64,000 nucleotides of DNA from Flavobacterium litorale (GTDB lineage: Bacteria; Bacteroidota; Bacteroidia; Flavobacteriales; Flavobacteriaceae), in contig NZ_CP080429.1 in NCBI RefSeq assembly GCF_019613795.1, positions 339,501 to 403,500 on the forward strand. The letters run 5' to 3'. The notes under the pieces were generated by a model. The model was not told the DNA's origin. It did no database searches and saw nothing but the letters and a program-made list of their open reading frames with translations. Made by a program: the position numbers and the translations under genes. Shown here in pieces: positions 1 to 64,000 of the stretch (the stretch's first letter is position 1; every line of letters begins with the position of its first letter).

Positions 1-2
1 AT

Positions 3-122
3 TATGTAAATCGGAATTACACAAAAAATATCGATCATCTTTTTAAAAATAACTTAAATAGTATATTTTCGTTAAGCCTACGCTATTTCATCGACTACAA
101 TAGTGCTAAAAACTGGCTGTAA
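3..122 (+). CDS. C-terminal tail of an upstream gene (partial)
   Basis: One frame is open from the window edge and ends at TAA (120-122), giving about 39 residues that end in SAKNWL. The other two forward frames are broken early by stops. It stops 11 bp before gpmI, a spacing typical of adjacent co-directional genes. The fragment is too short to assign a family. It could instead be untranslated leader of gpmI. Confidence 0.4.
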   Translation, partial: YVNRNYTKNIDHLFKNNLNSIFSLSLRYFIDYNSAKNWL

Positions 123-133
123 CATTTTTTATT

Positions 134-1651
134 ATGAATAAGAAAGTAATTTTAATGATATTGGATGGTTGGGGAAAATCGCCCGACCCAAAAGTATCGG
201 CAATAGATAATGCTAAAACACCTTTTATAGATAGCCTGTACCACAACTACCCTAGTGCAGTATTACGCACGGACGGACTTAATGTTGGGCTGCCCGAAGG
301 GCAAATGGGTAACAGCGAAGTAGGGCACATGAATTTGGGTGCGGGGCGCATTGTATACCAAGACCTTGTAAAAATAAACCTTGCCGTAGCAGAAAAAACC
401 TTAGCAGCAGAAAAAGCATTAGCCGATGCGCTAGCCTACGCTAAAAACAACAATAAAAAAGTACATCTGTTAGGTTTAGTTTCCGATGGAGGCGTGCACT
501 CGCATATAAACCACCTAAAAGGCTTGGTCGATGCTACCGAAGCCTATAATTTGGACAATGTGTATATACACGCCTTTACTGATGGTAGGGATGTAGACCC
601 AAAATCGGGCGCAGGGTTTATTACTGATATAGAAGATTATATTAAAGATACTAAGGTACAACTAGCCTCTGTAGTAGGGCGTTATTATGCTATGGACAGG
701 GATAAACGCTGGGAGCGCGTAAAACTAGCGTACGATTTGTTGGTTAACGGCGCAGGAACACCAACCACCAACGCTGTAGCTAGCATTGAAAAAAGTTATG
801 ACGATGGCGTTACCGACGAGTTTATTAAACCCATACTCATGACGACCGATGGCACTACACCTGTAGCTACCATTGGAGAAGATGACGTAGTGATATTCTT
901 TAACTTTAGAACGGATAGAGGACGCCAGCTTACGGAGGTATTAACCCAGTTTGATGTACACGAGCAGAACATGCATAAAATGAACCTGTACTATGTTACC
1001 ATGACGAATTATGATGATAACTTTACAGGAATGCATGTTATTTACGATAAAGACAACCTAACCGAAACGCTGGGCGAGGTAGTTGCCAAGCACAGTAAAA
1101 AGCAAATTCGTATTGCCGAAACCGAAAAATACCCGCATGTTACCTTCTTCTTTTCGGGAGGACGTGAAGAACCTTTTGAGGGCGAGCAACGCTTGCTATG
1201 CCCATCGCCAAAAGTAGCTACCTACGATTTACAACCCGAAATGAGTGCCTACGACCTGAAAGATGCACTTATACCTGAACTAAAAAAAGGCGAAACCGAT
1301 TTTGTGTGCCTTAATTTTGCCAATGGCGATATGGTGGGGCATACAGGTGTTATGGAAGCCGCTATTAAAGCCTGCGAAGCGGTTGACGATTGCGCCAAAC
1401 AGGTTATTGAAACAGCATTGGATAATAATTACACCACTATTGTAATTGCCGATCACGGGAATTGCGAAACTATGGTAAACCCCGATGGTAGCCCAAACAC
1501 GGCGCATACTACCAACCCCGTACCTATTATACTAGTAGATAAAGAAATAAAACAGATTAATGATGGTGTACTGGGCGATATTGCACCAACCATACTAGCA
1601 CTTATGGGCATACCACAACCCAAAGCCATGACGAGGCATTCGTTACTGTAA
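134..1651 (+). CDS. gpmI: 2,3-bisphosphoglycerate-independent phosphoglycerate mutase
   Basis: Interconverts 3- and 2-phosphoglycerate in glycolysis and gluconeogenesis in the cytoplasm, using two metal ions (Mn2+ in many homologues). The 505 residues match the usual iPGM length of about 510. The N-terminal metal motif (ILDGWG) is present. The phosphoserine motif GNSEVGHMNLGAGR carries the nucleophile near Ser61, and the alkaline-phosphatase-fold motif ADHGNCE appears near the C-terminus, followed by a terminal TARHSLL-like end. The ATG start lies directly before MNKKVILMILDGWG, the normal N-terminus. A strong hairpin terminator follows. Assignment is firm. Confidence 0.97.
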   Translation: MNKKVILMILDGWGKSPDPKVSAIDNAKTPFIDSLYHNYPSAVLRTDGLNVGLPEGQMGNSEVGHMNLGAGRIVYQDLVKINLAVAEKTLAAEKALADALAYAKNNNKKVHLLGLVSDGGVHSHINHLKGLVDATEAYNLDNVYIHAFTDGRDVDPKSGAGFITDIEDYIKDTKVQLASVVGRYYAMDRDKRWERVKLAYDLLVNGAGTPTTNAVASIEKSYDDGVTDEFIKPILMTTDGTTPVATIGEDDVVIFFNFRTDRGRQLTEVLTQFDVHEQNMHKMNLYYVTMTNYDDNFTGMHVIYDKDNLTETLGEVVAKHSKKQIRIAETEKYPHVTFFFSGGREEPFEGEQRLLCPSPKVATYDLQPEMSAYDLKDALIPELKKGETDFVCLNFANGDMVGHTGVMEAAIKACEAVDDCAKQVIETALDNNYTTIVIADHGNCETMVNPDGSPNTAHTTNPVPIILVDKEIKQINDGVLGDIAPTILALMGIPQPKAMTRHSLL

Positions 1652-1675
1652 TTAAACGTATTACTATAAAAATTA

Positions 1676-1710
1676 AAGCCTGCTCAAACAACTGAGCAGG
1701 CTTCCTTTTT
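1676..1710 (+). terminator. Rho-independent terminator after gpmI
   Basis: An 11-bp perfect stem (1676-1686 with 1693-1703), a 6-nt loop and a T-rich tail. It lies between gpmI and the convergent CoA-transferase gene and may serve both. Confidence 0.85.
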
Positions 1711-1754
1711 AAACAACCATTATTTAAAAAATCTAGATTAATCTAGCAACTTAA

Positions 1755-3026
1755 CTATCGTTTAAACGCGTTAAAATAATCGCGGTCTATATTTTCCCTA
1801 TGGTCGGGGTGGGCAACATTTATAAGCGCTGCTGCACGTTGTTTTAGTGTTTTTCCGTACAAATCGGCAATACCGTATTCGGTAACAACATACTGCACGT
1901 GCGAGCGTGTTGTTACTACCCCTGCCCCTTCTTTAAGAAAAGGTACAATTCTGTTTGCCCCTTTTTTAGTAACCGATGGCAATGCTATAATGGCTTTACC
2001 GCCTTCGCTAAGTGATGCACCACGAATAAAATCCATTTGCCCACCAACACCCGAGTACATTCGGCAACCAATAGAGTCGGCGCAAACCTGCCCCGTAAGG
2101 TCAACCTCAATAGCCGAATTAATGGCTACCATCTTTTTATTTTTACGAATTACCGCCGTATCATTTACAAACGACGATTCGCGCATTTCAATAAACGGAT
2201 TATTATCTACAAAATCGTACAACCGTTTAGAGCCTATTAAAAATGTAGCCAATGCCCTACCGCGTACCGTACCTTTGTAGTTGCAATTAATAACATCTTT
2301 TTCAATCAAATCAATAACCCCATCGGAGAACATTTCGGTATGCAACCCTAAGTTTTTATGGTTGTTAAGGTTTGCCAGTGCCGCATTGGGTATAGAGCCT
2401 ATACCCATTTGTAAAGTACTTTCGTCCTCTATTAACGAGGCTACAAATGCACCTATCTTCTCCTCTTGTGCTGTTATAGCAGTAGGCTCGTGCGCATAAA
2501 TTGGGCTGTCTACTTCAACCAAATAATCAATTTCAGATACATGGATAACGCCATCGCCAAACGTTCGGGGCATTTGGGGGTTAACCTGTGCCACTACATA
2601 ATTGGCATTTTCTATGGCTGCTACGGTAGCCTCTACCGATACGCCTAAGGAGCAATACCCGTGGTTATCGGGTACGGATACTTGTATAAAAGCTACATCC
2701 AACGGCAATACATTCCTACGGAACAAACGGGGTAGCTCACTTAAAAACACAGGCGTGTACGACCCATTGCCTGCTGCAAGGGTATGCCTTACATTTTTAC
2801 CAATAAAAAACGAATTAACATGGAAACTTTCGCTCAAATCGGGGTTAGCATAAGCTGCTTCGCCTTCTGTGTGTAGGTGGCATATTTCTACATTTTTTAA
2901 TTCGCTAGCGCGTTCTGCTAATGCTTTGGTTAGTATTGTAGGGGTGGCTGCTGCTGCCTGCACGTATACCCTATTATCTGATTTTACAACTTGTACGGCT
3001 TCTGCCGCAGTTACATACTTACTCAT
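1755..3026 (-). CDS. acetyl-CoA hydrolase/transferase family protein
   Basis: A 423-residue member of the Cat1/4-hydroxybutyrate CoA-transferase family, which moves CoA between acyl-CoA and carboxylates or hydrolyses acetyl-CoA. Visible features are the N-terminal family stretch, the GIGSIPNAAL motif, a likely catalytic glutamate in LHTEMFSDG, and the C-terminal YVVTEYGIADLYGK block typical of the family. The exact substrate cannot be read from sequence; acetate, succinate or butyrate are possible. It is a single-gene unit, convergent with gpmI and divergent from the tetR-exporter operon. A promoter box at 3044-3051 supports the ATG at 3026. Confidence 0.88.
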   Translation of the reverse strand: MSKYVTAAEAVQVVKSDNRVYVQAAAATPTILTKALAERASELKNVEICHLHTEGEAAYANPDLSESFHVNSFFIGKNVRHTLAAGNGSYTPVFLSELPRLFRRNVLPLDVAFIQVSVPDNHGYCSLGVSVEATVAAIENANYVVAQVNPQMPRTFGDGVIHVSEIDYLVEVDSPIYAHEPTAITAQEEKIGAFVASLIEDESTLQMGIGSIPNAALANLNNHKNLGLHTEMFSDGVIDLIEKDVINCNYKGTVRGRALATFLIGSKRLYDFVDNNPFIEMRESSFVNDTAVIRKNKKMVAINSAIEVDLTGQVCADSIGCRMYSGVGGQMDFIRGASLSEGGKAIIALPSVTKKGANRIVPFLKEGAGVVTTRSHVQYVVTEYGIADLYGKTLKQRAAALINVAHPDHRENIDRDYFNAFKR

Positions 3027-3043
3027 ACCTAAAAAATTTACTG

Positions 3044-3051
3044 CAAAATTA
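3044..3051 (-). promoter_or_regulatory. -7 promoter box of the CoA-transferase gene
   Basis: On the minus strand this reads TAATTTTG, matching the Bacteroidota -7 consensus TAnnTTTG, 18 bp upstream of the ATG at 3026. Confidence 0.6.
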
Positions 3052-3123
3052 GTGGCTAAGCTATTGGCAAAACATGATAATTCTCACTTTTAGCTATTTT
3101 TTGGAGTACTAAAAAAAAGTTAA

Positions 3124-3141
3124 ACTTTCAAAAATGAAAGT
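3124..3141. promoter_or_regulatory. Candidate TetR operator
   Basis: Perfect inverted repeat ACTTTCA-AAAA-TGAAAGT (7-bp arms, 4-nt spacer) lying just upstream of the -7 box at 3150-3157, where a bound repressor would block the tetR-exporter promoter. TetR-family regulators commonly bind such short palindromes next to their own gene. The link to this TetR protein is inferred. Confidence 0.5.
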
Positions 3142-3149
3142 ATTACTAT

Positions 3150-3157
3150 TATATTTG
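3150..3157 (+). promoter_or_regulatory. -7 promoter box of the tetR-exporter operon
   Basis: TATATTTG matches TAnnTTTG and lies 18 bp before the ATG at 3176. It therefore argues against the upstream in-frame ATG at 3134, which would precede the transcription start. Confidence 0.65.
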
Positions 3158-3175
3158 CATAAAATAATTTCAACT

Positions 3176-3850
3176 ATGCAATCTCTTCTTTCAAACCTAA
3201 AAATACAGGTGAATGAAAAAACGTATGTGAAGGATCCAGAGACCTCGGTGCTAGGCAGAAAGATTATTAAAGAAAGTATCTTTTTGATTGACGAACTGGG
3301 TTTTGATAATTTTACGTTTAAAAAGTTGGGCGAACGTATTGGTTCCAACGAAAGTTCATTATACCGCTACTTCGAAAACAAACATAAACTTTTGGTATAC
3401 CTGTCTTCATGGTATTGGAGTTGGATGGAGTACAAACTCATATTTAGCACGGCTAACATTACAGACTCGTATAAAAAGCTGGTAAAAGCCATTACAATAG
3501 TTACCGAAAAAATTGAGGACGACGATAGTACGGCGCACATAAACGAATCGGTACTTAACCGAATTATTATTACAGAGTTTACCAAAACCTTTTTAACCAA
3601 AGAGGTAGACGAGGAAAATAAAGAAGGTTTCTTTTTGATTTATAAAAGAGTTATAAAACGAATTGTAGCTATTGTAAAAGAGGTAAACCCTGAATACCCC
3701 TACCCCGAAAGCTTGGTTAGCACAACTATAGAGGGTGCACTGCACCAACACTTCCTTAAAGATCATTTAAAAAGCATTACAAACTGTAACGAAAAAACGA
3801 GTCCTTGCGATTTCTTTTTACACTTGGTTAGTAAAACTATAAAACCTTAA
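3176..3850 (+). CDS. TetR/AcrR family transcriptional regulator
   Basis: A 224-residue one-component regulator. The N-terminal helix-turn-helix region around residues 30-75 includes LIDELGFDNFTFKKLGERIG, then SSLYRYFENKHKLLVYLSSWYW, the TetR_N signature. The rest would be the ligand-binding and dimerisation domain, whose ligand is unknown. An in-frame ATG at 3134 would add 14 residues, but a promoter box lies inside that extension. The gene stops 6 bp before the ABC exporter gene and is presumably the local repressor, acting on the palindrome at 3124-3141 (inference). Confidence 0.85.
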   Translation: MQSLLSNLKIQVNEKTYVKDPETSVLGRKIIKESIFLIDELGFDNFTFKKLGERIGSNESSLYRYFENKHKLLVYLSSWYWSWMEYKLIFSTANITDSYKKLVKAITIVTEKIEDDDSTAHINESVLNRIIITEFTKTFLTKEVDEENKEGFFLIYKRVIKRIVAIVKEVNPEYPYPESLVSTTIEGALHQHFLKDHLKSITNCNEKTSPCDFFLHLVSKTIKP

Positions 3851-3856
3851 AGTACC

Positions 3857-5515
3857 ATGACCCCATTAAGACGATTTTACAACCTGTTGAGCTTGGATAA
3901 AAAAGATGTCTATCAAATTCTATTTTATGCTGCGTTTGCAGGTCTTATTAGCCTCTCGCTACCACTAGGCATACAGGCTATTATTAACTTTATCCAAAGT
4001 GGGCAAATTAGTGTGTCGTGGATAGTACTCATTTTTGTGGTTACACTAGGGGTAGGCTTTGGCGGAATACTGTCGTTAATGCAATTGCGAATTACGGAGA
4101 ATTTACAGCAAAAAATATTTGTACGCTCATCGTTTGAGTTTACATGGCGTTTTCCTAAAATTAAGTTTAACGAGTTGTACAATAGCTATCCGCCAGAATT
4201 GGCAAACCGCTTTTTCGATACGCTATCCATACAAAAAGGAACGTCCAAGCTGTTACTCGATTTTTCTGCGGCATTACTACAAATAAGTTTTGGTATTATA
4301 TTACTCTCTATATACCATCCGTTTTTTATTTTGTTTGGAGTATTACTGCTGTTACTTTTATACCTAATTTTTAAATTCTCGTTTGCAACAGGTTTAGATA
4401 CCAGTATGAAAGAATCTAAATTTAAATATAAAGCTGCCTACTGGATTCAGGAAGTAGCCCGAAATAGCAGTACATTTAAAAGCAAACTTAACTCGGAGTA
4501 TGCACTTACTAAAAACGATAATTTAGTGAGCGACTATATTAGCTACAGAGAAAAGCACTTTAACGTTATTAAAAGGCAGTACTCGCAGTTAATATTGTTT
4601 AAAGTTATTATTACGGCATCCCTACTTTCTATAGGAGGGTATTTAGTACTCAACCAACAAATGAATATTGGGCAGTTTGTTGCTGCCGAAATTATAATAC
4701 TATTGGTAATTAACTCTGTAGAAAAAGTAATTGTAGGGCTAGAAACGTTTTATGACGTACTTACATCTATAGAGAAAATAGGACAGGTTAGCGACTTACG
4801 TGTAGAAGAATCTACTGAAATTACACATAGTACACCACAAGACCATTTAAAATTAGAGATGGACAACATCCAATACCGTTTTCCAGGTTCGGATAAAGAT
4901 GCGCTGAAGAATATTTCGCTTTGTATAGAAGCTAGCGAAAAAATATACGTAAGCGGTCGTAATGGTTCTGGAAAATCGACATTAGTCCGAATGTTATCGG
5001 GCTATTTAGAGCCTGATTATGGAGCTTTTTATATTAACGATGCTCGATTTAATAAAGTGGACCAAGATATATACCGCGCGCAAATAGGCGTTGTAATGCA
5101 AGGTGAAACGCCTTTTGAAGGCTCAATTTTAGAGAATATTACATTTAACAACCCATCCATAACTGCCGAAAGGCTGCGGTGGGCACTGGATAGTGTTAAT
5201 CTATCGTCGTTCATAAAAACATTACCACAAGGGTTAGATACACGTATATACCCTGAGGGCAGACAACTATCGGCATCGAATGCGCAAAAAATAATGTTAG
5301 CCCGAAATATTATACACAAACCCAAAATACTATTTTTAGAAGACCCTACAGACAAAATGGATGAAACTACTGCAAAAGGTATTGTTGATTTCCTTTTTGA
5401 TGACGAGCACGACTGGACGGTAGTAGTATCGTCAGTAAACCGCTATTGGAAATCGAAATGTACCCGACAAATTATGATGGGTAACGGAGAAATTGTAGAA
5501 GACATTAAACTTTAA
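3857..5515 (+). CDS. ABC exporter, fused permease-ATPase with degenerate ATPase motifs
   Basis: A 552-residue half-transporter: transmembrane domain over about residues 1-300, nucleotide-binding domain over about 330-552. It resembles type I secretion HlyB-like ABC proteins but lacks an N-terminal peptidase domain. The Walker A motif GRNGSGKST (about 367-375) and the Q-loop glutamine (VVMQGETPF) are intact. The signature motif is LSASN (471-475) rather than LSGGQ. Walker B ends in Glu-Asp (495-496) rather than Asp-Glu. No histidine is found where the H-loop should be (VVVSSVNRYW, about 524-533). With the HlyD and TolC partners downstream it should form a trans-envelope exporter; the substrate is unknown. 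ATPase activity may be weak or unusual. Confidence 0.87.
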   Translation: MTPLRRFYNLLSLDKKDVYQILFYAAFAGLISLSLPLGIQAIINFIQSGQISVSWIVLIFVVTLGVGFGGILSLMQLRITENLQQKIFVRSSFEFTWRFPKIKFNELYNSYPPELANRFFDTLSIQKGTSKLLLDFSAALLQISFGIILLSIYHPFFILFGVLLLLLLYLIFKFSFATGLDTSMKESKFKYKAAYWIQEVARNSSTFKSKLNSEYALTKNDNLVSDYISYREKHFNVIKRQYSQLILFKVIITASLLSIGGYLVLNQQMNIGQFVAAEIIILLVINSVEKVIVGLETFYDVLTSIEKIGQVSDLRVEESTEITHSTPQDHLKLEMDNIQYRFPGSDKDALKNISLCIEASEKIYVSGRNGSGKSTLVRMLSGYLEPDYGAFYINDARFNKVDQDIYRAQIGVVMQGETPFEGSILENITFNNPSITAERLRWALDSVNLSSFIKTLPQGLDTRIYPEGRQLSASNAQKIMLARNIIHKPKILFLEDPTDKMDETTAKGIVDFLFDDEHDWTVVVSSVNRYWKSKCTRQIMMGNGEIVEDIKL

Positions 5516-5520
5516 TTGCC

Positions 5521-6873
5521 ATGCTAAATATATCACGTAACGACCAAGTACATATAAGCAGCGGAAAATACCGAACGGTAAACAGCTTAATAGCAAGACC
5601 TCACTATAAGGTACTCAACAAAATTATACTGGGTATGGCTTTAGTAGGTGTTATAGCATTGTTTTTACCTTGGACACAAAATATATCGGGTAGAGGCTCG
5701 GTAACTACACTAAAACCAGGGCAACGACCACAAACGGTACAAACCATTATTGGAGGACAGATTGAAAAGTGGTACGTACAAGAGGGTGACTTTGTAAAAA
5801 AAGGTGATACTATACTATTTATATCGGAGGTTAAGGATGATTACTTTGACCCTAATTTAGTACAGAACACTAAACAACAGGTAGATGCCAAAAAAATGGC
5901 GGTAGATTCGTACGGTGGTAAAGTAAATGCGCTAGAAATGCAGGTAGAATCGCTAAAAAGAGAACAACTACTAAAACTGGAGCAAGCGCAAAATAAAATA
6001 CGACAGGCACAACTGAAAGTAGTAAGCGATAGTATGGATTTGGAAGCCGCAAAAACCAATTTGCGCATTGCCCAAACGCAATTTAAACGTTCTACAACAC
6101 TAAACGAAGAGGGATTAAAAGAACTAACCGATGTAGAAGCAAAAAAATTAAAACTACAAGAAACAGAAGCAAAAATAATAACACAAGAGAACAAGCTTCT
6201 TGAAAGTAAAAACAAGCTTATTAATACCCGTGTAGAAATTAACCGATTAAAAGCAGAGTATGCCGAAAAAATATCCAAAGCCAGTAGCGATAAATTTACC
6301 GCATTAAGCAACCAATACGATACCGAGGCACAAGTAAACAAGCTGGAAAACCAATATGTAAATTACAGCATTCGTAACGGGTTATACTATGTACGTGCAC
6401 CACAAACGGGTTACGTAAACCGTGCACTACAGGCAGGGCTTGGCGAAACAATTAAAGAGGGTACACCCGTAGTAAGCATTATGCCATCGGATTACGATAT
6501 TGCTGTAGAAACGTATGTAGACCCTATAGATTTACCACTAATAAGCAAAGGCGAAAAAGTACGCGTATGGTTTGATGGTTGGCCTACCATTGTATTTTCA
6601 GGATGGCCCGGTATGTCCTACGGTACATTTGGTGGGCGCATTGTAGCCATAGAAAATTTTATTAGCCCCAACGGTAAATACAGGATACTTATAGCCCCTG
6701 ATAAAAATGAAGAAGAGTGGCCTGAGCAACTTAGTATAGGCGCAGGAGCGCAAACCATAGCCCTGCTAAATACAGTACCCGTTTGGTACGAATTATGGCG
6801 AGTACTTAACGGTTTTCCACCCAACTACTATGATACACAAGGTACTGATGGAGGCAAAAAGGATAAAAAGTAA
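5521..6873 (+). CDS. HlyD family periplasmic adaptor (membrane fusion protein)
   Basis: A 450-residue adaptor linking the inner-membrane ABC exporter to the outer-membrane TolC-like channel. One transmembrane helix lies at about residues 34-52 (ILGMALVGVIALFLPW). A biotinyl/lipoyl-like hairpin follows at about 70-100 (VQTIIGGQIEKWYVQEGDFV), then a long Lys/Glu/Gln-rich coiled coil at about 130-275. The second lipoyl half follows (YVRAPQTGYVNRAL), then a beta-barrel region. It starts 5 bp after the ABC gene and ends 5 bp before the TolC gene, so a single transcript is very likely. Confidence 0.9.
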   Translation: MLNISRNDQVHISSGKYRTVNSLIARPHYKVLNKIILGMALVGVIALFLPWTQNISGRGSVTTLKPGQRPQTVQTIIGGQIEKWYVQEGDFVKKGDTILFISEVKDDYFDPNLVQNTKQQVDAKKMAVDSYGGKVNALEMQVESLKREQLLKLEQAQNKIRQAQLKVVSDSMDLEAAKTNLRIAQTQFKRSTTLNEEGLKELTDVEAKKLKLQETEAKIITQENKLLESKNKLINTRVEINRLKAEYAEKISKASSDKFTALSNQYDTEAQVNKLENQYVNYSIRNGLYYVRAPQTGYVNRALQAGLGETIKEGTPVVSIMPSDYDIAVETYVDPIDLPLISKGEKVRVWFDGWPTIVFSGWPGMSYGTFGGRIVAIENFISPNGKYRILIAPDKNEEEWPEQLSIGAGAQTIALLNTVPVWYELWRVLNGFPPNYYDTQGTDGGKKDKK

Positions 6874-6878
6874 TACAA

Positions 6879-8279
6879 ATGACAATACAACAGTATATAT
6901 ACTGCTTTTTAGCATTTTTTATAGCGCTTAACCTCGTACAAGCACAAGAATTTGAAGAGGATGTACTTACTTTTAACGAGTACTTAGGCTATGTAAAAAA
7001 GTACCACCCTATTGTAAAACAAGCCAACCTAGAAATAGACAAGGCACAGGCGCAACTCATGGAAGCCCGTGGGGGTTTTGACCCTAAAGTAGAGGTAGAT
7101 TATGATGCTAAAGAATTTAAAGATAGTGAGTATTACTCATTACTAACCAGTAGTTTTAAAATACCAACATGGTACGGCATAGAAATAAAAGCAGGTTTTG
7201 ATAATAGCGAAGGTGTTTTCCTTAATCCACAAAACACTATGCCCAACCAAGGGCTTACATCGTTGGGTATTACAGTACCGTTAGGGCAAGGGCTTTTTAT
7301 AAACCAACGTATGGCAGATGTTAGGGCAGCAAAACTACAAATACAGCTAAGCGAATCGGAGCGAAAACTAGAAGCCATATTAGTATTATATGATGCCGCA
7401 GAAGCCTACTTTACTTGGAAACGAAGCTACGACGAAACCAAATTGTACGAAAATTATTTGGAGTACGCACGTGTACGTTATAAAGGTGTAGAAACACTTA
7501 TTGAGCAAGGCGATAAACCCGCCATAGATAGTGTGGAAGCGGGAATTACAGTAAAAAACAGACGCTTAAATTTAGAAAACTCACAATTAAAGTTAACAAA
7601 AGCAAAGCTAGGTTTAGCCAATTATTTATGGATAACCGATATACCCGTAGAGCTTGAGGACAACGTAATTCCTGAAGAGAATTTAATGGTAACCGTACAA
7701 GAAACACTACGAACAAACAACCTAATAACCGAGACAAGTTTTATTGATAGCCATCCTAAAATCCTCGCGTTAGAAAATAAGATATCCATCTTGGATGTAG
7801 ATAGGAGGTTAAGAGCCAATATGCTACTTCCAAAAATAGATGTGGGGTACCATTACCTATCCGAACCCTCTAACTTTAATAACTATAGGTTTGAAGATTA
7901 TAAAATAGGCATCAACTTTGCCTTTCCTATTTTTTTACGAAAAGAACGGGGTAAACTAAAACTCGCCAAGCTAAAAATACAAGACACCCAATTTGAGTTG
8001 GATAGTGAGCGGGTAACACTTAAGAACAAGATTGATGCGCAGCAAACAGAAATACAATCGCTGCAAAAACAAAAGCAAATAATCGACCAACTTGTGGAGA
8101 GTTACGCAACCATGCTACGAGCCGAAGAACGTTTGTTTACCTTCGGCGAAAGCTCATTGTTCCTTATCAACTCACGCGAAAACAAACTCGTAAGCGAGCG
8201 TATTTCTCAAATAGATATCGAAAACAGGTTTTACATGTCCAACGCCAAGTTGTTTAAAATCTTAGCGAATCCAGATTAA
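6879..8279 (+). CDS. TolC family outer-membrane efflux protein
   Basis: A 466-residue outer-membrane channel component with an N-terminal signal peptide (residues 1-22, ending in LVQAQ). It is mostly long alpha-helical segments, with a repeated layout of two halves as in TolC/OEP proteins. The FNEYLGYVKKYHPIVKQANL segment is the usual first helix. It is the last gene of the tetR-ABC-hlyD-tolC operon, and map follows with its own promoter. Together with the two preceding genes it completes a tripartite exporter. Confidence 0.9.
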   Translation: MTIQQYIYCFLAFFIALNLVQAQEFEEDVLTFNEYLGYVKKYHPIVKQANLEIDKAQAQLMEARGGFDPKVEVDYDAKEFKDSEYYSLLTSSFKIPTWYGIEIKAGFDNSEGVFLNPQNTMPNQGLTSLGITVPLGQGLFINQRMADVRAAKLQIQLSESERKLEAILVLYDAAEAYFTWKRSYDETKLYENYLEYARVRYKGVETLIEQGDKPAIDSVEAGITVKNRRLNLENSQLKLTKAKLGLANYLWITDIPVELEDNVIPEENLMVTVQETLRTNNLITETSFIDSHPKILALENKISILDVDRRLRANMLLPKIDVGYHYLSEPSNFNNYRFEDYKIGINFAFPIFLRKERGKLKLAKLKIQDTQFELDSERVTLKNKIDAQQTEIQSLQKQKQIIDQLVESYATMLRAEERLFTFGESSLFLINSRENKLVSERISQIDIENRFYMSNAKLFKILANPD

Positions 8280-8294
8280 ATAATTAAAATTAGT

Positions 8295-8302
8295 TACTTT
8301 TG
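8295..8302 (+). promoter_or_regulatory. -7 promoter box of map
   Basis: TACTTTTG matches TAnnTTTG, 19 bp before the ATG at 8322. It supports that start over an in-frame TTG at 8307. Confidence 0.65.
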
Positions 8303-8321
8303 CGGATTGAAAATTAACGCA

Positions 8322-9140
8322 ATGATTATACCTAAAACACAAGAGGAAATAGAGCTAATGCGCGAAAGTGCGCTAATTGTTTCGAAAACCCTTGGCATGA
8401 TTGCCTCGGAAATAAAACCTGGTGTAACTACCCTGCATTTAGATAAGTTAGCCGAAACGTTTATTCGCGATCATGGAGCAATACCTGGATTTTTAGGATT
8501 GTACGGATGCCCCTCTACCCTACTTACTAGTGTTAACGAACAAGTAGTACACGGATTACCAACTGACCGACCTATTGAGGAGGGCGACATAGTATCGGTA
8601 GATTGTGGTGCTATTAAAAACGAATTTTATGGCGACCACGCCTACACATTTGAGATAGGTAATGTAGCCGAAGACACTAAAAAATTACTACAAATAACCA
8701 AAGAATCGCTTTACGAAGGCATCCGCCAATTTAAAAACGGAAACCGTGTAGAGGACGTAGGCTATGCCATACAAAAATATACCGAAGCACACGGCTACGG
8801 CGTAGTGCGCGATTTGGTAGGGCATGGCTTAGGGCGCAAAATGCATGAGGACCCGCAAATGCCCAACTACGGTAAACGTGGCAGAGGTAAAAAGTTTATA
8901 GAGGGTATGGTAGTAGCCATAGAGCCAATGATAAACATGGGGACTAAAAATATTAAAACCCTTAAAGATGGCTGGACAATTGTAACGCGCGATGGTAAAC
9001 CAAGTGCCCATTTTGAGCATAATGTGGCACTCGTAAACGGCAAGCCAGAGTTACTCTCTACATTTGCGTATGTGTACCAAGCATTAGGCATAAATAGTAA
9101 CGAGGAGGACGAGTTTAGGGCAGTACCGCTATCAATCTAA
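8322..9140 (+). CDS. map: type I methionyl aminopeptidase
   Basis: Removes the initiator methionine from nascent proteins in the cytoplasm. The 272 residues carry the pita-bread metalloprotease ligands: Asp in VSVDCGAI, Asp in FYGDHAYTF, His in VGHGLGRKMHEDPQ, Glu in AIEPMIN, and Glu in HFEHNVAL. The length fits the type I family, slightly extended at the C-terminus as in other Bacteroidota. Start chosen at the first ATG after the promoter box. Confidence 0.96.
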   Translation: MIIPKTQEEIELMRESALIVSKTLGMIASEIKPGVTTLHLDKLAETFIRDHGAIPGFLGLYGCPSTLLTSVNEQVVHGLPTDRPIEEGDIVSVDCGAIKNEFYGDHAYTFEIGNVAEDTKKLLQITKESLYEGIRQFKNGNRVEDVGYAIQKYTEAHGYGVVRDLVGHGLGRKMHEDPQMPNYGKRGRGKKFIEGMVVAIEPMINMGTKNIKTLKDGWTIVTRDGKPSAHFEHNVALVNGKPELLSTFAYVYQALGINSNEEDEFRAVPLSI

Positions 9141-9243
9141 TAAATAGCTTTATACAACCTGTAACACTAATTTTCGTCTTTATACAAACCAATACTTCGT
9201 TTAATAGCTAGTTATTAATAATCAGTGTTAATCAAAAAAATTC

Positions 9244-10020
9244 GTGGCTAAAAAATTGTTCAAATTCATACTTAATACTGTACCACGCCCATTGCTTATA
9301 CGGTTAAGTTATGTAGTACGCCCAATTTTGGCTATGGCTTTAAAAGGCAACACTTACACCGACCCTATAGATGGTAAAAGCTTTAAAAGCTTTTTGCCTT
9401 ATGGGTACGGCAACCAGCGTAACAACGTATTGTCGCCAAGCACATTATCGTTAGAGCGACACCGATTGTTATGGTTGTACTTACAAAACGAAACTGATTT
9501 TTTTACCGCACCCAAAAAAGTATTACACTTTGCCCCCGAACAAGCATTTTACAAACGTTTTCGGAAGCAAAGAAATTTACAATACACCACTACCGATTTA
9601 AACTCGCCACTTGCCGATGTAAAAGCAGATATTTGTAACCTCCCCTTTAAAGATAGTAGTTACGATGTAATACTTTGCAACCACGTACTGGAACACATCC
9701 CAGACGATACCAAAGCAATGCAGGAGTTGTACAGGGTGCTAAAACCTGGTGGCATGGGCATATTCCAGATACCACAGGATTTAAACCACGAAACTACTTT
9801 TGAGGACGATAGTATAACCGATGCTAAGGAGCGTGCACGCATTTTTGGGCAGTACGACCATGTACGTGTTTACGGTCGTGATTATTTTAATAAACTCCGA
9901 AGCATAGGGTTTGAGGTTGTAGAGGAAGATTATACCAACAAGCTACCCCAACAGGATGTGGCACGTTATTGCCTTGCTAAAGGCGAAATTATTCCTGTTT
10001 GTTATAAAAACAAAGTATAA
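9244..10020 (+). CDS. class I SAM-dependent methyltransferase
   Basis: A 258-residue protein with a Methyltransf_11-type core: motif I region VLHFAPEQAF, the acidic post-I residue in TTDLNSPLADVKADI, and motif IV-like VILCNHVLEHIPDD followed by ELYRVLKPGG. The substrate is unknown; the N-terminal part (YGNQRNNVLSP) resembles proteins annotated as sugar or lipid methylases, but this is not decisive. The start is GTG; no ATG fits upstream. It lies between map and the T9SS plug gene. Confidence 0.82.
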   Translation: MAKKLFKFILNTVPRPLLIRLSYVVRPILAMALKGNTYTDPIDGKSFKSFLPYGYGNQRNNVLSPSTLSLERHRLLWLYLQNETDFFTAPKKVLHFAPEQAFYKRFRKQRNLQYTTTDLNSPLADVKADICNLPFKDSSYDVILCNHVLEHIPDDTKAMQELYRVLKPGGMGIFQIPQDLNHETTFEDDSITDAKERARIFGQYDHVRVYGRDYFNKLRSIGFEVVEEDYTNKLPQQDVARYCLAKGEIIPVCYKNKV

Positions 10021-10105
10021 AACTTACCCTAAAGTAACACCATTACAGTAACAGCCAGTATAATATATTTAGTATCTTTACGTTCACCATTAAAATGCTG
10101 CTGTA

Positions 10106-11377
10106 ATGATTTACACCTCTTACCGATTTTTTAAAATAGTTGTACTATTTTTATTAGTATCTGTTGTTGCCAATGCACAAGTGCAGCAGGAAATACCACC
10201 TCCGTATCATATAAAAACCGTTTCGTTTAGGAAGAACAACGAAAATGTGTACCCTTATTTCAGAAAAGGGGAGTCATTCCAATTGACTTTTGACGATTTA
10301 TATGGCAACGAGGCAAATTACTATTATTCAATTACACACTGTAATTACAACTGGACACCATCATCGCAACTTACCATTAACGATTATATTAGTGGGTTTG
10401 ATAACCAACGCATACAAATTTACGAGAACTCATTTAATACCCTACAAATTTACTCGCATTACACCTTAACAATACCCAATCAGTTTACGCGCCTATTGCT
10501 ATCGGGCAACTACATCCTAAAAATATTAGACGAAGATCGTGAGGTAGTTTTTACACGCCGTTTTATTGTTTACGAAGAGTTGGTAAGTGTACCATTGCAA
10601 ATAAAGCGTGCTAGGGGCATGGATGAAATTAACGAAAAACACAACCTCGACTTCAGTATAAAATCGAGTACTATCAATTTCCAAATGCCATTACAAAACG
10701 TAAAAGTAGCATTATTCCAAAATGGGAGGTTCGATAATGCTATTTACAACGTTAAACCCCAATATACTATAGGAAACGACCTTATTTACAGATACGATAA
10801 AGAAACGCAGTTTTGGGCAGGTAACGAGTATTTATTTTTTGATAATAAAGATGTTCGTAATGCCGTAAATAACGTACTCCGAATTACGGCGGGCGAAGTA
10901 TATAATAACATACTTTATGTAAACGAAGCTAGGGCAAATGTGCCCTATACCTACTTTCCCGATATTAACGGTAAATTTTTAGTAAACAACATTAACCTCA
11001 ATGTAACCAACGTTGCAGTAGAGGCGGATTATGCCTGGATATTCTTTTCCCTAAGTGCCCCAGCCTACTACTCTAAAAAAGACATTTATGTTTGTGGTAT
11101 GTTTAACAACTATGCTAAAACGGAAGAAAACAGAATGGAGTACAACGAGAAAACTGCCACGTACGAAAAGGCCATTATGATAAAACAAGGGTTTACCAAT
11201 TACATGTACATCCCATCGGATAAAAACGGGGTATTGGATGAGAAAAATGCACCCGATGGCAACTTCTTCCAAACAGAGAATGATTATACGATATTGGTAT
11301 ACTACCGTGAAAATAACGACCGATATGATAGGGTTATTGGTATAGGGTCGGCAAATTCCGAAAACATTATCAATTAA
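10106..11377 (+). CDS. type IX secretion system plug protein (DUF5103)
   Basis: A 423-residue secreted protein with a signal peptide ending near VVANAQ (about residue 25). It has the DUF5103 architecture of beta-sandwich domains, with conserved stretches such as YYYSITHCNYNWTPS and YISGFDNQRI, and a C-terminal CBM-like region (YVCGMFNNYAKTEENRMEY). The F. johnsoniae homologue was identified structurally as the Plug that seals the periplasmic side of the SprA translocon. It lies directly upstream of apaG and pruA. Confidence 0.87.
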   Translation: MIYTSYRFFKIVVLFLLVSVVANAQVQQEIPPPYHIKTVSFRKNNENVYPYFRKGESFQLTFDDLYGNEANYYYSITHCNYNWTPSSQLTINDYISGFDNQRIQIYENSFNTLQIYSHYTLTIPNQFTRLLLSGNYILKILDEDREVVFTRRFIVYEELVSVPLQIKRARGMDEINEKHNLDFSIKSSTINFQMPLQNVKVALFQNGRFDNAIYNVKPQYTIGNDLIYRYDKETQFWAGNEYLFFDNKDVRNAVNNVLRITAGEVYNNILYVNEARANVPYTYFPDINGKFLVNNINLNVTNVAVEADYAWIFFSLSAPAYYSKKDIYVCGMFNNYAKTEENRMEYNEKTATYEKAIMIKQGFTNYMYIPSDKNGVLDEKNAPDGNFFQTENDYTILVYYRENNDRYDRVIGIGSANSENIIN

Positions 11378-11440
11378 CAGTCAATTCGTTAAAAATCAGT
11401 TGCATTTAAATTAATATTTGAAATATAAAGGGACTCTATT

Positions 11441-11456
11441 TAATTTTGTACCTTTG
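11441..11456 (+). promoter_or_regulatory. Overlapping -7 boxes upstream of apaG
   Basis: Two adjacent TAnnTTTG matches, TAATTTTG (11441-11448) and TACCTTTG (11449-11456), lie 25-40 bp before the ATG of apaG. Either could be used. Confidence 0.5.
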
Positions 11457-11480
11457 AGAAAGTTATAAGGATTTATTTTT

Positions 11481-11867
11481 ATGGTATCACAAATAACACG
11501 AGGCATTAAAATATCTGTTTCCACTAGTTTTGAAGGCACGTACTTTAAAAACTACAGAATACAGTTTGCCTTTAGCTACGAGATTACTATAGAAAATCAG
11601 AGTAAAGACTCTGTACAACTCAACACACGCCATTGGGAAATTTTCGACTCGTTAAACGATATCGAAATGGTAGATGGCGAAGGGGTTATTGGTAAAAAAC
11701 CAGTGTTAAAACCAGGCGAAAAACACACCTATAGTTCGGGTTGTTTGCTAACTTCGCCCTTTGGAGCCATGCGTGGTTATTTTAATATGGTAAACTTTAC
11801 TTCTACCCGTTCTTTTAAAGTAATAGTACCCACTTTTAGGCTTAGCGCACCTTTTGCGTTAAATTAA
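11481..11867 (+). CDS. apaG: ApaG domain protein
   Basis: The 128 residues match the ApaG family length, an immunoglobulin-like fold. The conserved core includes FAFSYEITIENQSKDSVQL, RHWEIFDSLNDIEMVDGEGVIGKKPVLKPGE and SGCLLTSPFGAMRGYF. ApaG is linked to Co2+/Mg2+ homeostasis in enteric bacteria, but its biochemical role is unclear. It has its own promoter region and sits between the plug gene and pruA. Confidence 0.93.
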   Translation: MVSQITRGIKISVSTSFEGTYFKNYRIQFAFSYEITIENQSKDSVQLNTRHWEIFDSLNDIEMVDGEGVIGKKPVLKPGEKHTYSSGCLLTSPFGAMRGYFNMVNFTSTRSFKVIVPTFRLSAPFALN

Positions 11868-11932
11868 TACTATCTTCATATTTATAGTGCTTTCGTTAAC
11901 GAATTTGCAATTACAAGAACAATAATTTCTTG

Positions 11933-11940
11933 TATATTTG
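11933..11940 (+). promoter_or_regulatory. -7 promoter box of pruA
   Basis: TATATTTG, 42 bp before the ATG of pruA. A TTG lies 25 bp upstream of it, a somewhat long -33 spacing. Confidence 0.55.
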
Positions 11941-11982
11941 CGATACGTTAAATTTTTAATGCTTTAAAAACACTATACAACT

Positions 11983-13617
11983 ATGCCAAAAGGAATTTAT
12001 AATGTACCAGACGCGTTAAACGAGCCAGTATTATCGTATGCACCTGGAACAAAAGAAAGAGAGCAAGTACTTGCTACTTTTAAAGATATGTATGCCACTA
12101 CAGTAGATGTGCCTTTGTACATTGGTAGCGAGGAAATACGTACGGGAAAAACACAAACGATGAACCCTCCTTTTGATCATAAAAAAGTAGTGGGTACGTT
12201 TCATGAAGCAGAAAAACACCACGTAGAAAAAGCAATTAGTACAGCACTAGAAGCCCGTACAGCTTGGGCTAGTATGGCTTGGGAACAACGTGCTGCTATA
12301 TTTTTAAAAGCTGCCGACCTTTTAGCTGGACCTTACCGTGCTAAAATAAACGCATCTACCATGATTGCACAAGCAAAAACAGTACACCAAGCTGAAATTG
12401 ATGCTGCTTGTGAGTTTATTGACTTTTTACGTTTTAACGTAGAGTTTATGACACAGATTTACGCGGAGCAACCCATATCGTCTGAAGGAATGTGGAACCG
12501 TATGGAATACCGCCCATTAGAGGGTTTTGTTTATGCCATAACACCATTTAACTTTACTGCTATAGCGGGTAACTTACCAGCATCTGCAGCGCTTATGGGT
12601 AACGTAGTAATTTGGAAACCAAGCGCAAGCCAGGTATACAGTGCTAACGTAATTATGGAAGTATTTAAACTTGCTGGTGTACCCGATGGCGTTATTAACA
12701 TGGTACATGGTGACCCTGTTATGATAACTGATACACTTATGGCAAGCCCTGATTTTGCAGGAGTACACTATACAGGTTCAACACAGGTGTTTAACGGTAT
12801 TTGGGCAAAAATAGGCGAAAATATGGGTAAAGGTATTTATAAAACCTACCCCCGAATTGTTGGCGAAACAGGTGGTAAAGATTTTGTTATTGCACACCCA
12901 TCGTCAATACCAGCACAAGTAGCTACAGGATTATTAAGAGGAGCATTTGAGTTCCAAGGACAAAAATGTTCAGCAGCTTCCAGAGCATACATACCAAAAT
13001 CAATGTGGAATGAGGTAAAAGAGCAGCTAACAAAAGATATCGAATCGATGAAAATGGGTTCTCCAGAAGATCCTTCAAATTTCATAACATCCGTAATACA
13101 CGAGGCATCTTTTGATAAATTGGCAAAATATATTGATAATGCTAAATCAGCATCTGATGCCGAAATTATTGCAGGGGGTACGTACGATAAATCAGAAGGG
13201 TATTTTATTACCCCAACAGTTATTTTAACAACCAACCCACAGTACGAAACCATGCATACGGAGCTTTTTGGTCCTGTGCTCACCATTTATGTATATGAGG
13301 ACGAGAAATGGGAAGAAACACTAAAATTAGTAGACGAAACTTCGCCATACGCATTAACAGGTGCCGTATTTAGCCAAGACCGTTACGCCATAGAGCAGGC
13401 TACTAAAGCACTAGAAAACTGTGCTGGTAACTTCTACATTAACGATAAGCCAACGGGTGCTGTTGTAGGGCAACAACCATTTGGTGGTGCAAGAGCATCA
13501 GGTACTAACGATAAAGCAGGTTCTGTACTTAACTTATTGCGTTGGGTATCGCCGAGAACTATTAAAGAAACATTTGTAACACCTACAGATTACAGATATC
13601 CTTTTTTAGGAGAATAA
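11983..13617 (+). CDS. pruA: L-glutamate gamma-semialdehyde dehydrogenase
   Basis: Oxidises glutamate-5-semialdehyde (from 1-pyrroline-5-carboxylate) to glutamate with NAD+, the second step of proline breakdown. The 544-residue aldehyde dehydrogenase carries the catalytic glutamate in VGETGGKDF and the catalytic cysteine in QGQKCSAASRAY. The YAITPFNFTAIAGNLP segment is the typical nucleotide-binding region of the P5CDH branch. This is the stand-alone form rather than the PutA fusion. The gene ends just before an inverted-repeat element containing its terminator. Confidence 0.95.
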   Translation: MPKGIYNVPDALNEPVLSYAPGTKEREQVLATFKDMYATTVDVPLYIGSEEIRTGKTQTMNPPFDHKKVVGTFHEAEKHHVEKAISTALEARTAWASMAWEQRAAIFLKAADLLAGPYRAKINASTMIAQAKTVHQAEIDAACEFIDFLRFNVEFMTQIYAEQPISSEGMWNRMEYRPLEGFVYAITPFNFTAIAGNLPASAALMGNVVIWKPSASQVYSANVIMEVFKLAGVPDGVINMVHGDPVMITDTLMASPDFAGVHYTGSTQVFNGIWAKIGENMGKGIYKTYPRIVGETGGKDFVIAHPSSIPAQVATGLLRGAFEFQGQKCSAASRAYIPKSMWNEVKEQLTKDIESMKMGSPEDPSNFITSVIHEASFDKLAKYIDNAKSASDAEIIAGGTYDKSEGYFITPTVILTTNPQYETMHTELFGPVLTIYVYEDEKWEETLKLVDETSPYALTGAVFSQDRYAIEQATKALENCAGNFYINDKPTGAVVGQQPFGGARASGTNDKAGSVLNLLRWVSPRTIKETFVTPTDYRYPFLGE

Positions 13618-13624
13618 TACCATG

Positions 13625-13783
13625 TTAGTCATTGCGAGGTAACGAAGCAATCTAATAACTCTAAATAAAAAAGCCCCGAATTAATTAATTCGGGGCTTTT
13701 TGCTATACCGTCAACCTATTTTAGGACAAATCACATCAGTAAGAAATAAACAAAAGATTGCTTCGTTACCTCGCAATGACTAA
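13625..13783. repeat. 159-bp element with perfect 29-bp inverted ends
   Basis: Left arm 13625-13653 and right arm 13755-13783 are perfect inverted copies that contain the core GTCATTGCGAG and end internally in AGCAATCT. Between them lie a strong terminator hairpin (13667-13702) and about 50 bp of AT-rich filler. The same core recurs at 31765-31944, so it belongs to a dispersed repeat family. It fills most of the gap between the convergent pruA and rsmG genes. Confidence 0.85.
13667..13702 (+). terminator. Terminator after pruA
   Basis: Perfect stem containing AAGCCCCGAATTAA paired with its complement, flanked by an A-run and a T-run, so it can act in both directions. Nested inside the 29-bp inverted repeat pair. 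Confidence 0.88.
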
Positions 13784-13832
13784 TCTAATAAGCGGTTGTA
13801 TGGTCTTGCCTTCTCGTAATGATTATATATAA

Positions 13833-14462
13833 TCACACCTTATACTTCATAGCCAGATGTACCACCTTTTTAGTTTCAAAAAATTCATCAGCAAAATAAT
13901 CCGAGAGGTTATATAATGCTACTTTCTGGAAAACCTGTAATTCCTCAGTAAGGTCACCCCCTTTAAGGTACAGTATTCCGTTAGGCAGGTCGTGGTTTTG
14001 TTCTTTCTTAATTTTACCCCTAACCCACTTTACAAAATCGGGCATATTGGTTACAGCACGGCTCACAATAAAATCGAATGTTCCGTCTACTTGTTCGGCT
14101 CGTTTCTGCTCCGCTTTTACGTTAGTAAGCCCTAAAGCATCGGCAACTTCTTGTACTACTTTTATTTTTTTAGCAATAACGTCTATCAAATAAAAATTAG
14201 TTTCGGGGTATAATATGGCCAGAGGTATCCCAGGAAAACCACCGCCTGTACCTACATCCATAACACTAGCATTGGGTTTAAAAGGCATTACCTTAGCAAT
14301 ACCCAAGGAGTGTAGCACGTGTTTGGTGTACAACGCATCAATATCCTTACGGGATATTACATTAATTTTGGCGTTCCAATCGGTATAAAGCGCTTCTAAT
14401 TGCTCAAATTGCTGTAGCTGTGTTTCGGTAAGGTTCGGGAATTGCCTAATAATCTCGTGCAT
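13833..14462 (-). CDS. rsmG: 16S rRNA (guanine(527)-N(7))-methyltransferase
   Basis: Methylates G527 of 16S rRNA, using SAM. The 209-residue protein carries the GidB-family SAM motif DVGTGGGFPGIPLAI, then a motif IV region VSRAVTNMPDFVKW, and the early NVISRKDIDALYTKHVLHSL block. An in-frame ATG 48 bp further upstream is ruled out because a promoter box (14479-14486) lies between it and the chosen ATG at 14462. Confidence 0.95.
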   Translation of the reverse strand: MHEIIRQFPNLTETQLQQFEQLEALYTDWNAKINVISRKDIDALYTKHVLHSLGIAKVMPFKPNASVMDVGTGGGFPGIPLAILYPETNFYLIDVIAKKIKVVQEVADALGLTNVKAEQKRAEQVDGTFDFIVSRAVTNMPDFVKWVRGKIKKEQNHDLPNGILYLKGGDLTEELQVFQKVALYNLSDYFADEFFETKKVVHLAMKYKV

Positions 14463-14478
14463 TATTTTATATTTTAGG

Positions 14479-14486
14479 CAAAAGTA
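14479..14486 (-). promoter_or_regulatory. -7 promoter box of rsmG
   Basis: Reads TACTTTTG on the minus strand, 17 bp upstream of the ATG at 14462, and decides the start. Confidence 0.6.
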
Positions 14487-14580
14487 CGCATTTCGTAAAA
14501 GAAATTTCATATCAATTTTGGTGGTTACAATGGCATTAATAACTACCTTTGGTAACTATAGATTTTTTTAGCTTTTGACT

Positions 14581-15675
14581 ATGAACATGACACCACCTGT
14601 ATTCTCTAAAAGAGACTCAGTAAAATTTTTCCGAACACTTAACAAGCGTGTAAACGAATACTTTAAAGAAAATAATATTAAAAAAACGGGCAACTGGAAA
14701 CTGCACATTAAAACCATAGTAATGTTTGCTGCCTTGTTGGCACCCTACTTTATTTTACTAACCCTAAACTTACCCGTTTGGGGTCAATTATTACTTACTA
14801 TTGTAATGGGTATTGGTATGGCTGGTATTGGTATGAATGTTATGCACGATGCTAACCATGGTTCGTACTCCTCTAAATCGTGGTTAAATAAAGTTATGGG
14901 GGGTAGCATCTATCTATTGGCTGGCAACGTGTATAACTGGCAGGTACAACACAATGTACTGCACCATACGTACACTAACATACACGGGCACGATGAAGAT
15001 TTGGATGCGGGTAGAGTAATACGCTTTACGCAAGATGCCAAATGGATGAAATTACACCGATTCCAACATTATTATTCTATTTTCCTGTATGGGTTGCTAA
15101 CCTTTAACTGGGCAATTACTACCGATATTAAACAAATGCGCAGCTATATAAAGAGAGGTTTATCGTATGGCGAATTTCGTAGTCCCGTAAAACAATGGAC
15201 GGTGCTTGTAGTTACAAAACTACTTTACGCGCTAGTATGGTTTGTAGTACCTATGCTTTTAGGCATTGTTTGGTGGAAGGTACTAATAGGCTTTTTTGTA
15301 ATGCACTACACAGCAGGTTTAATATTAAGTGTTGTTTTCCAATTGGCACACGTGGTAGAGGAAACAGAAAACCCCACCCCAAACGAAAACAACGAAATGG
15401 AAAACACATGGGCAATACACCAATTGTACACTACGGCTAATTTTGCGCCTAAAAATAAAATTGTAAACTGGTTTACAGGTGGGCTTAACCACCAGATAGA
15501 ACACCATATATTCCCACACATTAGCCATGTGCACTACAGCAAAATTGCCGAAATTGTAAAGCAAACAGCCCGCGAGCATAATTTACCCTACCACGAATTT
15601 AGTACCATGCGTGGTGCAGTAGCAGCACACTTTAAACACCTTAAAGAGCTAGGTATGAAACCCGCACTAAACTAA
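14581..15675 (+). CDS. membrane fatty acid desaturase (acyl-lipid/acyl-CoA type)
   Basis: A 364-residue integral membrane di-iron desaturase that inserts a double bond into fatty acyl chains. The three histidine boxes are visible: HDANHGS, HNVLHHTYTN and HQIEHHIFPH. The QIEHH form of the third box is typical of front-end or linoleoyl-CoA-type desaturases. Hydrophobic segments appear near residues 48-85 and 215-255. Regiospecificity cannot be read from sequence. ATGs at 14581 and 14587 are both possible starts. Confidence 0.9.
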   Translation: MNMTPPVFSKRDSVKFFRTLNKRVNEYFKENNIKKTGNWKLHIKTIVMFAALLAPYFILLTLNLPVWGQLLLTIVMGIGMAGIGMNVMHDANHGSYSSKSWLNKVMGGSIYLLAGNVYNWQVQHNVLHHTYTNIHGHDEDLDAGRVIRFTQDAKWMKLHRFQHYYSIFLYGLLTFNWAITTDIKQMRSYIKRGLSYGEFRSPVKQWTVLVVTKLLYALVWFVVPMLLGIVWWKVLIGFFVMHYTAGLILSVVFQLAHVVEETENPTPNENNEMENTWAIHQLYTTANFAPKNKIVNWFTGGLNHQIEHHIFPHISHVHYSKIAEIVKQTAREHNLPYHEFSTMRGAVAAHFKHLKELGMKPALN

Positions 15676-15701
15676 TACAATAACAAAACCTACTATACCC
15701 A

Positions 15702-16889
15702 ATGAATAACGTGCTTTCTGACAGAATTAACAACCTATCTACTTCACAAACCCTTGCTATGGCTGCCAAAGCCCGAGAGTTAAAAGCGGCGGGAAAAGAC
15801 ATTATTAGCCTAAGTTTGGGCGAACCTGATTTTAATACCCCTGATTTTATTAAAGAGGCTGCAAAAAAAGCAATTGACGAAAATTACAATAGCTATACAC
15901 CAGTAGATGGATATGTGGAGCTGAAAGAAGCCATTACCAGAAAGTTTAAACGCGATAATAACCTCGATTATAAGCCCTCGCAAATTGTAGTATCTACAGG
16001 GGCAAAACAATCGTTATATAACATTGCGCAAGTAATGCTTAATGATGGCGATGAGGTAATACTACCTGCGCCCTATTGGGTAAGTTACTTCGAAATCATA
16101 AAACTATCGGGTGGTGTACCAGTAGTAGTACCAACATCGGTAGATACCGATTTTAAAATGACTGCTGAGCAACTGGAAAAAGCCATTACACCCAAAACCA
16201 AAATGATGTGGTTTAGCTCGCCGTGTAACCCAAGCGGATCCATATACAGCGAAACAGAGCTTAAAGCACTAGCCGAAGTACTACAAAAACACAATATTTA
16301 TGTAGTATCAGACGAGATATACGAGCATATTAACTTTTCGGGAAAAGCCCCCAGTATTGCATCTATACCTGGTATGTTTGATAAAACCATAACCGTAAAC
16401 GGAGTGGCAAAAGCATTTGCCATGACGGGATGGCGTATTGGCTATATTGGCGCACCAGAATTTATTGCCAAAGCATGTACTAAAATACAAGGGCAGGTAA
16501 CTAGTGGTGCTAACTGTATAGCACAACGTGCTACTATTGATGCTGTTGATGCCGACCCTAAAGTACTCAAACATATGGTTACGGCATTCCACAAACGTAG
16601 AGACCTTGTTATTGAACTAATGAATGATATTGATGGCTTTAAAAACAACGTTCCAGAAGGTGCGTTTTATGTATTCCCAGATATATCGGCATTTTTCGGT
16701 AAAACATTAAATGGTATTGCAATTAAAAATGCTGACGATTTTGCAATGTACTTGCTAGAACACGCTAATGTAGCTACGGTAACAGGTGCTGCATTTGGTA
16801 ACCCTGATTGCATTCGTATATCGTACGCCACTAGCGAAGATCAACTTAAAGAGGCACTCCTCCGTATTAAAGAAGCGGTGTCGGCTTAA
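15702..16889 (+). CDS. class I/II PLP-dependent aminotransferase (aspartate aminotransferase-like)
   Basis: A 395-residue fold-type I aminotransferase. The substrate-loop region (LSLGEPDFNTP), STGAKQSLYN, the PCNPSG motif, the SDEIYEHINF block and the PLP lysine in VNGVAKAFAMTGWRIGY are all visible. The last two match the AspC Ib subgroup. Likely substrates are aspartate or related amino acids with 2-oxoglutarate, but specificity is inferred. The DUF559 element begins 17 bp after its stop. Confidence 0.9.
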   Translation: MNNVLSDRINNLSTSQTLAMAAKARELKAAGKDIISLSLGEPDFNTPDFIKEAAKKAIDENYNSYTPVDGYVELKEAITRKFKRDNNLDYKPSQIVVSTGAKQSLYNIAQVMLNDGDEVILPAPYWVSYFEIIKLSGGVPVVVPTSVDTDFKMTAEQLEKAITPKTKMMWFSSPCNPSGSIYSETELKALAEVLQKHNIYVVSDEIYEHINFSGKAPSIASIPGMFDKTITVNGVAKAFAMTGWRIGYIGAPEFIAKACTKIQGQVTSGANCIAQRATIDAVDADPKVLKHMVTAFHKRRDLVIELMNDIDGFKNNVPEGAFYVFPDISAFFGKTLNGIAIKNADDFAMYLLEHANVATVTGAAFGNPDCIRISYATSEDQLKEALLRIKEAVSA

Positions 16890-16906
16890 ATAAAAAAGCA
16901 ATCAAA

Positions 16907-17416
16907 TTCCCCTCCTTTGGAGGGGTGTCTGTAAAGACGGGGTGGTTATGGAACAAGAAATTTTAACCTATATTAAAGGTAAACCCATATACAGAAACTT
17001 CGTTAAAAACTTGCCTTACAATCCTAATTTGAAAATAAGGGCTAAAAATCTGCGCAAAGCAGGCAACTATCCCGAAGTAGTATTTTGGCAACAAGTACAC
17101 AAAAGAAAATTTTATACTATCGATTTTGACAGGCAACGCATTATAGGAAACTATATCGTCGATTTTTATGTTAAGGCGTTGGGTTTAATCATAGAAATCG
17201 ATGGCACAAGTCATAACAATAAAGAATCTTACGATACCAAAAGGGAGAACTATTTGTGCACCTTATTAGGTTTGGAGGTTTATCGTATTTCCAGCATACG
17301 CATATTACATGATTTAGAAAATGTAATGACCGAACTGGAAAATTTCATTATTAAGCATTTTGGATAAGAATTAATAGCCCACCCCACCCTACGGGCACCC
17401 CTCCAAAAGAGGGGAA
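16907..17416 (+). mobile_element. Candidate compact mobile element: DUF559 nuclease between inverted repeats
   Basis: About 39-40 bp at each end (16907-16945 and 17377-17416) are imperfect inverted copies beginning TTCCCCTC and sharing TTTGGAGGGGTG, at roughly 80% identity by eye with one gap. Each arm contains a smaller palindrome (CCCCTC..GAGGGG). The nuclease ATG lies 2 bp after the left arm and its stop is 9 bp before the right arm, so the unit is almost entirely gene plus ends. No clear target-site duplication was found. Mobility is inferred. Confidence 0.55.
16948..17367 (+). CDS. DUF559 domain endonuclease-like protein
   Basis: A 139-residue protein of the DUF559 family, related to Vsr and PD-(D/E)XK nucleases. 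Family features are the N-terminal RNFVKNLPYNPNLKIRAKNL, the early glutamate in YPEVVFWQQV, the core IVDFYVKALGLIIEIDG with its Asp and Glu-x-Asp residues, SHNNKESYDTKRENYL, and the closing region LGLEVYRISS. The family's cellular role is not established. An in-frame GTG at 16942 lies inside the left repeat; the ATG at 16948 is preferred. No promoter box is seen, so it may be read through from the aminotransferase gene or from the repeat. Confidence 0.82.
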   Translation: MEQEILTYIKGKPIYRNFVKNLPYNPNLKIRAKNLRKAGNYPEVVFWQQVHKRKFYTIDFDRQRIIGNYIVDFYVKALGLIIEIDGTSHNNKESYDTKRENYLCTLLGLEVYRISSIRILHDLENVMTELENFIIKHFG

Positions 17417-17437
17417 ACAACACGCAAAAAACTTTTG

Positions 17438-17445
17438 TATTTTTG
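17438..17445 (+). promoter_or_regulatory. -7 promoter box of purT
   Basis: TATTTTTG, 28 bp before the ATG at 17474 and 21 bp outside the right repeat of the DUF559 element. It shows that the element left the purT promoter intact. Confidence 0.6.
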
Positions 17446-17473
17446 CTGCTTATACTACATTAACAACAACACA

Positions 17474-18640
17474 ATGAACAAAAAAATACTTTTATTAGGC
17501 TCGGGCGAACTGGGTAAAGAGTTTGTAATTGCTGCACAACGCATAGGGCAAACCATTATAGCGGTAGATAGTTACGAAAATGCACCTGCCATGCAAGTAG
17601 CCGACGGGCATGAAGTAATTAATATGCTGGATGGTACTGCACTAGATGCTATAGTTGCTAAACACCAACCCGATTTTATAGTACCCGAAATAGAAGCCAT
17701 ACGTACTGAACGTTTTTACGATTACGAAAAACAAGGTATAACTGTAGTACCATCGGCTAAAGCTGCTAATTTTACCATGAACCGTAAAGCCATACGTGAC
17801 CTTGCTGCTAAAGATTTAGGCTTGCGTACTGCCAATTATCGTTATGCAACCTCAGCCAAAGAGTTACAAAATGCTGTAGCCCAAGTAGGCATGCCTTGTG
17901 TGGTAAAACCACTAATGTCATCGTCAGGAAAAGGACAATCTACTATAAAAACGCAAGAGGATATTACCAAAGCATGGAATTATGCGGTGGAGGGTTCACG
18001 TGGCGACGTAGTAGAGGTAATTGTAGAGGCTTTCGTAGACTTTCATTCAGAAATTACACTTCTTACCGTTACCCAAAACAACAACCCTACTCTGTTTTGT
18101 GCCCCCATAGGACACCGACAGGAGCGTGGCGACTACCAAGAAAGCTGGCAACCCGCACAAGTATCGGATAAAGACATTGCAGAAGCACAGGATATGGCTA
18201 AAAAAGTAACCGAAGCACTTGGTGGTGCAGGCATATTTGGGGTTGAGTTTTTCCTTACGGATGAAGGCGTCTATTTTTCCGAACTATCGCCACGCCCACA
18301 CGATACAGGCATGGTTACGTTGGCAGGTACACAAAACTTTAATGAATTTGAGTTGCACTTACGTGCGATATTAAGCCTACCCATTGCTGAAATTATATTA
18401 GAAAAAGCAGGAGCAAGTGCGGTACTATTAGCATCCGAAAACAGCAATAATCCAACCTACACAGGTATTGATAAAATAGCCGCATTACCTAAAACTGATT
18501 TTAGACTATTTGGCAAACCAACCTCTCGCCCATACCGCCGTATGGGAGTAGTACTAACTAACGATAGTGTAGATACCCCTATTGAAAACGTAGTAGAAAA
18601 AGCCAAGTACGCAGCTACATTGGTTAAAGTGTTGCGGTAA
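17474..18640 (+). CDS. purT: formate-dependent phosphoribosylglycinamide formyltransferase
   Basis: ATP-grasp enzyme making formyl-GAR from GAR, formate and ATP in purine synthesis, the folate-independent alternative to PurN. The 388 residues match the family. [11 protein letters not shown] at the N-terminus, [36 protein letters not shown] in the ATP-grasp lid, and [14 protein letters not shown] are all diagnostic of PurT. The start is the ATG before [12 protein letters not shown]; the promoter box excludes a longer form from 17435. Confidence 0.95.
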
Positions 18641-18671
18641 TATATTCGGTAATTTTTTAGAAAGAGCTTTA

Positions 18672-20309
18672 CTATTTTGTTTTTTTGTTACCCAGATTAA
18701 TATTATCAAAGCTCGATACATTTATTACTTGCTCAGTATCTACATCAAACGAGATGCTAATGCTATCGCCTACCTGTGTTATAGGCAACTCGTTAGATAA
18801 TTGCGACGACCCTATAAATATCTTCTGCGAACCATCTACAGTAAAGTAATAAAAACTATTGCCGTTTTTAATATCGCTCTGTATGCGTTGTATGGTAGTG
18901 GTTATGGTTGTTCTATCGCTAATTGCATTAGGGTCTATCCTATTATCTGCCATATTGTACACATTTTTAAATGCCATCATGGTTTCGTTCATGGTACTTC
19001 CTACGCCTACTATAGTATAGTCGGTAATAGCAACCATAGCATACATTTTTACCAATCCGCCACTATCCTTTAGCGTCATAACATAAGTAGGAATACCATT
19101 AATAGTGTACGGCACAGGTATGGAGGCATAATAGCCTTTTTCTTGTACTTTCCCCTCTGCCGAGCGGCGTGCGGCATACTCGGTAGCACCACTTTGGTGG
19201 TAACAAGTAGTTTCTTTCGTACGGGTATCTACCAATACAAACCCCACCGCAGATTCGTCTTTCCCTACCGATGTAAGCCCTGTGTACCAATAGGGTCTAC
19301 CATTTTCGCCATATACTAAGGTGAGCCCCTCCGTAATTTGGAGTTTGTTTTCGTTGGCAAAGTTCCAATAGCCATGTACATATTCGCCCCAATCGTTAAG
19401 CTGGTCTTCTATAAAATCCTGTGGTTGTATCCTGTCTATCCATTCAGGCGTATCTGCAACAGCATACTCCTGTATTTCGCCTGTTTGTGCATCTAGCACT
19501 ACTACACCTGTAGCATTGTTTCCGCTAAAGCCTACTTCTTTTTTATATTTTGTAATTACCCAGTAAGGGTTACCGTCGTCGTCAATCTCAAAAGTATAAT
19601 CCTCAAGCCCTGTAGTAGCATAGCCGTTAAAGTAAAGGTAACGTTCCATTTGGCTCATAAAAAAGGCTTCGCTCTGGTATTTTATTTTGAGTGGTTTACC
19701 ATTAACCGTTTGTACCAACTGTACATCGCGTTCGTTAGTAGCCGATACCAGTACATAACCATCCGTACCTTCGCTATTATTCAACCATTTAAAAAATCCT
19801 GTGTGCAACAAAGGAGCTACCCAGTACAACTCGTCGCCTACTTTTTGTACGGTAAAATGCCCTAACTCTGTTTTACTCCCCAAAGCGGGGTCTGAACCTA
19901 ATATTTTTTCGCCCAACAAATACGCCAATCGTTCATCTACAACGCGTACTTTTTCTATAGCCAGTGGTGCAATATGCTTGGATATTTCCTTACCATTTTT
20001 TACTTCGCCTATCAGTTCTCTGTACGATTTGCTGTGAATCATGGGCGATGTTGTAATAAATGGGACTATGGTTACGTAGGCAATAATTGCTACCACTACA
20101 AACCATAAAAAGCGGTGTGCTTTACTAAATTTAAACTTAACGTTATTGTTTTTATTCTGTACAGGGGTAGTAAGCAAAATACCTGTAACAATTAGGAAGA
20201 GTATTGCAAGCGGAAACCCTGCAAAACCATAACTTATAACAGGTTGCCCAAAGTAAATAATGATAAAAGTTAATAGGAGAAGAATTATTATGGCTGCCGA
20301 TTTTTTCAT
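18672..20309 (-). CDS. uncharacterised membrane-anchored protein with internal repeats
   Basis: 545 residues, family not firmly recognised. Three hydrophobic segments at the N-terminus (about 5-20, 25-47 and 66-86) are followed by a large, probably extracytoplasmic domain. That domain holds a repeated unit in which an aromatic YW pair is followed some 20 residues later by G-[YVF]-V-[LV]-V-[DS]: about 161-190 (ELYWVAPLL..GYVLVSA), 248-280 (PYWVITKYK..GVVVLDAQTGEIQEY) and 339-372 (PYWYTGLTS..GFVLVDTRTKETTCY), with a possible fourth near 406-430. The pattern recalls PepSY-like modules, but this is a guess. It is a single-gene unit convergent with purT. Confidence 0.75.
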   Translation of the reverse strand: MKKSAAIIILLLLTFIIIYFGQPVISYGFAGFPLAILFLIVTGILLTTPVQNKNNNVKFKFSKAHRFLWFVVVAIIAYVTIVPFITTSPMIHSKSYRELIGEVKNGKEISKHIAPLAIEKVRVVDERLAYLLGEKILGSDPALGSKTELGHFTVQKVGDELYWVAPLLHTGFFKWLNNSEGTDGYVLVSATNERDVQLVQTVNGKPLKIKYQSEAFFMSQMERYLYFNGYATTGLEDYTFEIDDDGNPYWVITKYKKEVGFSGNNATGVVVLDAQTGEIQEYAVADTPEWIDRIQPQDFIEDQLNDWGEYVHGYWNFANENKLQITEGLTLVYGENGRPYWYTGLTSVGKDESAVGFVLVDTRTKETTCYHQSGATEYAARRSAEGKVQEKGYYASIPVPYTINGIPTYVMTLKDSGGLVKMYAMVAITDYTIVGVGSTMNETMMAFKNVYNMADNRIDPNAISDRTTITTTIQRIQSDIKNGNSFYYFTVDGSQKIFIGSSQLSNELPITQVGDSISISFDVDTEQVINVSSFDNINLGNKKTK

Positions 20310-20393
20310 GATACCATGGTTTGCTTTATAGGTATATAAAAATACTATAATGTTACAATAAAACCTAAAAGTTGGTACTGCTATAAAATTCGT

Positions 20394-20401
20394 TATTTTT
20401 G
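20394..20401 (+). promoter_or_regulatory. -7 promoter box of fabD
   Basis: TATTTTTG, 27 bp before the ATG at 20429. It argues against the in-frame TTG at 20417. Confidence 0.6.
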
Positions 20402-20428
20402 CTGTAGCAAACCAAATTGAAACAAACT

Positions 20429-21304
20429 ATGAAAGCATATGTATTTCCGGGGCAAGGTGCTCAGTTTACTGGAATGGGTAACGATTTATATGAGAATGAC
20501 GAAGCAAAAGCATTATTTGAGAAAGCAAACGAAATACTAGGCTTTCGTATTACTGATAGTATGTTTGAAGGTACTGCCGACGAACTAAAGCAGACTAAAG
20601 TAACACAACCCGCAGTATTTTTACACTCGGTTATATTGGCAAAAACATTGGGCAACAATTTTAAACCCGATATGGTAGCTGGGCATTCGTTAGGCGAATT
20701 TTCGGCACTTGTAGCAGCAGGGGCATTAACCTTTGAGGACGGATTAAAATTAGTATCGCAACGGGCCCAGGCAATGCAAAAAGCCTGCGAAATGGCTCCG
20801 TCTACTATGGCTGCTGTTTTGGGTTTAGAAGATACCGTTGTAGAAGAAATTTGCGAAAAAACACAAGGTATTGTAGTGGCTGCTAATTATAATTGCCCTG
20901 GGCAATTGGTAATATCGGGCGAAACACCTGCGGTAGAGCGCGCTTGCGATGCACTAAAAACAGCAGGGGCACGACGTGCACTTTTACTACCTGTAGGTGG
21001 TGCATTCCACTCCCCTATGATGGAGCCTGCCCGCGAAGAGTTGGCTGCAGCCATAGCTGCAACCAGTTTTAACACACCCATTTGCCCTGTGTACCAAAAC
21101 GTAACAGCCATGGCAGTTACAAACCCAGATGAAATTAAAGAGAACCTTATAAAACAACTTACGGCTCCTGTACGTTGGACACAGAGTGTACAAAACATGG
21201 TTGCCGATGGTGCTACGTTATTTACTGAGGTAGGACCTGGTAATGTATTACAAGGTTTAGTTAAAAAAATAAATAAAGAGGTTACTACAGCAGCAGCATC
21301 GTAG
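20429..21304 (+). CDS. fabD: [acyl-carrier-protein] S-malonyltransferase
   Basis: Transfers malonyl from CoA to ACP for fatty acid synthesis. The 291 residues carry FPGQGAQFTGMG at the N-terminus, the nucleophile motif GHSLGEFSAL, the arginine region SQRAQAMQKAC, and the catalytic histidine in VGGAFHSPMMEPA. TEVGPGNVLQGL closes the domain. It stands apart from other fab genes. A hairpin terminator follows directly. Confidence 0.95.
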   Translation: MKAYVFPGQGAQFTGMGNDLYENDEAKALFEKANEILGFRITDSMFEGTADELKQTKVTQPAVFLHSVILAKTLGNNFKPDMVAGHSLGEFSALVAAGALTFEDGLKLVSQRAQAMQKACEMAPSTMAAVLGLEDTVVEEICEKTQGIVVAANYNCPGQLVISGETPAVERACDALKTAGARRALLLPVGGAFHSPMMEPAREELAAAIAATSFNTPICPVYQNVTAMAVTNPDEIKENLIKQLTAPVRWTQSVQNMVADGATLFTEVGPGNVLQGLVKKINKEVTTAAAS

Positions 21305-21327
21305 TTAATCAACATTATATCCTAAAT

Positions 21328-21364
21328 AAAAATCCTCATTACTATTTGGTTTTGAGGATTTTTT
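21328..21364 (+). terminator. Terminator after fabD
   Basis: Stem AAAAATCCTCA (21328-21338) pairs with TGAGGATTTTT (21353-21363). The T-run abuts the promoter box of the helicase gene. Confidence 0.8.
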
Positions 21365-21371
21365 ATATTTG
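21364..21371 (+). promoter_or_regulatory. Candidate -7 box of the helicase gene
   Basis: TATATTTG immediately after the fabD terminator. It overlaps an in-frame TTG at 21369, so translation more likely begins downstream, at TTG 21408. Confidence 0.45.
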
Positions 21372-21407
21372 TTTGCCCATACTAACAAAGCCGCACCCAA
21401 AACTACA

Positions 21408-24134
21408 TTGAAACAGTTTCCAACCAATATTCATTTTAAGTACCCATGGCGGAAGTACCAACAACGGGTACTCCAAGAGTTATCAGCACATTTATCCAAC
21501 AGGCATTTACATATTATTGCACCGCCTGGGTCTGGCAAAACAGTATTGGGTTTAGAGGTTATGCTACGGCTTAACCAACCTGCCTTAGTACTAGCCCCCA
21601 CTATTGCCATACGCAACCAATGGATACAACGCTTTTGTGAATTGTTTTTACAAGAAGATAGAATTCCTGAATGGATTTCGCGCGATATAAAAAATCCCGC
21701 CTTTGTAACTGTTAGTACCTACCAAGGGTTACACGCTGCATGCTGCTACAGAGGCATAGAGATTGTTGCTACCGAAGAGGAAGAAGAAGGAATAAACTAC
21801 AAAATTAAAAAGACTAGTAACGATAACCTAAATGCAATAGCAGCACGCTTACTACAGCAAGGAGTAAAAACAATTGTGTTGGATGAAGCACACCATTTAA
21901 AAAATGAATGGTGGGCTACGCTTACTACTATTAAAGAGAAACTAGACCCCGTTATTGTTGGGCTTACTGCAACACCACCATACGATGTAACAGGTGCAGA
22001 ATGGCAACGGTATACAGAACTTAATGGTCCTGTAGATACCGAAATAAGCGTACCCGAACTTATTATGGAAGGCGACCTGTGCCCGCATCAAGATTACATT
22101 TATTTTACACTACCTACACCAGAAGAAAAACAGGGTATTGATAAAATAAGATACCGAATGGATCAGCTTTTCGAAGCGGTACAGCATGATGCTACATTGG
22201 TAACGGCAATAGAAAATCATCCCGTATGGATAGACCCAAGCGAACATCTGGACTGGATATATAGTAATGTAGCATATTATTCGGCAATGCTCATTTTTCT
22301 TAATGCTAACAAAAAGGAAGTTCCTAAAAAATATATCGAAATTATTGTTGATACAAAGGATGAAATTCCTGAATTGGATTACAATTGGATGGAAACACTT
22401 CTTGATTTTTATTTGTATCAAGAAAAAACACATTTTGCTACCTATAACGAGCATCGTTTAAAACTCGAAAACAAATTACGGAACTATGGTGCCATGGAAA
22501 AACGTAGGGTTACGTTTGGACATAACACTAAAGTGGATACAAAACTTATTTTAAGCATAAGCAAGCTAAATGCTATAGAGGAGATTACCGATTTTGAGTA
22601 TGAACAATTGGGCAGTAACCTGCGAATGGTTGTACTAACAGATTATATTAGGAAAGAATTTTATACTAACGATACCGAAAATAATGGCACCTTGAATAAA
22701 ATTGGGGTACTCTCTATTTTTGAGAAATTACGGCGTAACAATAGTAAGAATATAAAAATTGGAGTACTTACAGGGTCGGTGGTTATTGTACCTAAAAAAG
22801 TACTGCCACAACTAGAGGCAATGGCTAACGTTTATAATATTACCGTAAACAGTAGTATTGTACCTTTTGATACCGATTATGTATTGGTTGACCAAACGGA
22901 GCAACTAAAACACCGTATTGTACAAATAATAACGGCAATTTTTGAAGATGGCGGCATTGAGGTACTCATTGGCACTAAATCATTACTAGGCGAAGGTTGG
23001 GATGCTCCTGCCATCAATTCGTTAATACTAGCCAGTTTTGTAGGGTCGTTTGTATTGTCCAATCAAATGCGTGGCAGGGCTATAAGAACACAAAAAGGAA
23101 ACAAGAATAAAACAGGAAATATTTGGCATCTGGTGTGTGTAGACCCTGAATCGGTAGATGGTGGTAGGGATTTACAGTTAATGAAGCGACGCTTTAGAGG
23201 TTTTGTTGGCGTTTCGTATAACGAGGAAAGCGGAATAGAAAACGGGCTTAACCGATTACAAATTCCTGATACATTGTACAATCCGCATACCATAGCAGCA
23301 AAAAATGCTGAAACTTTTGCGGCTGCCGCTGCGCGTAGTCATTTACAAAAAAAATGGAACACTGCTTTGGCTAATGGTGTACAATTAATAGAGGAAATAA
23401 AAGTTCCATTCCATGAGGCAATACAGAATAAATCGTATAAACAAACAAAACAATTTTACTATAATAAAACAATTACGCACTTTACATCGGGGTTAATAAG
23501 TGGCGTTTTAGCCTACAGTGAAGGGGTGATAAACCTGTTTAGTAGATCACTCAGAAATATACGAACATTAGAACAAGTTGCATTTATACTAAGTATTGTA
23601 GGGGTTGGTGGGTTATTCTTCTTCGGGAGCAAGGTGTATAAATCATTTCGGTTGTACATTGGTTATAAAGAAATATCAAAAGATATACAGCAAATTAGCT
23701 ATGCACTACTACATGCATTACATGATGAGGGTTACATCCAAACTAATTTCTCTGATTTAAATACCGTTACGGAAGTGGATGATATGGGCTCGATATATTG
23801 TCATCTAGAAGGAGGTACCACCTATGAGAAATCAGTATTTATTAATGCCTTAATGGAGTTAATTGGACCAATACATAATCCGCGCTACGTAATTATCAGA
23901 AAAAGTGGACTGTTATTTATCAAACAAAAAGATTATCATGCTGTACCCGAACTTATTTCAAAAAATAAAAAGCCCGCTGTAAATTTTGCTTCGCATTGGG
24001 GTAAATACGTAGGTAATTATGAACTTGTTTTTACGCGGAACCAAACAGGGCGGAAACTTCTAGTAAAATCGCGTGCAAAAGCATTAATATCGCAACTTGA
24101 TAATAATCTGGAGCAGATAAGCAAATGGCGATAA
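21408..24134 (+). CDS. DEAD/DEAH-box SF2 helicase with a predicted membrane segment
   Basis: About 908 residues. An SF2 helicase core is visible: motif I APPGSGKTVLG (about 38-48), motif II DEAHHL (about 159-164), motif III LTATPP, and a C-terminal lobe with GEGWDAPAINS and the motif VI region NQMRGRAIRTQ (about 550-560). After the core, a hydrophobic stretch at about 725-745 (FILSIVGVGGLFFFG) looks like a transmembrane helix, followed by about 170 residues of unknown fold. Function is unknown; nucleic-acid remodelling at the membrane or defence is possible. No ATG fits the N-terminus; TTG 21408 is preferred over TTG 21369, but the start is uncertain. It is a single-gene unit between two terminators. 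Confidence 0.8.
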   Translation: MKQFPTNIHFKYPWRKYQQRVLQELSAHLSNRHLHIIAPPGSGKTVLGLEVMLRLNQPALVLAPTIAIRNQWIQRFCELFLQEDRIPEWISRDIKNPAFVTVSTYQGLHAACCYRGIEIVATEEEEEGINYKIKKTSNDNLNAIAARLLQQGVKTIVLDEAHHLKNEWWATLTTIKEKLDPVIVGLTATPPYDVTGAEWQRYTELNGPVDTEISVPELIMEGDLCPHQDYIYFTLPTPEEKQGIDKIRYRMDQLFEAVQHDATLVTAIENHPVWIDPSEHLDWIYSNVAYYSAMLIFLNANKKEVPKKYIEIIVDTKDEIPELDYNWMETLLDFYLYQEKTHFATYNEHRLKLENKLRNYGAMEKRRVTFGHNTKVDTKLILSISKLNAIEEITDFEYEQLGSNLRMVVLTDYIRKEFYTNDTENNGTLNKIGVLSIFEKLRRNNSKNIKIGVLTGSVVIVPKKVLPQLEAMANVYNITVNSSIVPFDTDYVLVDQTEQLKHRIVQIITAIFEDGGIEVLIGTKSLLGEGWDAPAINSLILASFVGSFVLSNQMRGRAIRTQKGNKNKTGNIWHLVCVDPESVDGGRDLQLMKRRFRGFVGVSYNEESGIENGLNRLQIPDTLYNPHTIAAKNAETFAAAAARSHLQKKWNTALANGVQLIEEIKVPFHEAIQNKSYKQTKQFYYNKTITHFTSGLISGVLAYSEGVINLFSRSLRNIRTLEQVAFILSIVGVGGLFFFGSKVYKSFRLYIGYKEISKDIQQISYALLHALHDEGYIQTNFSDLNTVTEVDDMGSIYCHLEGGTTYEKSVFINALMELIGPIHNPRYVIIRKSGLLFIKQKDYHAVPELISKNKKPAVNFASHWGKYVGNYELVFTRNQTGRKLLVKSRAKALISQLDNNLEQISKWR

Positions 24135-24137
24135 GCT

Positions 24138-24167
24138 AAAAACCCCACATTAGTAGTGTGGGGTTTT
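24138..24167. terminator. Bidirectional terminator between the helicase gene and galE
   Basis: AAAACCCCACA pairs with TGTGGGGTTTT across a short loop, with A- and T-rich flanks. It can serve both convergent genes. Confidence 0.8.
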
Positions 24168-24196
24168 AATAGTATAAATAATACATTAATATTCTT

Positions 24197-25213
24197 CTAC
24201 TTGCTTCGTACCTTTTGCTCCCATTTCCATGCAGATTCCAATGCTGCCTCAATAGGTAATTCTGCTTTCCAGCCCAATACATCATTAGCTTTTGTAGTAT
24301 CGGCATAGGCTTCTGTAATATCGCCTTCTCTCCTGTCCACTATTTTGTAGCTGAGTTTTTTACCACTTACCTTCTCAAAAACATTTATCACTTCGAGTAC
24401 CGAATTTCCTGTACCTGTACCTAAATTAAATACTTCTACATTATCCATGTTCTTAGCCTGTACTAGTCGCTTTAGTGCTGTAACGTGCGCTTTGGCTAAA
24501 TCTACTACATGAATGTAATCACGAATACAAGTACCATCGGGTGTTGGGTAATCGTTACCAAAAACAGACAATTGTTCTCTTAACCCTATAGCGGTTTGTG
24601 TAATAAAGGGTATAAGGTTTTGTGGTGTTCCTTTTGGTAGCTCGCCTATTTCTGTAGATTCGTGTGCCCCTACTGGATTAAAATAGCGTAATAATATAGC
24701 ATTAATGTTACTCATTTTAGCAACATCGTTAATTATCTCTTCGCCTATCTGTTTTGTGTTACCATAGGGCGACATTGCCTGCTGTACAGGAGCATCTTCT
24801 GTAATTGGCATTTTCTCTGCCTGACCGTACACAGTGCACGATGAACTGAATATAAACTGTGCTTGGTCTTTCTTTTGTAGCTCTTGTAATAAATAAACAA
24901 GTGTACTTAAGTTGTTTTCGTAATACAGTAGCGGATTTTCTACGCTTTCGCCTACTGCTTTGGAGGCTGCAAAATGGATAATACCCGATACATCGGTATA
25001 TTTTTTAAAGAAATCCTGAACGGCTTTTTTCTCGCGGAGGTCTATTTGCTCAAAATCGGGCTTTTTACCCGTAATGGCTGTAATACCATCCAATACATCG
25101 AGTGAAGAATTAGAAAGGTCGTCTATTACTACTACATCAAAGCCTTCGTTTTGCAATTCGACTACTGTGTGGGAGCCTATAAAGCCTAATCCACCGGTAA
25201 CAAGTACTTTCAT
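24197..25213 (-). CDS. galE: UDP-glucose 4-epimerase
   Basis: Interconverts UDP-glucose and UDP-galactose (possibly also the N-acetyl forms) for polysaccharide synthesis. The 338-residue extended SDR has the NAD-binding motif VTGGLGFIGSH, a catalytic serine in FSSSCTVYG, and the YGNTK catalytic tyrosine-lysine motif. NPVGAHESTEIGE and CIRDYIHVVDLAKAH are characteristic of GalE. It is 40 bp downstream of the DegT-type aminotransferase gene, so the pair probably forms a sugar-nucleotide operon. Confidence 0.95.
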   Translation of the reverse strand: MKVLVTGGLGFIGSHTVVELQNEGFDVVVIDDLSNSSLDVLDGITAITGKKPDFEQIDLREKKAVQDFFKKYTDVSGIIHFAASKAVGESVENPLLYYENNLSTLVYLLQELQKKDQAQFIFSSSCTVYGQAEKMPITEDAPVQQAMSPYGNTKQIGEEIINDVAKMSNINAILLRYFNPVGAHESTEIGELPKGTPQNLIPFITQTAIGLREQLSVFGNDYPTPDGTCIRDYIHVVDLAKAHVTALKRLVQAKNMDNVEVFNLGTGTGNSVLEVINVFEKVSGKKLSYKIVDRREGDITEAYADTTKANDVLGWKAELPIEAALESAWKWEQKVRSK

Positions 25214-25253
25214 TTAAATTGGTTTATGGTTGGTTTAATGATATAATATTGTG

Positions 25254-26387
25254 TTAAACGCTTAAAAAATCAAGGATAGTATCTGTTATAAATGCTATTT
25301 GCTCGTCCTCCAACTCTGTATGCATTGGTAAGGAGAGTACTTGTTTTGTTAACTCATTTGTTACTACAAAATCTTCTTCATTATAACGAATATCAGCATA
25401 CGCTTTTTGGCTGTGCAACGGTATTGGGTAGTATATAGCACAAGGTATCCCCTTATCTTGCAAATGTTGCATTAATGCATCTCTATCGGCATTTAGTACG
25501 CGAAGTGTGTATTGATGGAACACATGGCTATCTGGTGTACCTTTTATTAGCGGTGTTATAATATCGGCGTGCCCTGCAAAGGCTGCACTATACTTATGGG
25601 CAGCTTCTCGGCGGGCATTATTATATTGGTCTAACAAGGGCAATTTTGCATTTAATACGGCAGCTTGTATGCTATCCAATCGAGAATTTACACCTACTAC
25701 ATCATGGTGGTAACGTTTGTACATACCATGGTTTACTATACCGCGTAGTTTGTGTGCAAGGTCGTCATCATTCGTAAAAATTGCACCACCATCGCCGTAG
25801 CAACCTAAGTTTTTAGAAGGGAAAAATGAGGTTGAGGATACATGCCCCATAGTTCCTGCTTTTTTCTTGGTGCCATCAGCAAAAGTATAGGTTGCACCTA
25901 TACCCTGTGCATTATCTTCTATTACATATAAATTGTGTTCTGTAGCAAGTGCCATTATCTCTTCCATATCGGCAACCTGCCCAAACAAATGCACGGGTAC
26001 AATAGCTTTGGTTTTTGGTGTTATGGCATTGCGTATGGCCTCTACAGATACGTTAAATGTATCAGGGTCTATATCTACTAATACGGGTGTGAGTTGTAAC
26101 AACGCAATTACCTCTACAGTGGCAGCAAATGTAAAATCGACTGTAATAACCTCATCGCCTGGTTTTAAATCTAAACCCATCATGGCTATTTGCAACGCAT
26201 CGGTGCCATTAGCACATGGTATTACGTGTTTTACATCGAGATATTCTTCTAGGTTTTTCTGAAATTTATGTACCTCTGGTCCGTTAATATATGCTGTGTT
26301 GTCAAGTACTTCTTGTATCGAAGCATTCACGGTATCTTTTATGCCTTCGTATTGACTTTTAAGGTCAACCATCTGTATTTTCTTCAT
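25254..26387 (-). CDS. DegT/DnrJ/EryC1/StrS family sugar aminotransferase
   Basis: A 377-residue PLP enzyme that transaminates keto-sugar nucleotides. The N-terminus MVDLKSQYEGIKD, the CANGTDALQIAM loop, EDNAQGIGA, and the PLP lysine in SFFPSKNLGCYGDGGA mark the family. The last motif is closest to the WbpE-like (UDP-2-acetamido-3-keto-hexuronate aminotransferase) branch, but substrate assignment is tentative. It is upstream of galE in the same orientation and suggests amino-sugar synthesis for surface glycans. Confidence 0.88.
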   Translation of the reverse strand: MKKIQMVDLKSQYEGIKDTVNASIQEVLDNTAYINGPEVHKFQKNLEEYLDVKHVIPCANGTDALQIAMMGLDLKPGDEVITVDFTFAATVEVIALLQLTPVLVDIDPDTFNVSVEAIRNAITPKTKAIVPVHLFGQVADMEEIMALATEHNLYVIEDNAQGIGATYTFADGTKKKAGTMGHVSSTSFFPSKNLGCYGDGGAIFTNDDDLAHKLRGIVNHGMYKRYHHDVVGVNSRLDSIQAAVLNAKLPLLDQYNNARREAAHKYSAAFAGHADIITPLIKGTPDSHVFHQYTLRVLNADRDALMQHLQDKGIPCAIYYPIPLHSQKAYADIRYNEEDFVVTNELTKQVLSLPMHTELEDEQIAFITDTILDFLSV

Positions 26388-26488
26388 CTGCTTCTTAAAT
26401 TTTGAGCCTTAGCAAAACTACTAATTTAATGGTTGCCTACCAATGAAAAAAATTATTAACGCCTTTGTATATGTATTTTAGGTACTAC

Positions 26489-27934
26489 TTACAACTTAAA
26501 GTTTCTGGATACGGGTATTTCTTCTCCTGTTTGTAGTGTAATACTCTTGTAGGTATTACTTTTAATATAGTTTTTATTTACGATGTACGACCTATGACAT
26601 TTTACGAAATTAGGTGGGAGTTCTTGCACTATTTCTGAGATTTTACCCCTCAAAAATTGACTTTTACCCTCAAAAGGAACAAAATTAAGGTAATGATCTT
26701 CAGATTTTATGTACATCAGCTCACCCAACGGCATTTTTACCTTATTTTTTAAAATAATATGTTCCTCAACAACAAGTTGTTTTACTTTCTCAAGTTGTTC
26801 TATGGTTTGTAAGTGTTCTGCTTCTATACCTTCTTTTTCCTGCTCAATTTTTTTACGGCTTCTATCTACTTTTTTCCAACGTACAAAGGAATATAATGCT
26901 AACAGAAACACTAAAAATAATACTATACCGTATGTTATACCATTCTTTTCAAAGTTGCTAATTACTTTTTTTTGTATAGAGATTTTCTCTTCTTTCTCTG
27001 CTACATCATACTTAATGTAACTTTCGTTGATTTTTACATTTTGTACCCTATCTTTTATTTGCTCATCAAGTTCTCTATATAATTTCTCGTACCTTCTGCG
27101 TTCCGTGTTATTATTAAGAGAGTCATAGCTTGTTGCCAATTGTTTGTATAATTTCCTAATGGCTTTAGCCTTATAGTATGGTACTTCGTTTTCGGCTTTT
27201 AAAAAATACGGTATTGCTTCGGGGTAATTACCCTCAAAAAAATAAGAATTAGCATAATTTTGGTAGTAACCATACCTCTGGTATGGATCATCAATTTTAT
27301 CAGTATATGTTTTAGATTTGTTGAGATAAAAACGTGCGGAGTCGCATTGGCGCATTGTGTTTTTTAATGACCCAATATTGGAGTATAGTTTTGCTTTTAT
27401 TAAATCATCATTAGTCGTGTTGGCATATCGTAAAGCTTTTCCGAATAGTATATATGCGCTATCTAAATACTCAGTGTTACCTGTTTCAAAATAGGCATAA
27501 TAATCATCTGCTGCCAACTCCCTAGTTACATAAGCTTTGTGTAGTGGAGCATTGGTACTGTCTGCATAATTTTTATACTCTTCAAAAAATGAATTTCCGT
27601 ATTGATTATAATAATGCTCTTGCGATACTATTACAAGGTGCGCTTCAAAGGCAATTTGTTTAGCATAGTGTACTTTTCCTAATGCTTTAAACGCTTTTTT
27701 AGAGGTAATATAATAGTTAAGAGCTGCATCCTCCTGATTGAGGTATTCGTGGCACTTACCCAATACATAGTAATTTTTTGCAGCTTCAAAAGCTGTAACA
27801 GAAGTAACCCCAGCAAGGCTATCAATAGCTTTACTAGGGTTGGTTTTTATAGCTTTGGTAATAAAGCTATTAACTTGCTGCCCATATACAAGGGTAGAAA
27901 ATAAAAATGCTAGTATTACTTTAACACTACTCAA
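26489..27934 (-). CDS. TPR-transmembrane-LytTR one-component regulator
   Basis: 481 residues. Signal peptide at 1-19, TPR-like helical repeats over about 45-290, coiled coil, transmembrane helix at about 332-353 (GITYGIVLFLVFLLALYSFV), a cytoplasmic coiled coil at about 355-392, and a C-terminal LytTR DNA-binding domain at about 395-481 (LMYIKSEDHYLNFV, KCHRSYIVNKNYI, EIPVSRNF). The layout implies a periplasmic sensor with a cytoplasmic DNA-binding domain. The start is TTG directly after the TAG of the preceding gene, so translation is probably coupled. It is the last gene of a three-gene unit. Confidence 0.85.
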   Translation of the reverse strand: MSSVKVILAFLFSTLVYGQQVNSFITKAIKTNPSKAIDSLAGVTSVTAFEAAKNYYVLGKCHEYLNQEDAALNYYITSKKAFKALGKVHYAKQIAFEAHLVIVSQEHYYNQYGNSFFEEYKNYADSTNAPLHKAYVTRELAADDYYAYFETGNTEYLDSAYILFGKALRYANTTNDDLIKAKLYSNIGSLKNTMRQCDSARFYLNKSKTYTDKIDDPYQRYGYYQNYANSYFFEGNYPEAIPYFLKAENEVPYYKAKAIRKLYKQLATSYDSLNNNTERRRYEKLYRELDEQIKDRVQNVKINESYIKYDVAEKEEKISIQKKVISNFEKNGITYGIVLFLVFLLALYSFVRWKKVDRSRKKIEQEKEGIEAEHLQTIEQLEKVKQLVVEEHIILKNKVKMPLGELMYIKSEDHYLNFVPFEGKSQFLRGKISEIVQELPPNFVKCHRSYIVNKNYIKSNTYKSITLQTGEEIPVSRNFKL

Positions 27935-28504
27935 CTATCTTCTGAACTTTAAAGTTAAAACACCGCCATCTTTAGTAAAGCGTGGTACTATAATAGGTTT
28001 ATCTGAGCAGTCTATATTCACTGCACGAGTTGGATTGTTATTATTCCATTCGTCATTATAATCATCAAAATCTTGACTAGTTACGGAGCGATATTCAAAT
28101 GTTGTCAAATATTTAATAAAATAATCTTCCATATCCGTAAATTGTTGCTCATCTTCCTCATTAAGCAGCATTATTCTTACTTCTTTATCTTTGTCGCTCA
28201 AGTTCACGAAACTTGGATGATTAACGGTTTCCTTTACTGGAATTTGAGGAGAGCTGTGGTTAATCGGTTTATAGTCACATGTACTTGGATTTCCTGTATG
28301 ATAGTAACTAAAAACAATTCCTTTAAAGCCATTAGCTTCTACAACGTAACTATAACCTGTATAGGTAAATTGCAAATCGGAAACTTTTAGTTTCAAGTCA
28401 ACCTCAATTCGCTTTTTGTCCTTACTTAAAATTAACTCTCCAGTAGCAGCAGGAATAAGTGATTTATCGGCATCTTTCATAATTTTTTTGTCATTTTCTT
28501 TCAT
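27935..28504 (-). CDS. hypothetical protein coupled to the LytTR regulator
   Basis: 189 residues from ATG 28504 (GTG 28513 is an alternative). The family is not recognised. No signal peptide or membrane helix is apparent. The start is charged (KENDKKIMKDADK), followed by a beta-rich stretch (GELILSKDKKRIEVDLKLKV) and an Asp/Asn-rich C-terminal part (DFDDYNDEWNNNN). Its stop codon abuts the TTG start of the LytTR gene. It might be a ligand, partner or target of the TPR sensor; nothing in the sequence decides this. Confidence 0.7.
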   Translation of the reverse strand: MKENDKKIMKDADKSLIPAATGELILSKDKKRIEVDLKLKVSDLQFTYTGYSYVVEANGFKGIVFSYYHTGNPSTCDYKPINHSSPQIPVKETVNHPSFVNLSDKDKEVRIMLLNEEDEQQFTDMEDYFIKYLTTFEYRSVTSQDFDDYNDEWNNNNPTRAVNIDCSDKPIIVPRFTKDGGVLTLKFRR

Positions 28505-28549
28505 TTTTTCCACAATTGTTTGATTTTTAAAATTAATTTTTTTTGATAA

Positions 28550-28594
28550 AATAACAGTACCTCCAACTTTTAAAAGTCAGAGCGTACTGTTATT
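28550..28594. repeat. Long hairpin inside the LytTR three-gene unit
   Basis: Outer arms AATAACAGTAC (28550-28560) and GTACTGTTATT (28584-28594) are perfect 11-bp inverted copies. Between them is a 12-bp palindrome ACTTTTAAAAGT. On the minus strand the stem runs into TTTTAT, so it may act as a partial terminator or attenuator between the first and second genes. Confidence 0.65.
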
Positions 28595-28598
28595 AAAC

Positions 28599-29021
28599 TT
28601 AGTTTACTGGACATAAGGCAGTATAACCTCGCTTCAGGAAAAATCTAAGTATTGCTTTTACCGCCTTTTTAAATATAATACCTCCTGGAAGATAAGGCGC
28701 TAAAAACTCTATAATTTTTTCTAAAACTTCTTGGGCACTCGAGCCAGCATTTAATACCTTACACAAAAAGGCGCGAAGTCTTCTCCAAAGATTTTTACCC
28801 GCTTTGATAATAGAGAAACTTTTAGATCTTTCAGTCGCCATTTTTTCTGGAACCTCGTAATATAATGAAGAGACTGCATTGGCAGCTTTGTAATAATTAT
28901 CAGCAAGAAGTTCTTCAATCTCGTTTTCTTTCAAATCCTCTTCTGTTTCGTATGTTTCCAAAATTTCACTTTTGAAACTATTGTAATCTATTTCTTTTAA
29001 ATCCAAATCTTGTAAGTACAT
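28599..29021 (-). CDS. small hypothetical protein with an amphipathic C-terminus
   Basis: 140 residues, family not recognised. The N-terminal half is strongly acidic (EILETYETEEDLKENEIEEL); the C-terminal half is basic and hydrophobic (KNLWRRLRAFLCKVL, IIEFLAPYLPGGIIFKKAVK, ILRFFLKRGYTALCPVN). Two cysteines are present. The charge split resembles proteins with a membrane-active tail held by an acidic leader, but that is speculation. It is the first gene of the unit leading to the LytTR regulator; a 21-bp-phased direct repeat lies upstream. Confidence 0.65.
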   Translation of the reverse strand: MYLQDLDLKEIDYNSFKSEILETYETEEDLKENEIEELLADNYYKAANAVSSLYYEVPEKMATERSKSFSIIKAGKNLWRRLRAFLCKVLNAGSSAQEVLEKIIEFLAPYLPGGIIFKKAVKAILRFFLKRGYTALCPVN

Positions 29022-29141
29022 AATTAGTTTATTTTTTTCGCTTACTCTTTGTTACTGTTTTCAGCTTTCCAGTATGTTATTGTTAATATTGGAATTCCAC
29101 TCCAAAATTGCTGTAAAACAAAGGTCTAAAAAAATAAATGT

Positions 29142-29173
29142 CGTGAAATGCAAAAAAGATAACGTGAAATGCA
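29142..29173. promoter_or_regulatory. Phased direct repeat, candidate LytTR binding site
   Basis: CGTGAAATGCA occurs at 29142-29152 and again at 29163-29173, a 21-bp period. LytTR proteins are known to bind pairs of 9-bp direct repeats spaced by about two helical turns. It sits about 120-150 bp upstream of the unit ending in a LytTR gene, and about 100 bp upstream of kdtA. Confidence 0.4.
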
Positions 29174-29275
29174 GTAGTAAAAAGCATAAGATTATAGCTG
29201 CTAAAAAAATGATGGTAATACACGGAAATTGTTATAGAAAAATAAGCGTATTTTAGCAGCTCAATTTGCTACTTT

Positions 29276-30505
29276 ATGTACTTTTTATATAATATTCTTA
29301 CCTATATCGCTATACCTATTGTAAAAATAGCAGGACTATTTAGCCCAAAAATGAAGCTATTTGTTACAGGCAGAAAAACCGTTTTTAGCACACTAGCCAG
29401 CAAAATAAAAAAGGAAGACAAAACCATTTGGTTCCATGCAGCATCATTAGGGGAATACGAACAGGGATTGCCCGTAATGGAGAAAATAAAAGCAAAACAC
29501 CCAAACCATAAAATAGTTGTTACCTTTTTTTCGCCATCAGGATATGAGGTACGAAAAAACACTAAAGATGCAGATGTAGTGGTATATTTGCCATTAGACA
29601 CCAAAGCCAATGCTAAAAAGTTTATGGATTTGGTACACCCCGAAACAGTATATTTTATTAAATATGAGTTTTGGCCCAATTACCTCAACGAAGTCAAAAA
29701 ACGTGATATTAAAGCCTACCTTATATCAGGATTGTTCAGAGAAAACCAGATATTTTTTAAGTGGTATGGTGGTTTTTATCGTAAAGCATTAAAAGCGTTT
29801 AACCACTTGTTTGTGCAGTACGAAAGCTCTAAAAAACTACTCAACAGCATCGGATTTACTAATGTAACGGTAAGTGGCGATACCCGTTACGACCGTGTGA
29901 GCGAAATATTGGAACGCGATAATACATTACCGTTTATAGAAGCATTCATTAATGATAAGACCACATTAGTTTTCGGGAGTTCGTGGCAAAAGGGTGAAGC
30001 TATGTTTATACCGTTTATAAACAATGCTAAGAATATAAAATGTATTATAGCGCCCCACACCATTGGCAACGACCATATTAACGAACTACAAAATAGTATT
30101 ACTAAAAAAACAGTACTTTTTACCGAGATGGAGGGCAAAAACTTAGCCGATTATGATGTGTTCATCATTAATACTATTGGCATATTAACTAAAATATACA
30201 GCTATGCCGATGCTGCTTATGTAGGTGGTGGTTTTGGCACAGCGGGGCTACATAATATACTCGAGCCTGCTGCTTTTGGCGTACCGATAGTAATAGGACC
30301 CAACCACCAAAAATTTCCCGAAGCAGTTGCCTTGGTACAAAAAGGAGGTTGTTTGGTGGTAAACAACCCAACCGAAATGGAAGCAACATTAAGCCAACTG
30401 GCTTATGACGAACATTACCGAACCGAAAAAGGACGTATAGCAGGTAATTTTGTAAAAGAAAATCAGGGGGCGGTTGATAGTATAATGAAGAAAATAGAAA
30501 AGTAA
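29276..30505 (+). CDS. kdtA: 3-deoxy-D-manno-octulosonic acid transferase
   Basis: Also called waaA; attaches Kdo to lipid IVA in LPS biosynthesis at the inner membrane. The 409 residues fit. It has an N-terminal hydrophobic anchor (YFLYNILTYIAIPIVKIAG). The family blocks WFHAASLGEYEQGLPV, VVVYLPLDT, FIKYEFWPNYLNE, VSGDTRYDRV, FGSSWQKGE and GGGFGTAGLHNILEPAAFGVP are all visible. A bidirectional hairpin follows the stop. Confidence 0.95.
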   Translation: MYFLYNILTYIAIPIVKIAGLFSPKMKLFVTGRKTVFSTLASKIKKEDKTIWFHAASLGEYEQGLPVMEKIKAKHPNHKIVVTFFSPSGYEVRKNTKDADVVVYLPLDTKANAKKFMDLVHPETVYFIKYEFWPNYLNEVKKRDIKAYLISGLFRENQIFFKWYGGFYRKALKAFNHLFVQYESSKKLLNSIGFTNVTVSGDTRYDRVSEILERDNTLPFIEAFINDKTTLVFGSSWQKGEAMFIPFINNAKNIKCIIAPHTIGNDHINELQNSITKKTVLFTEMEGKNLADYDVFIINTIGILTKIYSYADAAYVGGGFGTAGLHNILEPAAFGVPIVIGPNHQKFPEAVALVQKGGCLVVNNPTEMEATLSQLAYDEHYRTEKGRIAGNFVKENQGAVDSIMKKIEK

Positions 30506-30508
30506 GCA

Positions 30509-30535
30509 ATTTCGCCCTGCCGTACAGGGCGAAAT
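30509..30535. terminator. Bidirectional terminator between kdtA and the AhpD-like gene
   Basis: ATTTCGCCCTG pairs with CAGGGCGAAAT across a 5-nt loop, between the convergent genes. Confidence 0.8.
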
Positions 30536-30541
30536 ATATTT

Positions 30542-30979
30542 TTATTCAGGCATCATGCCTGTAGTAATAGCAATTCTGTTCCAGCAGTTAATTACTACAA
30601 TACACATTAATACCTCTGCTATATAGCCTTCTCCCAATAAGCTAATCGCGTTTTTATACACAGCATCAGGCACATGGTTTTCGCCTATTGTAGTCACCGC
30701 TTCAGTAAGGGCTAAAATGGCTCTTTCTTCCTCCGTAAAAAAAGTAGTTTCTCTCCAAGCACTTAATACATAAATACGTTGTTCGGTTTCGCCAATTTTT
30801 CGTGCATCGTGAGCATGCATATCCATACAAAAAGAACAACCATTAATTTGCGAAGCTCTTATTTTAATTAACTCTTTATGTACTGGAGTAACTTTTGTTT
30901 CATCGAGAGCGTTTGAAAAGTTATACATGGCATCCCACATTTTAGGAGCTGCCTGATTCAGTTTTAATCTTTTGTCCAT
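30542..30979 (-). CDS. carboxymuconolactone decarboxylase family (AhpD-like) protein
   Basis: A 145-residue alkylhydroperoxidase-like protein. The CxxC-x3-H active-site motif is present in GCSFCMDMHAHDARK, which in AhpD supports peroxidase or disulfide chemistry. LSAWRETTFFTEEERAILALTEAVT is the typical family stretch. Its physiological reductant and substrate are unknown. It lies 83 bp downstream of a co-directional Crp-type regulator gene that may control it. Confidence 0.88.
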   Translation of the reverse strand: MDKRLKLNQAAPKMWDAMYNFSNALDETKVTPVHKELIKIRASQINGCSFCMDMHAHDARKIGETEQRIYVLSAWRETTFFTEEERAILALTEAVTTIGENHVPDAVYKNAISLLGEGYIAEVLMCIVVINCWNRIAITTGMMPE

Positions 30980-31062
30980 ACTAATATTGTTTTTTATTAT
31001 TTGTATGGCAAAGTTCTGTTACAGAGAACGCAAAAAACTTAACTTATATCAAGAAATGAGGA

Positions 31063-31635
31063 TTAATCTTTTTTCGCGCGCAGCCTACTTAAAGACTCTG
31101 GAGTTATACCCAAAAAAGAAGCTAGCATATACTGTGGTACACGCTGTACAAACTCAGGAAATTGACCGCTAAATAATTTATATTGTTCTTCGCCTGTAAG
31201 GTTAAAAATGTAGTGAATACGACTCAACTGTGCCGAGTAGGCTCTTTCCAGCACCAGCCTAAAATAACGTTCTAGCTGCGGTATTTTTGCGAATAACTCC
31301 TCCTCTATTGTTTTATTAAGTACTACTACCTGAGCATCTTCAGTAGCTTGCAGGTAAAACTCCGACGGTTTACCGCTTTTTAGGCTCATATAGTCAGTTA
31401 TCCACCAGTTTTCAATACCAAACTGTACTATTTGCTCCGCACCTTTATCGGTTATTAAGTACAACCGAAAACAACCTTTTGTTATAAAGTAATTACTATT
31501 ACACACCTCGCCTGCTTTTAGCAAGTGTTCTTTTTTCTTTACTTCTTTTATTTCTAGCGCATTAGTAAGCAATATTACTTCTTCATCAGTAAGCGTAATG
31601 TAGTTACGGATGTGTGATACTATCTCTGAAAACAT
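31063..31635 (-). CDS. Crp/Fnr family transcriptional regulator
   Basis: 190 residues: a cyclic-nucleotide-binding-like beta-roll over about 1-120 (HLLKAGEVCNSNYFITKGCF) and a C-terminal helix-turn-helix in the form usual for Bacteroidota (VPQYMLASFLGITPESLSRLR). No cysteine cluster for an Fe-S centre is seen, so it is not a classical FNR. The ligand is unknown. It is transcribed towards the AhpD-like gene. Confidence 0.88.
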   Translation of the reverse strand: MFSEIVSHIRNYITLTDEEVILLTNALEIKEVKKKEHLLKAGEVCNSNYFITKGCFRLYLITDKGAEQIVQFGIENWWITDYMSLKSGKPSEFYLQATEDAQVVVLNKTIEEELFAKIPQLERYFRLVLERAYSAQLSRIHYIFNLTGEEQYKLFSGQFPEFVQRVPQYMLASFLGITPESLSRLRAKKD

Positions 31636-31764
31636 AATACAGAATATTTATAGCTAAAGTAACTATTTCGAAGATATAAATAATCAAATAATGCTACACA
31701 CTTCATTGTGTGCCCAGTGTAATGGAATGTGATAATCTGTATTAGCTAAATGAAAGCCTTGAAC

Positions 31765-31835
31765 AGATTCCTTCCTTCGTCGGAATGACAGTCCGTATGT
31801 CATTGCGAGCGTAGTGCAACGGAGCATGGCAATCT
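31765..31835. repeat. Dispersed palindromic repeat, copy A (71 bp)
   Basis: Begins AGATTCC and ends GGCAATCT, with the core GTCATTGCGAGC inside. Its two halves are imperfect inverted copies. Copy B at 31874-31944 differs at only 3 of 71 positions by eye. The core matches the pruA-associated element at 13625-13783. Confidence 0.85.
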
Positions 31836-31873
31836 TCATAAATCGTAAAGTCAAAATTTATAAAGTCTTAAAA

Positions 31874-31944
31874 AGATTCCTTCCTTCGTCGGAATGACAG
31901 TCCGTACGTCATTGCGAGCGGAGTGCAACGGAGCGTGGCAATCT
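31874..31944. repeat. Dispersed palindromic repeat, copy B (71 bp)
   Basis: Direct repeat of copy A, 38 bp after it. Together the two copies fill most of the 380-bp gap (31636-32015) between the Crp-type gene and the S46 peptidase gene. That gap also holds a small hairpin near 31698 (CACAC..GTGTG) and no gene that I can support. Confidence 0.85.
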
Positions 31945-32015
31945 ATTAAGATTAAATCACGTGTTTCTCACAACCACAAAAATTCCTATCTTGCAGCCTA
32001 CTTAATCAAATAACA

Positions 32016-34163
32016 ATGATGAAATTATTACGCTTACTCGTATTACTACTAGCACTACCCGTTACAGCACAACAAGGTGGTATGTGGATACCTTCCTTAT
32101 TAAAGGGAATGAACCAAAAAGAAATGAAAAGTTTAGGCATGAAAATGTCGGCTTCTGATATTTATGATGTTAACAACTCTAGCCTTAAAGATGCTGTACC
32201 ACACTTTAATGGCGGGTGTACATCGGAGGTTATATCGCCGCAAGGCTTATTACTTACCAACCACCATTGCGGGTACGGCGAAATACAATCGCACTCTACG
32301 GTAGATCACGATTATCTAACCGATGGTTTCTGGGCAATGACGATGGAGGAAGAATTACCCAATCCCGATATGGAGGTTACTTTTATTGTTCGTATAGAGG
32401 ATGTAACCAACCAAGTACTGGAAGGCGTTAGCACGTTAGGCAGCGAAGAGGAAAAGCAGAAAAAAATAGAAGCCAACATTGCCAACGTTAGTAAAACAGC
32501 TAAAAAAGAAGCGCATCAGGAAAACAGAGTGCGTACGTTTTACGAAGGCAACCAATACATGCTATTTGTAACCGAAACCTATAAAGACGTCCGTTTGGTA
32601 GGCGCACCACCATCGTCAATTGGTAAATTTGGTTCGGATACCGATAATTGGGTATGGCCACGCCATACGGGCGATTTTTCACTATTCCGCATTTATGCCA
32701 ATAAAGATAATTTACCTGCAGAATATTCGGAAGATAATGTACCCTATACACCCAAGCACTTCTTTCCAGTATCGCTTGGCGGTATAGAAGAAGGCGATTT
32801 TACACTCGTATTTGGTTACCCAGGCAGAACGCAAGAGTATTTACCTGCCGTTGCCGTAGAGCAAATTGTAGAAGTATTAAATCCTGCAAAAATTGAAATT
32901 AGAGATGCTGCCCTAAAAGTAGCCGATGGCTTTATGCGTAAGGACAAGCAAATAAAAATACAATACGCATCTAAATATGCTAGTATTGCTAACTACTGGA
33001 AAAAATGGATTGGTGAAACACAAGGGCTTAAAAAAACCAATGCAGTAGCTGTTAAAAGAGCTTTTGAAAAAGACTTTTTAAAACTAGCCCAAAAAGCAGG
33101 TAAAACAGAGGAATATGGTAATTTGTTTAAAGAATTTGATAAATACTATGCCGAAATTGAACCCTACCAATTAAGTAGAGATTACTTTATAGAGGTAGCA
33201 TTGCGTAATACCGAATTACTTACCATTGGCTACCGTTTGTACCAACTGGAACGCGTATTTGAGGCAAGAGGCGAACAATCGTTTAACGACAGAAGAAACA
33301 ATACCGTGTCATCCCTATCAGGTACGTATAAAAACTATAATAGTACGGTTGACGAAAAAATATTCGAACAACTTATAGCATTATACGCTACCAAATCGCC
33401 ACAGCAATTTGTACCCGATATGCTTAAGAATAAAGATTATGCAGCACTTACTACAGCGGTGTACAGCCAATCGCAAATTACGAGCTATGCAGGTGTAAAA
33501 GCCTTGTTAGAGGGCGATGCCAAAACAGTAATAGAACGCTTAAATAACGATAAAGGTTACCAGATTATAAAAGCCATGATGGAAACCTACATACAAAAGG
33601 TAGCGCCAAAATACGACGAAATTACACTACAAATAGATGCACTACAGCGTACTTATATGAAAGGAATACTGGAATTAAGCCCTAAAGAAGCGCGTATATT
33701 CCCCGATGCTAATAGTACCATGCGTGTAACCTATGGGCAGGTAAAAGGGTACGAGCCAAGAGATGCCGTGTATTACAAACCCGTTACCTACCTAGATGGT
33801 GTAATTGAAAAATATGTACCTGGTGATTATGAGTTTGATGTACCTCAAAAATTAATCGACTTATACAACAAGAAAGATTATGGTATTTATGGCGAGAATG
33901 GTAAAATGCCTGTATGCTTTATAGGTACCAACCACACTACAGGAGGAAACTCGGGTAGCCCTGCCATAGATGCCAAAGGAAACCTAATAGGACTAAATTT
34001 CGACCGTGTTTGGGAAGGTACAATGAGTGATATTTATTACGACCCATCCATTTGCCGTAATATTATGGTAGACATTCGTTACGTACTGTTTGTAATAGAC
34101 AAATACGCAGGTAACAAACGCTTAATTGACGAGATGAAACTCGTAAACGTAAAACGGAAATAA
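32016..34163 (+). CDS. S46 family dipeptidyl peptidase, DPP11-like
   Basis: A periplasmic serine peptidase that removes dipeptides from oligopeptides. 715 residues with a signal peptide (about 1-18, ending PVTAQ). The catalytic histidine is in TNHHCGYG (about His84), the aspartate probably in the WPRHTGDFSLF block, and the serine in TGGNSGSP (about Ser646). Eighteen residues after that serine is an arginine (NFDRVWEG, about Arg664). In P. gingivalis the equivalent Arg673 marks the Asp/Glu-specific DPP11, whereas Gly marks DPP7. The acidic specificity is inferred from that residue. Confidence 0.9.
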   Translation: MMKLLRLLVLLLALPVTAQQGGMWIPSLLKGMNQKEMKSLGMKMSASDIYDVNNSSLKDAVPHFNGGCTSEVISPQGLLLTNHHCGYGEIQSHSTVDHDYLTDGFWAMTMEEELPNPDMEVTFIVRIEDVTNQVLEGVSTLGSEEEKQKKIEANIANVSKTAKKEAHQENRVRTFYEGNQYMLFVTETYKDVRLVGAPPSSIGKFGSDTDNWVWPRHTGDFSLFRIYANKDNLPAEYSEDNVPYTPKHFFPVSLGGIEEGDFTLVFGYPGRTQEYLPAVAVEQIVEVLNPAKIEIRDAALKVADGFMRKDKQIKIQYASKYASIANYWKKWIGETQGLKKTNAVAVKRAFEKDFLKLAQKAGKTEEYGNLFKEFDKYYAEIEPYQLSRDYFIEVALRNTELLTIGYRLYQLERVFEARGEQSFNDRRNNTVSSLSGTYKNYNSTVDEKIFEQLIALYATKSPQQFVPDMLKNKDYAALTTAVYSQSQITSYAGVKALLEGDAKTVIERLNNDKGYQIIKAMMETYIQKVAPKYDEITLQIDALQRTYMKGILELSPKEARIFPDANSTMRVTYGQVKGYEPRDAVYYKPVTYLDGVIEKYVPGDYEFDVPQKLIDLYNKKDYGIYGENGKMPVCFIGTNHTTGGNSGSPAIDAKGNLIGLNFDRVWEGTMSDIYYDPSICRNIMVDIRYVLFVIDKYAGNKRLIDEMKLVNVKRK

Positions 34164-34338
34164 GCACTAAAAAAAACAGCTGCAAAAAAGTGTATAGAGG
34201 TTATTTTGGCAGTTTGAAAAATAAAATAAGAAGATTGTACGAAAAACCACCAAACACATGCGATAATAAGCTGTATTTCAACGATAGAAGATTTTTGAAA
34301 AAAATATCGATAAATATTTTGTGATATCAAAAAATTTA

Positions 34339-34346
34339 TATCTTTG
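34339..34346 (+). promoter_or_regulatory. -7 promoter box of the acidic lipoprotein gene
   Basis: TATCTTTG, 36 bp before the ATG at 34383. A TTTTG element about 17 bp upstream fits the -33 position, giving one of the best-formed promoters in the window. Confidence 0.65.
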
Positions 34347-34382
34347 CTCCGAATTAATAATTAACCTTTATAATTTAGTAAG

Positions 34383-34619
34383 ATGAAAAAAGTTGTTTTA
34401 AGCATGGCTTTAGTTGCTATGATGAGTGTATCATTCGTATCATGTAAAGAGAACGCTAATGAAGCTGAAACTGAAGTAGAAGCTGCTGCTGAAGAGGCTG
34501 GTGAGGCTATGGAAGAAGCTGGTGATGAAATCGCTGAGGAGGCTGAAGAAGCTACTGAAGCTATCGATTCTACTGCACATGCTGCTGAAGAGCACATGGA
34601 AGGTGACCACGACCACTAA
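34383..34619 (+). CDS. small acidic lipoprotein
   Basis: 78 residues with a lipoprotein signal ending VSFVSCKEN, so Cys22 is the likely lipidation site. The mature part is almost wholly Glu/Ala repeats in roughly 3-4-residue periodicity (EAEEATEAID and similar) and ends in a His/Asp-rich tail (HMEGDHDH) that could bind metal. It probably forms a single charged helix on the membrane surface. Strong promoter and terminator suggest high expression. No function is known. Confidence 0.8.
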   Translation: MKKVVLSMALVAMMSVSFVSCKENANEAETEVEAAAEEAGEAMEEAGDEIAEEAEEATEAIDSTAHAAEEHMEGDHDH

Positions 34620-34644
34620 GAACTGACTCAGTTAAAGTATTAGA

Positions 34645-34670
34645 AAGCTCCGCAATGCGGGGCTTTTTTA
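34645..34670 (+). terminator. Terminator after the acidic lipoprotein gene
   Basis: AAAGCTCCGC pairs with GCGGGGCTTT (one G-U pair) over a 3-nt loop, followed by a T-run. Confidence 0.85.
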
Positions 34671-34709
34671 ATTTATACTATTTTTGTAGCCTACAGCAAT
34701 TAATATATT

Positions 34710-35315
34710 ATGAATAGTAAACAACACTGGGAAACCGTTTATACTACCAAACAACCACATGAGGTAAGCTGGACACAGGACGTACCTCAAACCTCACTAG
34801 ACTTTATAACAGCTTGCAATATTGGTAAAGATGCCCGCATTATAGATGTTGGCGGTGGCGATAGCAACCTAGTCGACCATTTATTGAATTTGGGGTATAC
34901 CAACATTACCGTACTCGATATATCGGAACAGGCATTGGAAAGAGCTAAAAAACGATTGGGTAACAAAGCCAATAAAGTTACTTGGATTGTTAGCGATATT
35001 ACGGAATACCAACCCAAAGTTGTTTATGACGTTTGGCATGATAGAGCAGCGTTTCACTTTTTAACCGCTCCAGAAAAGATAAAAGCCTACAATAACATTG
35101 TAAACAAACATGCAATTAACCTTATTATAGGTACGTTTTCGGACGACGGACCTAAAAAATGTAGTGGGCTGGATATTACACAATATTCAGAAGCTACACT
35201 AGCAGCTCTTTTTACTGATAATTTCGATAGGACTAATAGCAAGCACGAAACGCATATCACACCCTTTAATACTACACAAAACTTTGTATTTTGTAGTTTT
35301 AAAAAGAAACAATAA
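34710..35315 (+). CDS. class I SAM-dependent methyltransferase
   Basis: 201 residues. It starts QHWETVYTTKQPHEVSW, typical of small Methyltransf_25-type enzymes. Motif I IIDVGGGDSNLVDHL, the acidic motif II LDISEQAL, and the region VYDVWHDRAAFHFLTAPE are present. This resembles thiopurine or tellurite-type methyltransferases, but the substrate is unknown. It is followed closely by the TPR-DUF2971 gene. Confidence 0.87.
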   Translation: MNSKQHWETVYTTKQPHEVSWTQDVPQTSLDFITACNIGKDARIIDVGGGDSNLVDHLLNLGYTNITVLDISEQALERAKKRLGNKANKVTWIVSDITEYQPKVVYDVWHDRAAFHFLTAPEKIKAYNNIVNKHAINLIIGTFSDDGPKKCSGLDITQYSEATLAALFTDNFDRTNSKHETHITPFNTTQNFVFCSFKKKQ

Positions 35316-35364
35316 ATACAAAATAGTTATTTTATAATTAGTGCCAACAATCAAATTACTAAAC

Positions 35365-36933
35365 ATGAATAGTACTAAACAGCTTATAGAAAAAGTAGAA
35401 AAACTTTTTGTAAAAGAGAAACATCAGGAAATAATAGACCTGCTATCAAATGAATTATTAAATGAATATAACAATGCTAGATTATACTTTTGGCGAGGAG
35501 CTGCATACGAGAAATTAGATAATTTGAATAAAGCAATACAAAACTATAATATAGCTATCGAAATAAACGATAATGATGTATTCGCCTACAATAATAGAGG
35601 AGTTATTTGGCATGAAAAAGAAGAGTGGGATAAAGCAATTAAGGATTATAATAAGGTGATAGAAATAGACCCTGATAATTCAATGGCTTACAATAATCGT
35701 GGAAATATTTGGTACGAAAAAAATAACTTAGACAAAGCAATAGAAGATTACAGTAAAGCAATTCAAATAAACCCTATATATCAAGAAGCTTTTCAGAATA
35801 GAGGTCTCGCTTGGATAGAAAAGAAAGAGTTCAATAAGGCAATAAAAGATTACAGTAAATGCCTCGAAATAGATCCCAAAAGCATAAATCCTTACTATAA
35901 TAGAGGGAGTGCTTGGAAAGAAAGGGGAGAATTCAAAAAAGCTATAGAAGATTACAGAAAATACTTAAAGTTAACTCCTCAGAAAAATAATTATTGGGCA
36001 AAACAGGCAAAGGCAAACATTGAAGAATTAAACCACAAAATAAATATTCCTGCTTATAATAATATAACAAATATTGTAGAGCAAATAAAAGATCTATTAA
36101 TTTTTAAAGAAGACTGTATAACACACTATACATCGCTTTCTACTACCAGAATTTTAATTCTCAATGAAAATAGTAAGTTCAGACTATCTGAAGGTGCATT
36201 TTTAAATGATACATCTGAAGGTAGAGCTTTATTCGATTTTTTAGATAACTTTCACCTTACTGAAAATATAACAGATAAAACAATAGCAGAGCCATTTACT
36301 GAAAAACCATTTATCGGCAGCTTTGTCCCAAAAATTAAGCATGACGACCTTACCCTATGGCGTATGTATGGTAAAGAGAGCGGAACAGAAGCAAAAGGTT
36401 GCGCACTTACCATCAATCGTGAAAAATTTGTCGATGCCATACAGCAATCAATAAAAAAAGATGCTATAACGGAAGAAAGCTTTTTAAGTAATACTGATTT
36501 TACATTTTATAGCGTTGCTTATTTAGATAAGGGGAACTTTATAATACCTGGAGCTACTAAAAAGAAGCAAAAGGAGCTAAATGATTTAATGAAAAAACTA
36601 AGTGAAACAGTAAAGAATGTAACTGATAAGTATAAGGTTCTAATTACTGAGAAACTTAATGAAATAGCCTACTTATTTAAAAGTGCTGATTATTTGTTTG
36701 AGCATGAAGTACGCTTAATAATAGATGGCGTTGGTTTTGAAAAGGGAATTGATAATGAAACGCCAAAAGTATATGTAGAACTTGTTGATATACGCCCAGC
36801 ATTAGAACAAATAACATTAGGACCAAAAATTGAAAAAGCAGAAGAATGGGCAGCTACATTTAACTACTATATTAAACAAAACTACAACGATAAAGATACG
36901 GATATTGTAATATCGCACTTGCCATTTAAGTAG
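35365..36933 (+). CDS. TPR protein with C-terminal DUF2971 domain
   Basis: 522 residues from ATG 35365 (a GTG at 35341 is an alternative). About five or six TPR repeats over residues 30-230 (for example YNNRGNIWYEKNNLDKAIED) are followed from about 252 by a DUF2971 domain (THYTSLSTTRIL, FLNDTSEGRALFDF, LTLWRMYGKES). DUF2971 has no established function. The gene looks AT-richer than its neighbours, hinting at transfer. It ends at a terminator next to two tRNA genes. Confidence 0.82.
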   Translation: MNSTKQLIEKVEKLFVKEKHQEIIDLLSNELLNEYNNARLYFWRGAAYEKLDNLNKAIQNYNIAIEINDNDVFAYNNRGVIWHEKEEWDKAIKDYNKVIEIDPDNSMAYNNRGNIWYEKNNLDKAIEDYSKAIQINPIYQEAFQNRGLAWIEKKEFNKAIKDYSKCLEIDPKSINPYYNRGSAWKERGEFKKAIEDYRKYLKLTPQKNNYWAKQAKANIEELNHKINIPAYNNITNIVEQIKDLLIFKEDCITHYTSLSTTRILILNENSKFRLSEGAFLNDTSEGRALFDFLDNFHLTENITDKTIAEPFTEKPFIGSFVPKIKHDDLTLWRMYGKESGTEAKGCALTINREKFVDAIQQSIKKDAITEESFLSNTDFTFYSVAYLDKGNFIIPGATKKKQKELNDLMKKLSETVKNVTDKYKVLITEKLNEIAYLFKSADYLFEHEVRLIIDGVGFEKGIDNETPKVYVELVDIRPALEQITLGPKIEKAEEWAATFNYYIKQNYNDKDTDIVISHLPFK

Positions 36934-36940
36934 AAAACAA

Positions 36941-36971
36941 AAAAGCCTTTACAGTTGTAAAGGCTTTTTAA
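36941..36971. terminator. Bidirectional terminator between the TPR-DUF2971 gene and the tRNA genes
   Basis: AAAAGCCTTTACA pairs with TGTAAAGGCTTTT, with A- and T-runs on the two sides. Confidence 0.82.
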
Positions 36972-36977
36972 GATTCG

Positions 36978-37063
36978 TACTCGAGGCGGGACTTGAACCC
37001 GCACGGACATTACTGTCCACTGGATTTTAAGTCCAGCGTGTCTACCAATTCCACCACTCGAGC
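36978..37063 (-). tRNA. tRNA-Leu (anticodon TAA)
   Basis: 86 nt with a long variable arm, as expected for tRNA-Leu. The anticodon stem CTGGA/TCCAG encloses the loop CTTAAAA with TAA at 34-36. The T-arm GGGTTCAAGTCCC is standard. The acceptor stem GCTCGAG pairs with CTCGAGT (one G-U), and the discriminator base is A. The CCA end is not encoded. Confidence 0.95.
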
Positions 37064-37079
37064 ATAATCGGTAGTCTAG

Positions 37080-37152
37080 AGCGAAAAACGGGATTCGAAC
37101 CCGCGACCTCAACCTTGGCAAGGTTGCGCTCTACCAACTGAGCTATTTTCGC
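37080..37152 (-). tRNA. tRNA-Gly (anticodon GCC)
   Basis: 73 nt. Acceptor stem GCGAAAA/TTTTCGC, D-arm AGCTCAGTTGGTAGAGC, anticodon stem CAACC/GGTTG around TTGCCAA with GCC, T-arm GGGTTCGAATCCC, and discriminator U. It lies 16 bp upstream of tRNA-Leu on the same strand, so both are probably cut from one transcript. Confidence 0.95.
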
Positions 37153-37316
37153 ATAATTTCAATTGCCGCTTTTTATTTCGGTATTGCGAGTGCAAATGTA
37201 GCACATTTATTTATTTTTGCAAGGCTTTTCAGAAAAAAAATCAAGCAAAAAATATAACTTTCTGATAACGTTTCGCTTAAACAACAAAGTTTTTTTCAGC
37301 ACAATAATTGTAACAA

Positions 37317-37340
37317 AATAGTACTAAAAATAGTACTAAA
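37317..37340. repeat. Tandem 12-bp repeat with palindromic core
   Basis: AATAGTACTAAA occurs twice in perfect tandem (37317-37328 and 37329-37340), followed by a partial third copy. Each unit holds the palindrome TAGTACTA. It is in the AT-rich gap between mutS and tRNA-Gly, 33 bp beyond the mutS stop. Confidence 0.7.
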
Positions 37341-37372
37341 TATAATACTTACTACAAAACAAATATACCAAC

Positions 37373-39979
37373 TTACTTTGTTAGCATGCGTTTTATTTCG
37401 TTGAGCTTCATCAAGGCTTCCACAGGGGTTAAGGTATTAATATCAAGGTTTACAATTTCGTCTTTTATCTCCTCCAACAGCGGGTCGTCTAAATTAAAAA
37501 AGCTCAACTGCATTTCGTCTTTCGCTTCTTCTTTTATAGTTGCCAACGCCGCTCCCGAATGGTCTTTTTCTAGTTTTTTGAGCAACTTCTGTGCTTTTTG
37601 CACTACGGTTTGAGGCATCCCTGCCATTTTAGCTACGTGGATACCAAAACTATGTGCCGAACCGCCTTTTACCAATTTACGAATAAACAGTACCGTATCT
37701 TTTAACTCCTTTACCGATACGTTGTAGTTTTGTATGCGCTTAAAAATGTCCTGCATTTCGTTTAGCTCATGGTAATGGGTAGCAAACAAAGTTTTGGGTT
37801 GTGCGGGGTGTTCGTGTAAAAATTCGGCTATTGCCCACGCTATCGAAATACCGTCGTACGTACTGGTACCCCGCCCTATTTCATCTAATAATATTAAACT
37901 ACGGTCGGAAATATTATTTAGGATGCTCGCGGTTTCGTTCATCTCCACCATAAAAGTCGATTCGCCCATCGAGATATTATCAGAAGCCCCTACACGTGTA
38001 AAAATCTTATCTACCGTACCCATACGCACATTTTCGGCAGGTACAAAGCTACCCATCTGTGCCAACAGTACTATAAGTGCGGTTTGGCGGAGTATTGCCG
38101 ATTTACCCGACATATTGGGTCCTGTAATCATAATAATCTGCTGGCTAACCCTATCCAGATACACATTGTTGGTAATGTAGGGTGTACCTACGGGTAGTTG
38201 CTTTTCTATAACAGGGTGGCGCCCTTCTTTAATGTCCAATTCAAAAGTATCGTCTATTTCGGGGCATACGTATTTGTTATCTTTTGCGAGTTGGGCAAAC
38301 GCTGTAAGGCAATCTACCTGTGCTATTAAACTGGCGTTAAGTTGTACGGGTTTTATGTACGTGGCTATCCAAACTACCAGCTCGTTAAAAAGCTGTGCTT
38401 CCAGTTGTTGTATTTTTTCTTCCGCACCTAAAATTTTAGCTTCGTACTCTTTAAGCTCTTCTGTAATATAACGCTCGGCACTTACCAGTGTTTGCTTGCG
38501 TATCCACTCGGCAGGTACTTTATCTTTATGGGTATTCCGTACCTCTATATAATAGCCAAATACGTTGTTAAAGGCTATTTTTAACGAAGTGATCCCTGTG
38601 CTTTCGGCTTCGCGCTTTTCGATATTATCCAAAAACTCCTTACCTGAGTAAGCAATACTCCTAAGTTCGTCCAACTCGGCATGTACCCCTACTGCAATGG
38701 CATTACCTTTATTTATACTAACTGGAGCTTGTGGATTAAGGGTTGCCTTTATTTTTTCGCGCAATAAATCACAACTATGAAAACTATCGCCTATGGCTTG
38801 TAACGATTCGTTATCGCTTTTTAGTGCTAGTTGTTTTATGGGGATAATAGCATCGAGCGAGTCGTTAAGGTTTACTACTTCGCGGGGCGATACCTTTCCT
38901 GTAGCAATTTTAGAGATAAGGCGTTCTAAATCGCTAATCTGTTTTATTTGTTGTTGTATTTTTTGGAGTACGGTACCGTTATCCTTTAAATAGGCAACTA
39001 CTTGGTGGCGGGCGCGTATTTTGGTGGCATCCTTTAAAGGCAATGCCAACCAACGTTTTAATAGCCTTCCGCCCATGGGCGACAGGGTTTTATCAATAAC
39101 ATCTAGTAGCGTAACGGCATTTAAGTTATTGCTTTGGTAGAGTTCGAGGTTACGTATGGTAAACCTGTCCATCCAAACATAAGCATCTTCGGCTATACGT
39201 TGTATGGCGGTAATGTGTTGTACTTTGTTGTGTTGGGTTTCGGATAGATAATGCAATACTGCTCCTGATGCTATTATACCTTCTTGCAGCTCGGCTACGC
39301 CAAAACCTTTAAGTGAATTGGTTTCAAAATGGGTGGTTAAACGTTCAAAAGCATAATCTTCTTTATAAACCCAATCTTCTAAAAAGAAAACATGATAATC
39401 GTCGCCAAAAGTTTCTCTAAAGTTATTCTTCTCGTTTTTGGCTACGAGTATTTCGCTAGGACTAAAGTTTTGTAATAGTTTATCAATGTATTCCTCATTG
39501 CCCTGTGCGGTTAAAAATTCGCCTGTAGAAACATCTAAAAAGGAAATCCCCAAGTTTTTCCGACCAAAATATACCGAAGCTAAAAAATTATTGGATTTGG
39601 ATTGTAGTACCTCATCGTTCATCGCCACACCGGGGGTAACCAACTCAGTAACGCCACGCTTTACTATGGTTTTGGTCATTTTAGGGTCTTCCAACTGGTC
39701 GCATATGGCTACCCTAAGCCCTGCTTTTACCAACTTAGGTAAATAGGTATTTAACGAGTGGTGCGGAAATCCTGCCAAAGCGGTTTCGCTTTCGCTGCCT
39801 GCGCCACGCTTGGTAAGCACAATACCCAGTATTTCGGCAGCACGTATGGCATCTTCGCCAAAAGTTTCGTAAAAATCGCCCACTCTAAACAACAGGCAGG
39901 CATCAGGGTACTTTGCCTTTATGCTGTTGTACTGCTTCATTAACGGGGTTTCTTTTCCTTTTTTCTGCTTGGCTGCCAA
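37373..39979 (-). CDS. mutS: DNA mismatch repair protein MutS
   Basis: Recognises mismatches and starts repair. The 868-residue protein has the N-terminal mismatch-binding domain with the Phe-x-Glu motif in [16 protein letters not shown], the P-loop [13 protein letters not shown] (about residue 620), Walker B and D-loop [16 protein letters not shown], and [10 protein letters not shown]. The start appears to be TTG, before [17 protein letters not shown]; the only later ATG (LMKQYN) would trim the conserved N-terminus. Confidence 0.96.
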
Positions 39980-40081
39980 TGTAGGTGGATTTTTTAGTTT
40001 CTAAAAAGCGAATTTAGGCAAAATACCAAAAACTAAACAGCGATGTTTGTAATTGGTGGATAAGTAAACGCACAGATTGTT

Positions 40082-40089
40082 TATTTTTG
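40082..40089 (+). promoter_or_regulatory. -7 promoter box of the TrmH-like gene
   Basis: TATTTTTG, 20 bp before the ATG at 40110. It rules out the upstream ATG at 40077. Confidence 0.6.
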
Positions 40090-40109
40090 CTGTTTACCGA
40101 TATACTACT

Positions 40110-40646
40110 ATGAGAAAACTTTATAATAGCGAACTGGACAGAAAGAGTGTTGAAGATTTTAAAAAGGCTGAAAAAACGCCGCTGATTATTATACTGGACG
40201 ATATTAGGAGCTTGCACAACATTGGTTCGGTATTTCGTACTGCCGATGCTTTTCTTATCGAAAAAATATACTTGTGCGGTATTACAGCACAACCACCCCA
40301 TAAAGAAATACACAAAACGGCATTGGGTGCTACCGAAACCGTTGCTTGGGAATACAACAAGGATGTACTAGAAGTAATTACCCAATTGCAAAAAGAGGAG
40401 GTTAACGTATGGGCTGTAGAGCAGGTAGAAAATGCGGTATACCTAAACGACTTTGTACCCCAACAAGGTAAAAAGCATGCTATTGTTTTTGGTAACGAAG
40501 TAAAAGGCGTATCGCAAAAAGCCATACAATTGTGCAATGGCAGTATAGAGATACCACAATTAGGAACTAAACATTCCCTTAACATATCGGTTAGTGCGGG
40601 TATTGTTGTATGGGATATCTTCCAAAAAAACTATACAAAACCCTAG
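40110..40646 (+). CDS. TrmH/SpoU family RNA 2'-O-methyltransferase
   Basis: 178 residues, a SPOUT-fold enzyme that methylates ribose 2'-OH of tRNA or rRNA. The three family motifs are seen: LDDIRSLHNIGSVFRTADAF, VFGNEVKGVS, and IPQLGTKHSLNISVSAGIVV. Which RNA is modified cannot be told. Divergent from mutS. Confidence 0.9.
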   Translation: MRKLYNSELDRKSVEDFKKAEKTPLIIILDDIRSLHNIGSVFRTADAFLIEKIYLCGITAQPPHKEIHKTALGATETVAWEYNKDVLEVITQLQKEEVNVWAVEQVENAVYLNDFVPQQGKKHAIVFGNEVKGVSQKAIQLCNGSIEIPQLGTKHSLNISVSAGIVVWDIFQKNYTKP

Positions 40647-40713
40647 TATACGTATTACTGGTTGTATTTATACCTTATGCTTTTGGTAAAACAATAATTA
40701 CAAGTGGGGCATA

Positions 40714-41358
40714 TTAGCCTTGTGCGCTAACCAATTCGTGCAACAAATTAGTTAACTGCTCGGGGTTGGCAGCAATGTAATCGGGTGGTAATTGGGCAAT
40801 GGCATCGTAGTTGTCGTATCCCCAACGTACCCAAACAATAGGAATACCACATTTTTTGCACGCTGCAATATCACGGGCTTCATCGCCAATGTAAAGTACC
40901 TGTTTGGGGTGTAGCTTTTTGGTTTTAAGTAATTTTCGTAACAATTTATCTTTACCAAATATTTTACTGGAGGTATACACTTCGGGTACTGCTACATTTT
41001 GCATCCCAAAAAAGGCTTGGATATTTTTCTTGGCATTGGTCGAAACAATGCAATACGTATATCCTTCTGCTTTAAGCGAAAGTAATAGCTCTTTTATTTC
41101 AGGATTAAATGTAAGTTGGGATAAAGAACTGTAAAATTGCTTTACTAGTGTTTTTGCTATAAACGGGACTTTATACATGGGTATGCCTAAGTATTTGGAG
41201 CGTTGTTTTATACTAAGGCTTCGGAGGTGGTTTATGTTTTCGGCATCAATACACGTAAATCCTTTTTGCTTTGCAAGCTGGTTGTACAAATCGAAAAATA
41301 TTGCTTTGGAATCGACTAATGTACCATCAAAATCAAAAAGAATTAGTTTTGCTTTCAT
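40714..41358 (-). CDS. HAD family hydrolase (phosphoglycolate phosphatase-like)
   Basis: 214 residues. Motif I FDFDGTLVDS with both nucleophile and acid aspartates, motif II in CIVSTNAKKN, the lysine in KIFGKDKLL, and motif IV in YIGDEARDIAACKKCG. The helical cap between motifs I and II suggests subclass I, close to Gph/PGPase-like proteins. The substrate is unknown. It sits 2 bp downstream of the folK-dNK gene and is probably co-transcribed. Confidence 0.88.
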   Translation of the reverse strand: MKAKLILFDFDGTLVDSKAIFFDLYNQLAKQKGFTCIDAENINHLRSLSIKQRSKYLGIPMYKVPFIAKTLVKQFYSSLSQLTFNPEIKELLLSLKAEGYTYCIVSTNAKKNIQAFFGMQNVAVPEVYTSSKIFGKDKLLRKLLKTKKLHPKQVLYIGDEARDIAACKKCGIPIVWVRWGYDNYDAIAQLPPDYIAANPEQLTNLLHELVSAQG

Positions 41359-41360
41359 TG

Positions 41361-42494
41361 CTATTGGAGTTTAGCTTGTATTTGGTTGAGAATCCAAATG
41401 TAGTCCTCTTGGTTACGCACAAAATCCCTATCAGAAACATCCAATAGCAATACATTTAAATTGGGCTGTGCGTTAATATAGTCCAAATAGCCCTTATTTA
41501 TTTTCTCTAAATATTCGGGTGTAATGTTTTGCTCGTAATCGCGTCCGCGCTTTTTAATATGGTGCAATAACCTATCGGTATTTTGGTACAGGTACACGTA
41601 CAAATCGGGCTTGGGCATTTCTTTGTAAATAATATCAAACAGCTTGCGGTACAACCTGTATTCATCTTCGTTAAGGGTAACTTTAGCAAATATAAGCGAT
41701 TTAAAAATGTGATAATCTGCCACCACAAAATCGCGAAATAAATCGAACTGCGCCAAATCATCTGATAGTTGGTGGTACCTGTCTGCCAAAAAAGCCATTT
41801 CTAACGAAAAAGCATAACGGCTTTGGTCATTATAAAACTTAGGTAAAAAAGGGTTGTCGGCAAAACGCTCTAAAACCAGTTTGGCGTTAAAATCTTCGGC
41901 AATAGTCCCCGATAGTGTTGTTTTCCCCGCACCAATATTCCCTTCTATAGCAAGGTAATTAAGGTTCTTAAGGTTATAGGCTTGTAAAGGCGGTATTAAC
42001 TCTGCTACCTTTTTGCACGTACTACCGTCGGGCGAATTGGCAATTAGCGCATCAATAGTTTTGTGTGTAACGGGGTGCTCCCAACGGGGGGCAACATCCC
42101 GCAAAGGGTACAGCACAAAATTCCTCTCGTGCATGCGTGGGTGGGGTATGGTTAGGGTATCGGTAGTTAGTATCGCATCATTAAATGCTATAACATCTAT
42201 ATCTATACTACGGGCTTGGTAGCCTTTACCTGCTTGCCTTGTGCGCCCTGCTACTTGCTCGGCTGCTAGTAATGCCTCTAATAATACCTGCGGTGTTTTG
42301 TGGGTATGCACTATTATAGCACAATTGTAAAAATCATCGCTCTCAAACCCCCATGCAGGTGTTTCGTATAACGCAGAAACCTGTACTACTGTGGCAATAG
42401 TATTGTGTATGCAAAAAATTGCCGAAGTAATGTGCTCCTGCCTGTTGCCTTGGTTACTGCCTATGGATAGGATAACTTGGTTTTGAAACTTCAT
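41361..42494 (-). CDS. folK: fused HPPK (FolK) and deoxynucleoside kinase
   Basis: 377 residues in two modules. Residues 1 to about 160 are 2-amino-4-hydroxy-6-hydroxymethyldihydropteridine pyrophosphokinase (folate synthesis), with LSIGSNQGNR, ETPAWGF, the RSIDIDV metal motif and PHPRMHERNFVLYPL. From about 178 a deoxynucleoside kinase follows, with P-loop EGNIGAGKTTL (about 184-194) and the LERFADNPFLPKFY and KKRGRDYEQ regions for dNTP salvage. The frame is continuous, so this is a real fusion and not an annotation join. Confidence 0.92.
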   Translation of the reverse strand: MKFQNQVILSIGSNQGNRQEHITSAIFCIHNTIATVVQVSALYETPAWGFESDDFYNCAIIVHTHKTPQVLLEALLAAEQVAGRTRQAGKGYQARSIDIDVIAFNDAILTTDTLTIPHPRMHERNFVLYPLRDVAPRWEHPVTHKTIDALIANSPDGSTCKKVAELIPPLQAYNLKNLNYLAIEGNIGAGKTTLSGTIAEDFNAKLVLERFADNPFLPKFYNDQSRYAFSLEMAFLADRYHQLSDDLAQFDLFRDFVVADYHIFKSLIFAKVTLNEDEYRLYRKLFDIIYKEMPKPDLYVYLYQNTDRLLHHIKKRGRDYEQNITPEYLEKINKGYLDYINAQPNLNVLLLDVSDRDFVRNQEDYIWILNQIQAKLQ

Positions 42495-42601
42495 AGAACA
42501 TGCAAAGTAAATAAAACCTTTTTAAAATAGAATAGTTTGCTTAAAGTGTATTAATTTTTTTTAACGCACAAAGATTTGCAAAACACCTGTAACATAATAC
42601 G

Positions 42602-42609
42602 TACTTTTG
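42602..42609 (+). promoter_or_regulatory. -7 promoter box of sppA
   Basis: TACTTTTG, 32 bp before the ATG at 42642. It shows that the in-frame upstream codon at 42576 is not the start. Confidence 0.6.
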
Positions 42610-42641
42610 CTACTTATTTTAAAAATCAAATAAACAGGTAT

Positions 42642-44414
42642 ATGCAGTTTCTAAAAAATGTATTGTCAACAGTAGTAGGACTTTTTGTGTTCTGCCTTTT
42701 GTTCTTTCTCGTAATCGTAATTATTGGTGTTGCAGCAGGTAGCGGTAGTGACGATATTGTAACCGTAAAACAAAACTCGGTTATTGAGCTTGATATTAGC
42801 GAAGTAAGTAAAGATTACTCAGGTCGTTTTTACAGCGATGAGTTTAGTTTTTTAAACGAAACACCTAAAGAAGGACTATCGGACGTATTAAAGGCAATTG
42901 ATGCCGCAAAAGACGACAATAAAATTAAAGGGATAACCCTAACCAATAGTAGCAGTACTATGGGTATGGCACAAAATAAAGCCCTAAGGGATCGATTAAA
43001 AGCGTTTAAAGAATCGGGTAAATTTATAGTAGCGTATAGCGATAGCTACAGCCAAGCGGATTATTACCTGAACTCGATAGCCGATACGATTTACTTAAAC
43101 CCTGTAGGCGAAATGGAATTTAAAGGACTATCGTCTGAAGTAATGTTTTTTAAAGATTTACAAGAAAAAACAGGGGTTAAAATGGAGGTTATCCGCCATG
43201 GTAAATTTAAAGCAGCCGTTGAGCCGTTTTTAAGTAACGAAATGAGCCCTGAAAACAGGGAGCAAATAAGTACTTTATTGAACTCGATGTGGAATACTGT
43301 GGCAACCGAAATTGCTGAAAGCCGTAAGATACCATTGGACAGTATTAATAGTATTGCCGAAAACCTAAAAGCACGTACGCCTAATATGGCTAAGGAAAAT
43401 AACCTTATTGATAAAATAGGGTATATTGATGAGTACCGTAATGGCATCCGCCATGCTTTGGAAATTGGTAAAAATGACGATATTAACTCAGTAAGTATAT
43501 TGGATTACGTAGAATCGAGTGCGCTTAACGATTTACTATCGGACGCTAAAGATAAAATTGCTGTTGTATATGCGCAGGGCGAAATAACAGGTGGAGAAGG
43601 TACACTTAGCCAAATTGGCGAAATAGCCATGCGCAAAGCACTAAAAGAAGCATCGGAAGATGAAGATATAAAAGCTATTGTATTGCGTGTTGACTCCCCA
43701 GGAGGTAGTGCCTTAACATCCGAACTAATATGGAGGGATATTGAGTTGGCTAAAAAACATAAGCCTGTAGTAGTATCTATGGGTAATTTAGCAGCATCGG
43801 GTGGGTATTACATATCGTGCAACGCCAACAGAATATTTACCGAGCCTACCACCATAACAGGCTCTATAGGCGTATTTGGTGTGCTACCTAACTTTACCGA
43901 GCTATCTAACAATATGGGTATCCATACCGAGCAAGTAAACACCCACAAAAATGCCGCTGGTTATAGTGTATTTACCCCACTGGAAGAAAATACGCGAGAA
44001 ATTATACAACAGAGTGTAGAAAGCGTTTACGACACCTTTATTACCCGTGTTGCCGATGGTAGAAACATGACCAAAGATCAGGTTGATGCCTTGGGACAAG
44101 GTAGAGTATGGTCGGGTGCAGATGCCGTTAACAACGGACTTGCCGATGAAATTGGAGGGCTTGATGATGCTATTGCTTATGCTGCCAAGTTGGTAAAAGT
44201 AGAAAACTACACTACAGAAAACTACCCAGAATACGAGCGTAACTTAGAAGACTTTTTTGCCAATGCCTTAAACGCACCGTTTATGCAAACCAAAGAAGCG
44301 TTTATTAAAGAAGAGGTGGGCAACGAAAACTACCAAGTTATACAACGTTTACGCCGTGCAAGCCAACTACGCGGTACACAAGTAATTATGCCGTACGAAA
44401 TAACAATCCGATAA
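42642..44414 (+). CDS. sppA: signal peptide peptidase SppA, 67K type
   Basis: 590-residue inner-membrane serine protease that degrades leftover signal peptides. One N-terminal transmembrane helix (residues about 8-32) is followed by two ClpP-like domains. The catalytic lysine is probably in RHGKFKAAVEPF of the first domain, and the serine is in VSMGNLAASGGYYIS of the second, as in the E. coli-type long form. SPGGSALTSELIW is a family motif. Confidence 0.92.
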   Translation: MQFLKNVLSTVVGLFVFCLLFFLVIVIIGVAAGSGSDDIVTVKQNSVIELDISEVSKDYSGRFYSDEFSFLNETPKEGLSDVLKAIDAAKDDNKIKGITLTNSSSTMGMAQNKALRDRLKAFKESGKFIVAYSDSYSQADYYLNSIADTIYLNPVGEMEFKGLSSEVMFFKDLQEKTGVKMEVIRHGKFKAAVEPFLSNEMSPENREQISTLLNSMWNTVATEIAESRKIPLDSINSIAENLKARTPNMAKENNLIDKIGYIDEYRNGIRHALEIGKNDDINSVSILDYVESSALNDLLSDAKDKIAVVYAQGEITGGEGTLSQIGEIAMRKALKEASEDEDIKAIVLRVDSPGGSALTSELIWRDIELAKKHKPVVVSMGNLAASGGYYISCNANRIFTEPTTITGSIGVFGVLPNFTELSNNMGIHTEQVNTHKNAAGYSVFTPLEENTREIIQQSVESVYDTFITRVADGRNMTKDQVDALGQGRVWSGADAVNNGLADEIGGLDDAIAYAAKLVKVENYTTENYPEYERNLEDFFANALNAPFMQTKEAFIKEEVGNENYQVIQRLRRASQLRGTQVIMPYEITIR

Positions 44415-44458
44415 CGGGTGTTAGCATCTCTTTAACGTTGTGTGTATACCTTTCTTTG

Positions 44459-44466
44459 TACCTTTG
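44459..44466 (+). promoter_or_regulatory. -7 promoter box of the AsmA-like gene
   Basis: TACCTTTG, 18 bp before the ATG at 44485. Confidence 0.55.
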
Positions 44467-44484
44467 AGGAAATTGAAATAAACT

Positions 44485-47118
44485 ATGGTCAAAAAAATTT
44501 TAAAGTGGACGGGTATTGTACTCCTAGTCCTAATCATTGCACTAATTGCTGCCCCTTTCCTTTTTAAAGGAAAAATAAAAAATATGGTAGCCAAAGCCAT
44601 TAACGAACAAGTAGATGCTACCGTAGCTTTTGAGGATGTTAGCCTAAGCCTGTTTAGCAATTTCCCGATGGCAAGCGTAACCGTTGATAAACTTAGCGTT
44701 ATTAACAAAGCACCTTTTGAGGGCGATACATTAGTGTATATGGATAAAATTGACCTAACCATGTCTGTAAACGAATTGTTTAAAGGCGATGGCGAACCCA
44801 TGAGTTTAAAATCGTTAGCAACAAAAAATGGTGTGGTAAACATACTGTTTAACGAAAATGGTGTAGGTAATTTTGATATTGCCATAAAAAACGACGATAC
44901 AACTGCTGCCGATACGACCAAAAGCAAACCCTTTGCACTTAACCTACAGGATTACGAAATAGAGAATTTACGCTTTCGTTATTTCGATGCAAAATCAAAA
45001 ATAAATATGGTTATCGATAGCCTGTACCACGAGGGGCATGGTAACTTTGAGAAAAGTAAACTGGATTTGGATACTGAAACATCGGCAAACCTTACTTTAG
45101 ACATGGACAAGACCAACTACATGCGCAACGTACATTTAAAATTGGATGCCGTACTTGGTTTGGATTTAGAAAACAGCGTTTACACCTTTAAGGAAAACAA
45201 AGCACTTGTTAACCAATTACCCTTAGAGTTTGATGGGAGTATTGCTATAGTAGAAGAAGGGCAACAATATAATCTTACCTTTAAAACACCTACATCGTCC
45301 TTTAAAAACTTTTTAGGGTTAATACCCGAGTCATATTCGGGAAGTATAGAATCGGTTCAAACCGAAGGCGATTTTACGATAGATGGTAAAGTAAACGGTT
45401 TGTATAGCGAAAACACCGTACCAAAATTCAACATCGCTATTGCATCGCACAATGCTTCGTTTAAATATCCCAATTTACCAAAATCAATACAAAACATTGT
45501 TATTGATACCAAAATTGTAAACGAAACAGGCTTGCTTAACGATACGTATGTAAACCTCGATAAACTATCATTCAGGATAGATAAAGATGTATTTGATGCC
45601 AAAGCTACCATACGCAACGTGGTAGAAAACGCCATGGTAGATGCCGACCTAAAAGGTACCATTAACTTAGGGAACTTAGGAAACGCCTACCCTATAAAAA
45701 TGGATATTCCGTTAGCAGGAATACTAAAAGCTGATGTTAGTACTAAGTTTGACATGAAAGCGGTAGAAAATAGCCAATACGAAAAAATTGATAACCGTGG
45801 TAGTTTAAGCCTCTCTGGATTTACCTATTCGGGCGATGGCTTACCAAAACCAATACAAATAGATGAAGCTAGCGTACAATTTAACCCCAACCGTGTTAAC
45901 CTAAGCAAGTTTAACGCCAAAACAGGCGAATCGGACATTGCAGTTACAGGAACATTGGATAATTTTTACGGCTTTATGTTTAAAGACCAAAACCTACAGG
46001 GTAACTTTAACATGAACTCTAATAAACTTATGGTTTCGGACTTTATGGGACCTGAGCCCGTTGCTGCTGCAAAACCAGAAGCAACAACTGAGGAAGCTAC
46101 GCCCGAAAAAGTGCAACCTAAAACGGTTGCTGCTACAGAAGCTGTTAAAATACCTGCATTTTTAGATTGTACCATTACCGCCAAAGCCAATACGGTAGTA
46201 TACGATAACCTGAACATGAAAAACGTATCGGGTAAAATGATTATTAAAGACGAAGCTGTAACGCTGCAAAACCTAAAAACATCCATGTTTGATGGGATAA
46301 TAACAGCAAACGGAAACGTATCTACAAAAGGAGCCGTACCCACTTTTACAATGGACTTGGATTTAAGTACGGTAGACATCCCACAAACATTTACGCAACT
46401 GGATATGCTAAAATCCATAGCCCCTATAGCCGATGTTATTACAGGTAAATTAAGTGCCGTTATTAATGTTTCGGGGAACCTAGATAGTAAGGAAATGACT
46501 CCCGATTTAAACTCGCTAACAGGCGGATTGGGCGGACAGTTACTTAGTACGGCGTTAAAAGCAGGAAATTCCAAACTATTGAGTGCATTGGACCAGAATG
46601 TGAACTTTATTGACATGGATAAGCTAAAGCTAGATAACTTAAAAGCGAATCTTACTTTTGATAACGGAAAAGTAAACATTAAGCCTATAGACCTTAATTA
46701 TAAAGACATTCCTATACAAGTAAGCGGAGTACACGGTTTTGATAAATCGATGAGCTATAATGCAACGTTTGATGTTCCTGCTAAATACTTAGGCAGCGAT
46801 GTAAATAAGCTACTGGGCAATAGTGCCGATGCTAATAACGTTAGCGTACCTGTTACTGCTGTTATTACAGGTAGCTTTACCAACCCCAAAGTTAAAACCG
46901 ATCTTTCTAGCGCAGTAAGTAGCCTTACCAAGCAGCTTATTGCCAACCAAAAAGAAAAGCTAATAGAAAAAGGCACTGATAAACTTAAAGATTTAATAGG
47001 TTTAGGTGGCGATAAAAAAGATGCCGATACCACCAAAACCAACGATAGTAAGGACAAAAAAGACGATATTAAAGAGAAAGCCAAAGGCATACTTGGCGGT
47101 TTCCTCAACAAAGATTAA
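44485..47118 (+). CDS. AsmA-like family protein
   Basis: 877 residues. N-terminal transmembrane helix (IVLLVLIIALIAAPFLF, about 11-28), then a long beta-strand-rich body starting with the AsmA signature region (AINEQVDATVAFEDVSLSLFSNFP). A low-complexity Ala/Glu/Pro stretch lies at about 530-555, and the C-terminus is Lys/Asp-rich (KKDADTTKTNDSKDKKDD). Such proteins are thought to form hydrophobic channels between inner and outer membranes. Its specific cargo is unknown. Confidence 0.86.
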   Translation: MVKKILKWTGIVLLVLIIALIAAPFLFKGKIKNMVAKAINEQVDATVAFEDVSLSLFSNFPMASVTVDKLSVINKAPFEGDTLVYMDKIDLTMSVNELFKGDGEPMSLKSLATKNGVVNILFNENGVGNFDIAIKNDDTTAADTTKSKPFALNLQDYEIENLRFRYFDAKSKINMVIDSLYHEGHGNFEKSKLDLDTETSANLTLDMDKTNYMRNVHLKLDAVLGLDLENSVYTFKENKALVNQLPLEFDGSIAIVEEGQQYNLTFKTPTSSFKNFLGLIPESYSGSIESVQTEGDFTIDGKVNGLYSENTVPKFNIAIASHNASFKYPNLPKSIQNIVIDTKIVNETGLLNDTYVNLDKLSFRIDKDVFDAKATIRNVVENAMVDADLKGTINLGNLGNAYPIKMDIPLAGILKADVSTKFDMKAVENSQYEKIDNRGSLSLSGFTYSGDGLPKPIQIDEASVQFNPNRVNLSKFNAKTGESDIAVTGTLDNFYGFMFKDQNLQGNFNMNSNKLMVSDFMGPEPVAAAKPEATTEEATPEKVQPKTVAATEAVKIPAFLDCTITAKANTVVYDNLNMKNVSGKMIIKDEAVTLQNLKTSMFDGIITANGNVSTKGAVPTFTMDLDLSTVDIPQTFTQLDMLKSIAPIADVITGKLSAVINVSGNLDSKEMTPDLNSLTGGLGGQLLSTALKAGNSKLLSALDQNVNFIDMDKLKLDNLKANLTFDNGKVNIKPIDLNYKDIPIQVSGVHGFDKSMSYNATFDVPAKYLGSDVNKLLGNSADANNVSVPVTAVITGSFTNPKVKTDLSSAVSSLTKQLIANQKEKLIEKGTDKLKDLIGLGGDKKDADTTKTNDSKDKKDDIKEKAKGILGGFLNKD

Positions 47119-47140
47119 TTCGTTACAATTACCCAACATA

Positions 47141-47172
47141 AAAAAACGCCCTGTGTTTACAGGGCGTTTTTT
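47141..47172. terminator. Bidirectional terminator between the AsmA-like and DUF2797 genes
   Basis: AAAAAACGCCCTGT pairs with ACAGGGCGTTTTTT across a 4-nt loop. Confidence 0.88.
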
Positions 47173-47188
47173 ATATATCTATTACTAC

Positions 47189-47983
47189 TTATACATTTAT
47201 TTGTACAACGTGCCCCTCGTTACTACGTACGTTAAACACCGTACCATCTTCAAAAATAAAATACTGCCCTTTTATACCTGTTAGTTTACCCGTATACGTA
47301 GGCGTTTTAATAAGGTTTAGGCTCGTTACATTTTTAGGATATTCCAGTATAGGGTAATCCAATGCATACAATTGTTCTGGGGTAGCATCAAAATAAGGCT
47401 GTACCTCATCGGGCAAATAGGCTTGCATTTCGTTTCGTTTTACAGCCAAATCAATAGGTGGTACGTTGTTCAACAACATTTTTTTCCAATTAATTTTGTC
47501 GCCCAAATATTCCTTTAATGCTACTTCGGTAATACCTGCCAAATAACGGTTGGGTACCTCTACAAGTGGCATGGCTTGGGTTGCTCCTTGGTCTATCCAT
47601 CGGGTAGGCACCTGCGTTTTTCGGGTTACCCCTACTTTTACATCGCTGGACGATGCTAAGTAAACCACATGCGGTTGCAACTGTACGCGCTTTTCATATT
47701 CCAAATCCCTATCTTCAACATCAAGGTGTGCAGTACTCAACTCGGGGCGCATAATCCAATCGCCCGCAGCAGGGGTACTATAAAAACAATCGTAGCAAAA
47801 ACCCATTCTAAAAATCTTCTTGTTCTTACCACAGCTAAGGCATTTAAAGCCAATAAAATTCAGCTCCACATCACGCCCCAATAGCTGATTCATGTTTAAA
47901 AAACTACTATCGAACACCAAATAGTACTGAATTGGGGTTCCAAATTCGGTTTGCATTTTTGTGAGTACACCTTCGTATTGCAT
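47189..47983 (-). CDS. DUF2797 domain-containing protein
   Basis: 264 residues. A cysteine cluster CLSCGKNKKIFRMGFCYDCF (about residues 48-67) looks like a treble-clef zinc site. The family region VQLQPHVVYLASSSDVKVGV and TRWIDQGATQAMPL are present. The function of DUF2797 is not established; part of it resembles a GIY-YIG-like arrangement (YLASS..KVGVTRK..RWIDQGA), which is my inference. Divergent from the GH3 gene. Confidence 0.82.
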   Translation of the reverse strand: MQYEGVLTKMQTEFGTPIQYYLVFDSSFLNMNQLLGRDVELNFIGFKCLSCGKNKKIFRMGFCYDCFYSTPAAGDWIMRPELSTAHLDVEDRDLEYEKRVQLQPHVVYLASSSDVKVGVTRKTQVPTRWIDQGATQAMPLVEVPNRYLAGITEVALKEYLGDKINWKKMLLNNVPPIDLAVKRNEMQAYLPDEVQPYFDATPEQLYALDYPILEYPKNVTSLNLIKTPTYTGKLTGIKGQYFIFEDGTVFNVRSNEGHVVQINV

Positions 47984-48025
47984 CGTATAATTTAGTATTT
48001 TTATAGTCGTAAAGATACTATAATT

Positions 48026-49567
48026 ATGCCGTTGCCCATAATCAATTCAATAGCGTCGTGGATACTCAAAAAGCGTATACACGATATGGAGTTGTTCTTA
48101 AAATATCCAAACGAGGTACAGGAAGAATTACTTATGAACCTGATACGAGCAGCAGAAAATACTGTTATAGGTAGGAAGTATGGTTTTTCGTCTGTAAAAA
48201 ACTATACTACGTTTTCTGAACGTGTACCCGTATCTACCTACGAAGATTTAGAACCCCTTATAGAACAAACCCGAAGGGGCGAGCAAAACGTTTTTTGGGG
48301 TAGCCCTATAAAATGGTTTGCAAAATCGAGCGGTACTACCAATGCCAAAAGTAAATTCATTCCCGTAAGTTCCGAGTCGTTAGAAGATTGCCACTACAAG
48401 GCAGCCAAAGATTTGCTTTGCCTTTACCTGAACAATAACGAAGATTCGCAACTGTTTACTGGAAAAAGCCTAAGGCTGGGCGGTAGCAAGCAGTTGTACG
48501 AGGATAACAATACGTTTTTTGGCGACCTCTCGGCAATACTGATTGATAATATGCCGATGTGGGCAGAATTTAGCAGTACACCAAGCAATAAAGTATCGTT
48601 AATGAGCGAATGGGAAACCAAACTTACCGCCATTGTACGCGAAAGTATTGAAGAGAATGTAACCAGTTTTGCTGGTGTACCCTCGTGGATGATGGTACTG
48701 ATTAACCGCATATTAGAAGATACTGGCAAAAACCATTTGCATGAGGTATGGCCTAATGTAGAGGTATATTTTCATGGGGGTGTAAGTTTTGAACCGTACC
48801 GAGAACAGTACCAAAAAGTGATACCAAAGTCGGATTTTAAATACTACGAAATTTACAATGCTTCTGAAGGTTTTTTTGCCATACAAGATACCAATGATAG
48901 TACCGAATTATTATTAATGTTGGATTATGGTATATTTTATGAGTTTATCCCTATGGATACGTTTGGCACTATTAACCAGCGCGTTATTAGCCTTGCCGAT
49001 GTTGAGCTCAATAAAAATTACGCTATAGTTATTACCACCAATGCTGGGTTATGGCGTTACCTTATAGGCGATACGGTACGTTTTACATCAGTTAGCCCGT
49101 ATCGTATAAAAATTACAGGGCGTACTAAACACCATATTAATGTTTTTGGTGAGGAATTAATGATTGAGAATACCGACAAAGCTGTGGCTAAAGCGTGTAA
49201 AGCTACAGGTACAGAGGTAATTGATTATACTGTTGCTCCTATATTTATGGAAGGAAAAGAAAAGGGAGCGCATGAGTGGGTGGTAGAATTTAAAACACCT
49301 CCTAAAAACCCAGAAGCATTTAGAACCATACTGGATGAGGCACTGCAAAGTGTGAATTCTGATTACGAGGCAAAGCGTTATAATAACATGACGTTGAACC
49401 CATTAGTACTAAACGTAGCACGACCCAAACTGTTTTACGATTGGCTAAAAGCGCAGGATAAATTGGGTGGGCAGCATAAGATACCACGACTATCCAACGA
49501 GCGGCATTATTTGGAAGAACTAAAGGCTTTACAAGAAAAAAGTGCTACTAAGGTTACTATGGTATAA
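48026..49567 (+). CDS. GH3 family acyl-adenylate-forming protein
   Basis: 513 residues, homologous to plant GH3 acyl-acid amido synthetases. The ATP motif WFAKSSGTTNAKSKFIPVS, YYEIYNASEGFFAIQD, and LWRYLIGDTVRFTSVSPYRIKITGRTKH match the three ANL-like motifs. Plant GH3 enzymes join amino acids to hormones; the substrates of the bacterial proteins are unknown. It is a single-gene unit. Confidence 0.88.
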   Translation: MPLPIINSIASWILKKRIHDMELFLKYPNEVQEELLMNLIRAAENTVIGRKYGFSSVKNYTTFSERVPVSTYEDLEPLIEQTRRGEQNVFWGSPIKWFAKSSGTTNAKSKFIPVSSESLEDCHYKAAKDLLCLYLNNNEDSQLFTGKSLRLGGSKQLYEDNNTFFGDLSAILIDNMPMWAEFSSTPSNKVSLMSEWETKLTAIVRESIEENVTSFAGVPSWMMVLINRILEDTGKNHLHEVWPNVEVYFHGGVSFEPYREQYQKVIPKSDFKYYEIYNASEGFFAIQDTNDSTELLLMLDYGIFYEFIPMDTFGTINQRVISLADVELNKNYAIVITTNAGLWRYLIGDTVRFTSVSPYRIKITGRTKHHINVFGEELMIENTDKAVAKACKATGTEVIDYTVAPIFMEGKEKGAHEWVVEFKTPPKNPEAFRTILDEALQSVNSDYEAKRYNNMTLNPLVLNVARPKLFYDWLKAQDKLGGQHKIPRLSNERHYLEELKALQEKSATKVTMV

Positions 49568-49621
49568 ATCTTGCAATATTATTTTTAACAACAACACTAT
49601 CAGTATATTAAATTATTCTGT

Positions 49622-49629
49622 TACATTTG
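49622..49629 (+). promoter_or_regulatory. -7 promoter box of the small lipoprotein gene
   Basis: TACATTTG, 27 bp before the ATG at 49657. Confidence 0.6.
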
Positions 49630-49656
49630 TTTTTAAAGAAAATTAAATAAAGCTAT

Positions 49657-49863
49657 ATGAAAAAGAATTTTTTAGCATTAGGAGGAGTAGCACTGCTGTT
49701 GTTAGCATCTTGTGGTCCGAGAGTACACCGTTACGGTTGCAGAGGTGGCGGACGTTGTATTACAAGTGTTACAACACAGGCTGAAAAAATAAAGAAAATG
49801 CCACCAAAACAGGCAGCATTTTCAAAAACGGTTACAAAAGCGGTAGTTTCTAAACCCGCTTAA
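49657..49863 (+). CDS. small lipoprotein, unknown function
   Basis: 68 residues. The N-terminus (MKKNFLALGGVALLLLASCG) is a textbook lipoprotein signal with Cys19 as the lipidated residue. The short mature part has two further cysteines in a Gly/Arg-rich patch (YGCRGGGRCITS) and ends in a Lys-rich tail. The promoter and signal peptide make it a real gene. It converges on clpX with a gap of only 7 bp. Confidence 0.72.
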   Translation: MKKNFLALGGVALLLLASCGPRVHRYGCRGGGRCITSVTTQAEKIKKMPPKQAAFSKTVTKAVVSKPA

Positions 49864-49870
49864 TGTATTG

Positions 49871-51103
49871 TTACGAAGCGGCTTTGAGTCGCTTTAGTAA
49901 ATTTTTATTTAAATGATGTTCTACATAGGCTTTATCTACGTGTAATTCCTTCTGGTCAGAACTTGGCAACTCGTACATTGCCTCATTTAATATTGCTTCA
50001 CATAACGAGCGTAGTCCCCTTGCACCCAACTTATATTCTAATGCTTTTGCCACAATATGGTCCAAAGCATCTTCAGATATTGTAAAGGCAACATCATCCA
50101 TAGCAAACAACTTGGTATATTGCTTAATTAGTGCATTTTTAGGTGCAGTAAGTATGGCACGCAATGTAGCACCATCTAAAGGATCCATGTGTGTTAGCAC
50201 GGGTAACCTACCAATAATTTCGGGTATTAATCCAAAATCTTTAACATCTTTAGGAATAATGTATTTTAGTAAATTATCGTTATCAATATGCTCCTTGTCT
50301 TTAGCTACGCTATACCCTAATGCCTGATGGTTAAGTCGTTTTGATATAACGCGTTCAATGCCATCAAAGGCACCCCCAGCTATAAATAGTATGTTTTGGG
50401 TATTTACCTCAATAAACTTTTGGTCGGGGTGCTTACGCCCTCCTTTTGGTGGTACATTTACTACCGTACCCTCTAGTAGCTTTAATAAGGCTTGCTGTAC
50501 GCCCTCGCCCGATACATCACGGGTAATAGAAGGGTTATCGCTTTTACGAGCTATTTTATCTATCTCATCAATAAATACAATACCACGCTCGGCTTTTTTC
50601 ACGTCATAATCAGCAGCCTGTAATAATCGGGTAAGTATGCTCTCCACATCCTCCCCTACGTAACCTGCCTCGGTTAATACGGTGGCATCTACAATGGTAA
50701 GAGGTACGTTTAGCATACGGGCTATGGTTTTGGCAACAAGTGTTTTACCTGTACCCGTTTGCCCTACCATAAGTATGTTGCTCTTTTCTATCTCAATCTC
50801 GTCGTCGTCCTGCTTTTGTGTTAACCTTTTGTAGTGGTTGTATACGGCTACCGATAGTACTTTTTTAGTTTGATCCTGCCCTATTACATACTGGTCCAAA
50901 AAGCCACGTATCTCCTTTGGTTTTTTAAGTTCAAGGTCGCTAGCATCTACCGATGCACCGCTTTGTTTTAATTCTTCTAGCACTATACCGTGCGCTTGTT
51001 CAATACAACGGTCGCATATATGTGCACTAATACCTGCAATAAGCAGGTTGGTTTCTGGCTTTTTTCTGCCACAAAAAGAACATTCTAATACTTCTTTTGC
51101 CAT
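49871..51103 (-). CDS. clpX: ATP-dependent Clp protease ATP-binding subunit ClpX
   Basis: AAA+ unfoldase that feeds ClpP. 410 residues: zinc-binding domain with [10 protein letters not shown] and HICDRCIEQ at the N-terminus, Walker [14 protein letters not shown], Walker [12 protein letters not shown], the ClpP-contact region VIGQ..LDQY in the linker, and the sensor-2 arginine in [13 protein letters not shown]. It is downstream of clpP on the same strand. Confidence 0.97.
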
Positions 51104-51180
51104 AGTTAAAAAGTTCGTTATCCAATAACAGGCTGGTTTTGCACTGCTATTGGATAACGCAAAAAGTTGTTATATTATTT

Positions 51181-51855
51181 TTACTCCCGTATGAGTACCT
51201 CATCTATCATTCCGTACTCCTTAGCCTCAGCTGCTTTCATCCAGTAATCGCGCTCACTGTCTTTATACACATCATCGTAGCTTTTACCCGAATGTTTTGA
51301 GATTATTTTGTACAGCTCTTCTTTTAGTTTGAGCATTTCACGCAGGTTAATTTCCATATCGGTAGCAACACCTTGTGCGCCTCCAGAGGGCTGGTGAATC
51401 ATTACACGTGAGTGTGGTAATGCCGAACGCTTACCATCGGCTCCTGCACAAAGTAGTACTGCACCCATAGAGGCTGCCATACCTGTACATATTGTAGCTA
51501 CATCGGGCTTTATGTATTGCATGGTATCGTACATACCCAAACCTGCGTATACGCTACCGCCTGGCGAGTTAATGTAAATCTGGATGTCTTTATCGGCATC
51601 TGTACTCTCTAAAAATAAAAGTTGTGCTTGTACAATGTTTGCCACTTGGTCGTCTATCCCTGTACCTAAAAAGATGATTCTGTCCATCATTAGGCGCGAA
51701 AAAACATCCATTGCTACTGCATTCATTTGGCGTTCTTCTATAATATTGGGTGTTAAGTTAGTTGGCGTTACGCGGTTTACTAACTTATCGTAATATAGGT
51801 TGTTTACACCATGGTGCTTAGTAGCATATTTTTTAAACTCTTTACCGTAGTTCAT
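51181..51855 (-). CDS. clpP: ATP-dependent Clp protease proteolytic subunit
   Basis: 224-residue serine protease that forms the tetradecameric chamber. The catalytic Ser is in TGMAASMGAVLL, the His in LPHSRVMIHQPSGG, and the Asp in DSERDYWM. The N-terminal extension of about 25 residues before the mature core suggests autoprocessing. It lies between tig and clpX, the common gene order. Confidence 0.97.
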   Translation of the reverse strand: MNYGKEFKKYATKHHGVNNLYYDKLVNRVTPTNLTPNIIEERQMNAVAMDVFSRLMMDRIIFLGTGIDDQVANIVQAQLLFLESTDADKDIQIYINSPGGSVYAGLGMYDTMQYIKPDVATICTGMAASMGAVLLCAGADGKRSALPHSRVMIHQPSGGAQGVATDMEINLREMLKLKEELYKIISKHSGKSYDDVYKDSERDYWMKAAEAKEYGMIDEVLIRE

Positions 51856-51944
51856 ATTCAGATTTTTTTGCTGTTAATTTAAGAAACAAAAAGCGTCAAA
51901 CCTAGTAAGGATGACGCTCAAAGATACTTATTTTTTTGTAAGAA

Positions 51945-53270
51945 TTATTTACCAGACATTTCTTTAACGAAATCTTGGTAAGTAATCTCTTTTGTTTTGT
52001 ATTTTACGTTTTCTTTGAATAAGTTGAGCATTTTTTCGCTCATCACTTGGTCTGAAAGTCGTTTTACTTCTTCTTGGTCAGAAAGCACTCTCGATACGAT
52101 GTTTTCTACATCCTCGTCAGTAGGATTCATTTGCCCAAACTGTGCCATTTGTTTTTTAATCATTACACTGGCATAGGCTTTTAAGTCTTCAAAATTAATC
52201 TGAAGGTTGTTATCGTTAATTAGTTTACCCTCTATAAGTTGGTAACGTAATCCTTGGTGCGATTTTGTATATTCTTCTTCTGCCTGCTCTGGTGTTATCG
52301 GATTTTCGCCAGCGGTTTGTATCCATTTTTTAAGGAATTCAGCAGGTAGCTCAAATTGTGTGTTTTCCAGTAACGATTCGGTAACATCGTTAAGGAATTT
52401 TTGGTCTGCCTGTTGTGCAAATTGCTGCTCCGCATCTTGCTTAATTTTTTCTTTAAGCTCTTCTACAGAGGTTACATTGCCTTCGCCAAATAGCTTATCA
52501 AATAACTCTTGGTTTAATTCTGCTGGCTCGGTAGTGTTTATCTCTTCTATAGTAAAGGTTACCTCAACATCTAAACCATGCGCCATATCGTGGTCTACTT
52601 TAAGGTACTCCATTAATTTATGGTCGTCATCAAAAAGCCCTTTTGTGCTTACAGTAACCACATCGCCTACTTTTTTACCAATAAACTTTTTACCTGTTGT
52701 TTTGGTTCTAAAAATACTTGGTGTAATGGTTACTTCGCTATTAATACCTTTTTCTTCGTTGGCAAAAATACCTTTAATGTCGTCGCCTTCTTCCGATTTT
52801 TCTTTTGATATTAATTTTCCGTATTGTTTCTGTATGCGTTCTACTTGCTCGTCTAGCATAGCATCGTCAGCAACAATATTGTATTTTACAACTTTATTTT
52901 TTGCGGCAAGGTCTACAGTAAACTCTGGAACAAGTCCTAATTCAAACTCAAAAGCATAATCATCAGCATCCCAATCAAAATCTTCTGTAGCTTTTGGTAG
53001 TGGGTTACCTAATATCTCCAATTTTTCTTCGGTAATGTAATCGTTTAATGATGATTGTAGTACTTTGTTTACCTCCTCAAACAATACTGCTTTACCGTAT
53101 TGTTTTTGTATAAGGCTCATCGGTACAGCACCTTTTCTAAAACCAGGGATATTGGCGTTTTTTCTGTAATCTTTTAAAACTTTATCCACTTGTGGCTTAT
53201 AGTCTTCTTTTGTTAACGCTACTGTTACAACAGCATTTAGTGCATCTACCTGCTCTCTCGTAATATTCAT
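51945..53270 (-). CDS. tig: trigger factor
   Basis: Ribosome-bound chaperone for nascent chains. 441 residues: N-terminal ribosome-binding domain with the signature region NIPGFRKGAVPMSLIQKQYG, a degenerate PPIase-like middle domain (GDVVTVSTKGLFDDD..), and a long helical C-terminal domain. The promoter upstream lies within a perfect palindrome (53300-53336). Confidence 0.94.
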   Translation of the reverse strand: MNITREQVDALNAVVTVALTKEDYKPQVDKVLKDYRKNANIPGFRKGAVPMSLIQKQYGKAVLFEEVNKVLQSSLNDYITEEKLEILGNPLPKATEDFDWDADDYAFEFELGLVPEFTVDLAAKNKVVKYNIVADDAMLDEQVERIQKQYGKLISKEKSEEGDDIKGIFANEEKGINSEVTITPSIFRTKTTGKKFIGKKVGDVVTVSTKGLFDDDHKLMEYLKVDHDMAHGLDVEVTFTIEEINTTEPAELNQELFDKLFGEGNVTSVEELKEKIKQDAEQQFAQQADQKFLNDVTESLLENTQFELPAEFLKKWIQTAGENPITPEQAEEEYTKSHQGLRYQLIEGKLINDNNLQINFEDLKAYASVMIKKQMAQFGQMNPTDEDVENIVSRVLSDQEEVKRLSDQVMSEKMLNLFKENVKYKTKEITYQDFVKEMSGK

Positions 53271-53299
53271 TATCTAAAATTGTTTAAATACCATAAAAT

Positions 53300-53336
53300 T
53301 ATGGCTTGCAAAATTATAATAATTTTGCAAGCCATA
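53300..53336. promoter_or_regulatory. Perfect 18-bp inverted repeat across the tig promoter
   Basis: Arms 53300-53317 and 53319-53336 are perfect inverted copies separated by one base. On the minus strand the -7 box TAATTTTG falls at 53309-53316 inside the left arm, and a TTG -33 element at 53337-53339 abuts the right arm, a spacing of 20 bp. The right arm therefore fills the space between -33 and -7 exactly. This could be a repressor operator or an RNA hairpin signal. Confidence 0.65.
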
Positions 53337-53385
53337 CAAGTTTTACACCATTGTATTATTTAGTACATGGTTAGCCTATTGCGGT

Positions 53386-53733
53386 TTATGATTTTTCTTT
53401 TTCGGATGTGCCTGATACTAACGATTGGCAAAAGGAAAGTACAATACTAAACAGCAGTGCACTCCAAAAACTACTTACGGCAAACCCAGGCACAAGGGCA
53501 TCGCAAAGCATTATAATTATGGCATTTATTACCAGTAAAAAAAGCCCTAATGTAAGTATGGTAACGGGTAGTGTAAATACTATTAATACAGGTTTTATAA
53601 AGATGTTAAGCAACCCCAGCACTAATGCAACGAGCAATGCTGCCGACCACCCTGTAATTTTTACCCCTGGCATGATGTAGGATAATACCATTACCAAAAT
53701 GGTGGTAGCGAGTATTTTTACAAGCGTTTTCAT
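53386..53733 (-). CDS. phage holin family IV-type small membrane protein (PF04020-like)
   Basis: 115 residues with about four hydrophobic segments and the typical pattern SYIMPGVKITGWSAALLVALVLGLLNIFIKP. Despite the name, this family is widespread in bacterial chromosomes and is not evidence of a prophage. The ATG at 53733 is supported by a promoter box at 53759-53766. It lies just upstream of tig on the same strand. Confidence 0.85.
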   Translation of the reverse strand: MKTLVKILATTILVMVLSYIMPGVKITGWSAALLVALVLGLLNIFIKPVLIVFTLPVTILTLGLFLLVINAIIIMLCDALVPGFAVSSFWSALLFSIVLSFCQSLVSGTSEKEKS

Positions 53734-53758
53734 TGTGTTTTTTAATAAATGTGAACTA

Positions 53759-53766
53759 CAAAAATA
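53759..53766 (-). promoter_or_regulatory. -7 promoter box of the small membrane protein gene
   Basis: TATTTTTG on the minus strand, 25 bp before the ATG at 53733. It overlaps the T-run of the terminator of the upstream GDSL gene. Confidence 0.55.
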
Positions 53767-53768
53767 AA

Positions 53769-53796
53769 AAAAGCACCCCAAAACAGGAGTGCTTTT
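53769..53796 (-). terminator. Terminator after the GDSL lipoprotein gene
   Basis: On the minus strand AAAAGCACTCC pairs with GGGGTGCTTTT (one mismatch), followed by a long T-run. Confidence 0.75.
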
Positions 53797-53821
53797 AAAT
53801 ACTTATTTTATGCGTTTGCCA

Positions 53822-55399
53822 TTAATTGGTAGCTAAAACTGTAGCTGCCGGGAAACCGCCTGCATTTATTTGTGGCAGTTTGGCATTATAGTAATCGTTT
53901 ATAACTTTAATTATTTCGTTTGCAATAACGGCGTATCCTCTTGCATTGGGGTGTACGCCATCTAACGAGAATAATACGGTACTTATAGTAGATGTACTAA
54001 AGTAGTCGGCATTGTAAACCTGCCCGTCCTCTACCTCTAGTCCTACCACCAATTGTGCTAATATGGCATTCATATCGGCAACAGCAAGTTCGTTAGCCTC
54101 AGCAACATTTAAAATTGTTTGATTAAAGCTAGTTGTGGCTTCTGCAACCATACTTGCCTCGTTAATTGTAAGTACGTGCTGGTCTTGTAACGGAAACGTT
54201 ATGCCAAAAGAGTTAAATGGAGCGGGTACTCCATCAGGAGCCGAACCAATAACCGTTCTAGTACTTAGCAAAAGAAAATCGGCCGAAGTGGCTTGCCTTG
54301 CCTGCCCAAACACACTACCTAAAAACTGTGCTTGTGCTGCAGGTACGCCTCCAGCCGTTAATGCTCCTGCAATTTCTGCTGAAAGATTGTCTAACGATTC
54401 GTCTACAATAAGTACTGGATTTGGGCTTGATGTAGATAATACCGACAGTCTGTCTGAAGCTCCAAAAGCAGCTAAAGCCTGTATCATTGGGCTATACAGT
54501 TGGGCGTTTAACTGCGCTATTGTAGCCTGCCCTACAGCCACATCGCCACCACCTAACAGCGATGCCGTAATGGGGTTGTATGGTACGGTTGTAAAAAATG
54601 GTATGGAGGTAACATCTGGTATTGTAGCTACTACACCTTTAGCGCCACCCGAAGTTAGCGTAGTTGTAATTTGCGAATATACGTTAGCAAACACCGTAGG
54701 GTCTGTAATATCATTAAATCCGTAAGTGGTAGGATCAAAATTGCCCAATTGGTTTACACCAACACCACCTGATGTTGCGAAAGATAAAACATCGTTACCA
54801 CCAATCCAGTTGGTAAAAAATGTAGGGTTCTTAGTCATTGCATCACCTAATATCGTTGCTGTAGCCGATGTAGCATGGCGTACAAAATATGGGTTGGACT
54901 GTTGTGTGGCAACTCCTGCAAGGCTACCGTATCCTGGGGCTACTAGGTGAAACGATTTTGTACCAGGAACTCCCATATTATTATAAGCTGTTGCTTGTTG
55001 GCTGGAAACCTCTATGGTTGGCGTGCCTGCTATAAACTCAGGTCCGCCAGCACTTGCATTAATTATAAGACGGGTATTGGCTATTGGTGTACCGCCCAAA
55101 AGCAGTCCTCCCAAATTATCAACATCATCCTCAAACGATGGTTGCGTAAACGCACCACCACCTACTACGGCAAATTGTTTTGCCAGTTGGCTCGGGAAAG
55201 AATAACTTTGCCCCACGCGCGACATGGTACCGTCCATAAAACCTGCGGTAAGCGAGTTACCCAATGCAACATAGGAGGTAAAATCGGCATCGCCAGCACT
55301 ATAACTACTATTGTTTACTTCATCATCAAACTCTGGTTCGCAACCAGCAAATACAAGTGCTAGTGCAGATAGGTATATAAATTTATTTTTCATTTTCAT
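53822..55399 (-). CDS. SGNH/GDSL hydrolase family lipoprotein
   Basis: 525 residues with a lipoprotein signal (LSALALVFAGCEPEF). The SGNH motifs are present: block I YVALGNSLTAG (Asn replaces the Asp of GDSL), block III WIGGNDVLSF, and block V DGVHPNARGYAVIANEI with the catalytic Asp and His. It is probably an esterase or lipase at the cell surface. It is next to a FadL-type porin gene, 6 bp apart, which suggests that the pair acts on fatty acid esters. ATGs at 55399 and 55393 are both possible. Confidence 0.88.
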   Translation of the reverse strand: MKMKNKFIYLSALALVFAGCEPEFDDEVNNSSYSAGDADFTSYVALGNSLTAGFMDGTMSRVGQSYSFPSQLAKQFAVVGGGAFTQPSFEDDVDNLGGLLLGGTPIANTRLIINASAGGPEFIAGTPTIEVSSQQATAYNNMGVPGTKSFHLVAPGYGSLAGVATQQSNPYFVRHATSATATILGDAMTKNPTFFTNWIGGNDVLSFATSGGVGVNQLGNFDPTTYGFNDITDPTVFANVYSQITTTLTSGGAKGVVATIPDVTSIPFFTTVPYNPITASLLGGGDVAVGQATIAQLNAQLYSPMIQALAAFGASDRLSVLSTSSPNPVLIVDESLDNLSAEIAGALTAGGVPAAQAQFLGSVFGQARQATSADFLLLSTRTVIGSAPDGVPAPFNSFGITFPLQDQHVLTINEASMVAEATTSFNQTILNVAEANELAVADMNAILAQLVVGLEVEDGQVYNADYFSTSTISTVLFSLDGVHPNARGYAVIANEIIKVINDYYNAKLPQINAGGFPAATVLATN

Positions 55400-55405
55400 C
55401 TTTTT

Positions 55406-56653
55406 TTAGAAACTGTACGTTAAACCAACTCCTGGAGAGAATACCATATTTTTGTATGTACCTCCAAAAGAAACATCATCTTGTGTACCTTCTGAATAAT
55501 GGTCGTAAGAATTATCAACTTCATCAAAGTGAAGGTATAGGAATGAGAAGTCAACCCCAAGTTTTTTGTTAAACTGGTAGGTTAAACCTCCTGTAAAACC
55601 CATAGAATCGTTTCGTGGTGTTTCTGGTGCAAAATAACCGTCTTGTACAGGGGTTTCATCAAAGTACCAACCCGCACGGAAAGCAAATTTACTATTGTGT
55701 AGGTACTGTGCACCCAATCTGTATGTGCTTGCATCTTTATAATTACGCGGATTTACCGATGTAGGTACATTGTTAGCAAAGCTTACTGTAAGCGATTCGT
55801 AAACATTCCAGTACGCACGGTTATAATCAAAAGCTAAAAGCCATTTTTCATTTACTTTATACGATAATCCAACAGTAACCTCCGCAGGTAGTGGTAAATC
55901 AGCATCAAATGTTGTATTGCTAAATGTGCCTTGTGCAAAAGCAGGTACATTACTAAATACAGCATCGCCATCGCGGGCTTCCATTGTAATTTCAGAGCGG
56001 TAGTTAAACCCTAGCGTTAAAGCTTCGGTTGGTTTAAACATAAAGCCTGCTGTCCAACCCCAAGCGGTTACGCCCGAAGCATCTATGGTAAGGTGCGATC
56101 TTTCGCCCACCTCATTGGTAAGGCTTCTGTTTAAGTTTCTGTCAAACTCAACACTACCATTTACGTAAATAGGACCACCGCCTATGCTTAGTTTTTCATC
56201 TAGTTTTATAGATATTGTAGGCTGTACGTATATAGCTTGTAAATCGATACTGTTTACAAGGTGCGAACCTTCCCAGTCCTTATCCCAATCTACAGAACTA
56301 CCATAAGGTGTATACACCGCCAAACCTGCCGATAACCAATCGTTTACTTTGTACGATGCATATAATGTAAATGGTGTACCGAAATTTTCAGTAGATGCAT
56401 TCCAGTTATAGATTTCGTTTTGGAACTTGGTGCGTGCAAAAACGGCGTTCCCTCCGACAGATACGTTAAAACGATCTTCCAGAAATGCCATACCCGCAGG
56501 GTTAAAAAACAATACCTCGGCACTGTTTACAACCGCTACCCCTGTATGCCCCATAGCCAACTGTTTTTGCCCTTGTAAGGACACACGATATCCTCCTGCA
56601 AATGCAGAGGAAGCTGTTAAAGCCGCAATTGTTAAAGATAATAGTTTTCTCAT
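55406..56653 (-). CDS. OmpP1/FadL family outer-membrane transporter
   Basis: 415 residues with a signal peptide (LLSLTIAALTASSAFA) and a beta-barrel. The N-terminal hatch signature GYRVSLQGQKQLAMGHTG and FNPAGMAFLEDRFNVSVG fit FadL-type uptake of long-chain fatty acids or other hydrophobic compounds. The C-terminus ends in GVGLTYSF, the terminal aromatic needed for barrel insertion. It is upstream of the GDSL hydrolase gene in one operon. The ATG at 56653 is preferred over the TTG two codons upstream. Confidence 0.9.
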   Translation of the reverse strand: MRKLLSLTIAALTASSAFAGGYRVSLQGQKQLAMGHTGVAVVNSAEVLFFNPAGMAFLEDRFNVSVGGNAVFARTKFQNEIYNWNASTENFGTPFTLYASYKVNDWLSAGLAVYTPYGSSVDWDKDWEGSHLVNSIDLQAIYVQPTISIKLDEKLSIGGGPIYVNGSVEFDRNLNRSLTNEVGERSHLTIDASGVTAWGWTAGFMFKPTEALTLGFNYRSEITMEARDGDAVFSNVPAFAQGTFSNTTFDADLPLPAEVTVGLSYKVNEKWLLAFDYNRAYWNVYESLTVSFANNVPTSVNPRNYKDASTYRLGAQYLHNSKFAFRAGWYFDETPVQDGYFAPETPRNDSMGFTGGLTYQFNKKLGVDFSFLYLHFDEVDNSYDHYSEGTQDDVSFGGTYKNMVFSPGVGLTYSF

Positions 56654-56947
56654 TGTCAAAAATCTGTTAGTTTCACTATTTTAATGTTAATTCCAAAATT
56701 AATACAAATTATGAATTATACAATATTTTTAGCCAATTTATTATGCAATCATACTATTTATTATTTAATACAATCAATCATAAATTAAATATTTAACAAG
56801 CAATACTGTTAAAACAATACATTAATCCAATATAAATTAAAAAATATAGAAAACCAAGATTGGAAGAAAAGTTATAACAAAAACTTAAAAATTAATGCAT
56901 TGTAGCAATTATACTGTACCTTACCCGCTTGTAAACTTGATATTGAA
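56654..56947. other. AT-rich divergent intergenic region
   Basis: Almost 300 bp of very AT-rich sequence between the divergent FadL-type gene and the unknown gene at 56948. No gene, RNA or clear repeat is seen. It must hold promoters for both genes, but no box is convincing. Confidence 0.6.
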
Positions 56948-58492
56948 ATGCGCGTATTAAAAAAAGTAGTTTTTATACTAATTTGTATTGTTAGTTTTTT
57001 GCTGATTCTGAATTTTGGATTGAGTTATTGGGTAACCAAAAAACTACCTTCTGTAATAGAGTCTCAAAAAAACATTACGTATAACATAAGTTATAACGAT
57101 ATTGATATTCAGCTCGTTTCGGGTAATTTTACAGTACATAACGTTTATTTTGCACCAAAAGGTACTACTAAGGCGACCATGAATAGTGGTGCTTTTTGTA
57201 AGATTGAAAAAATTGATGTAGAGCACTTTAATTTATGGGCATTACTGTGGGACGACCGTATTGAGGTTGAAAGTATAATTATTGATACGCCAGAGATTGT
57301 ATTGTATAAAAATAAAAAACAGCGTAGTGAGCAGGATAATTTTATAGCCCAGTTTGAAAATACGATTGTTACAGAAAAAATAAAATTGAAACAAGGTCGG
57401 TTTCGCATGGTCGATTCGTTAGAAAACATATTGGCAAAAGCAAACAACATTAATTTTGAGGTAAACAATACAAGGCTCGATAGTACTTCTGCCTCTCGTA
57501 AAATACCCATAAGTTACGGCAATTATAGTATTAGTTGCGATAGCGTTTTTTATAAGGTTAGCCCACACTATGCTGTTAGTGCCACCAATATTAACAACAA
57601 CAAAAATTCATTCTCGGTTTCCAATTTTAAACTTATACCACAACAAAACAGGAAACAGTTTAACAAAATGATTCCTGCAGAGCGCGACCAATTTACTCTT
57701 ACCGCTAAAAAAATTAAAATCCCGAAAAACAACTGGGGTTACACTAACGATACGCTTTTTGTACATGTACCCAAAATAAGTATTGCGGGTATGGATGCCA
57801 CTATTTACAGGGGCAAAATGGTAAAGGACAATTTGAAAACGAAAAAGCTATACAGCGAAATGCTTAGAGAGCTTGATTTTGACTTGAAGGTAGATACATT
57901 ACTGCTAAAAAAGACAAGATTAGCGTATGAGGAGCAGTTGAGTTACAACAAAGCACCTGGAAAAGTTTTGTTTTCTGATTTTGATGCTGCTATTTATAAT
58001 ATTTATAGCCCTGTGGGAAAAAATGAAATTCCTGATACAAAAATAGATGTACAATGCTTGTTTATGGATGATGCACCTTTACATGTAAATTGGGTTTTTA
58101 ATACCCTGAACGCATCGGATGCTTTTACAATACAGGGGAAATTGCAAAACCTTAATCTTAAAAACATTAATAGTATATCCAAATCGCTTATGAATACTAG
58201 GGTATCGGGTAATATTAAAGCATTGGATTTTACTATAAACGGCAATAAACAAAAAGCAACAGGGCGTTTTGCTATCAATTATAACAATTTACAGCTTGAT
58301 GTTTTGCAGGAAAATAGTGCAGATAAAAACGAATTCCTGTCGTTTGTAGGTAACCTTGTTGTAAAAGAGGATAGCAATAGTAACACAACAGCAACTGATG
58401 TTACTGTAGAGAGGGCAAACAACAAATCTGTTTTTAACTTTTTATGGCTTTTTTTAAAGCAAGGGTTAAAAAATACAATGCTCCCCCTATAA
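56948..58492 (+). CDS. hypothetical membrane-anchored protein (AsmA-like)
   Basis: 514 residues. N-terminal transmembrane helix (FILICIVSFLLILNFGL, about 9-25), then a beta-rich body with the stretch EHFNLWALLWDDRIEVESIIIDTPEI, which resembles AsmA/DUF748-type proteins. The short hydrophobic C-terminus (FNFLWLFLKQGLKNTMLPL) is a further feature. The family cannot be named with certainty. It may help lipid or protein traffic in the envelope. Confidence 0.7.
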   Translation: MRVLKKVVFILICIVSFLLILNFGLSYWVTKKLPSVIESQKNITYNISYNDIDIQLVSGNFTVHNVYFAPKGTTKATMNSGAFCKIEKIDVEHFNLWALLWDDRIEVESIIIDTPEIVLYKNKKQRSEQDNFIAQFENTIVTEKIKLKQGRFRMVDSLENILAKANNINFEVNNTRLDSTSASRKIPISYGNYSISCDSVFYKVSPHYAVSATNINNNKNSFSVSNFKLIPQQNRKQFNKMIPAERDQFTLTAKKIKIPKNNWGYTNDTLFVHVPKISIAGMDATIYRGKMVKDNLKTKKLYSEMLRELDFDLKVDTLLLKKTRLAYEEQLSYNKAPGKVLFSDFDAAIYNIYSPVGKNEIPDTKIDVQCLFMDDAPLHVNWVFNTLNASDAFTIQGKLQNLNLKNINSISKSLMNTRVSGNIKALDFTINGNKQKATGRFAINYNNLQLDVLQENSADKNEFLSFVGNLVVKEDSNSNTTATDVTVERANNKSVFNFLWLFLKQGLKNTMLPL

Positions 58493-58510
58493 AACGGCTT
58501 ACAATACCAT

Positions 58511-59278
58511 TTAATCTTTTTTAAGAAATGCTAGCGATGCTGCAAAAAAAGCTGCAGGATTTTCGGCATGCAACCAATGCCCCGCATTGGGTATATCGGT
58601 TATTTCGGCATTTGGGAAATGTTTTTTAATACCCTCAATATCTTTATCACGAATGTAACTGGAATTTGCACCTCGTAAAAACAATACGGCTCCGTTGTAT
58701 ACAGCATCTTCTGGTAAGGCTTCGCCTATGCTTTCAGGGTCTTTGTTAAAAACCTCCAAGTTAAAACGCAAGGCCAATTGCCCCTTCTCTTTCCAGTACA
58801 AACTCTTCATTAAAAACTGCCTTGTAACCGCAGCAGGTATGTAGCTTTTTAGCACCTCCTCTACATCGCTACGCGATGGTTTTTGAGAGAAGTCTACCGC
58901 ACTAAGCCCTGCCAAAATTTCCTGATGGTGGGGTCGGTAATACTTAGTACCAATATCGGCTATTAGTAATTTATTTACTTTTTCGGGGTATACTATTGCA
59001 AAAAACATGGCTATTTTACCTCCCATAGAGTGCCCCAATAAATCAATAGTTTCCAAGTTATGCCCTTGGCAATACTCATATACATCGTTCTTCATGGCAT
59101 CGTAATTAAACACATCCGAGTGGAAACTCCTGCCATGATTCCGCATATCAAGCGCGTGTACCTCGTAACCCTCCTCAGCATATTGCCCCGATAAGGTTTT
59201 CCAATTGTCCGACATGCCTAAAAAACCATGCAGTATAAGCAATGGTTTCCCCGTTCCTTCTATTTTAGATACTAGCAT
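58511..59278 (-). CDS. alpha/beta hydrolase, YbfF-like esterase
   Basis: 255 residues. Oxyanion region LHGFLGMSDNW, nucleophile elbow LLGHSMGGKIA, and the catalytic histidine in NAGHWLHAENP are visible. The layout matches E. coli YbfF, an acyl-CoA/ester hydrolase; the substrate here is unknown. Its start is 2 bp downstream of the pdxJ stop, so the two genes are co-transcribed. Confidence 0.9.
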   Translation of the reverse strand: MLVSKIEGTGKPLLILHGFLGMSDNWKTLSGQYAEEGYEVHALDMRNHGRSFHSDVFNYDAMKNDVYEYCQGHNLETIDLLGHSMGGKIAMFFAIVYPEKVNKLLIADIGTKYYRPHHQEILAGLSAVDFSQKPSRSDVEEVLKSYIPAAVTRQFLMKSLYWKEKGQLALRFNLEVFNKDPESIGEALPEDAVYNGAVLFLRGANSSYIRDKDIEGIKKHFPNAEITDIPNAGHWLHAENPAAFFAASLAFLKKD

Positions 59279-59280
59279 TT

Positions 59281-59994
59281 CTATTTCAGTTTTTGCAAAT
59301 ACATGTTCACTACATTATCCAGCCCCAAGTATAACGATTCGGCTATTAAAGCATGCCCTATAGATACTTCTAGCAACTGTGGTATATTTTCCTTAAAATA
59401 TTTAATATTATCCAAGCTCAAATCGTGTCCTGCATTTATACCAAGTTCTAGTTTGTTGGCAATTTCGGCAGCAGTTACGTAGGGCTTTATACCATCTTTA
59501 TTCCCCAAACCATACTGGTGTGCAAAGGCTTCGGTGTACAATTCTATCCTATCTGTACCTGTTTCCTTAGCACCTTCCACCATTTCGGGTACAGGGTCTA
59601 CAAATATCGATGCACGGATGCCGTTTCGTTTAAACTCCTGTATTACCTCTTGCAAAAAACTTTTGTGGGTAATGGTATCCCAACCCGCATTACTGGTTAT
59701 AGCATCGTCGGCATCAGGTACTAATGTTACTTGTGTTGGTTTTACGGCTAGCACTAAGTCCATAAATTTTTTAACGGGGTTGCCCTCAATATTATATTCA
59801 GTATGCACTATCGGCACAAGGTCGTGTGCATCTTGGTAGCGTATGTGCCTTTCGTCAGGGCGTGGGTGTATGGTTATGCCCTGTGCACCAAACCGCTGTA
59901 CATCGGCAGCTACTTTTAATAAATCGGGTACGTTGCCGCCTCTGGAATTTCGTAGGGTGGCTATTTTATTTATGTTTACGCTCAGTTTTGCCAT
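59281..59994 (-). CDS. pdxJ: pyridoxine 5'-phosphate synthase
   Basis: Condenses 1-deoxyxylulose-5-phosphate with 3-amino-2-oxopropyl phosphate to form pyridoxine 5'-phosphate. 237 residues: N-terminal LSVNINKIATLRNSRGG, the ITIHPRPDERHIR region with catalytic His/Arg residues, TLVPDADDAITSNAGWD, and GINAGHDLSLDN. It implies a DXP-dependent vitamin B6 pathway in this organism. Confidence 0.96.
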   Translation of the reverse strand: MAKLSVNINKIATLRNSRGGNVPDLLKVAADVQRFGAQGITIHPRPDERHIRYQDAHDLVPIVHTEYNIEGNPVKKFMDLVLAVKPTQVTLVPDADDAITSNAGWDTITHKSFLQEVIQEFKRNGIRASIFVDPVPEMVEGAKETGTDRIELYTEAFAHQYGLGNKDGIKPYVTAAEIANKLELGINAGHDLSLDNIKYFKENIPQLLEVSIGHALIAESLYLGLDNVVNMYLQKLK

Positions 59995-60094
59995 ATCTTT
60001 GTTAAATGTGGTTTTGCCTCACAAAAATACAAACTTAAAAAAGCAGAATATCCTTATTTTTTGATTATTTTGCATAAACAAATTCATTGCTTGT

Positions 60095-60754
60095 ATGATT
60101 GATATCACCGATTTCATCAATAACGACGTAAAACCGTTACGAATAACTGATGCTATTAGTACAGCGCAGGACTTGTTTGCAGAGTATCCGTTTTCGCACT
60201 TTCCAGTACTGGAAGAGGGTGTTTACATTGGCAGCGCTAATGCAGAAGATACGGAGCTTATGGCCATTGAGAAAACACTAGGCGAAAACCGTTTTTCGTT
60301 TGGGCGTTTTTTTGTACGCGATACCACAATTTGGTTAGACGTACTAGAAGTTTTTGCCAAAAACGAAACCAACATACTCCCCGTATTGGATGATAAAAAT
60401 GCGTATTTAGGCTATTATGAGATTACCGATATTATCCGTTTTTTCCATGAAACCCCTTTTCTTAAAGAAAATGGTGGAATACTGGTAGTAGAGAAAAAAC
60501 TGGTAGACTATAGCATGAGCGAAGTTGCACAAATTGTAGAGAGTAATAACGGTAAGCTACTCGGTTTGTTTGTATCCAATGCAAATATGGAAACAATACA
60601 AATAACGCTAAAAATAAGTATGGGCGGGTTAAGCGAAATTATCCAAACGTTTAGAAGGTACAATTACGAAATTATATCGGAGCACCAAGAGGATGAATAC
60701 CTAAACACGCTAAAGGAACGTAGCGACTACCTAGACAAGTACCTAAATATATAA
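60095..60754 (+). CDS. CBS domain-containing protein
   Basis: 219 residues with a pair of CBS domains over about 1-135 (PLRITDAISTAQDLFAEY, FPVLEEGVYIGSANAEDTEL, ILPVLDDKNAYLGYYEITD) and a C-terminal ACT-like part (VVEKKLVDYSMSEVAQIVES). CBS pairs usually bind adenosyl ligands and control a partner. It is adjacent to nadK and co-directional, so a role in NAD(P) control is conceivable but unproven. Confidence 0.85.
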   Translation: MIDITDFINNDVKPLRITDAISTAQDLFAEYPFSHFPVLEEGVYIGSANAEDTELMAIEKTLGENRFSFGRFFVRDTTIWLDVLEVFAKNETNILPVLDDKNAYLGYYEITDIIRFFHETPFLKENGGILVVEKKLVDYSMSEVAQIVESNNGKLLGLFVSNANMETIQITLKISMGGLSEIIQTFRRYNYEIISEHQEDEYLNTLKERSDYLDKYLNI

Positions 60755-60763
60755 TTGCCACGT

Positions 60764-61648
60764 ATGAAAATTGCTGTTTACGGACAATATTATAAAGAGA
60801 ATACCGAGGCAATTATAGTAGCGGTACTAAAGGTATTGCGCCAGCATAATGCTGAAATTGCCTTTGAAACCAAATTTTACACTACGCTTACCGAAAATAA
60901 TTTATTAAACACCGTCTTTCCTACCTTTAGCTCGCATAAAGAATTAGAGTCGGGTTTTGATATGTTTATTAGCATTGGTGGCGATGGTACTATGCTACGC
61001 GCTGCAACATTAGTACGCGATAAAAACATACCTATAGTAGGTATTAACGCGGGTAGGCTTGGTTTTTTAGCAACAGTACAGGAGGAAAACATAGCCGATT
61101 TACTCCCATTAATTTTTACAAAAGAGTATAACATATCGTCGCGCACACTACTATCGTTGGATTACGAGGGAAAGGAAAAAGACCTTAAAGACCTTGATTA
61201 TGCCCTTAACGAGGTAACAGTTAGTCGTAAAGACACGACATCGATGATTACGATAGAAACCCGTTTAAATGGCGACTATCTTAACTCCTACTGGGCAGAT
61301 GGCTTGATAATATCTACCCCAACAGGCTCTACAGGATATTCACTCAGTTGTGGCGGACCTATACTTACGCCCGATGCCGATACTATTGTAATTACACCTA
61401 TAGCACCGCACAACCTTAATGCGCGCCCGTTGGTTATACCTAATGATACCGAAATAGAACTCATTGTATCGAGCCGAGAGGAACAACATTTGGTATCGCT
61501 CGATTCTAGAATAACCTCTATTGACGTAGAGACCCGACTTCGCATTAAAAAAACCGACTTTAAAATTAATCTGGTAGAATTTCAGCAAGAAAAATTCCTC
61601 GACACCCTACGTAAAAAACTATTATGGGGCGAGGACAAACGAAATTAA
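60764..61648 (+). CDS. nadK: NAD kinase
   Basis: Phosphorylates NAD+ to NADP+. 294 residues with the GGDGTMLRA motif, LGFLATVQEE, the LNEVTVSR region, and the DGLIISTPTGSTGYSLSCGGP motif. The ATG at 60764 is preferred over the TTG that directly follows the CBS gene stop. No gap separates the two genes, which supports a common transcript. Confidence 0.96.
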   Translation: MKIAVYGQYYKENTEAIIVAVLKVLRQHNAEIAFETKFYTTLTENNLLNTVFPTFSSHKELESGFDMFISIGGDGTMLRAATLVRDKNIPIVGINAGRLGFLATVQEENIADLLPLIFTKEYNISSRTLLSLDYEGKEKDLKDLDYALNEVTVSRKDTTSMITIETRLNGDYLNSYWADGLIISTPTGSTGYSLSCGGPILTPDADTIVITPIAPHNLNARPLVIPNDTEIELIVSSREEQHLVSLDSRITSIDVETRLRIKKTDFKINLVEFQQEKFLDTLRKKLLWGEDKRN

Positions 61649-61778
61649 ACCAAGATTTTTATCACACATATATACTACACCGCCTCTTCTTTCGTTTTCA
61701 AGACTGTATAATTTTGCTAATTTGTAGGCATATAAGCGTAAAATGACTAATGTAGGGGATTTTAGAAATCTATATTGT

Positions 61779-61786
61779 TATATTTG
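61779..61786 (+). promoter_or_regulatory. -7 promoter box of porG-uppS-bamA
   Basis: TATATTTG, 17 bp before the ATG at 61804; the probable start of the transcript carrying porG, uppS and bamA. Confidence 0.6.
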
Positions 61787-61803
61787 CACCCAATTTTAAA
61801 GGA

Positions 61804-62481
61804 ATGAATCGGATTTATTTTGTAATACTATTAATCGTAATCAGTGTAAAAGCAGAGGCACAAATACATGAAATAGGTGTATTTGCAGGCGGAAGCAACT
61901 ACATTGGCGACATTGGTCCTACGGATTATGTTGCTCCAAACGATGTGGCAATAGGTATACTATACAAATGGAACCGCAGCCCTAGGCACGCATGGAGAAT
62001 ATCGTATACTTATGGTCAGATAAGCAGTAATGACGCTGACTCTGAAGTATCTGGAAGAAAACAGAGGGGTTACGAGTTTGAGAATAGTGTAAAAGAATTA
62101 TCTTTGGGGCTTGAATTTAATTTTTTCGATTTTAACCTGCACGATTCTGGCGTAAAACTAACACTGTATGTATATAGTGGTGTAAGCTATTTTAGATACG
62201 ATGAAAAACGAATAGAAAACGGCAGAGTATTTACAGATGATGGCACAGGAGGCATTGCCATACCTATGACAGTAGGTATTAAAACTAACGTTATTGATGG
62301 TTTTGTGATAGGATTTGAAGTAGGCGCCCGATATACATTTACCGATAATTTGGATGGTAGCAACCACCCCGATTATGAGGAGCTTGCTTTTGGTAACCTT
62401 GAGAGTAACGACTGGTATGTATTTACAGGCTTTACACTAACCTATACTTTTGGTAACAAACCTTGCTACTGCGCTAACTAA
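61804..62481 (+). CDS. porG: PorG-like type IX secretion outer-membrane protein (DUF6089)
   Basis: 225 residues: signal peptide (about 1-19, ending VKAEAQ) and an 8-stranded-like beta-barrel, with GVFAGGSNYIGDIG near the N-terminus and TGFTLTYTFG near the C-terminus. In P. gingivalis PorG anchors the T9SS PorKN ring to the outer membrane, and its gene sits beside uppS and an Omp85 gene, as here. The call rests on family and order; sequence divergence is high in this family. Confidence 0.82.
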   Translation: MNRIYFVILLIVISVKAEAQIHEIGVFAGGSNYIGDIGPTDYVAPNDVAIGILYKWNRSPRHAWRISYTYGQISSNDADSEVSGRKQRGYEFENSVKELSLGLEFNFFDFNLHDSGVKLTLYVYSGVSYFRYDEKRIENGRVFTDDGTGGIAIPMTVGIKTNVIDGFVIGFEVGARYTFTDNLDGSNHPDYEELAFGNLESNDWYVFTGFTLTYTFGNKPCYCAN

Positions 62482-62485
62482 TTTT

Positions 62486-63226
62486 ATGGACGTACCTACT
62501 ACAATAAACACCGATAACTTACCAAAGCATGTTGCCATAATAATGGATGGCAATGGGCGTTGGGCTAAGCAAAAAGGTATGCTTCGTGTTTTTGGGCACG
62601 AAAACGGTACAAAAGCAGTACGCAAAACCGTAGAGGCTTGTGCTAAAATGGGCATACAAAACCTTACTTTATATGCTTTTTCTACCGAGAATTGGAACCG
62701 ACCCAAAATAGAGGTAGATACATTGATGAAGCTATTGGTAAGCTCCCTTAAAAAAGAGTTACCTACACTACAGGAAAACAGCATTAAGCTATGCACTATA
62801 GGCAATACAGTACTACTGCCCGATTCGGCAAAAAAACAGCTTAACGATGTTATAGCACTTACCCAAAACAATACTAGAATGACGCTTACGCTTGCCCTTA
62901 GTTATGGTGCGCGCGAAGAAATACTATCGGCTGTAAAAGCAATAGGCGAGAAAGTAAAAACGAATAACCTCGAAATATCAGACATTAGTGAATCTACCAT
63001 AAACGAACACTTGTACACGTGTAACCTACCCGATGTAGACCTTGTTATTAGGACGAGTGGCGAACAACGCATAAGCAACTTTTTGTTGTGGCAAGTAGCG
63101 TATGCCGAATTTTATTTTACCAATGTATTATGGCCCGACTTTAGGGAAAAAGATTTACATGAAGCAATTATCAGTTATCAAAAAAGAGAACGCAGATTTG
63201 GAAAAACCAGTGAACAAATTAAATAA
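62486..63226 (+). CDS. uppS: isoprenyl transferase (undecaprenyl diphosphate synthase)
   Basis: Makes the C55 carrier for peptidoglycan and glycans. 246 residues with HVAIIMDGNGRWAKQKG, LTLYAFSTENWNRP, LALSYGAREEIL, and DLVIRTSGEQRISNFLLWQ. It begins 4 bp after porG; an in-frame start at 62450 inside porG is not needed. Confidence 0.96.
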   Translation: MDVPTTINTDNLPKHVAIIMDGNGRWAKQKGMLRVFGHENGTKAVRKTVEACAKMGIQNLTLYAFSTENWNRPKIEVDTLMKLLVSSLKKELPTLQENSIKLCTIGNTVLLPDSAKKQLNDVIALTQNNTRMTLTLALSYGAREEILSAVKAIGEKVKTNNLEISDISESTINEHLYTCNLPDVDLVIRTSGEQRISNFLLWQVAYAEFYFTNVLWPDFREKDLHEAIISYQKRERRFGKTSEQIK

Positions 63227-63230
63227 GCCA

Positions 63231-64000
63231 ATGTTTCAAAAAAGCATTCAAATACTCCTTATTGGCTTTTTATTACTCGCAACAGGCAACATTGCTTTTG
63301 CTCAGGAAACCAAAGGATTGGAGCCTGGCAAAGAATACATAATTGCCGATATCGAGGTTTCGGGAAAAATAAGTTATAACAAAAATACTGTTATAACGTT
63401 TACAGGACTCGAAAAAGGGCAAACCATACGCGTTCCGGGAGAGGAAATAAGTACTGCTATTAAAAAACTGTGGAAACTAGGGCTTTTTAGCGATGTTAAC
63501 TTTTATGCAAATAAAGTGGTGGGCGATAGCCTTTACCTTGAGTTAAACATTAACGAGCTACCTAAACTTAGCGAAGCTAAAATACGCGGTGTCCGAAAAG
63601 GAAAACGCGAATCGTTAATTAAAGACACACAACTTACCAAAGGTAAAATTGTTAACGAAAACCTTGTTACCAATACCAAAAACTACATTGAAAATAAGTA
63701 TAAAAAAGATGGTTATTACAACACCAAAGTAGCCATTAATGTAATACCCGATAGTACCAATACCGTAAAAATGGTGGTAAATATCGACCGTGGTAAAAAA
63801 GTACGAATTTCTGATATTAATATCTCGGGTAACGAGCAATTGTCTGAAAGGCAAATAAAAAAGGCAATGCGCAAAACCAAAGAAAGAGCATTCCCTAACC
63901 CATTACGCATATTTACACCCTCTAAATTTATTGGTGAGCGTTACAAAGAGGACCTTGCTAATATCATCGAAAAATATAAAGAAAAAGGATACCGTGATGC
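63231..64000 (+). CDS. bamA: outer-membrane protein assembly factor BamA (5' part, cut by the window end)
   Basis: About 256 residues are visible: signal peptide (QILLIGFLLLATGNIAFAQ) and the first POTRA domains (IIADIEVSGKISYNKNTVI, LWKLGLFSDVNFY, ISDINISGNEQLSERQIKKA). The barrel lies beyond the window. An in-frame ATG at 63159 would add 24 residues and overlap uppS; the ATG directly before the signal peptide is preferred. Confidence 0.9.
   Translation, partial: MFQKSIQILLIGFLLLATGNIAFAQETKGLEPGKEYIIADIEVSGKISYNKNTVITFTGLEKGQTIRVPGEEISTAIKKLWKLGLFSDVNFYANKVVGDSLYLELNINELPKLSEAKIRGVRKGKRESLIKDTQLTKGKIVNENLVTNTKNYIENKYKKDGYYNTKVAINVIPDSTNTVKMVVNIDRGKKVRISDINISGNEQLSERQIKKAMRKTKERAFPNPLRIFTPSKFIGERYKEDLANIIEKYKEKGYRD

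What the first reader, a model, noticed from the sequence alone, without database searches (positions are those of the whole stretch)
16907..17416. DUF559 nuclease gene packaged between inverted repeats: a possible minimal selfish element
The nuclease gene is bracketed almost exactly by imperfect 39-40 bp inverted repeats, each holding its own palindrome. The start codon follows the left arm by 2 bp and the stop precedes the right arm by 9 bp. The unit lies 17 bp after an aminotransferase stop and leaves the purT promoter untouched, as expected of an element that inserts into safe intergenic sites. DUF559 proteins relate to Vsr-like nucleases, so the enzyme could cut or mark its own ends. No transposase is present.
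Basis: partly seen in the sequence, partly recalled or inferred. Interest (0 to 1): 0.72.

Follow-up and report, generated by a model that had tools for sequence, protein, structure and literature searches.

The report
Nuclease gene between triplex-forming repeats
A small nuclease gene sits between two mirror-image DNA repeats that could each fold into a triple helix, and related gene-plus-repeat packages appear to have moved between sites in other bacteria, even into the middle of essential genes, which suggests an unrecognised, transposase-free kind of mobile element.

Summary
Confirmed and extended. The DUF559 gene (16948-17367) lies between two inward-facing arms (16907-16945, 17379-17416), the only two matches of the arm pattern in its genome. 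Each arm is a hairpin (CCCCTCC/GGAGGGG), a second small stem, and a third tract (GGGGTGG) that mirrors the purine strand: an intrastrand-triplex motif like the published PIT/BoxC/TM repeats. 42 of 45 loci (44 relatives and the window) have such an arm; in four samples triplex-type motifs are 7 to 228 times denser beside DUF559 genes than further off. Left and right arms co-vary (0 of 5000 permutations).

The unit moves. Relatives hold gene-less arm pairs; 44 loci fall into 17 context groups; 11 of 12 sampled aminotransferase-purT junctions lack it. The same genome has a second cassette in frame inside leucyl-tRNA synthetase, and RecG in Flavivirga has empty, full and arms-only alleles at one position. 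Others sit in IleS and MetH.

Shown: a recurring unit present or absent at fixed sites, gene under purifying selection, no transposase inside. Inferred: that the nuclease acts on the folded arms (REP/RAYT-like logic) or homes on empty sites. No binding, cutting or movement was tested. My searches found no paper linking DUF559 to triplex repeats.

The parts
16907..16945 (+). Left arm: TT + hairpin CCCCTCC (16909-16915) / GGAGGGG (16919-16925), spacer with small stem (16926-16938), third tract GGGGTGG (16939-16945)
16948..17367 (+). DUF559 (Vsr/EDxHD-like) nuclease gene, 139 aa from ATG
   Evidence: PF04480 84.4 bits; model and fold matches; dN/dS 0.05-0.18 in 8 of 10 pairs of the family
17379..17416 (-). 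Right arm, inverted copy: third tract (17379-17385), spacer stem, hairpin ending at 17414, then AA

Best explanation
The DUF559 gene and its two arms are one small mobile unit. Each arm could fold, as single-stranded DNA, into a hairpin whose purine strand is covered by a third strand (purine-motif intrastrand triplex). Shown here by comparison: the unit recurs, is present or absent at otherwise conserved sites, related cassettes sit in frame in essential genes with arms at many of their edges, arms-only forms exist, and the gene is under purifying selection. Inferred: the Vsr/EDxHD-like nuclease recognises the folded arms, probably when single-stranded during replication, nicks beside them and so drives copying of what lies between them, much as RAYT transposases are thought to serve REP/REPIN repeats but with an unrelated enzyme. 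Gene-less arm pairs would be its non-autonomous copies.
For: 42 of 45 loci have an inward arm, 26 have both; left and right arms of one element co-vary (0 of 5000 permutations); sharp outer edge WTT. Motif density near v far 228-, 27-, 7- and 28-fold in four samples. Third tract fits the mirror rule better than the direct rule in 140 hairpins, worse in 22, tie in 184 (sums of unique near hairpins). Spacer stems keep pairing. Gene-less inward pairs of about 100-120 bp with the same two arm types as the gene-bearing copy. 17 contexts among 44 loci. Cassettes in LeuS, RecG, IleS, MetH; RecG empty, full and arms-only forms in Flavivirga. 8 of 9 arm-set genomes without a Y1 transposase domain still have arms. 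In 249 Flavobacteriaceae genomes 20 of 25 with the pattern have a DUF559 hit, against 68 of 224 without.
Against: No binding, nicking or movement was tested. No target-site duplication was seen. Presence/absence does not by itself tell insertion from loss. Orientation differs: inward here, outward in the coding-gene cassettes and mixed in other samples. 5 of 25 pattern-bearing genomes have no DUF559 hit. E. coli ycjD has one triplex motif about 170 bp downstream, not a bracketing pair. The strict scan near genes finds almost as many direct-order as mirror-order hits, so it alone does not prove the mirror rule. Related arms are not independent, so the sign counts overstate certainty.
Confidence: 0.6

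Rival explanations
1. Homing-type element: the nuclease cuts empty target sites and the unit is copied in by repair; the arms are edges or harmless linkers, not the enzyme's substrate.
For: Second-best solved relative by sequence profile and fold is the catalytic domain of the homing endonuclease I-Bth0305I. Cassettes share the same LeuS position in many Flavobacteriaceae loci and the same RecG position in several genera. One paper calls a DUF559 gene an EDxHD homing endonuclease (passage, PMC9403480).
Against: Does not explain dispersed gene-less arms, co-variation of left and right arms, or the mirror rule. No splicing (Hint) domain is among the precomputed Pfam domains of the LeuS proteins listed, so host genes are protected only by the reading frame. 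17 contexts rather than one target.
Confidence: 0.2
2. Passenger: another enzyme (RAYT, IS transposase or recombination) spreads the arms and the DUF559 gene is carried along.
For: Y1 transposase domains occur in 26 of 35 of these genomes, the window's own included. Chryseobacterium genomes hold many arms unlike those beside their DUF559 gene.
Against: 9 of 35 genomes show no Y1 domain, among them G314 with 14 and G325 with 9 arm matches; G314 is a MAG and may be incomplete. No arm-type motif beside the window genome's Y1 gene. DUF559-arm association holds in Bacteroidota, Pseudomonadota and plasmid/phage samples. Other transposase families were not surveyed.
Confidence: 0.1
3. Host repair gene: DUF559 is a Vsr-like repair or structure-processing nuclease and the arms are regulatory or structural hairpins of the locus.
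For: Vsr-like fold; Caulobacter VsrA, a DUF559 protein, causes SOS induction when its partner methylase is missing (passages of PMC12907096); purifying selection.
Against: In-frame insertion in four unrelated genes and present/absent forms within one genus are not expected of a fixed repair gene. PMC4666352 states, citing earlier work, that PIT elements of E. coli showed no promoter or terminator activity (introduction).
Confidence: 0.07

Closest known systems
PIT / BoxC / TM intrastrand-triplex repeats (Holder et al. 2015, PMC4666352; introduction part 1, one methods section with Table 1, one results section and term passages seen)
   Same: Pyrimidine tract, purine tract, mirror third tract in that order (class II); dispersed, intergenic, often in inverted A/B pairs; presence varies between strains
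   Different: Described without a cognate gene: 0 mentions of DUF559, endonuclease or Vsr in the main text. Arms here have a stem in the second loop and flank a nuclease gene
REP/REPIN repeats with RAYT (TnpA_REP) genes
   Same: Gene flanked by inverted palindromic repeats, gene-less paired copies elsewhere, repeats matched to the gene's lineage
   Different: Enzyme is a Vsr/EDxHD-fold nuclease, not a Y1 HUH enzyme; arms carry a triplex third tract and no GTAG foot
EDxHD homing endonucleases such as I-Bth0305I
   Different: No intron or intein and no extra DNA-binding region in the 139-aa protein; bracketed by repeats; dispersed gene-less copies
DUF559 proteins described so far (E. coli YcjD, Caulobacter VsrA, Neisseria NGO0050/3hrl)
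   Same: Same family and fold
   Different: In what I read they are treated as repair or unknown proteins; flanking triplex motifs are not mentioned

Membership tests
DUF559 (PF04480) | Pfam model over its gathering score | tested here: met
   84.4 v 20.6 bits
Vsr/EDxHD-fold nucleases | Fold similarity to Vsr and I-Bth0305I | tested here: met
Vsr/EDxHD-fold nucleases | Nuclease activity | not testable with these tools
   Invariant acidic and His residues E43, D72, E83, H89, D96; role inferred
PIT/BoxC/TM intrastrand triplex repeats | Y tract, R tract, third tract mirroring R with T or A over A | tested here: met
   Window arms: CCCCTCC, GGAGGGG, GGGGTGG; CCCCTCT, GGAGGGG, GGGGTGG; mirror better 140, worse 22, tie 184 near DUF559 genes
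PIT/BoxC/TM intrastrand triplex repeats | Triplex forms as DNA | not testable with these tools
   Shown for an E. coli motif in PMC4666352 (abstract); not for these arms
REP/RAYT | Y1 HUH transposase in the unit | tested here: not met
   The unit's only gene matches DUF559 and MTES_1575, not Y1_Tnp; the genome's Y1 hit is at C1:779406, far away
REP/RAYT | GTAG or CGTC foot at the palindrome (recalled, and abstract of PMC3733652) | tested here: not met
   Edges read TTCCCC and GGGGTGGTT; conserved edge WTT
REP/RAYT | Gene-less paired copies dispersed in the genome | tested here: met
   In relatives such as G309; not in the window's own genome
Homing endonuclease gene | Sits in a self-splicing intron or intein, or cuts the empty site | tested here: inconclusive
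   No Hint domain in the precomputed Pfam lists of LeuS proteins; Rfam at gathering level finds only two tRNAs in the window; cutting not testable
Classical IS/MITE | Target-site duplication | tested here: inconclusive
   None evident at one E. coli site; Chryseobacterium intergenic sites too diverged

The most novel reading that the evidence does not exclude
A categorically new class of transposase-free mobile element: a Vsr/EDxHD-type nuclease that recognises intrastrand DNA triplexes as its ends, spreads itself and gene-less triplex repeats (including the long-orphaned PIT/BoxC/TM repeats) through bacteria of several phyla, and can invade essential genes in frame because its arms can be read as tolerated linkers.
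Probability: 0.45. Interest if true: 0.92.

Novelty: new variant of a known kind. Interest (0 to 1): 0.82.

Why it matters
Triplex-motif repeats have been known in E. coli since the 1990s (introduction of PMC4666352) and were tied to genome instability with the mechanism left unclear. Linking them to one nuclease family would give a testable mover, a reason for their presence/absence variation, and a role for DUF559. It would be the first case I know of (recalled, not searched) in which triplex DNA marks the ends of a mobile element; and the cassettes in LeuS, RecG, IleS and MetH show that such units can sit in essential genes without a splicing domain.

Tried and rejected
Tried and failed or weak. 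(1) Empty sites between Chryseobacterium species: genes align, intergenic DNA too diverged for exact edges. (2) Empty site of a solo arm in G317: only repeats matched. (4) Left-right covariation was first run on 13 pairs (3 of 2000 permutations); a fuller extraction gave 26 pairs, reported here. (5) Viral contigs: 4 pattern stretches, no relative; phages 3 records, plasmids 22, none of the ten plasmid genera named is of Bacteroidota. (6) PF04480 over 14 control genomes rang in Caulobacter and Corynebacterium only, so not in the control E. coli genome, whose strain is not named; the E. coli evidence rests on tblastn and on RefSeq annotation of ycjD, and many E. coli genomes lack the gene.

Considered and rejected: chance repeat; a conserved element of one locus; RAYT as the only mover; intein (no Hint domain in the lists); plain terminators (gene-less copies, mirror rule).

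Rows dropped: L021, L078, L255, L276 left out because the open frame from the match is long; 17 of the 25 plasmid/phage records were fetched. The 34 genomes were chosen for holding the gene, so arms there are partly built in; 3 of 34 had no match (one, G334, has a variant the pattern misses, L034). L037 was not held. In one search the reversed-pattern control also matched once each in 3 of 249 genomes. The 120 LeuS proteins listed were scored over the insert, so that all carry it says nothing about frequency. The 6-base scan of the 21 coding cassettes had no shuffle control; over the 7.7-kb leuS stretch it marks three places, all at the cassette edges. One search matched 14,181 papers on general words and is uninformative.

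Full report
What is there. In the window a 139-residue DUF559 gene (16948-17367; PF04480 at 84.4 bits) lies between two inverted arms. The arm pattern occurs twice in the window and, in the whole 2.73-Mb genome, only there. Neighbours are a class I/II aminotransferase and purT.

Anatomy of an arm. Read inwards, an arm is TTCCCCTCC-loop-GGAGGGG-spacer-GGGGTGG. The first two tracts form a hairpin. The last tract is the mirror image of the purine strand with T facing A, the rule of a purine-motif intrastrand triplex as set out in the introduction of PMC4666352. Over unique hairpins near DUF559 genes in four samples, the downstream third tract fits the mirror rule better than the direct rule in 55, 25, 21 and 39 cases, worse in 5, 2, 4 and 11, with 63, 30, 24 and 67 ties. 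Arms with other purine strands have a matching third tract, for example GGAGGAG with GAGGTGG (L007) and GGGAGAAGGG with GGGATGAGGG (L278). The spacer usually forms a stem: 75 distinct spacers of 8 bases or more average 4.96 pairs, against 3.71 with 3' halves swapped (maximum 4.19 in 200 rounds). Related arms are not independent, so these numbers are descriptive.

The unit recurs. A genome-contig search gave 44 relatives, mostly Bacteroidota. With the window, 42 of 45 loci have at least one inward arm of the searched forms close to the gene, 38 on the left, 30 on the right, 26 on both sides. Each left arm resembles its own right arm (mean 6.1 edits) more than others (11.6; 0 of 5000 permutations). 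Outside the hairpin, conservation over 58 arms stops after three bases: T 58, T 54, A or T 57. More distant DUF559 genes have other arm sequences of the same layout. Triplex-motif densities near (within 300 bp) and far (over 700 bp) were 2.79 and 0.01 per kb in 43 Bacteroidota loci, 4.46 and 0.16 in 28 Flavobacteriaceae loci, 3.78 and 0.53 in 16 plasmid or phage loci, and 4.66 and 0.16 in 29 Pseudomonadota loci; loci with a near motif were 36 of 43, 26 of 28, 11 of 16 and 26 of 29 (ratios). In 249 Flavobacteriaceae genomes this arm pattern is in 25 (reversed control in 3); 20 of the 25 have a DUF559 hit, against 68 of the other 224 (odds ratio 9.2).

The unit moves between intergenic sites. 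Flanking genes sort 44 loci into 17 context groups. The window's junction holds the element also in F. salilacus (L005) and F. cyanobacteriorum (L009); in F. subsaxonicum (L006) and in L014 it lies elsewhere in the same neighbourhood. Of 30 purT loci fetched from 61 genomes of the genus, 12 show the aminotransferase beside purT, and only the window's own has a DUF559 hit or this arm pattern. In Chryseobacterium one junction carries the element in either orientation (L020 and L045 against L026 and L035). In 34 genomes chosen for holding the gene, the arm pattern is found 204 times in 31 genomes, up to 27 per genome, with 0 control matches. G309 (F. subsaxonicum) has inward gene-less pairs of about 100, 101 and 119 bp, made of the two arm types that flank its gene-bearing copy, with small changes.

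The unit enters coding genes. The other DUF559 domain of the window's genome lies in frame inside leucyl-tRNA synthetase (TIGR00396). Query residues 292 and 446 align to residues 236 and 237 of the solved LeuS 1h3n, so 153 residues sit between two neighbouring positions; another extra stretch, 145-203, has no DUF559 match. Triplex motifs of another sequence lie at both ends of the DUF559 insert, facing outwards. DUF559 cassettes also interrupt RecG (421/574 against 515/519 of 1gm5), IleS (636/781 against 534/541 of 8c8w) and MetH (425/559 against 766/772 of 9ssp). Of 21 such loci examined, 6-base triplex motifs mark both edges in 8, one edge in 9, none in 4. Among the 120 RecG proteins listed as nearest to that of Flavivirga eckloniae by the part after the insert, 18 are of cassette length, 95 of ordinary length and 7 other. 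Within Flavivirga, at 93-96% identity over that part, RecG exists in an empty form (for example P0248, WKKNTSPPHILV), a full cassette form (P0241, P0242, P0251), a form with both translated arms but no nuclease (P0244), and a shorter remnant (P0249). This is the clearest present/absent comparison in the work; it is at protein level, and that P0244 derives from a full cassette is inferred.

Link to known repeats. Arms of several Pseudomonadota DUF559 genes match the published TM layout. A Sinorhizobium megaplasmid whose DUF559 gene is bracketed by such arms has 39 motif copies, five of them in '-/+' pairs at a constant 105-bp offset, control 0. In E. coli K-12, ycjD, annotated DUF559, has a motif of the sequence and approximate position of TM number 9 in Holder's Table 1 about 170 bp downstream and none on the other side in the 6.4-kb stretch; a rough chance estimate is 0.004. 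3333 of 5426 E. coli genomes hold at least 80% of the ycjD block; one genome of the others that I opened has an efflux operon there, as PMC12817139 reports for whole phylogroups (passages). At hrpB-mrcB an inward pair present in MG1655 is absent from two strains fetched and reduced to one palindrome in a third; 13 of 40 evenly spaced rows have the short form. Gain and loss cannot be told apart there.

How it most likely works. Shown: the unit and its presence/absence at fixed sites. Inferred: the nuclease reads the folded arm. Co-variation of left and right arms, matching changes in stems and third tract, and gene-less copies fit an enzyme that recognises the arm's shape on one strand, as RAYTs do with REP hairpins. 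Homing, with cutting of empty sites, is the main rival and may apply to the LeuS and RecG cassettes. Y1 transposases do not seem needed for arms to be present: 9 of 35 genomes show no Y1 domain, 8 of these have arm matches, two of them 14 and 9.

Novelty. Of the 14 papers in the library that hold the word DUF559 (listing only), none is about repeats by title. Holder et al. have 0 mentions of DUF559, endonuclease or Vsr in the main text. Searches for DUF559 with inverted repeats, REP, palindromes, and for intrastrand triplex, PIT elements and ycjD showed no such link in their listings (40 of 59 papers listed). PMC9403480 notes a DUF559 gene as an EDxHD homing endonuclease among inteins (passage), a partial precedent. 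Most subscription papers and all bioRxiv preprints were out of reach. I file it as a new variant (repeat plus cognate gene, as in REP/RAYT) because the mechanism is untested; a new class remains the bold reading.

Noticed in passing
G000:C1:1178403-1178729 (outside the window; L306): Second DUF559 of the genome lies in frame inside leuS with outward-facing triplex arms at both ends.
   Followed up: yes
   Followed up: no
L190, L193, L303-L305 (G309): Outside several arms of this genome a further stretch resembling CAATCGTGGC recurs: a longer arm or a preferred target.
   Followed up: no
L187:16810-16911, 11327-11482 and 1512-1603: A second, longer dispersed repeat family in Chryseobacterium, unlike the arms, with many matches in G335 and G340.
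   Followed up: no
L259 (Photobacterium pGJ3-1): Downstream of a DUF559 gene, about a dozen triplex motifs alternate in orientation over 1.1 kb.
   Followed up: no
L249, L256, L262, L263 (cyanobacterial plasmids): DUF559 genes beside DUF1156, DUF499 or PglX (BREX-like) genes.
   Followed up: no
L109, upstream of purT: By eye, the aminotransferase-purT junction of this relative holds other triplex-like C/G-rich hairpins without a DUF559 gene.
   Followed up: no
L008 (record titled Bifidobacterium breve MAG): Its flanking genes match those of the Flavobacteriaceae loci L007, L011 and L012, so the record is probably mislabelled or contaminated.
   Followed up: no
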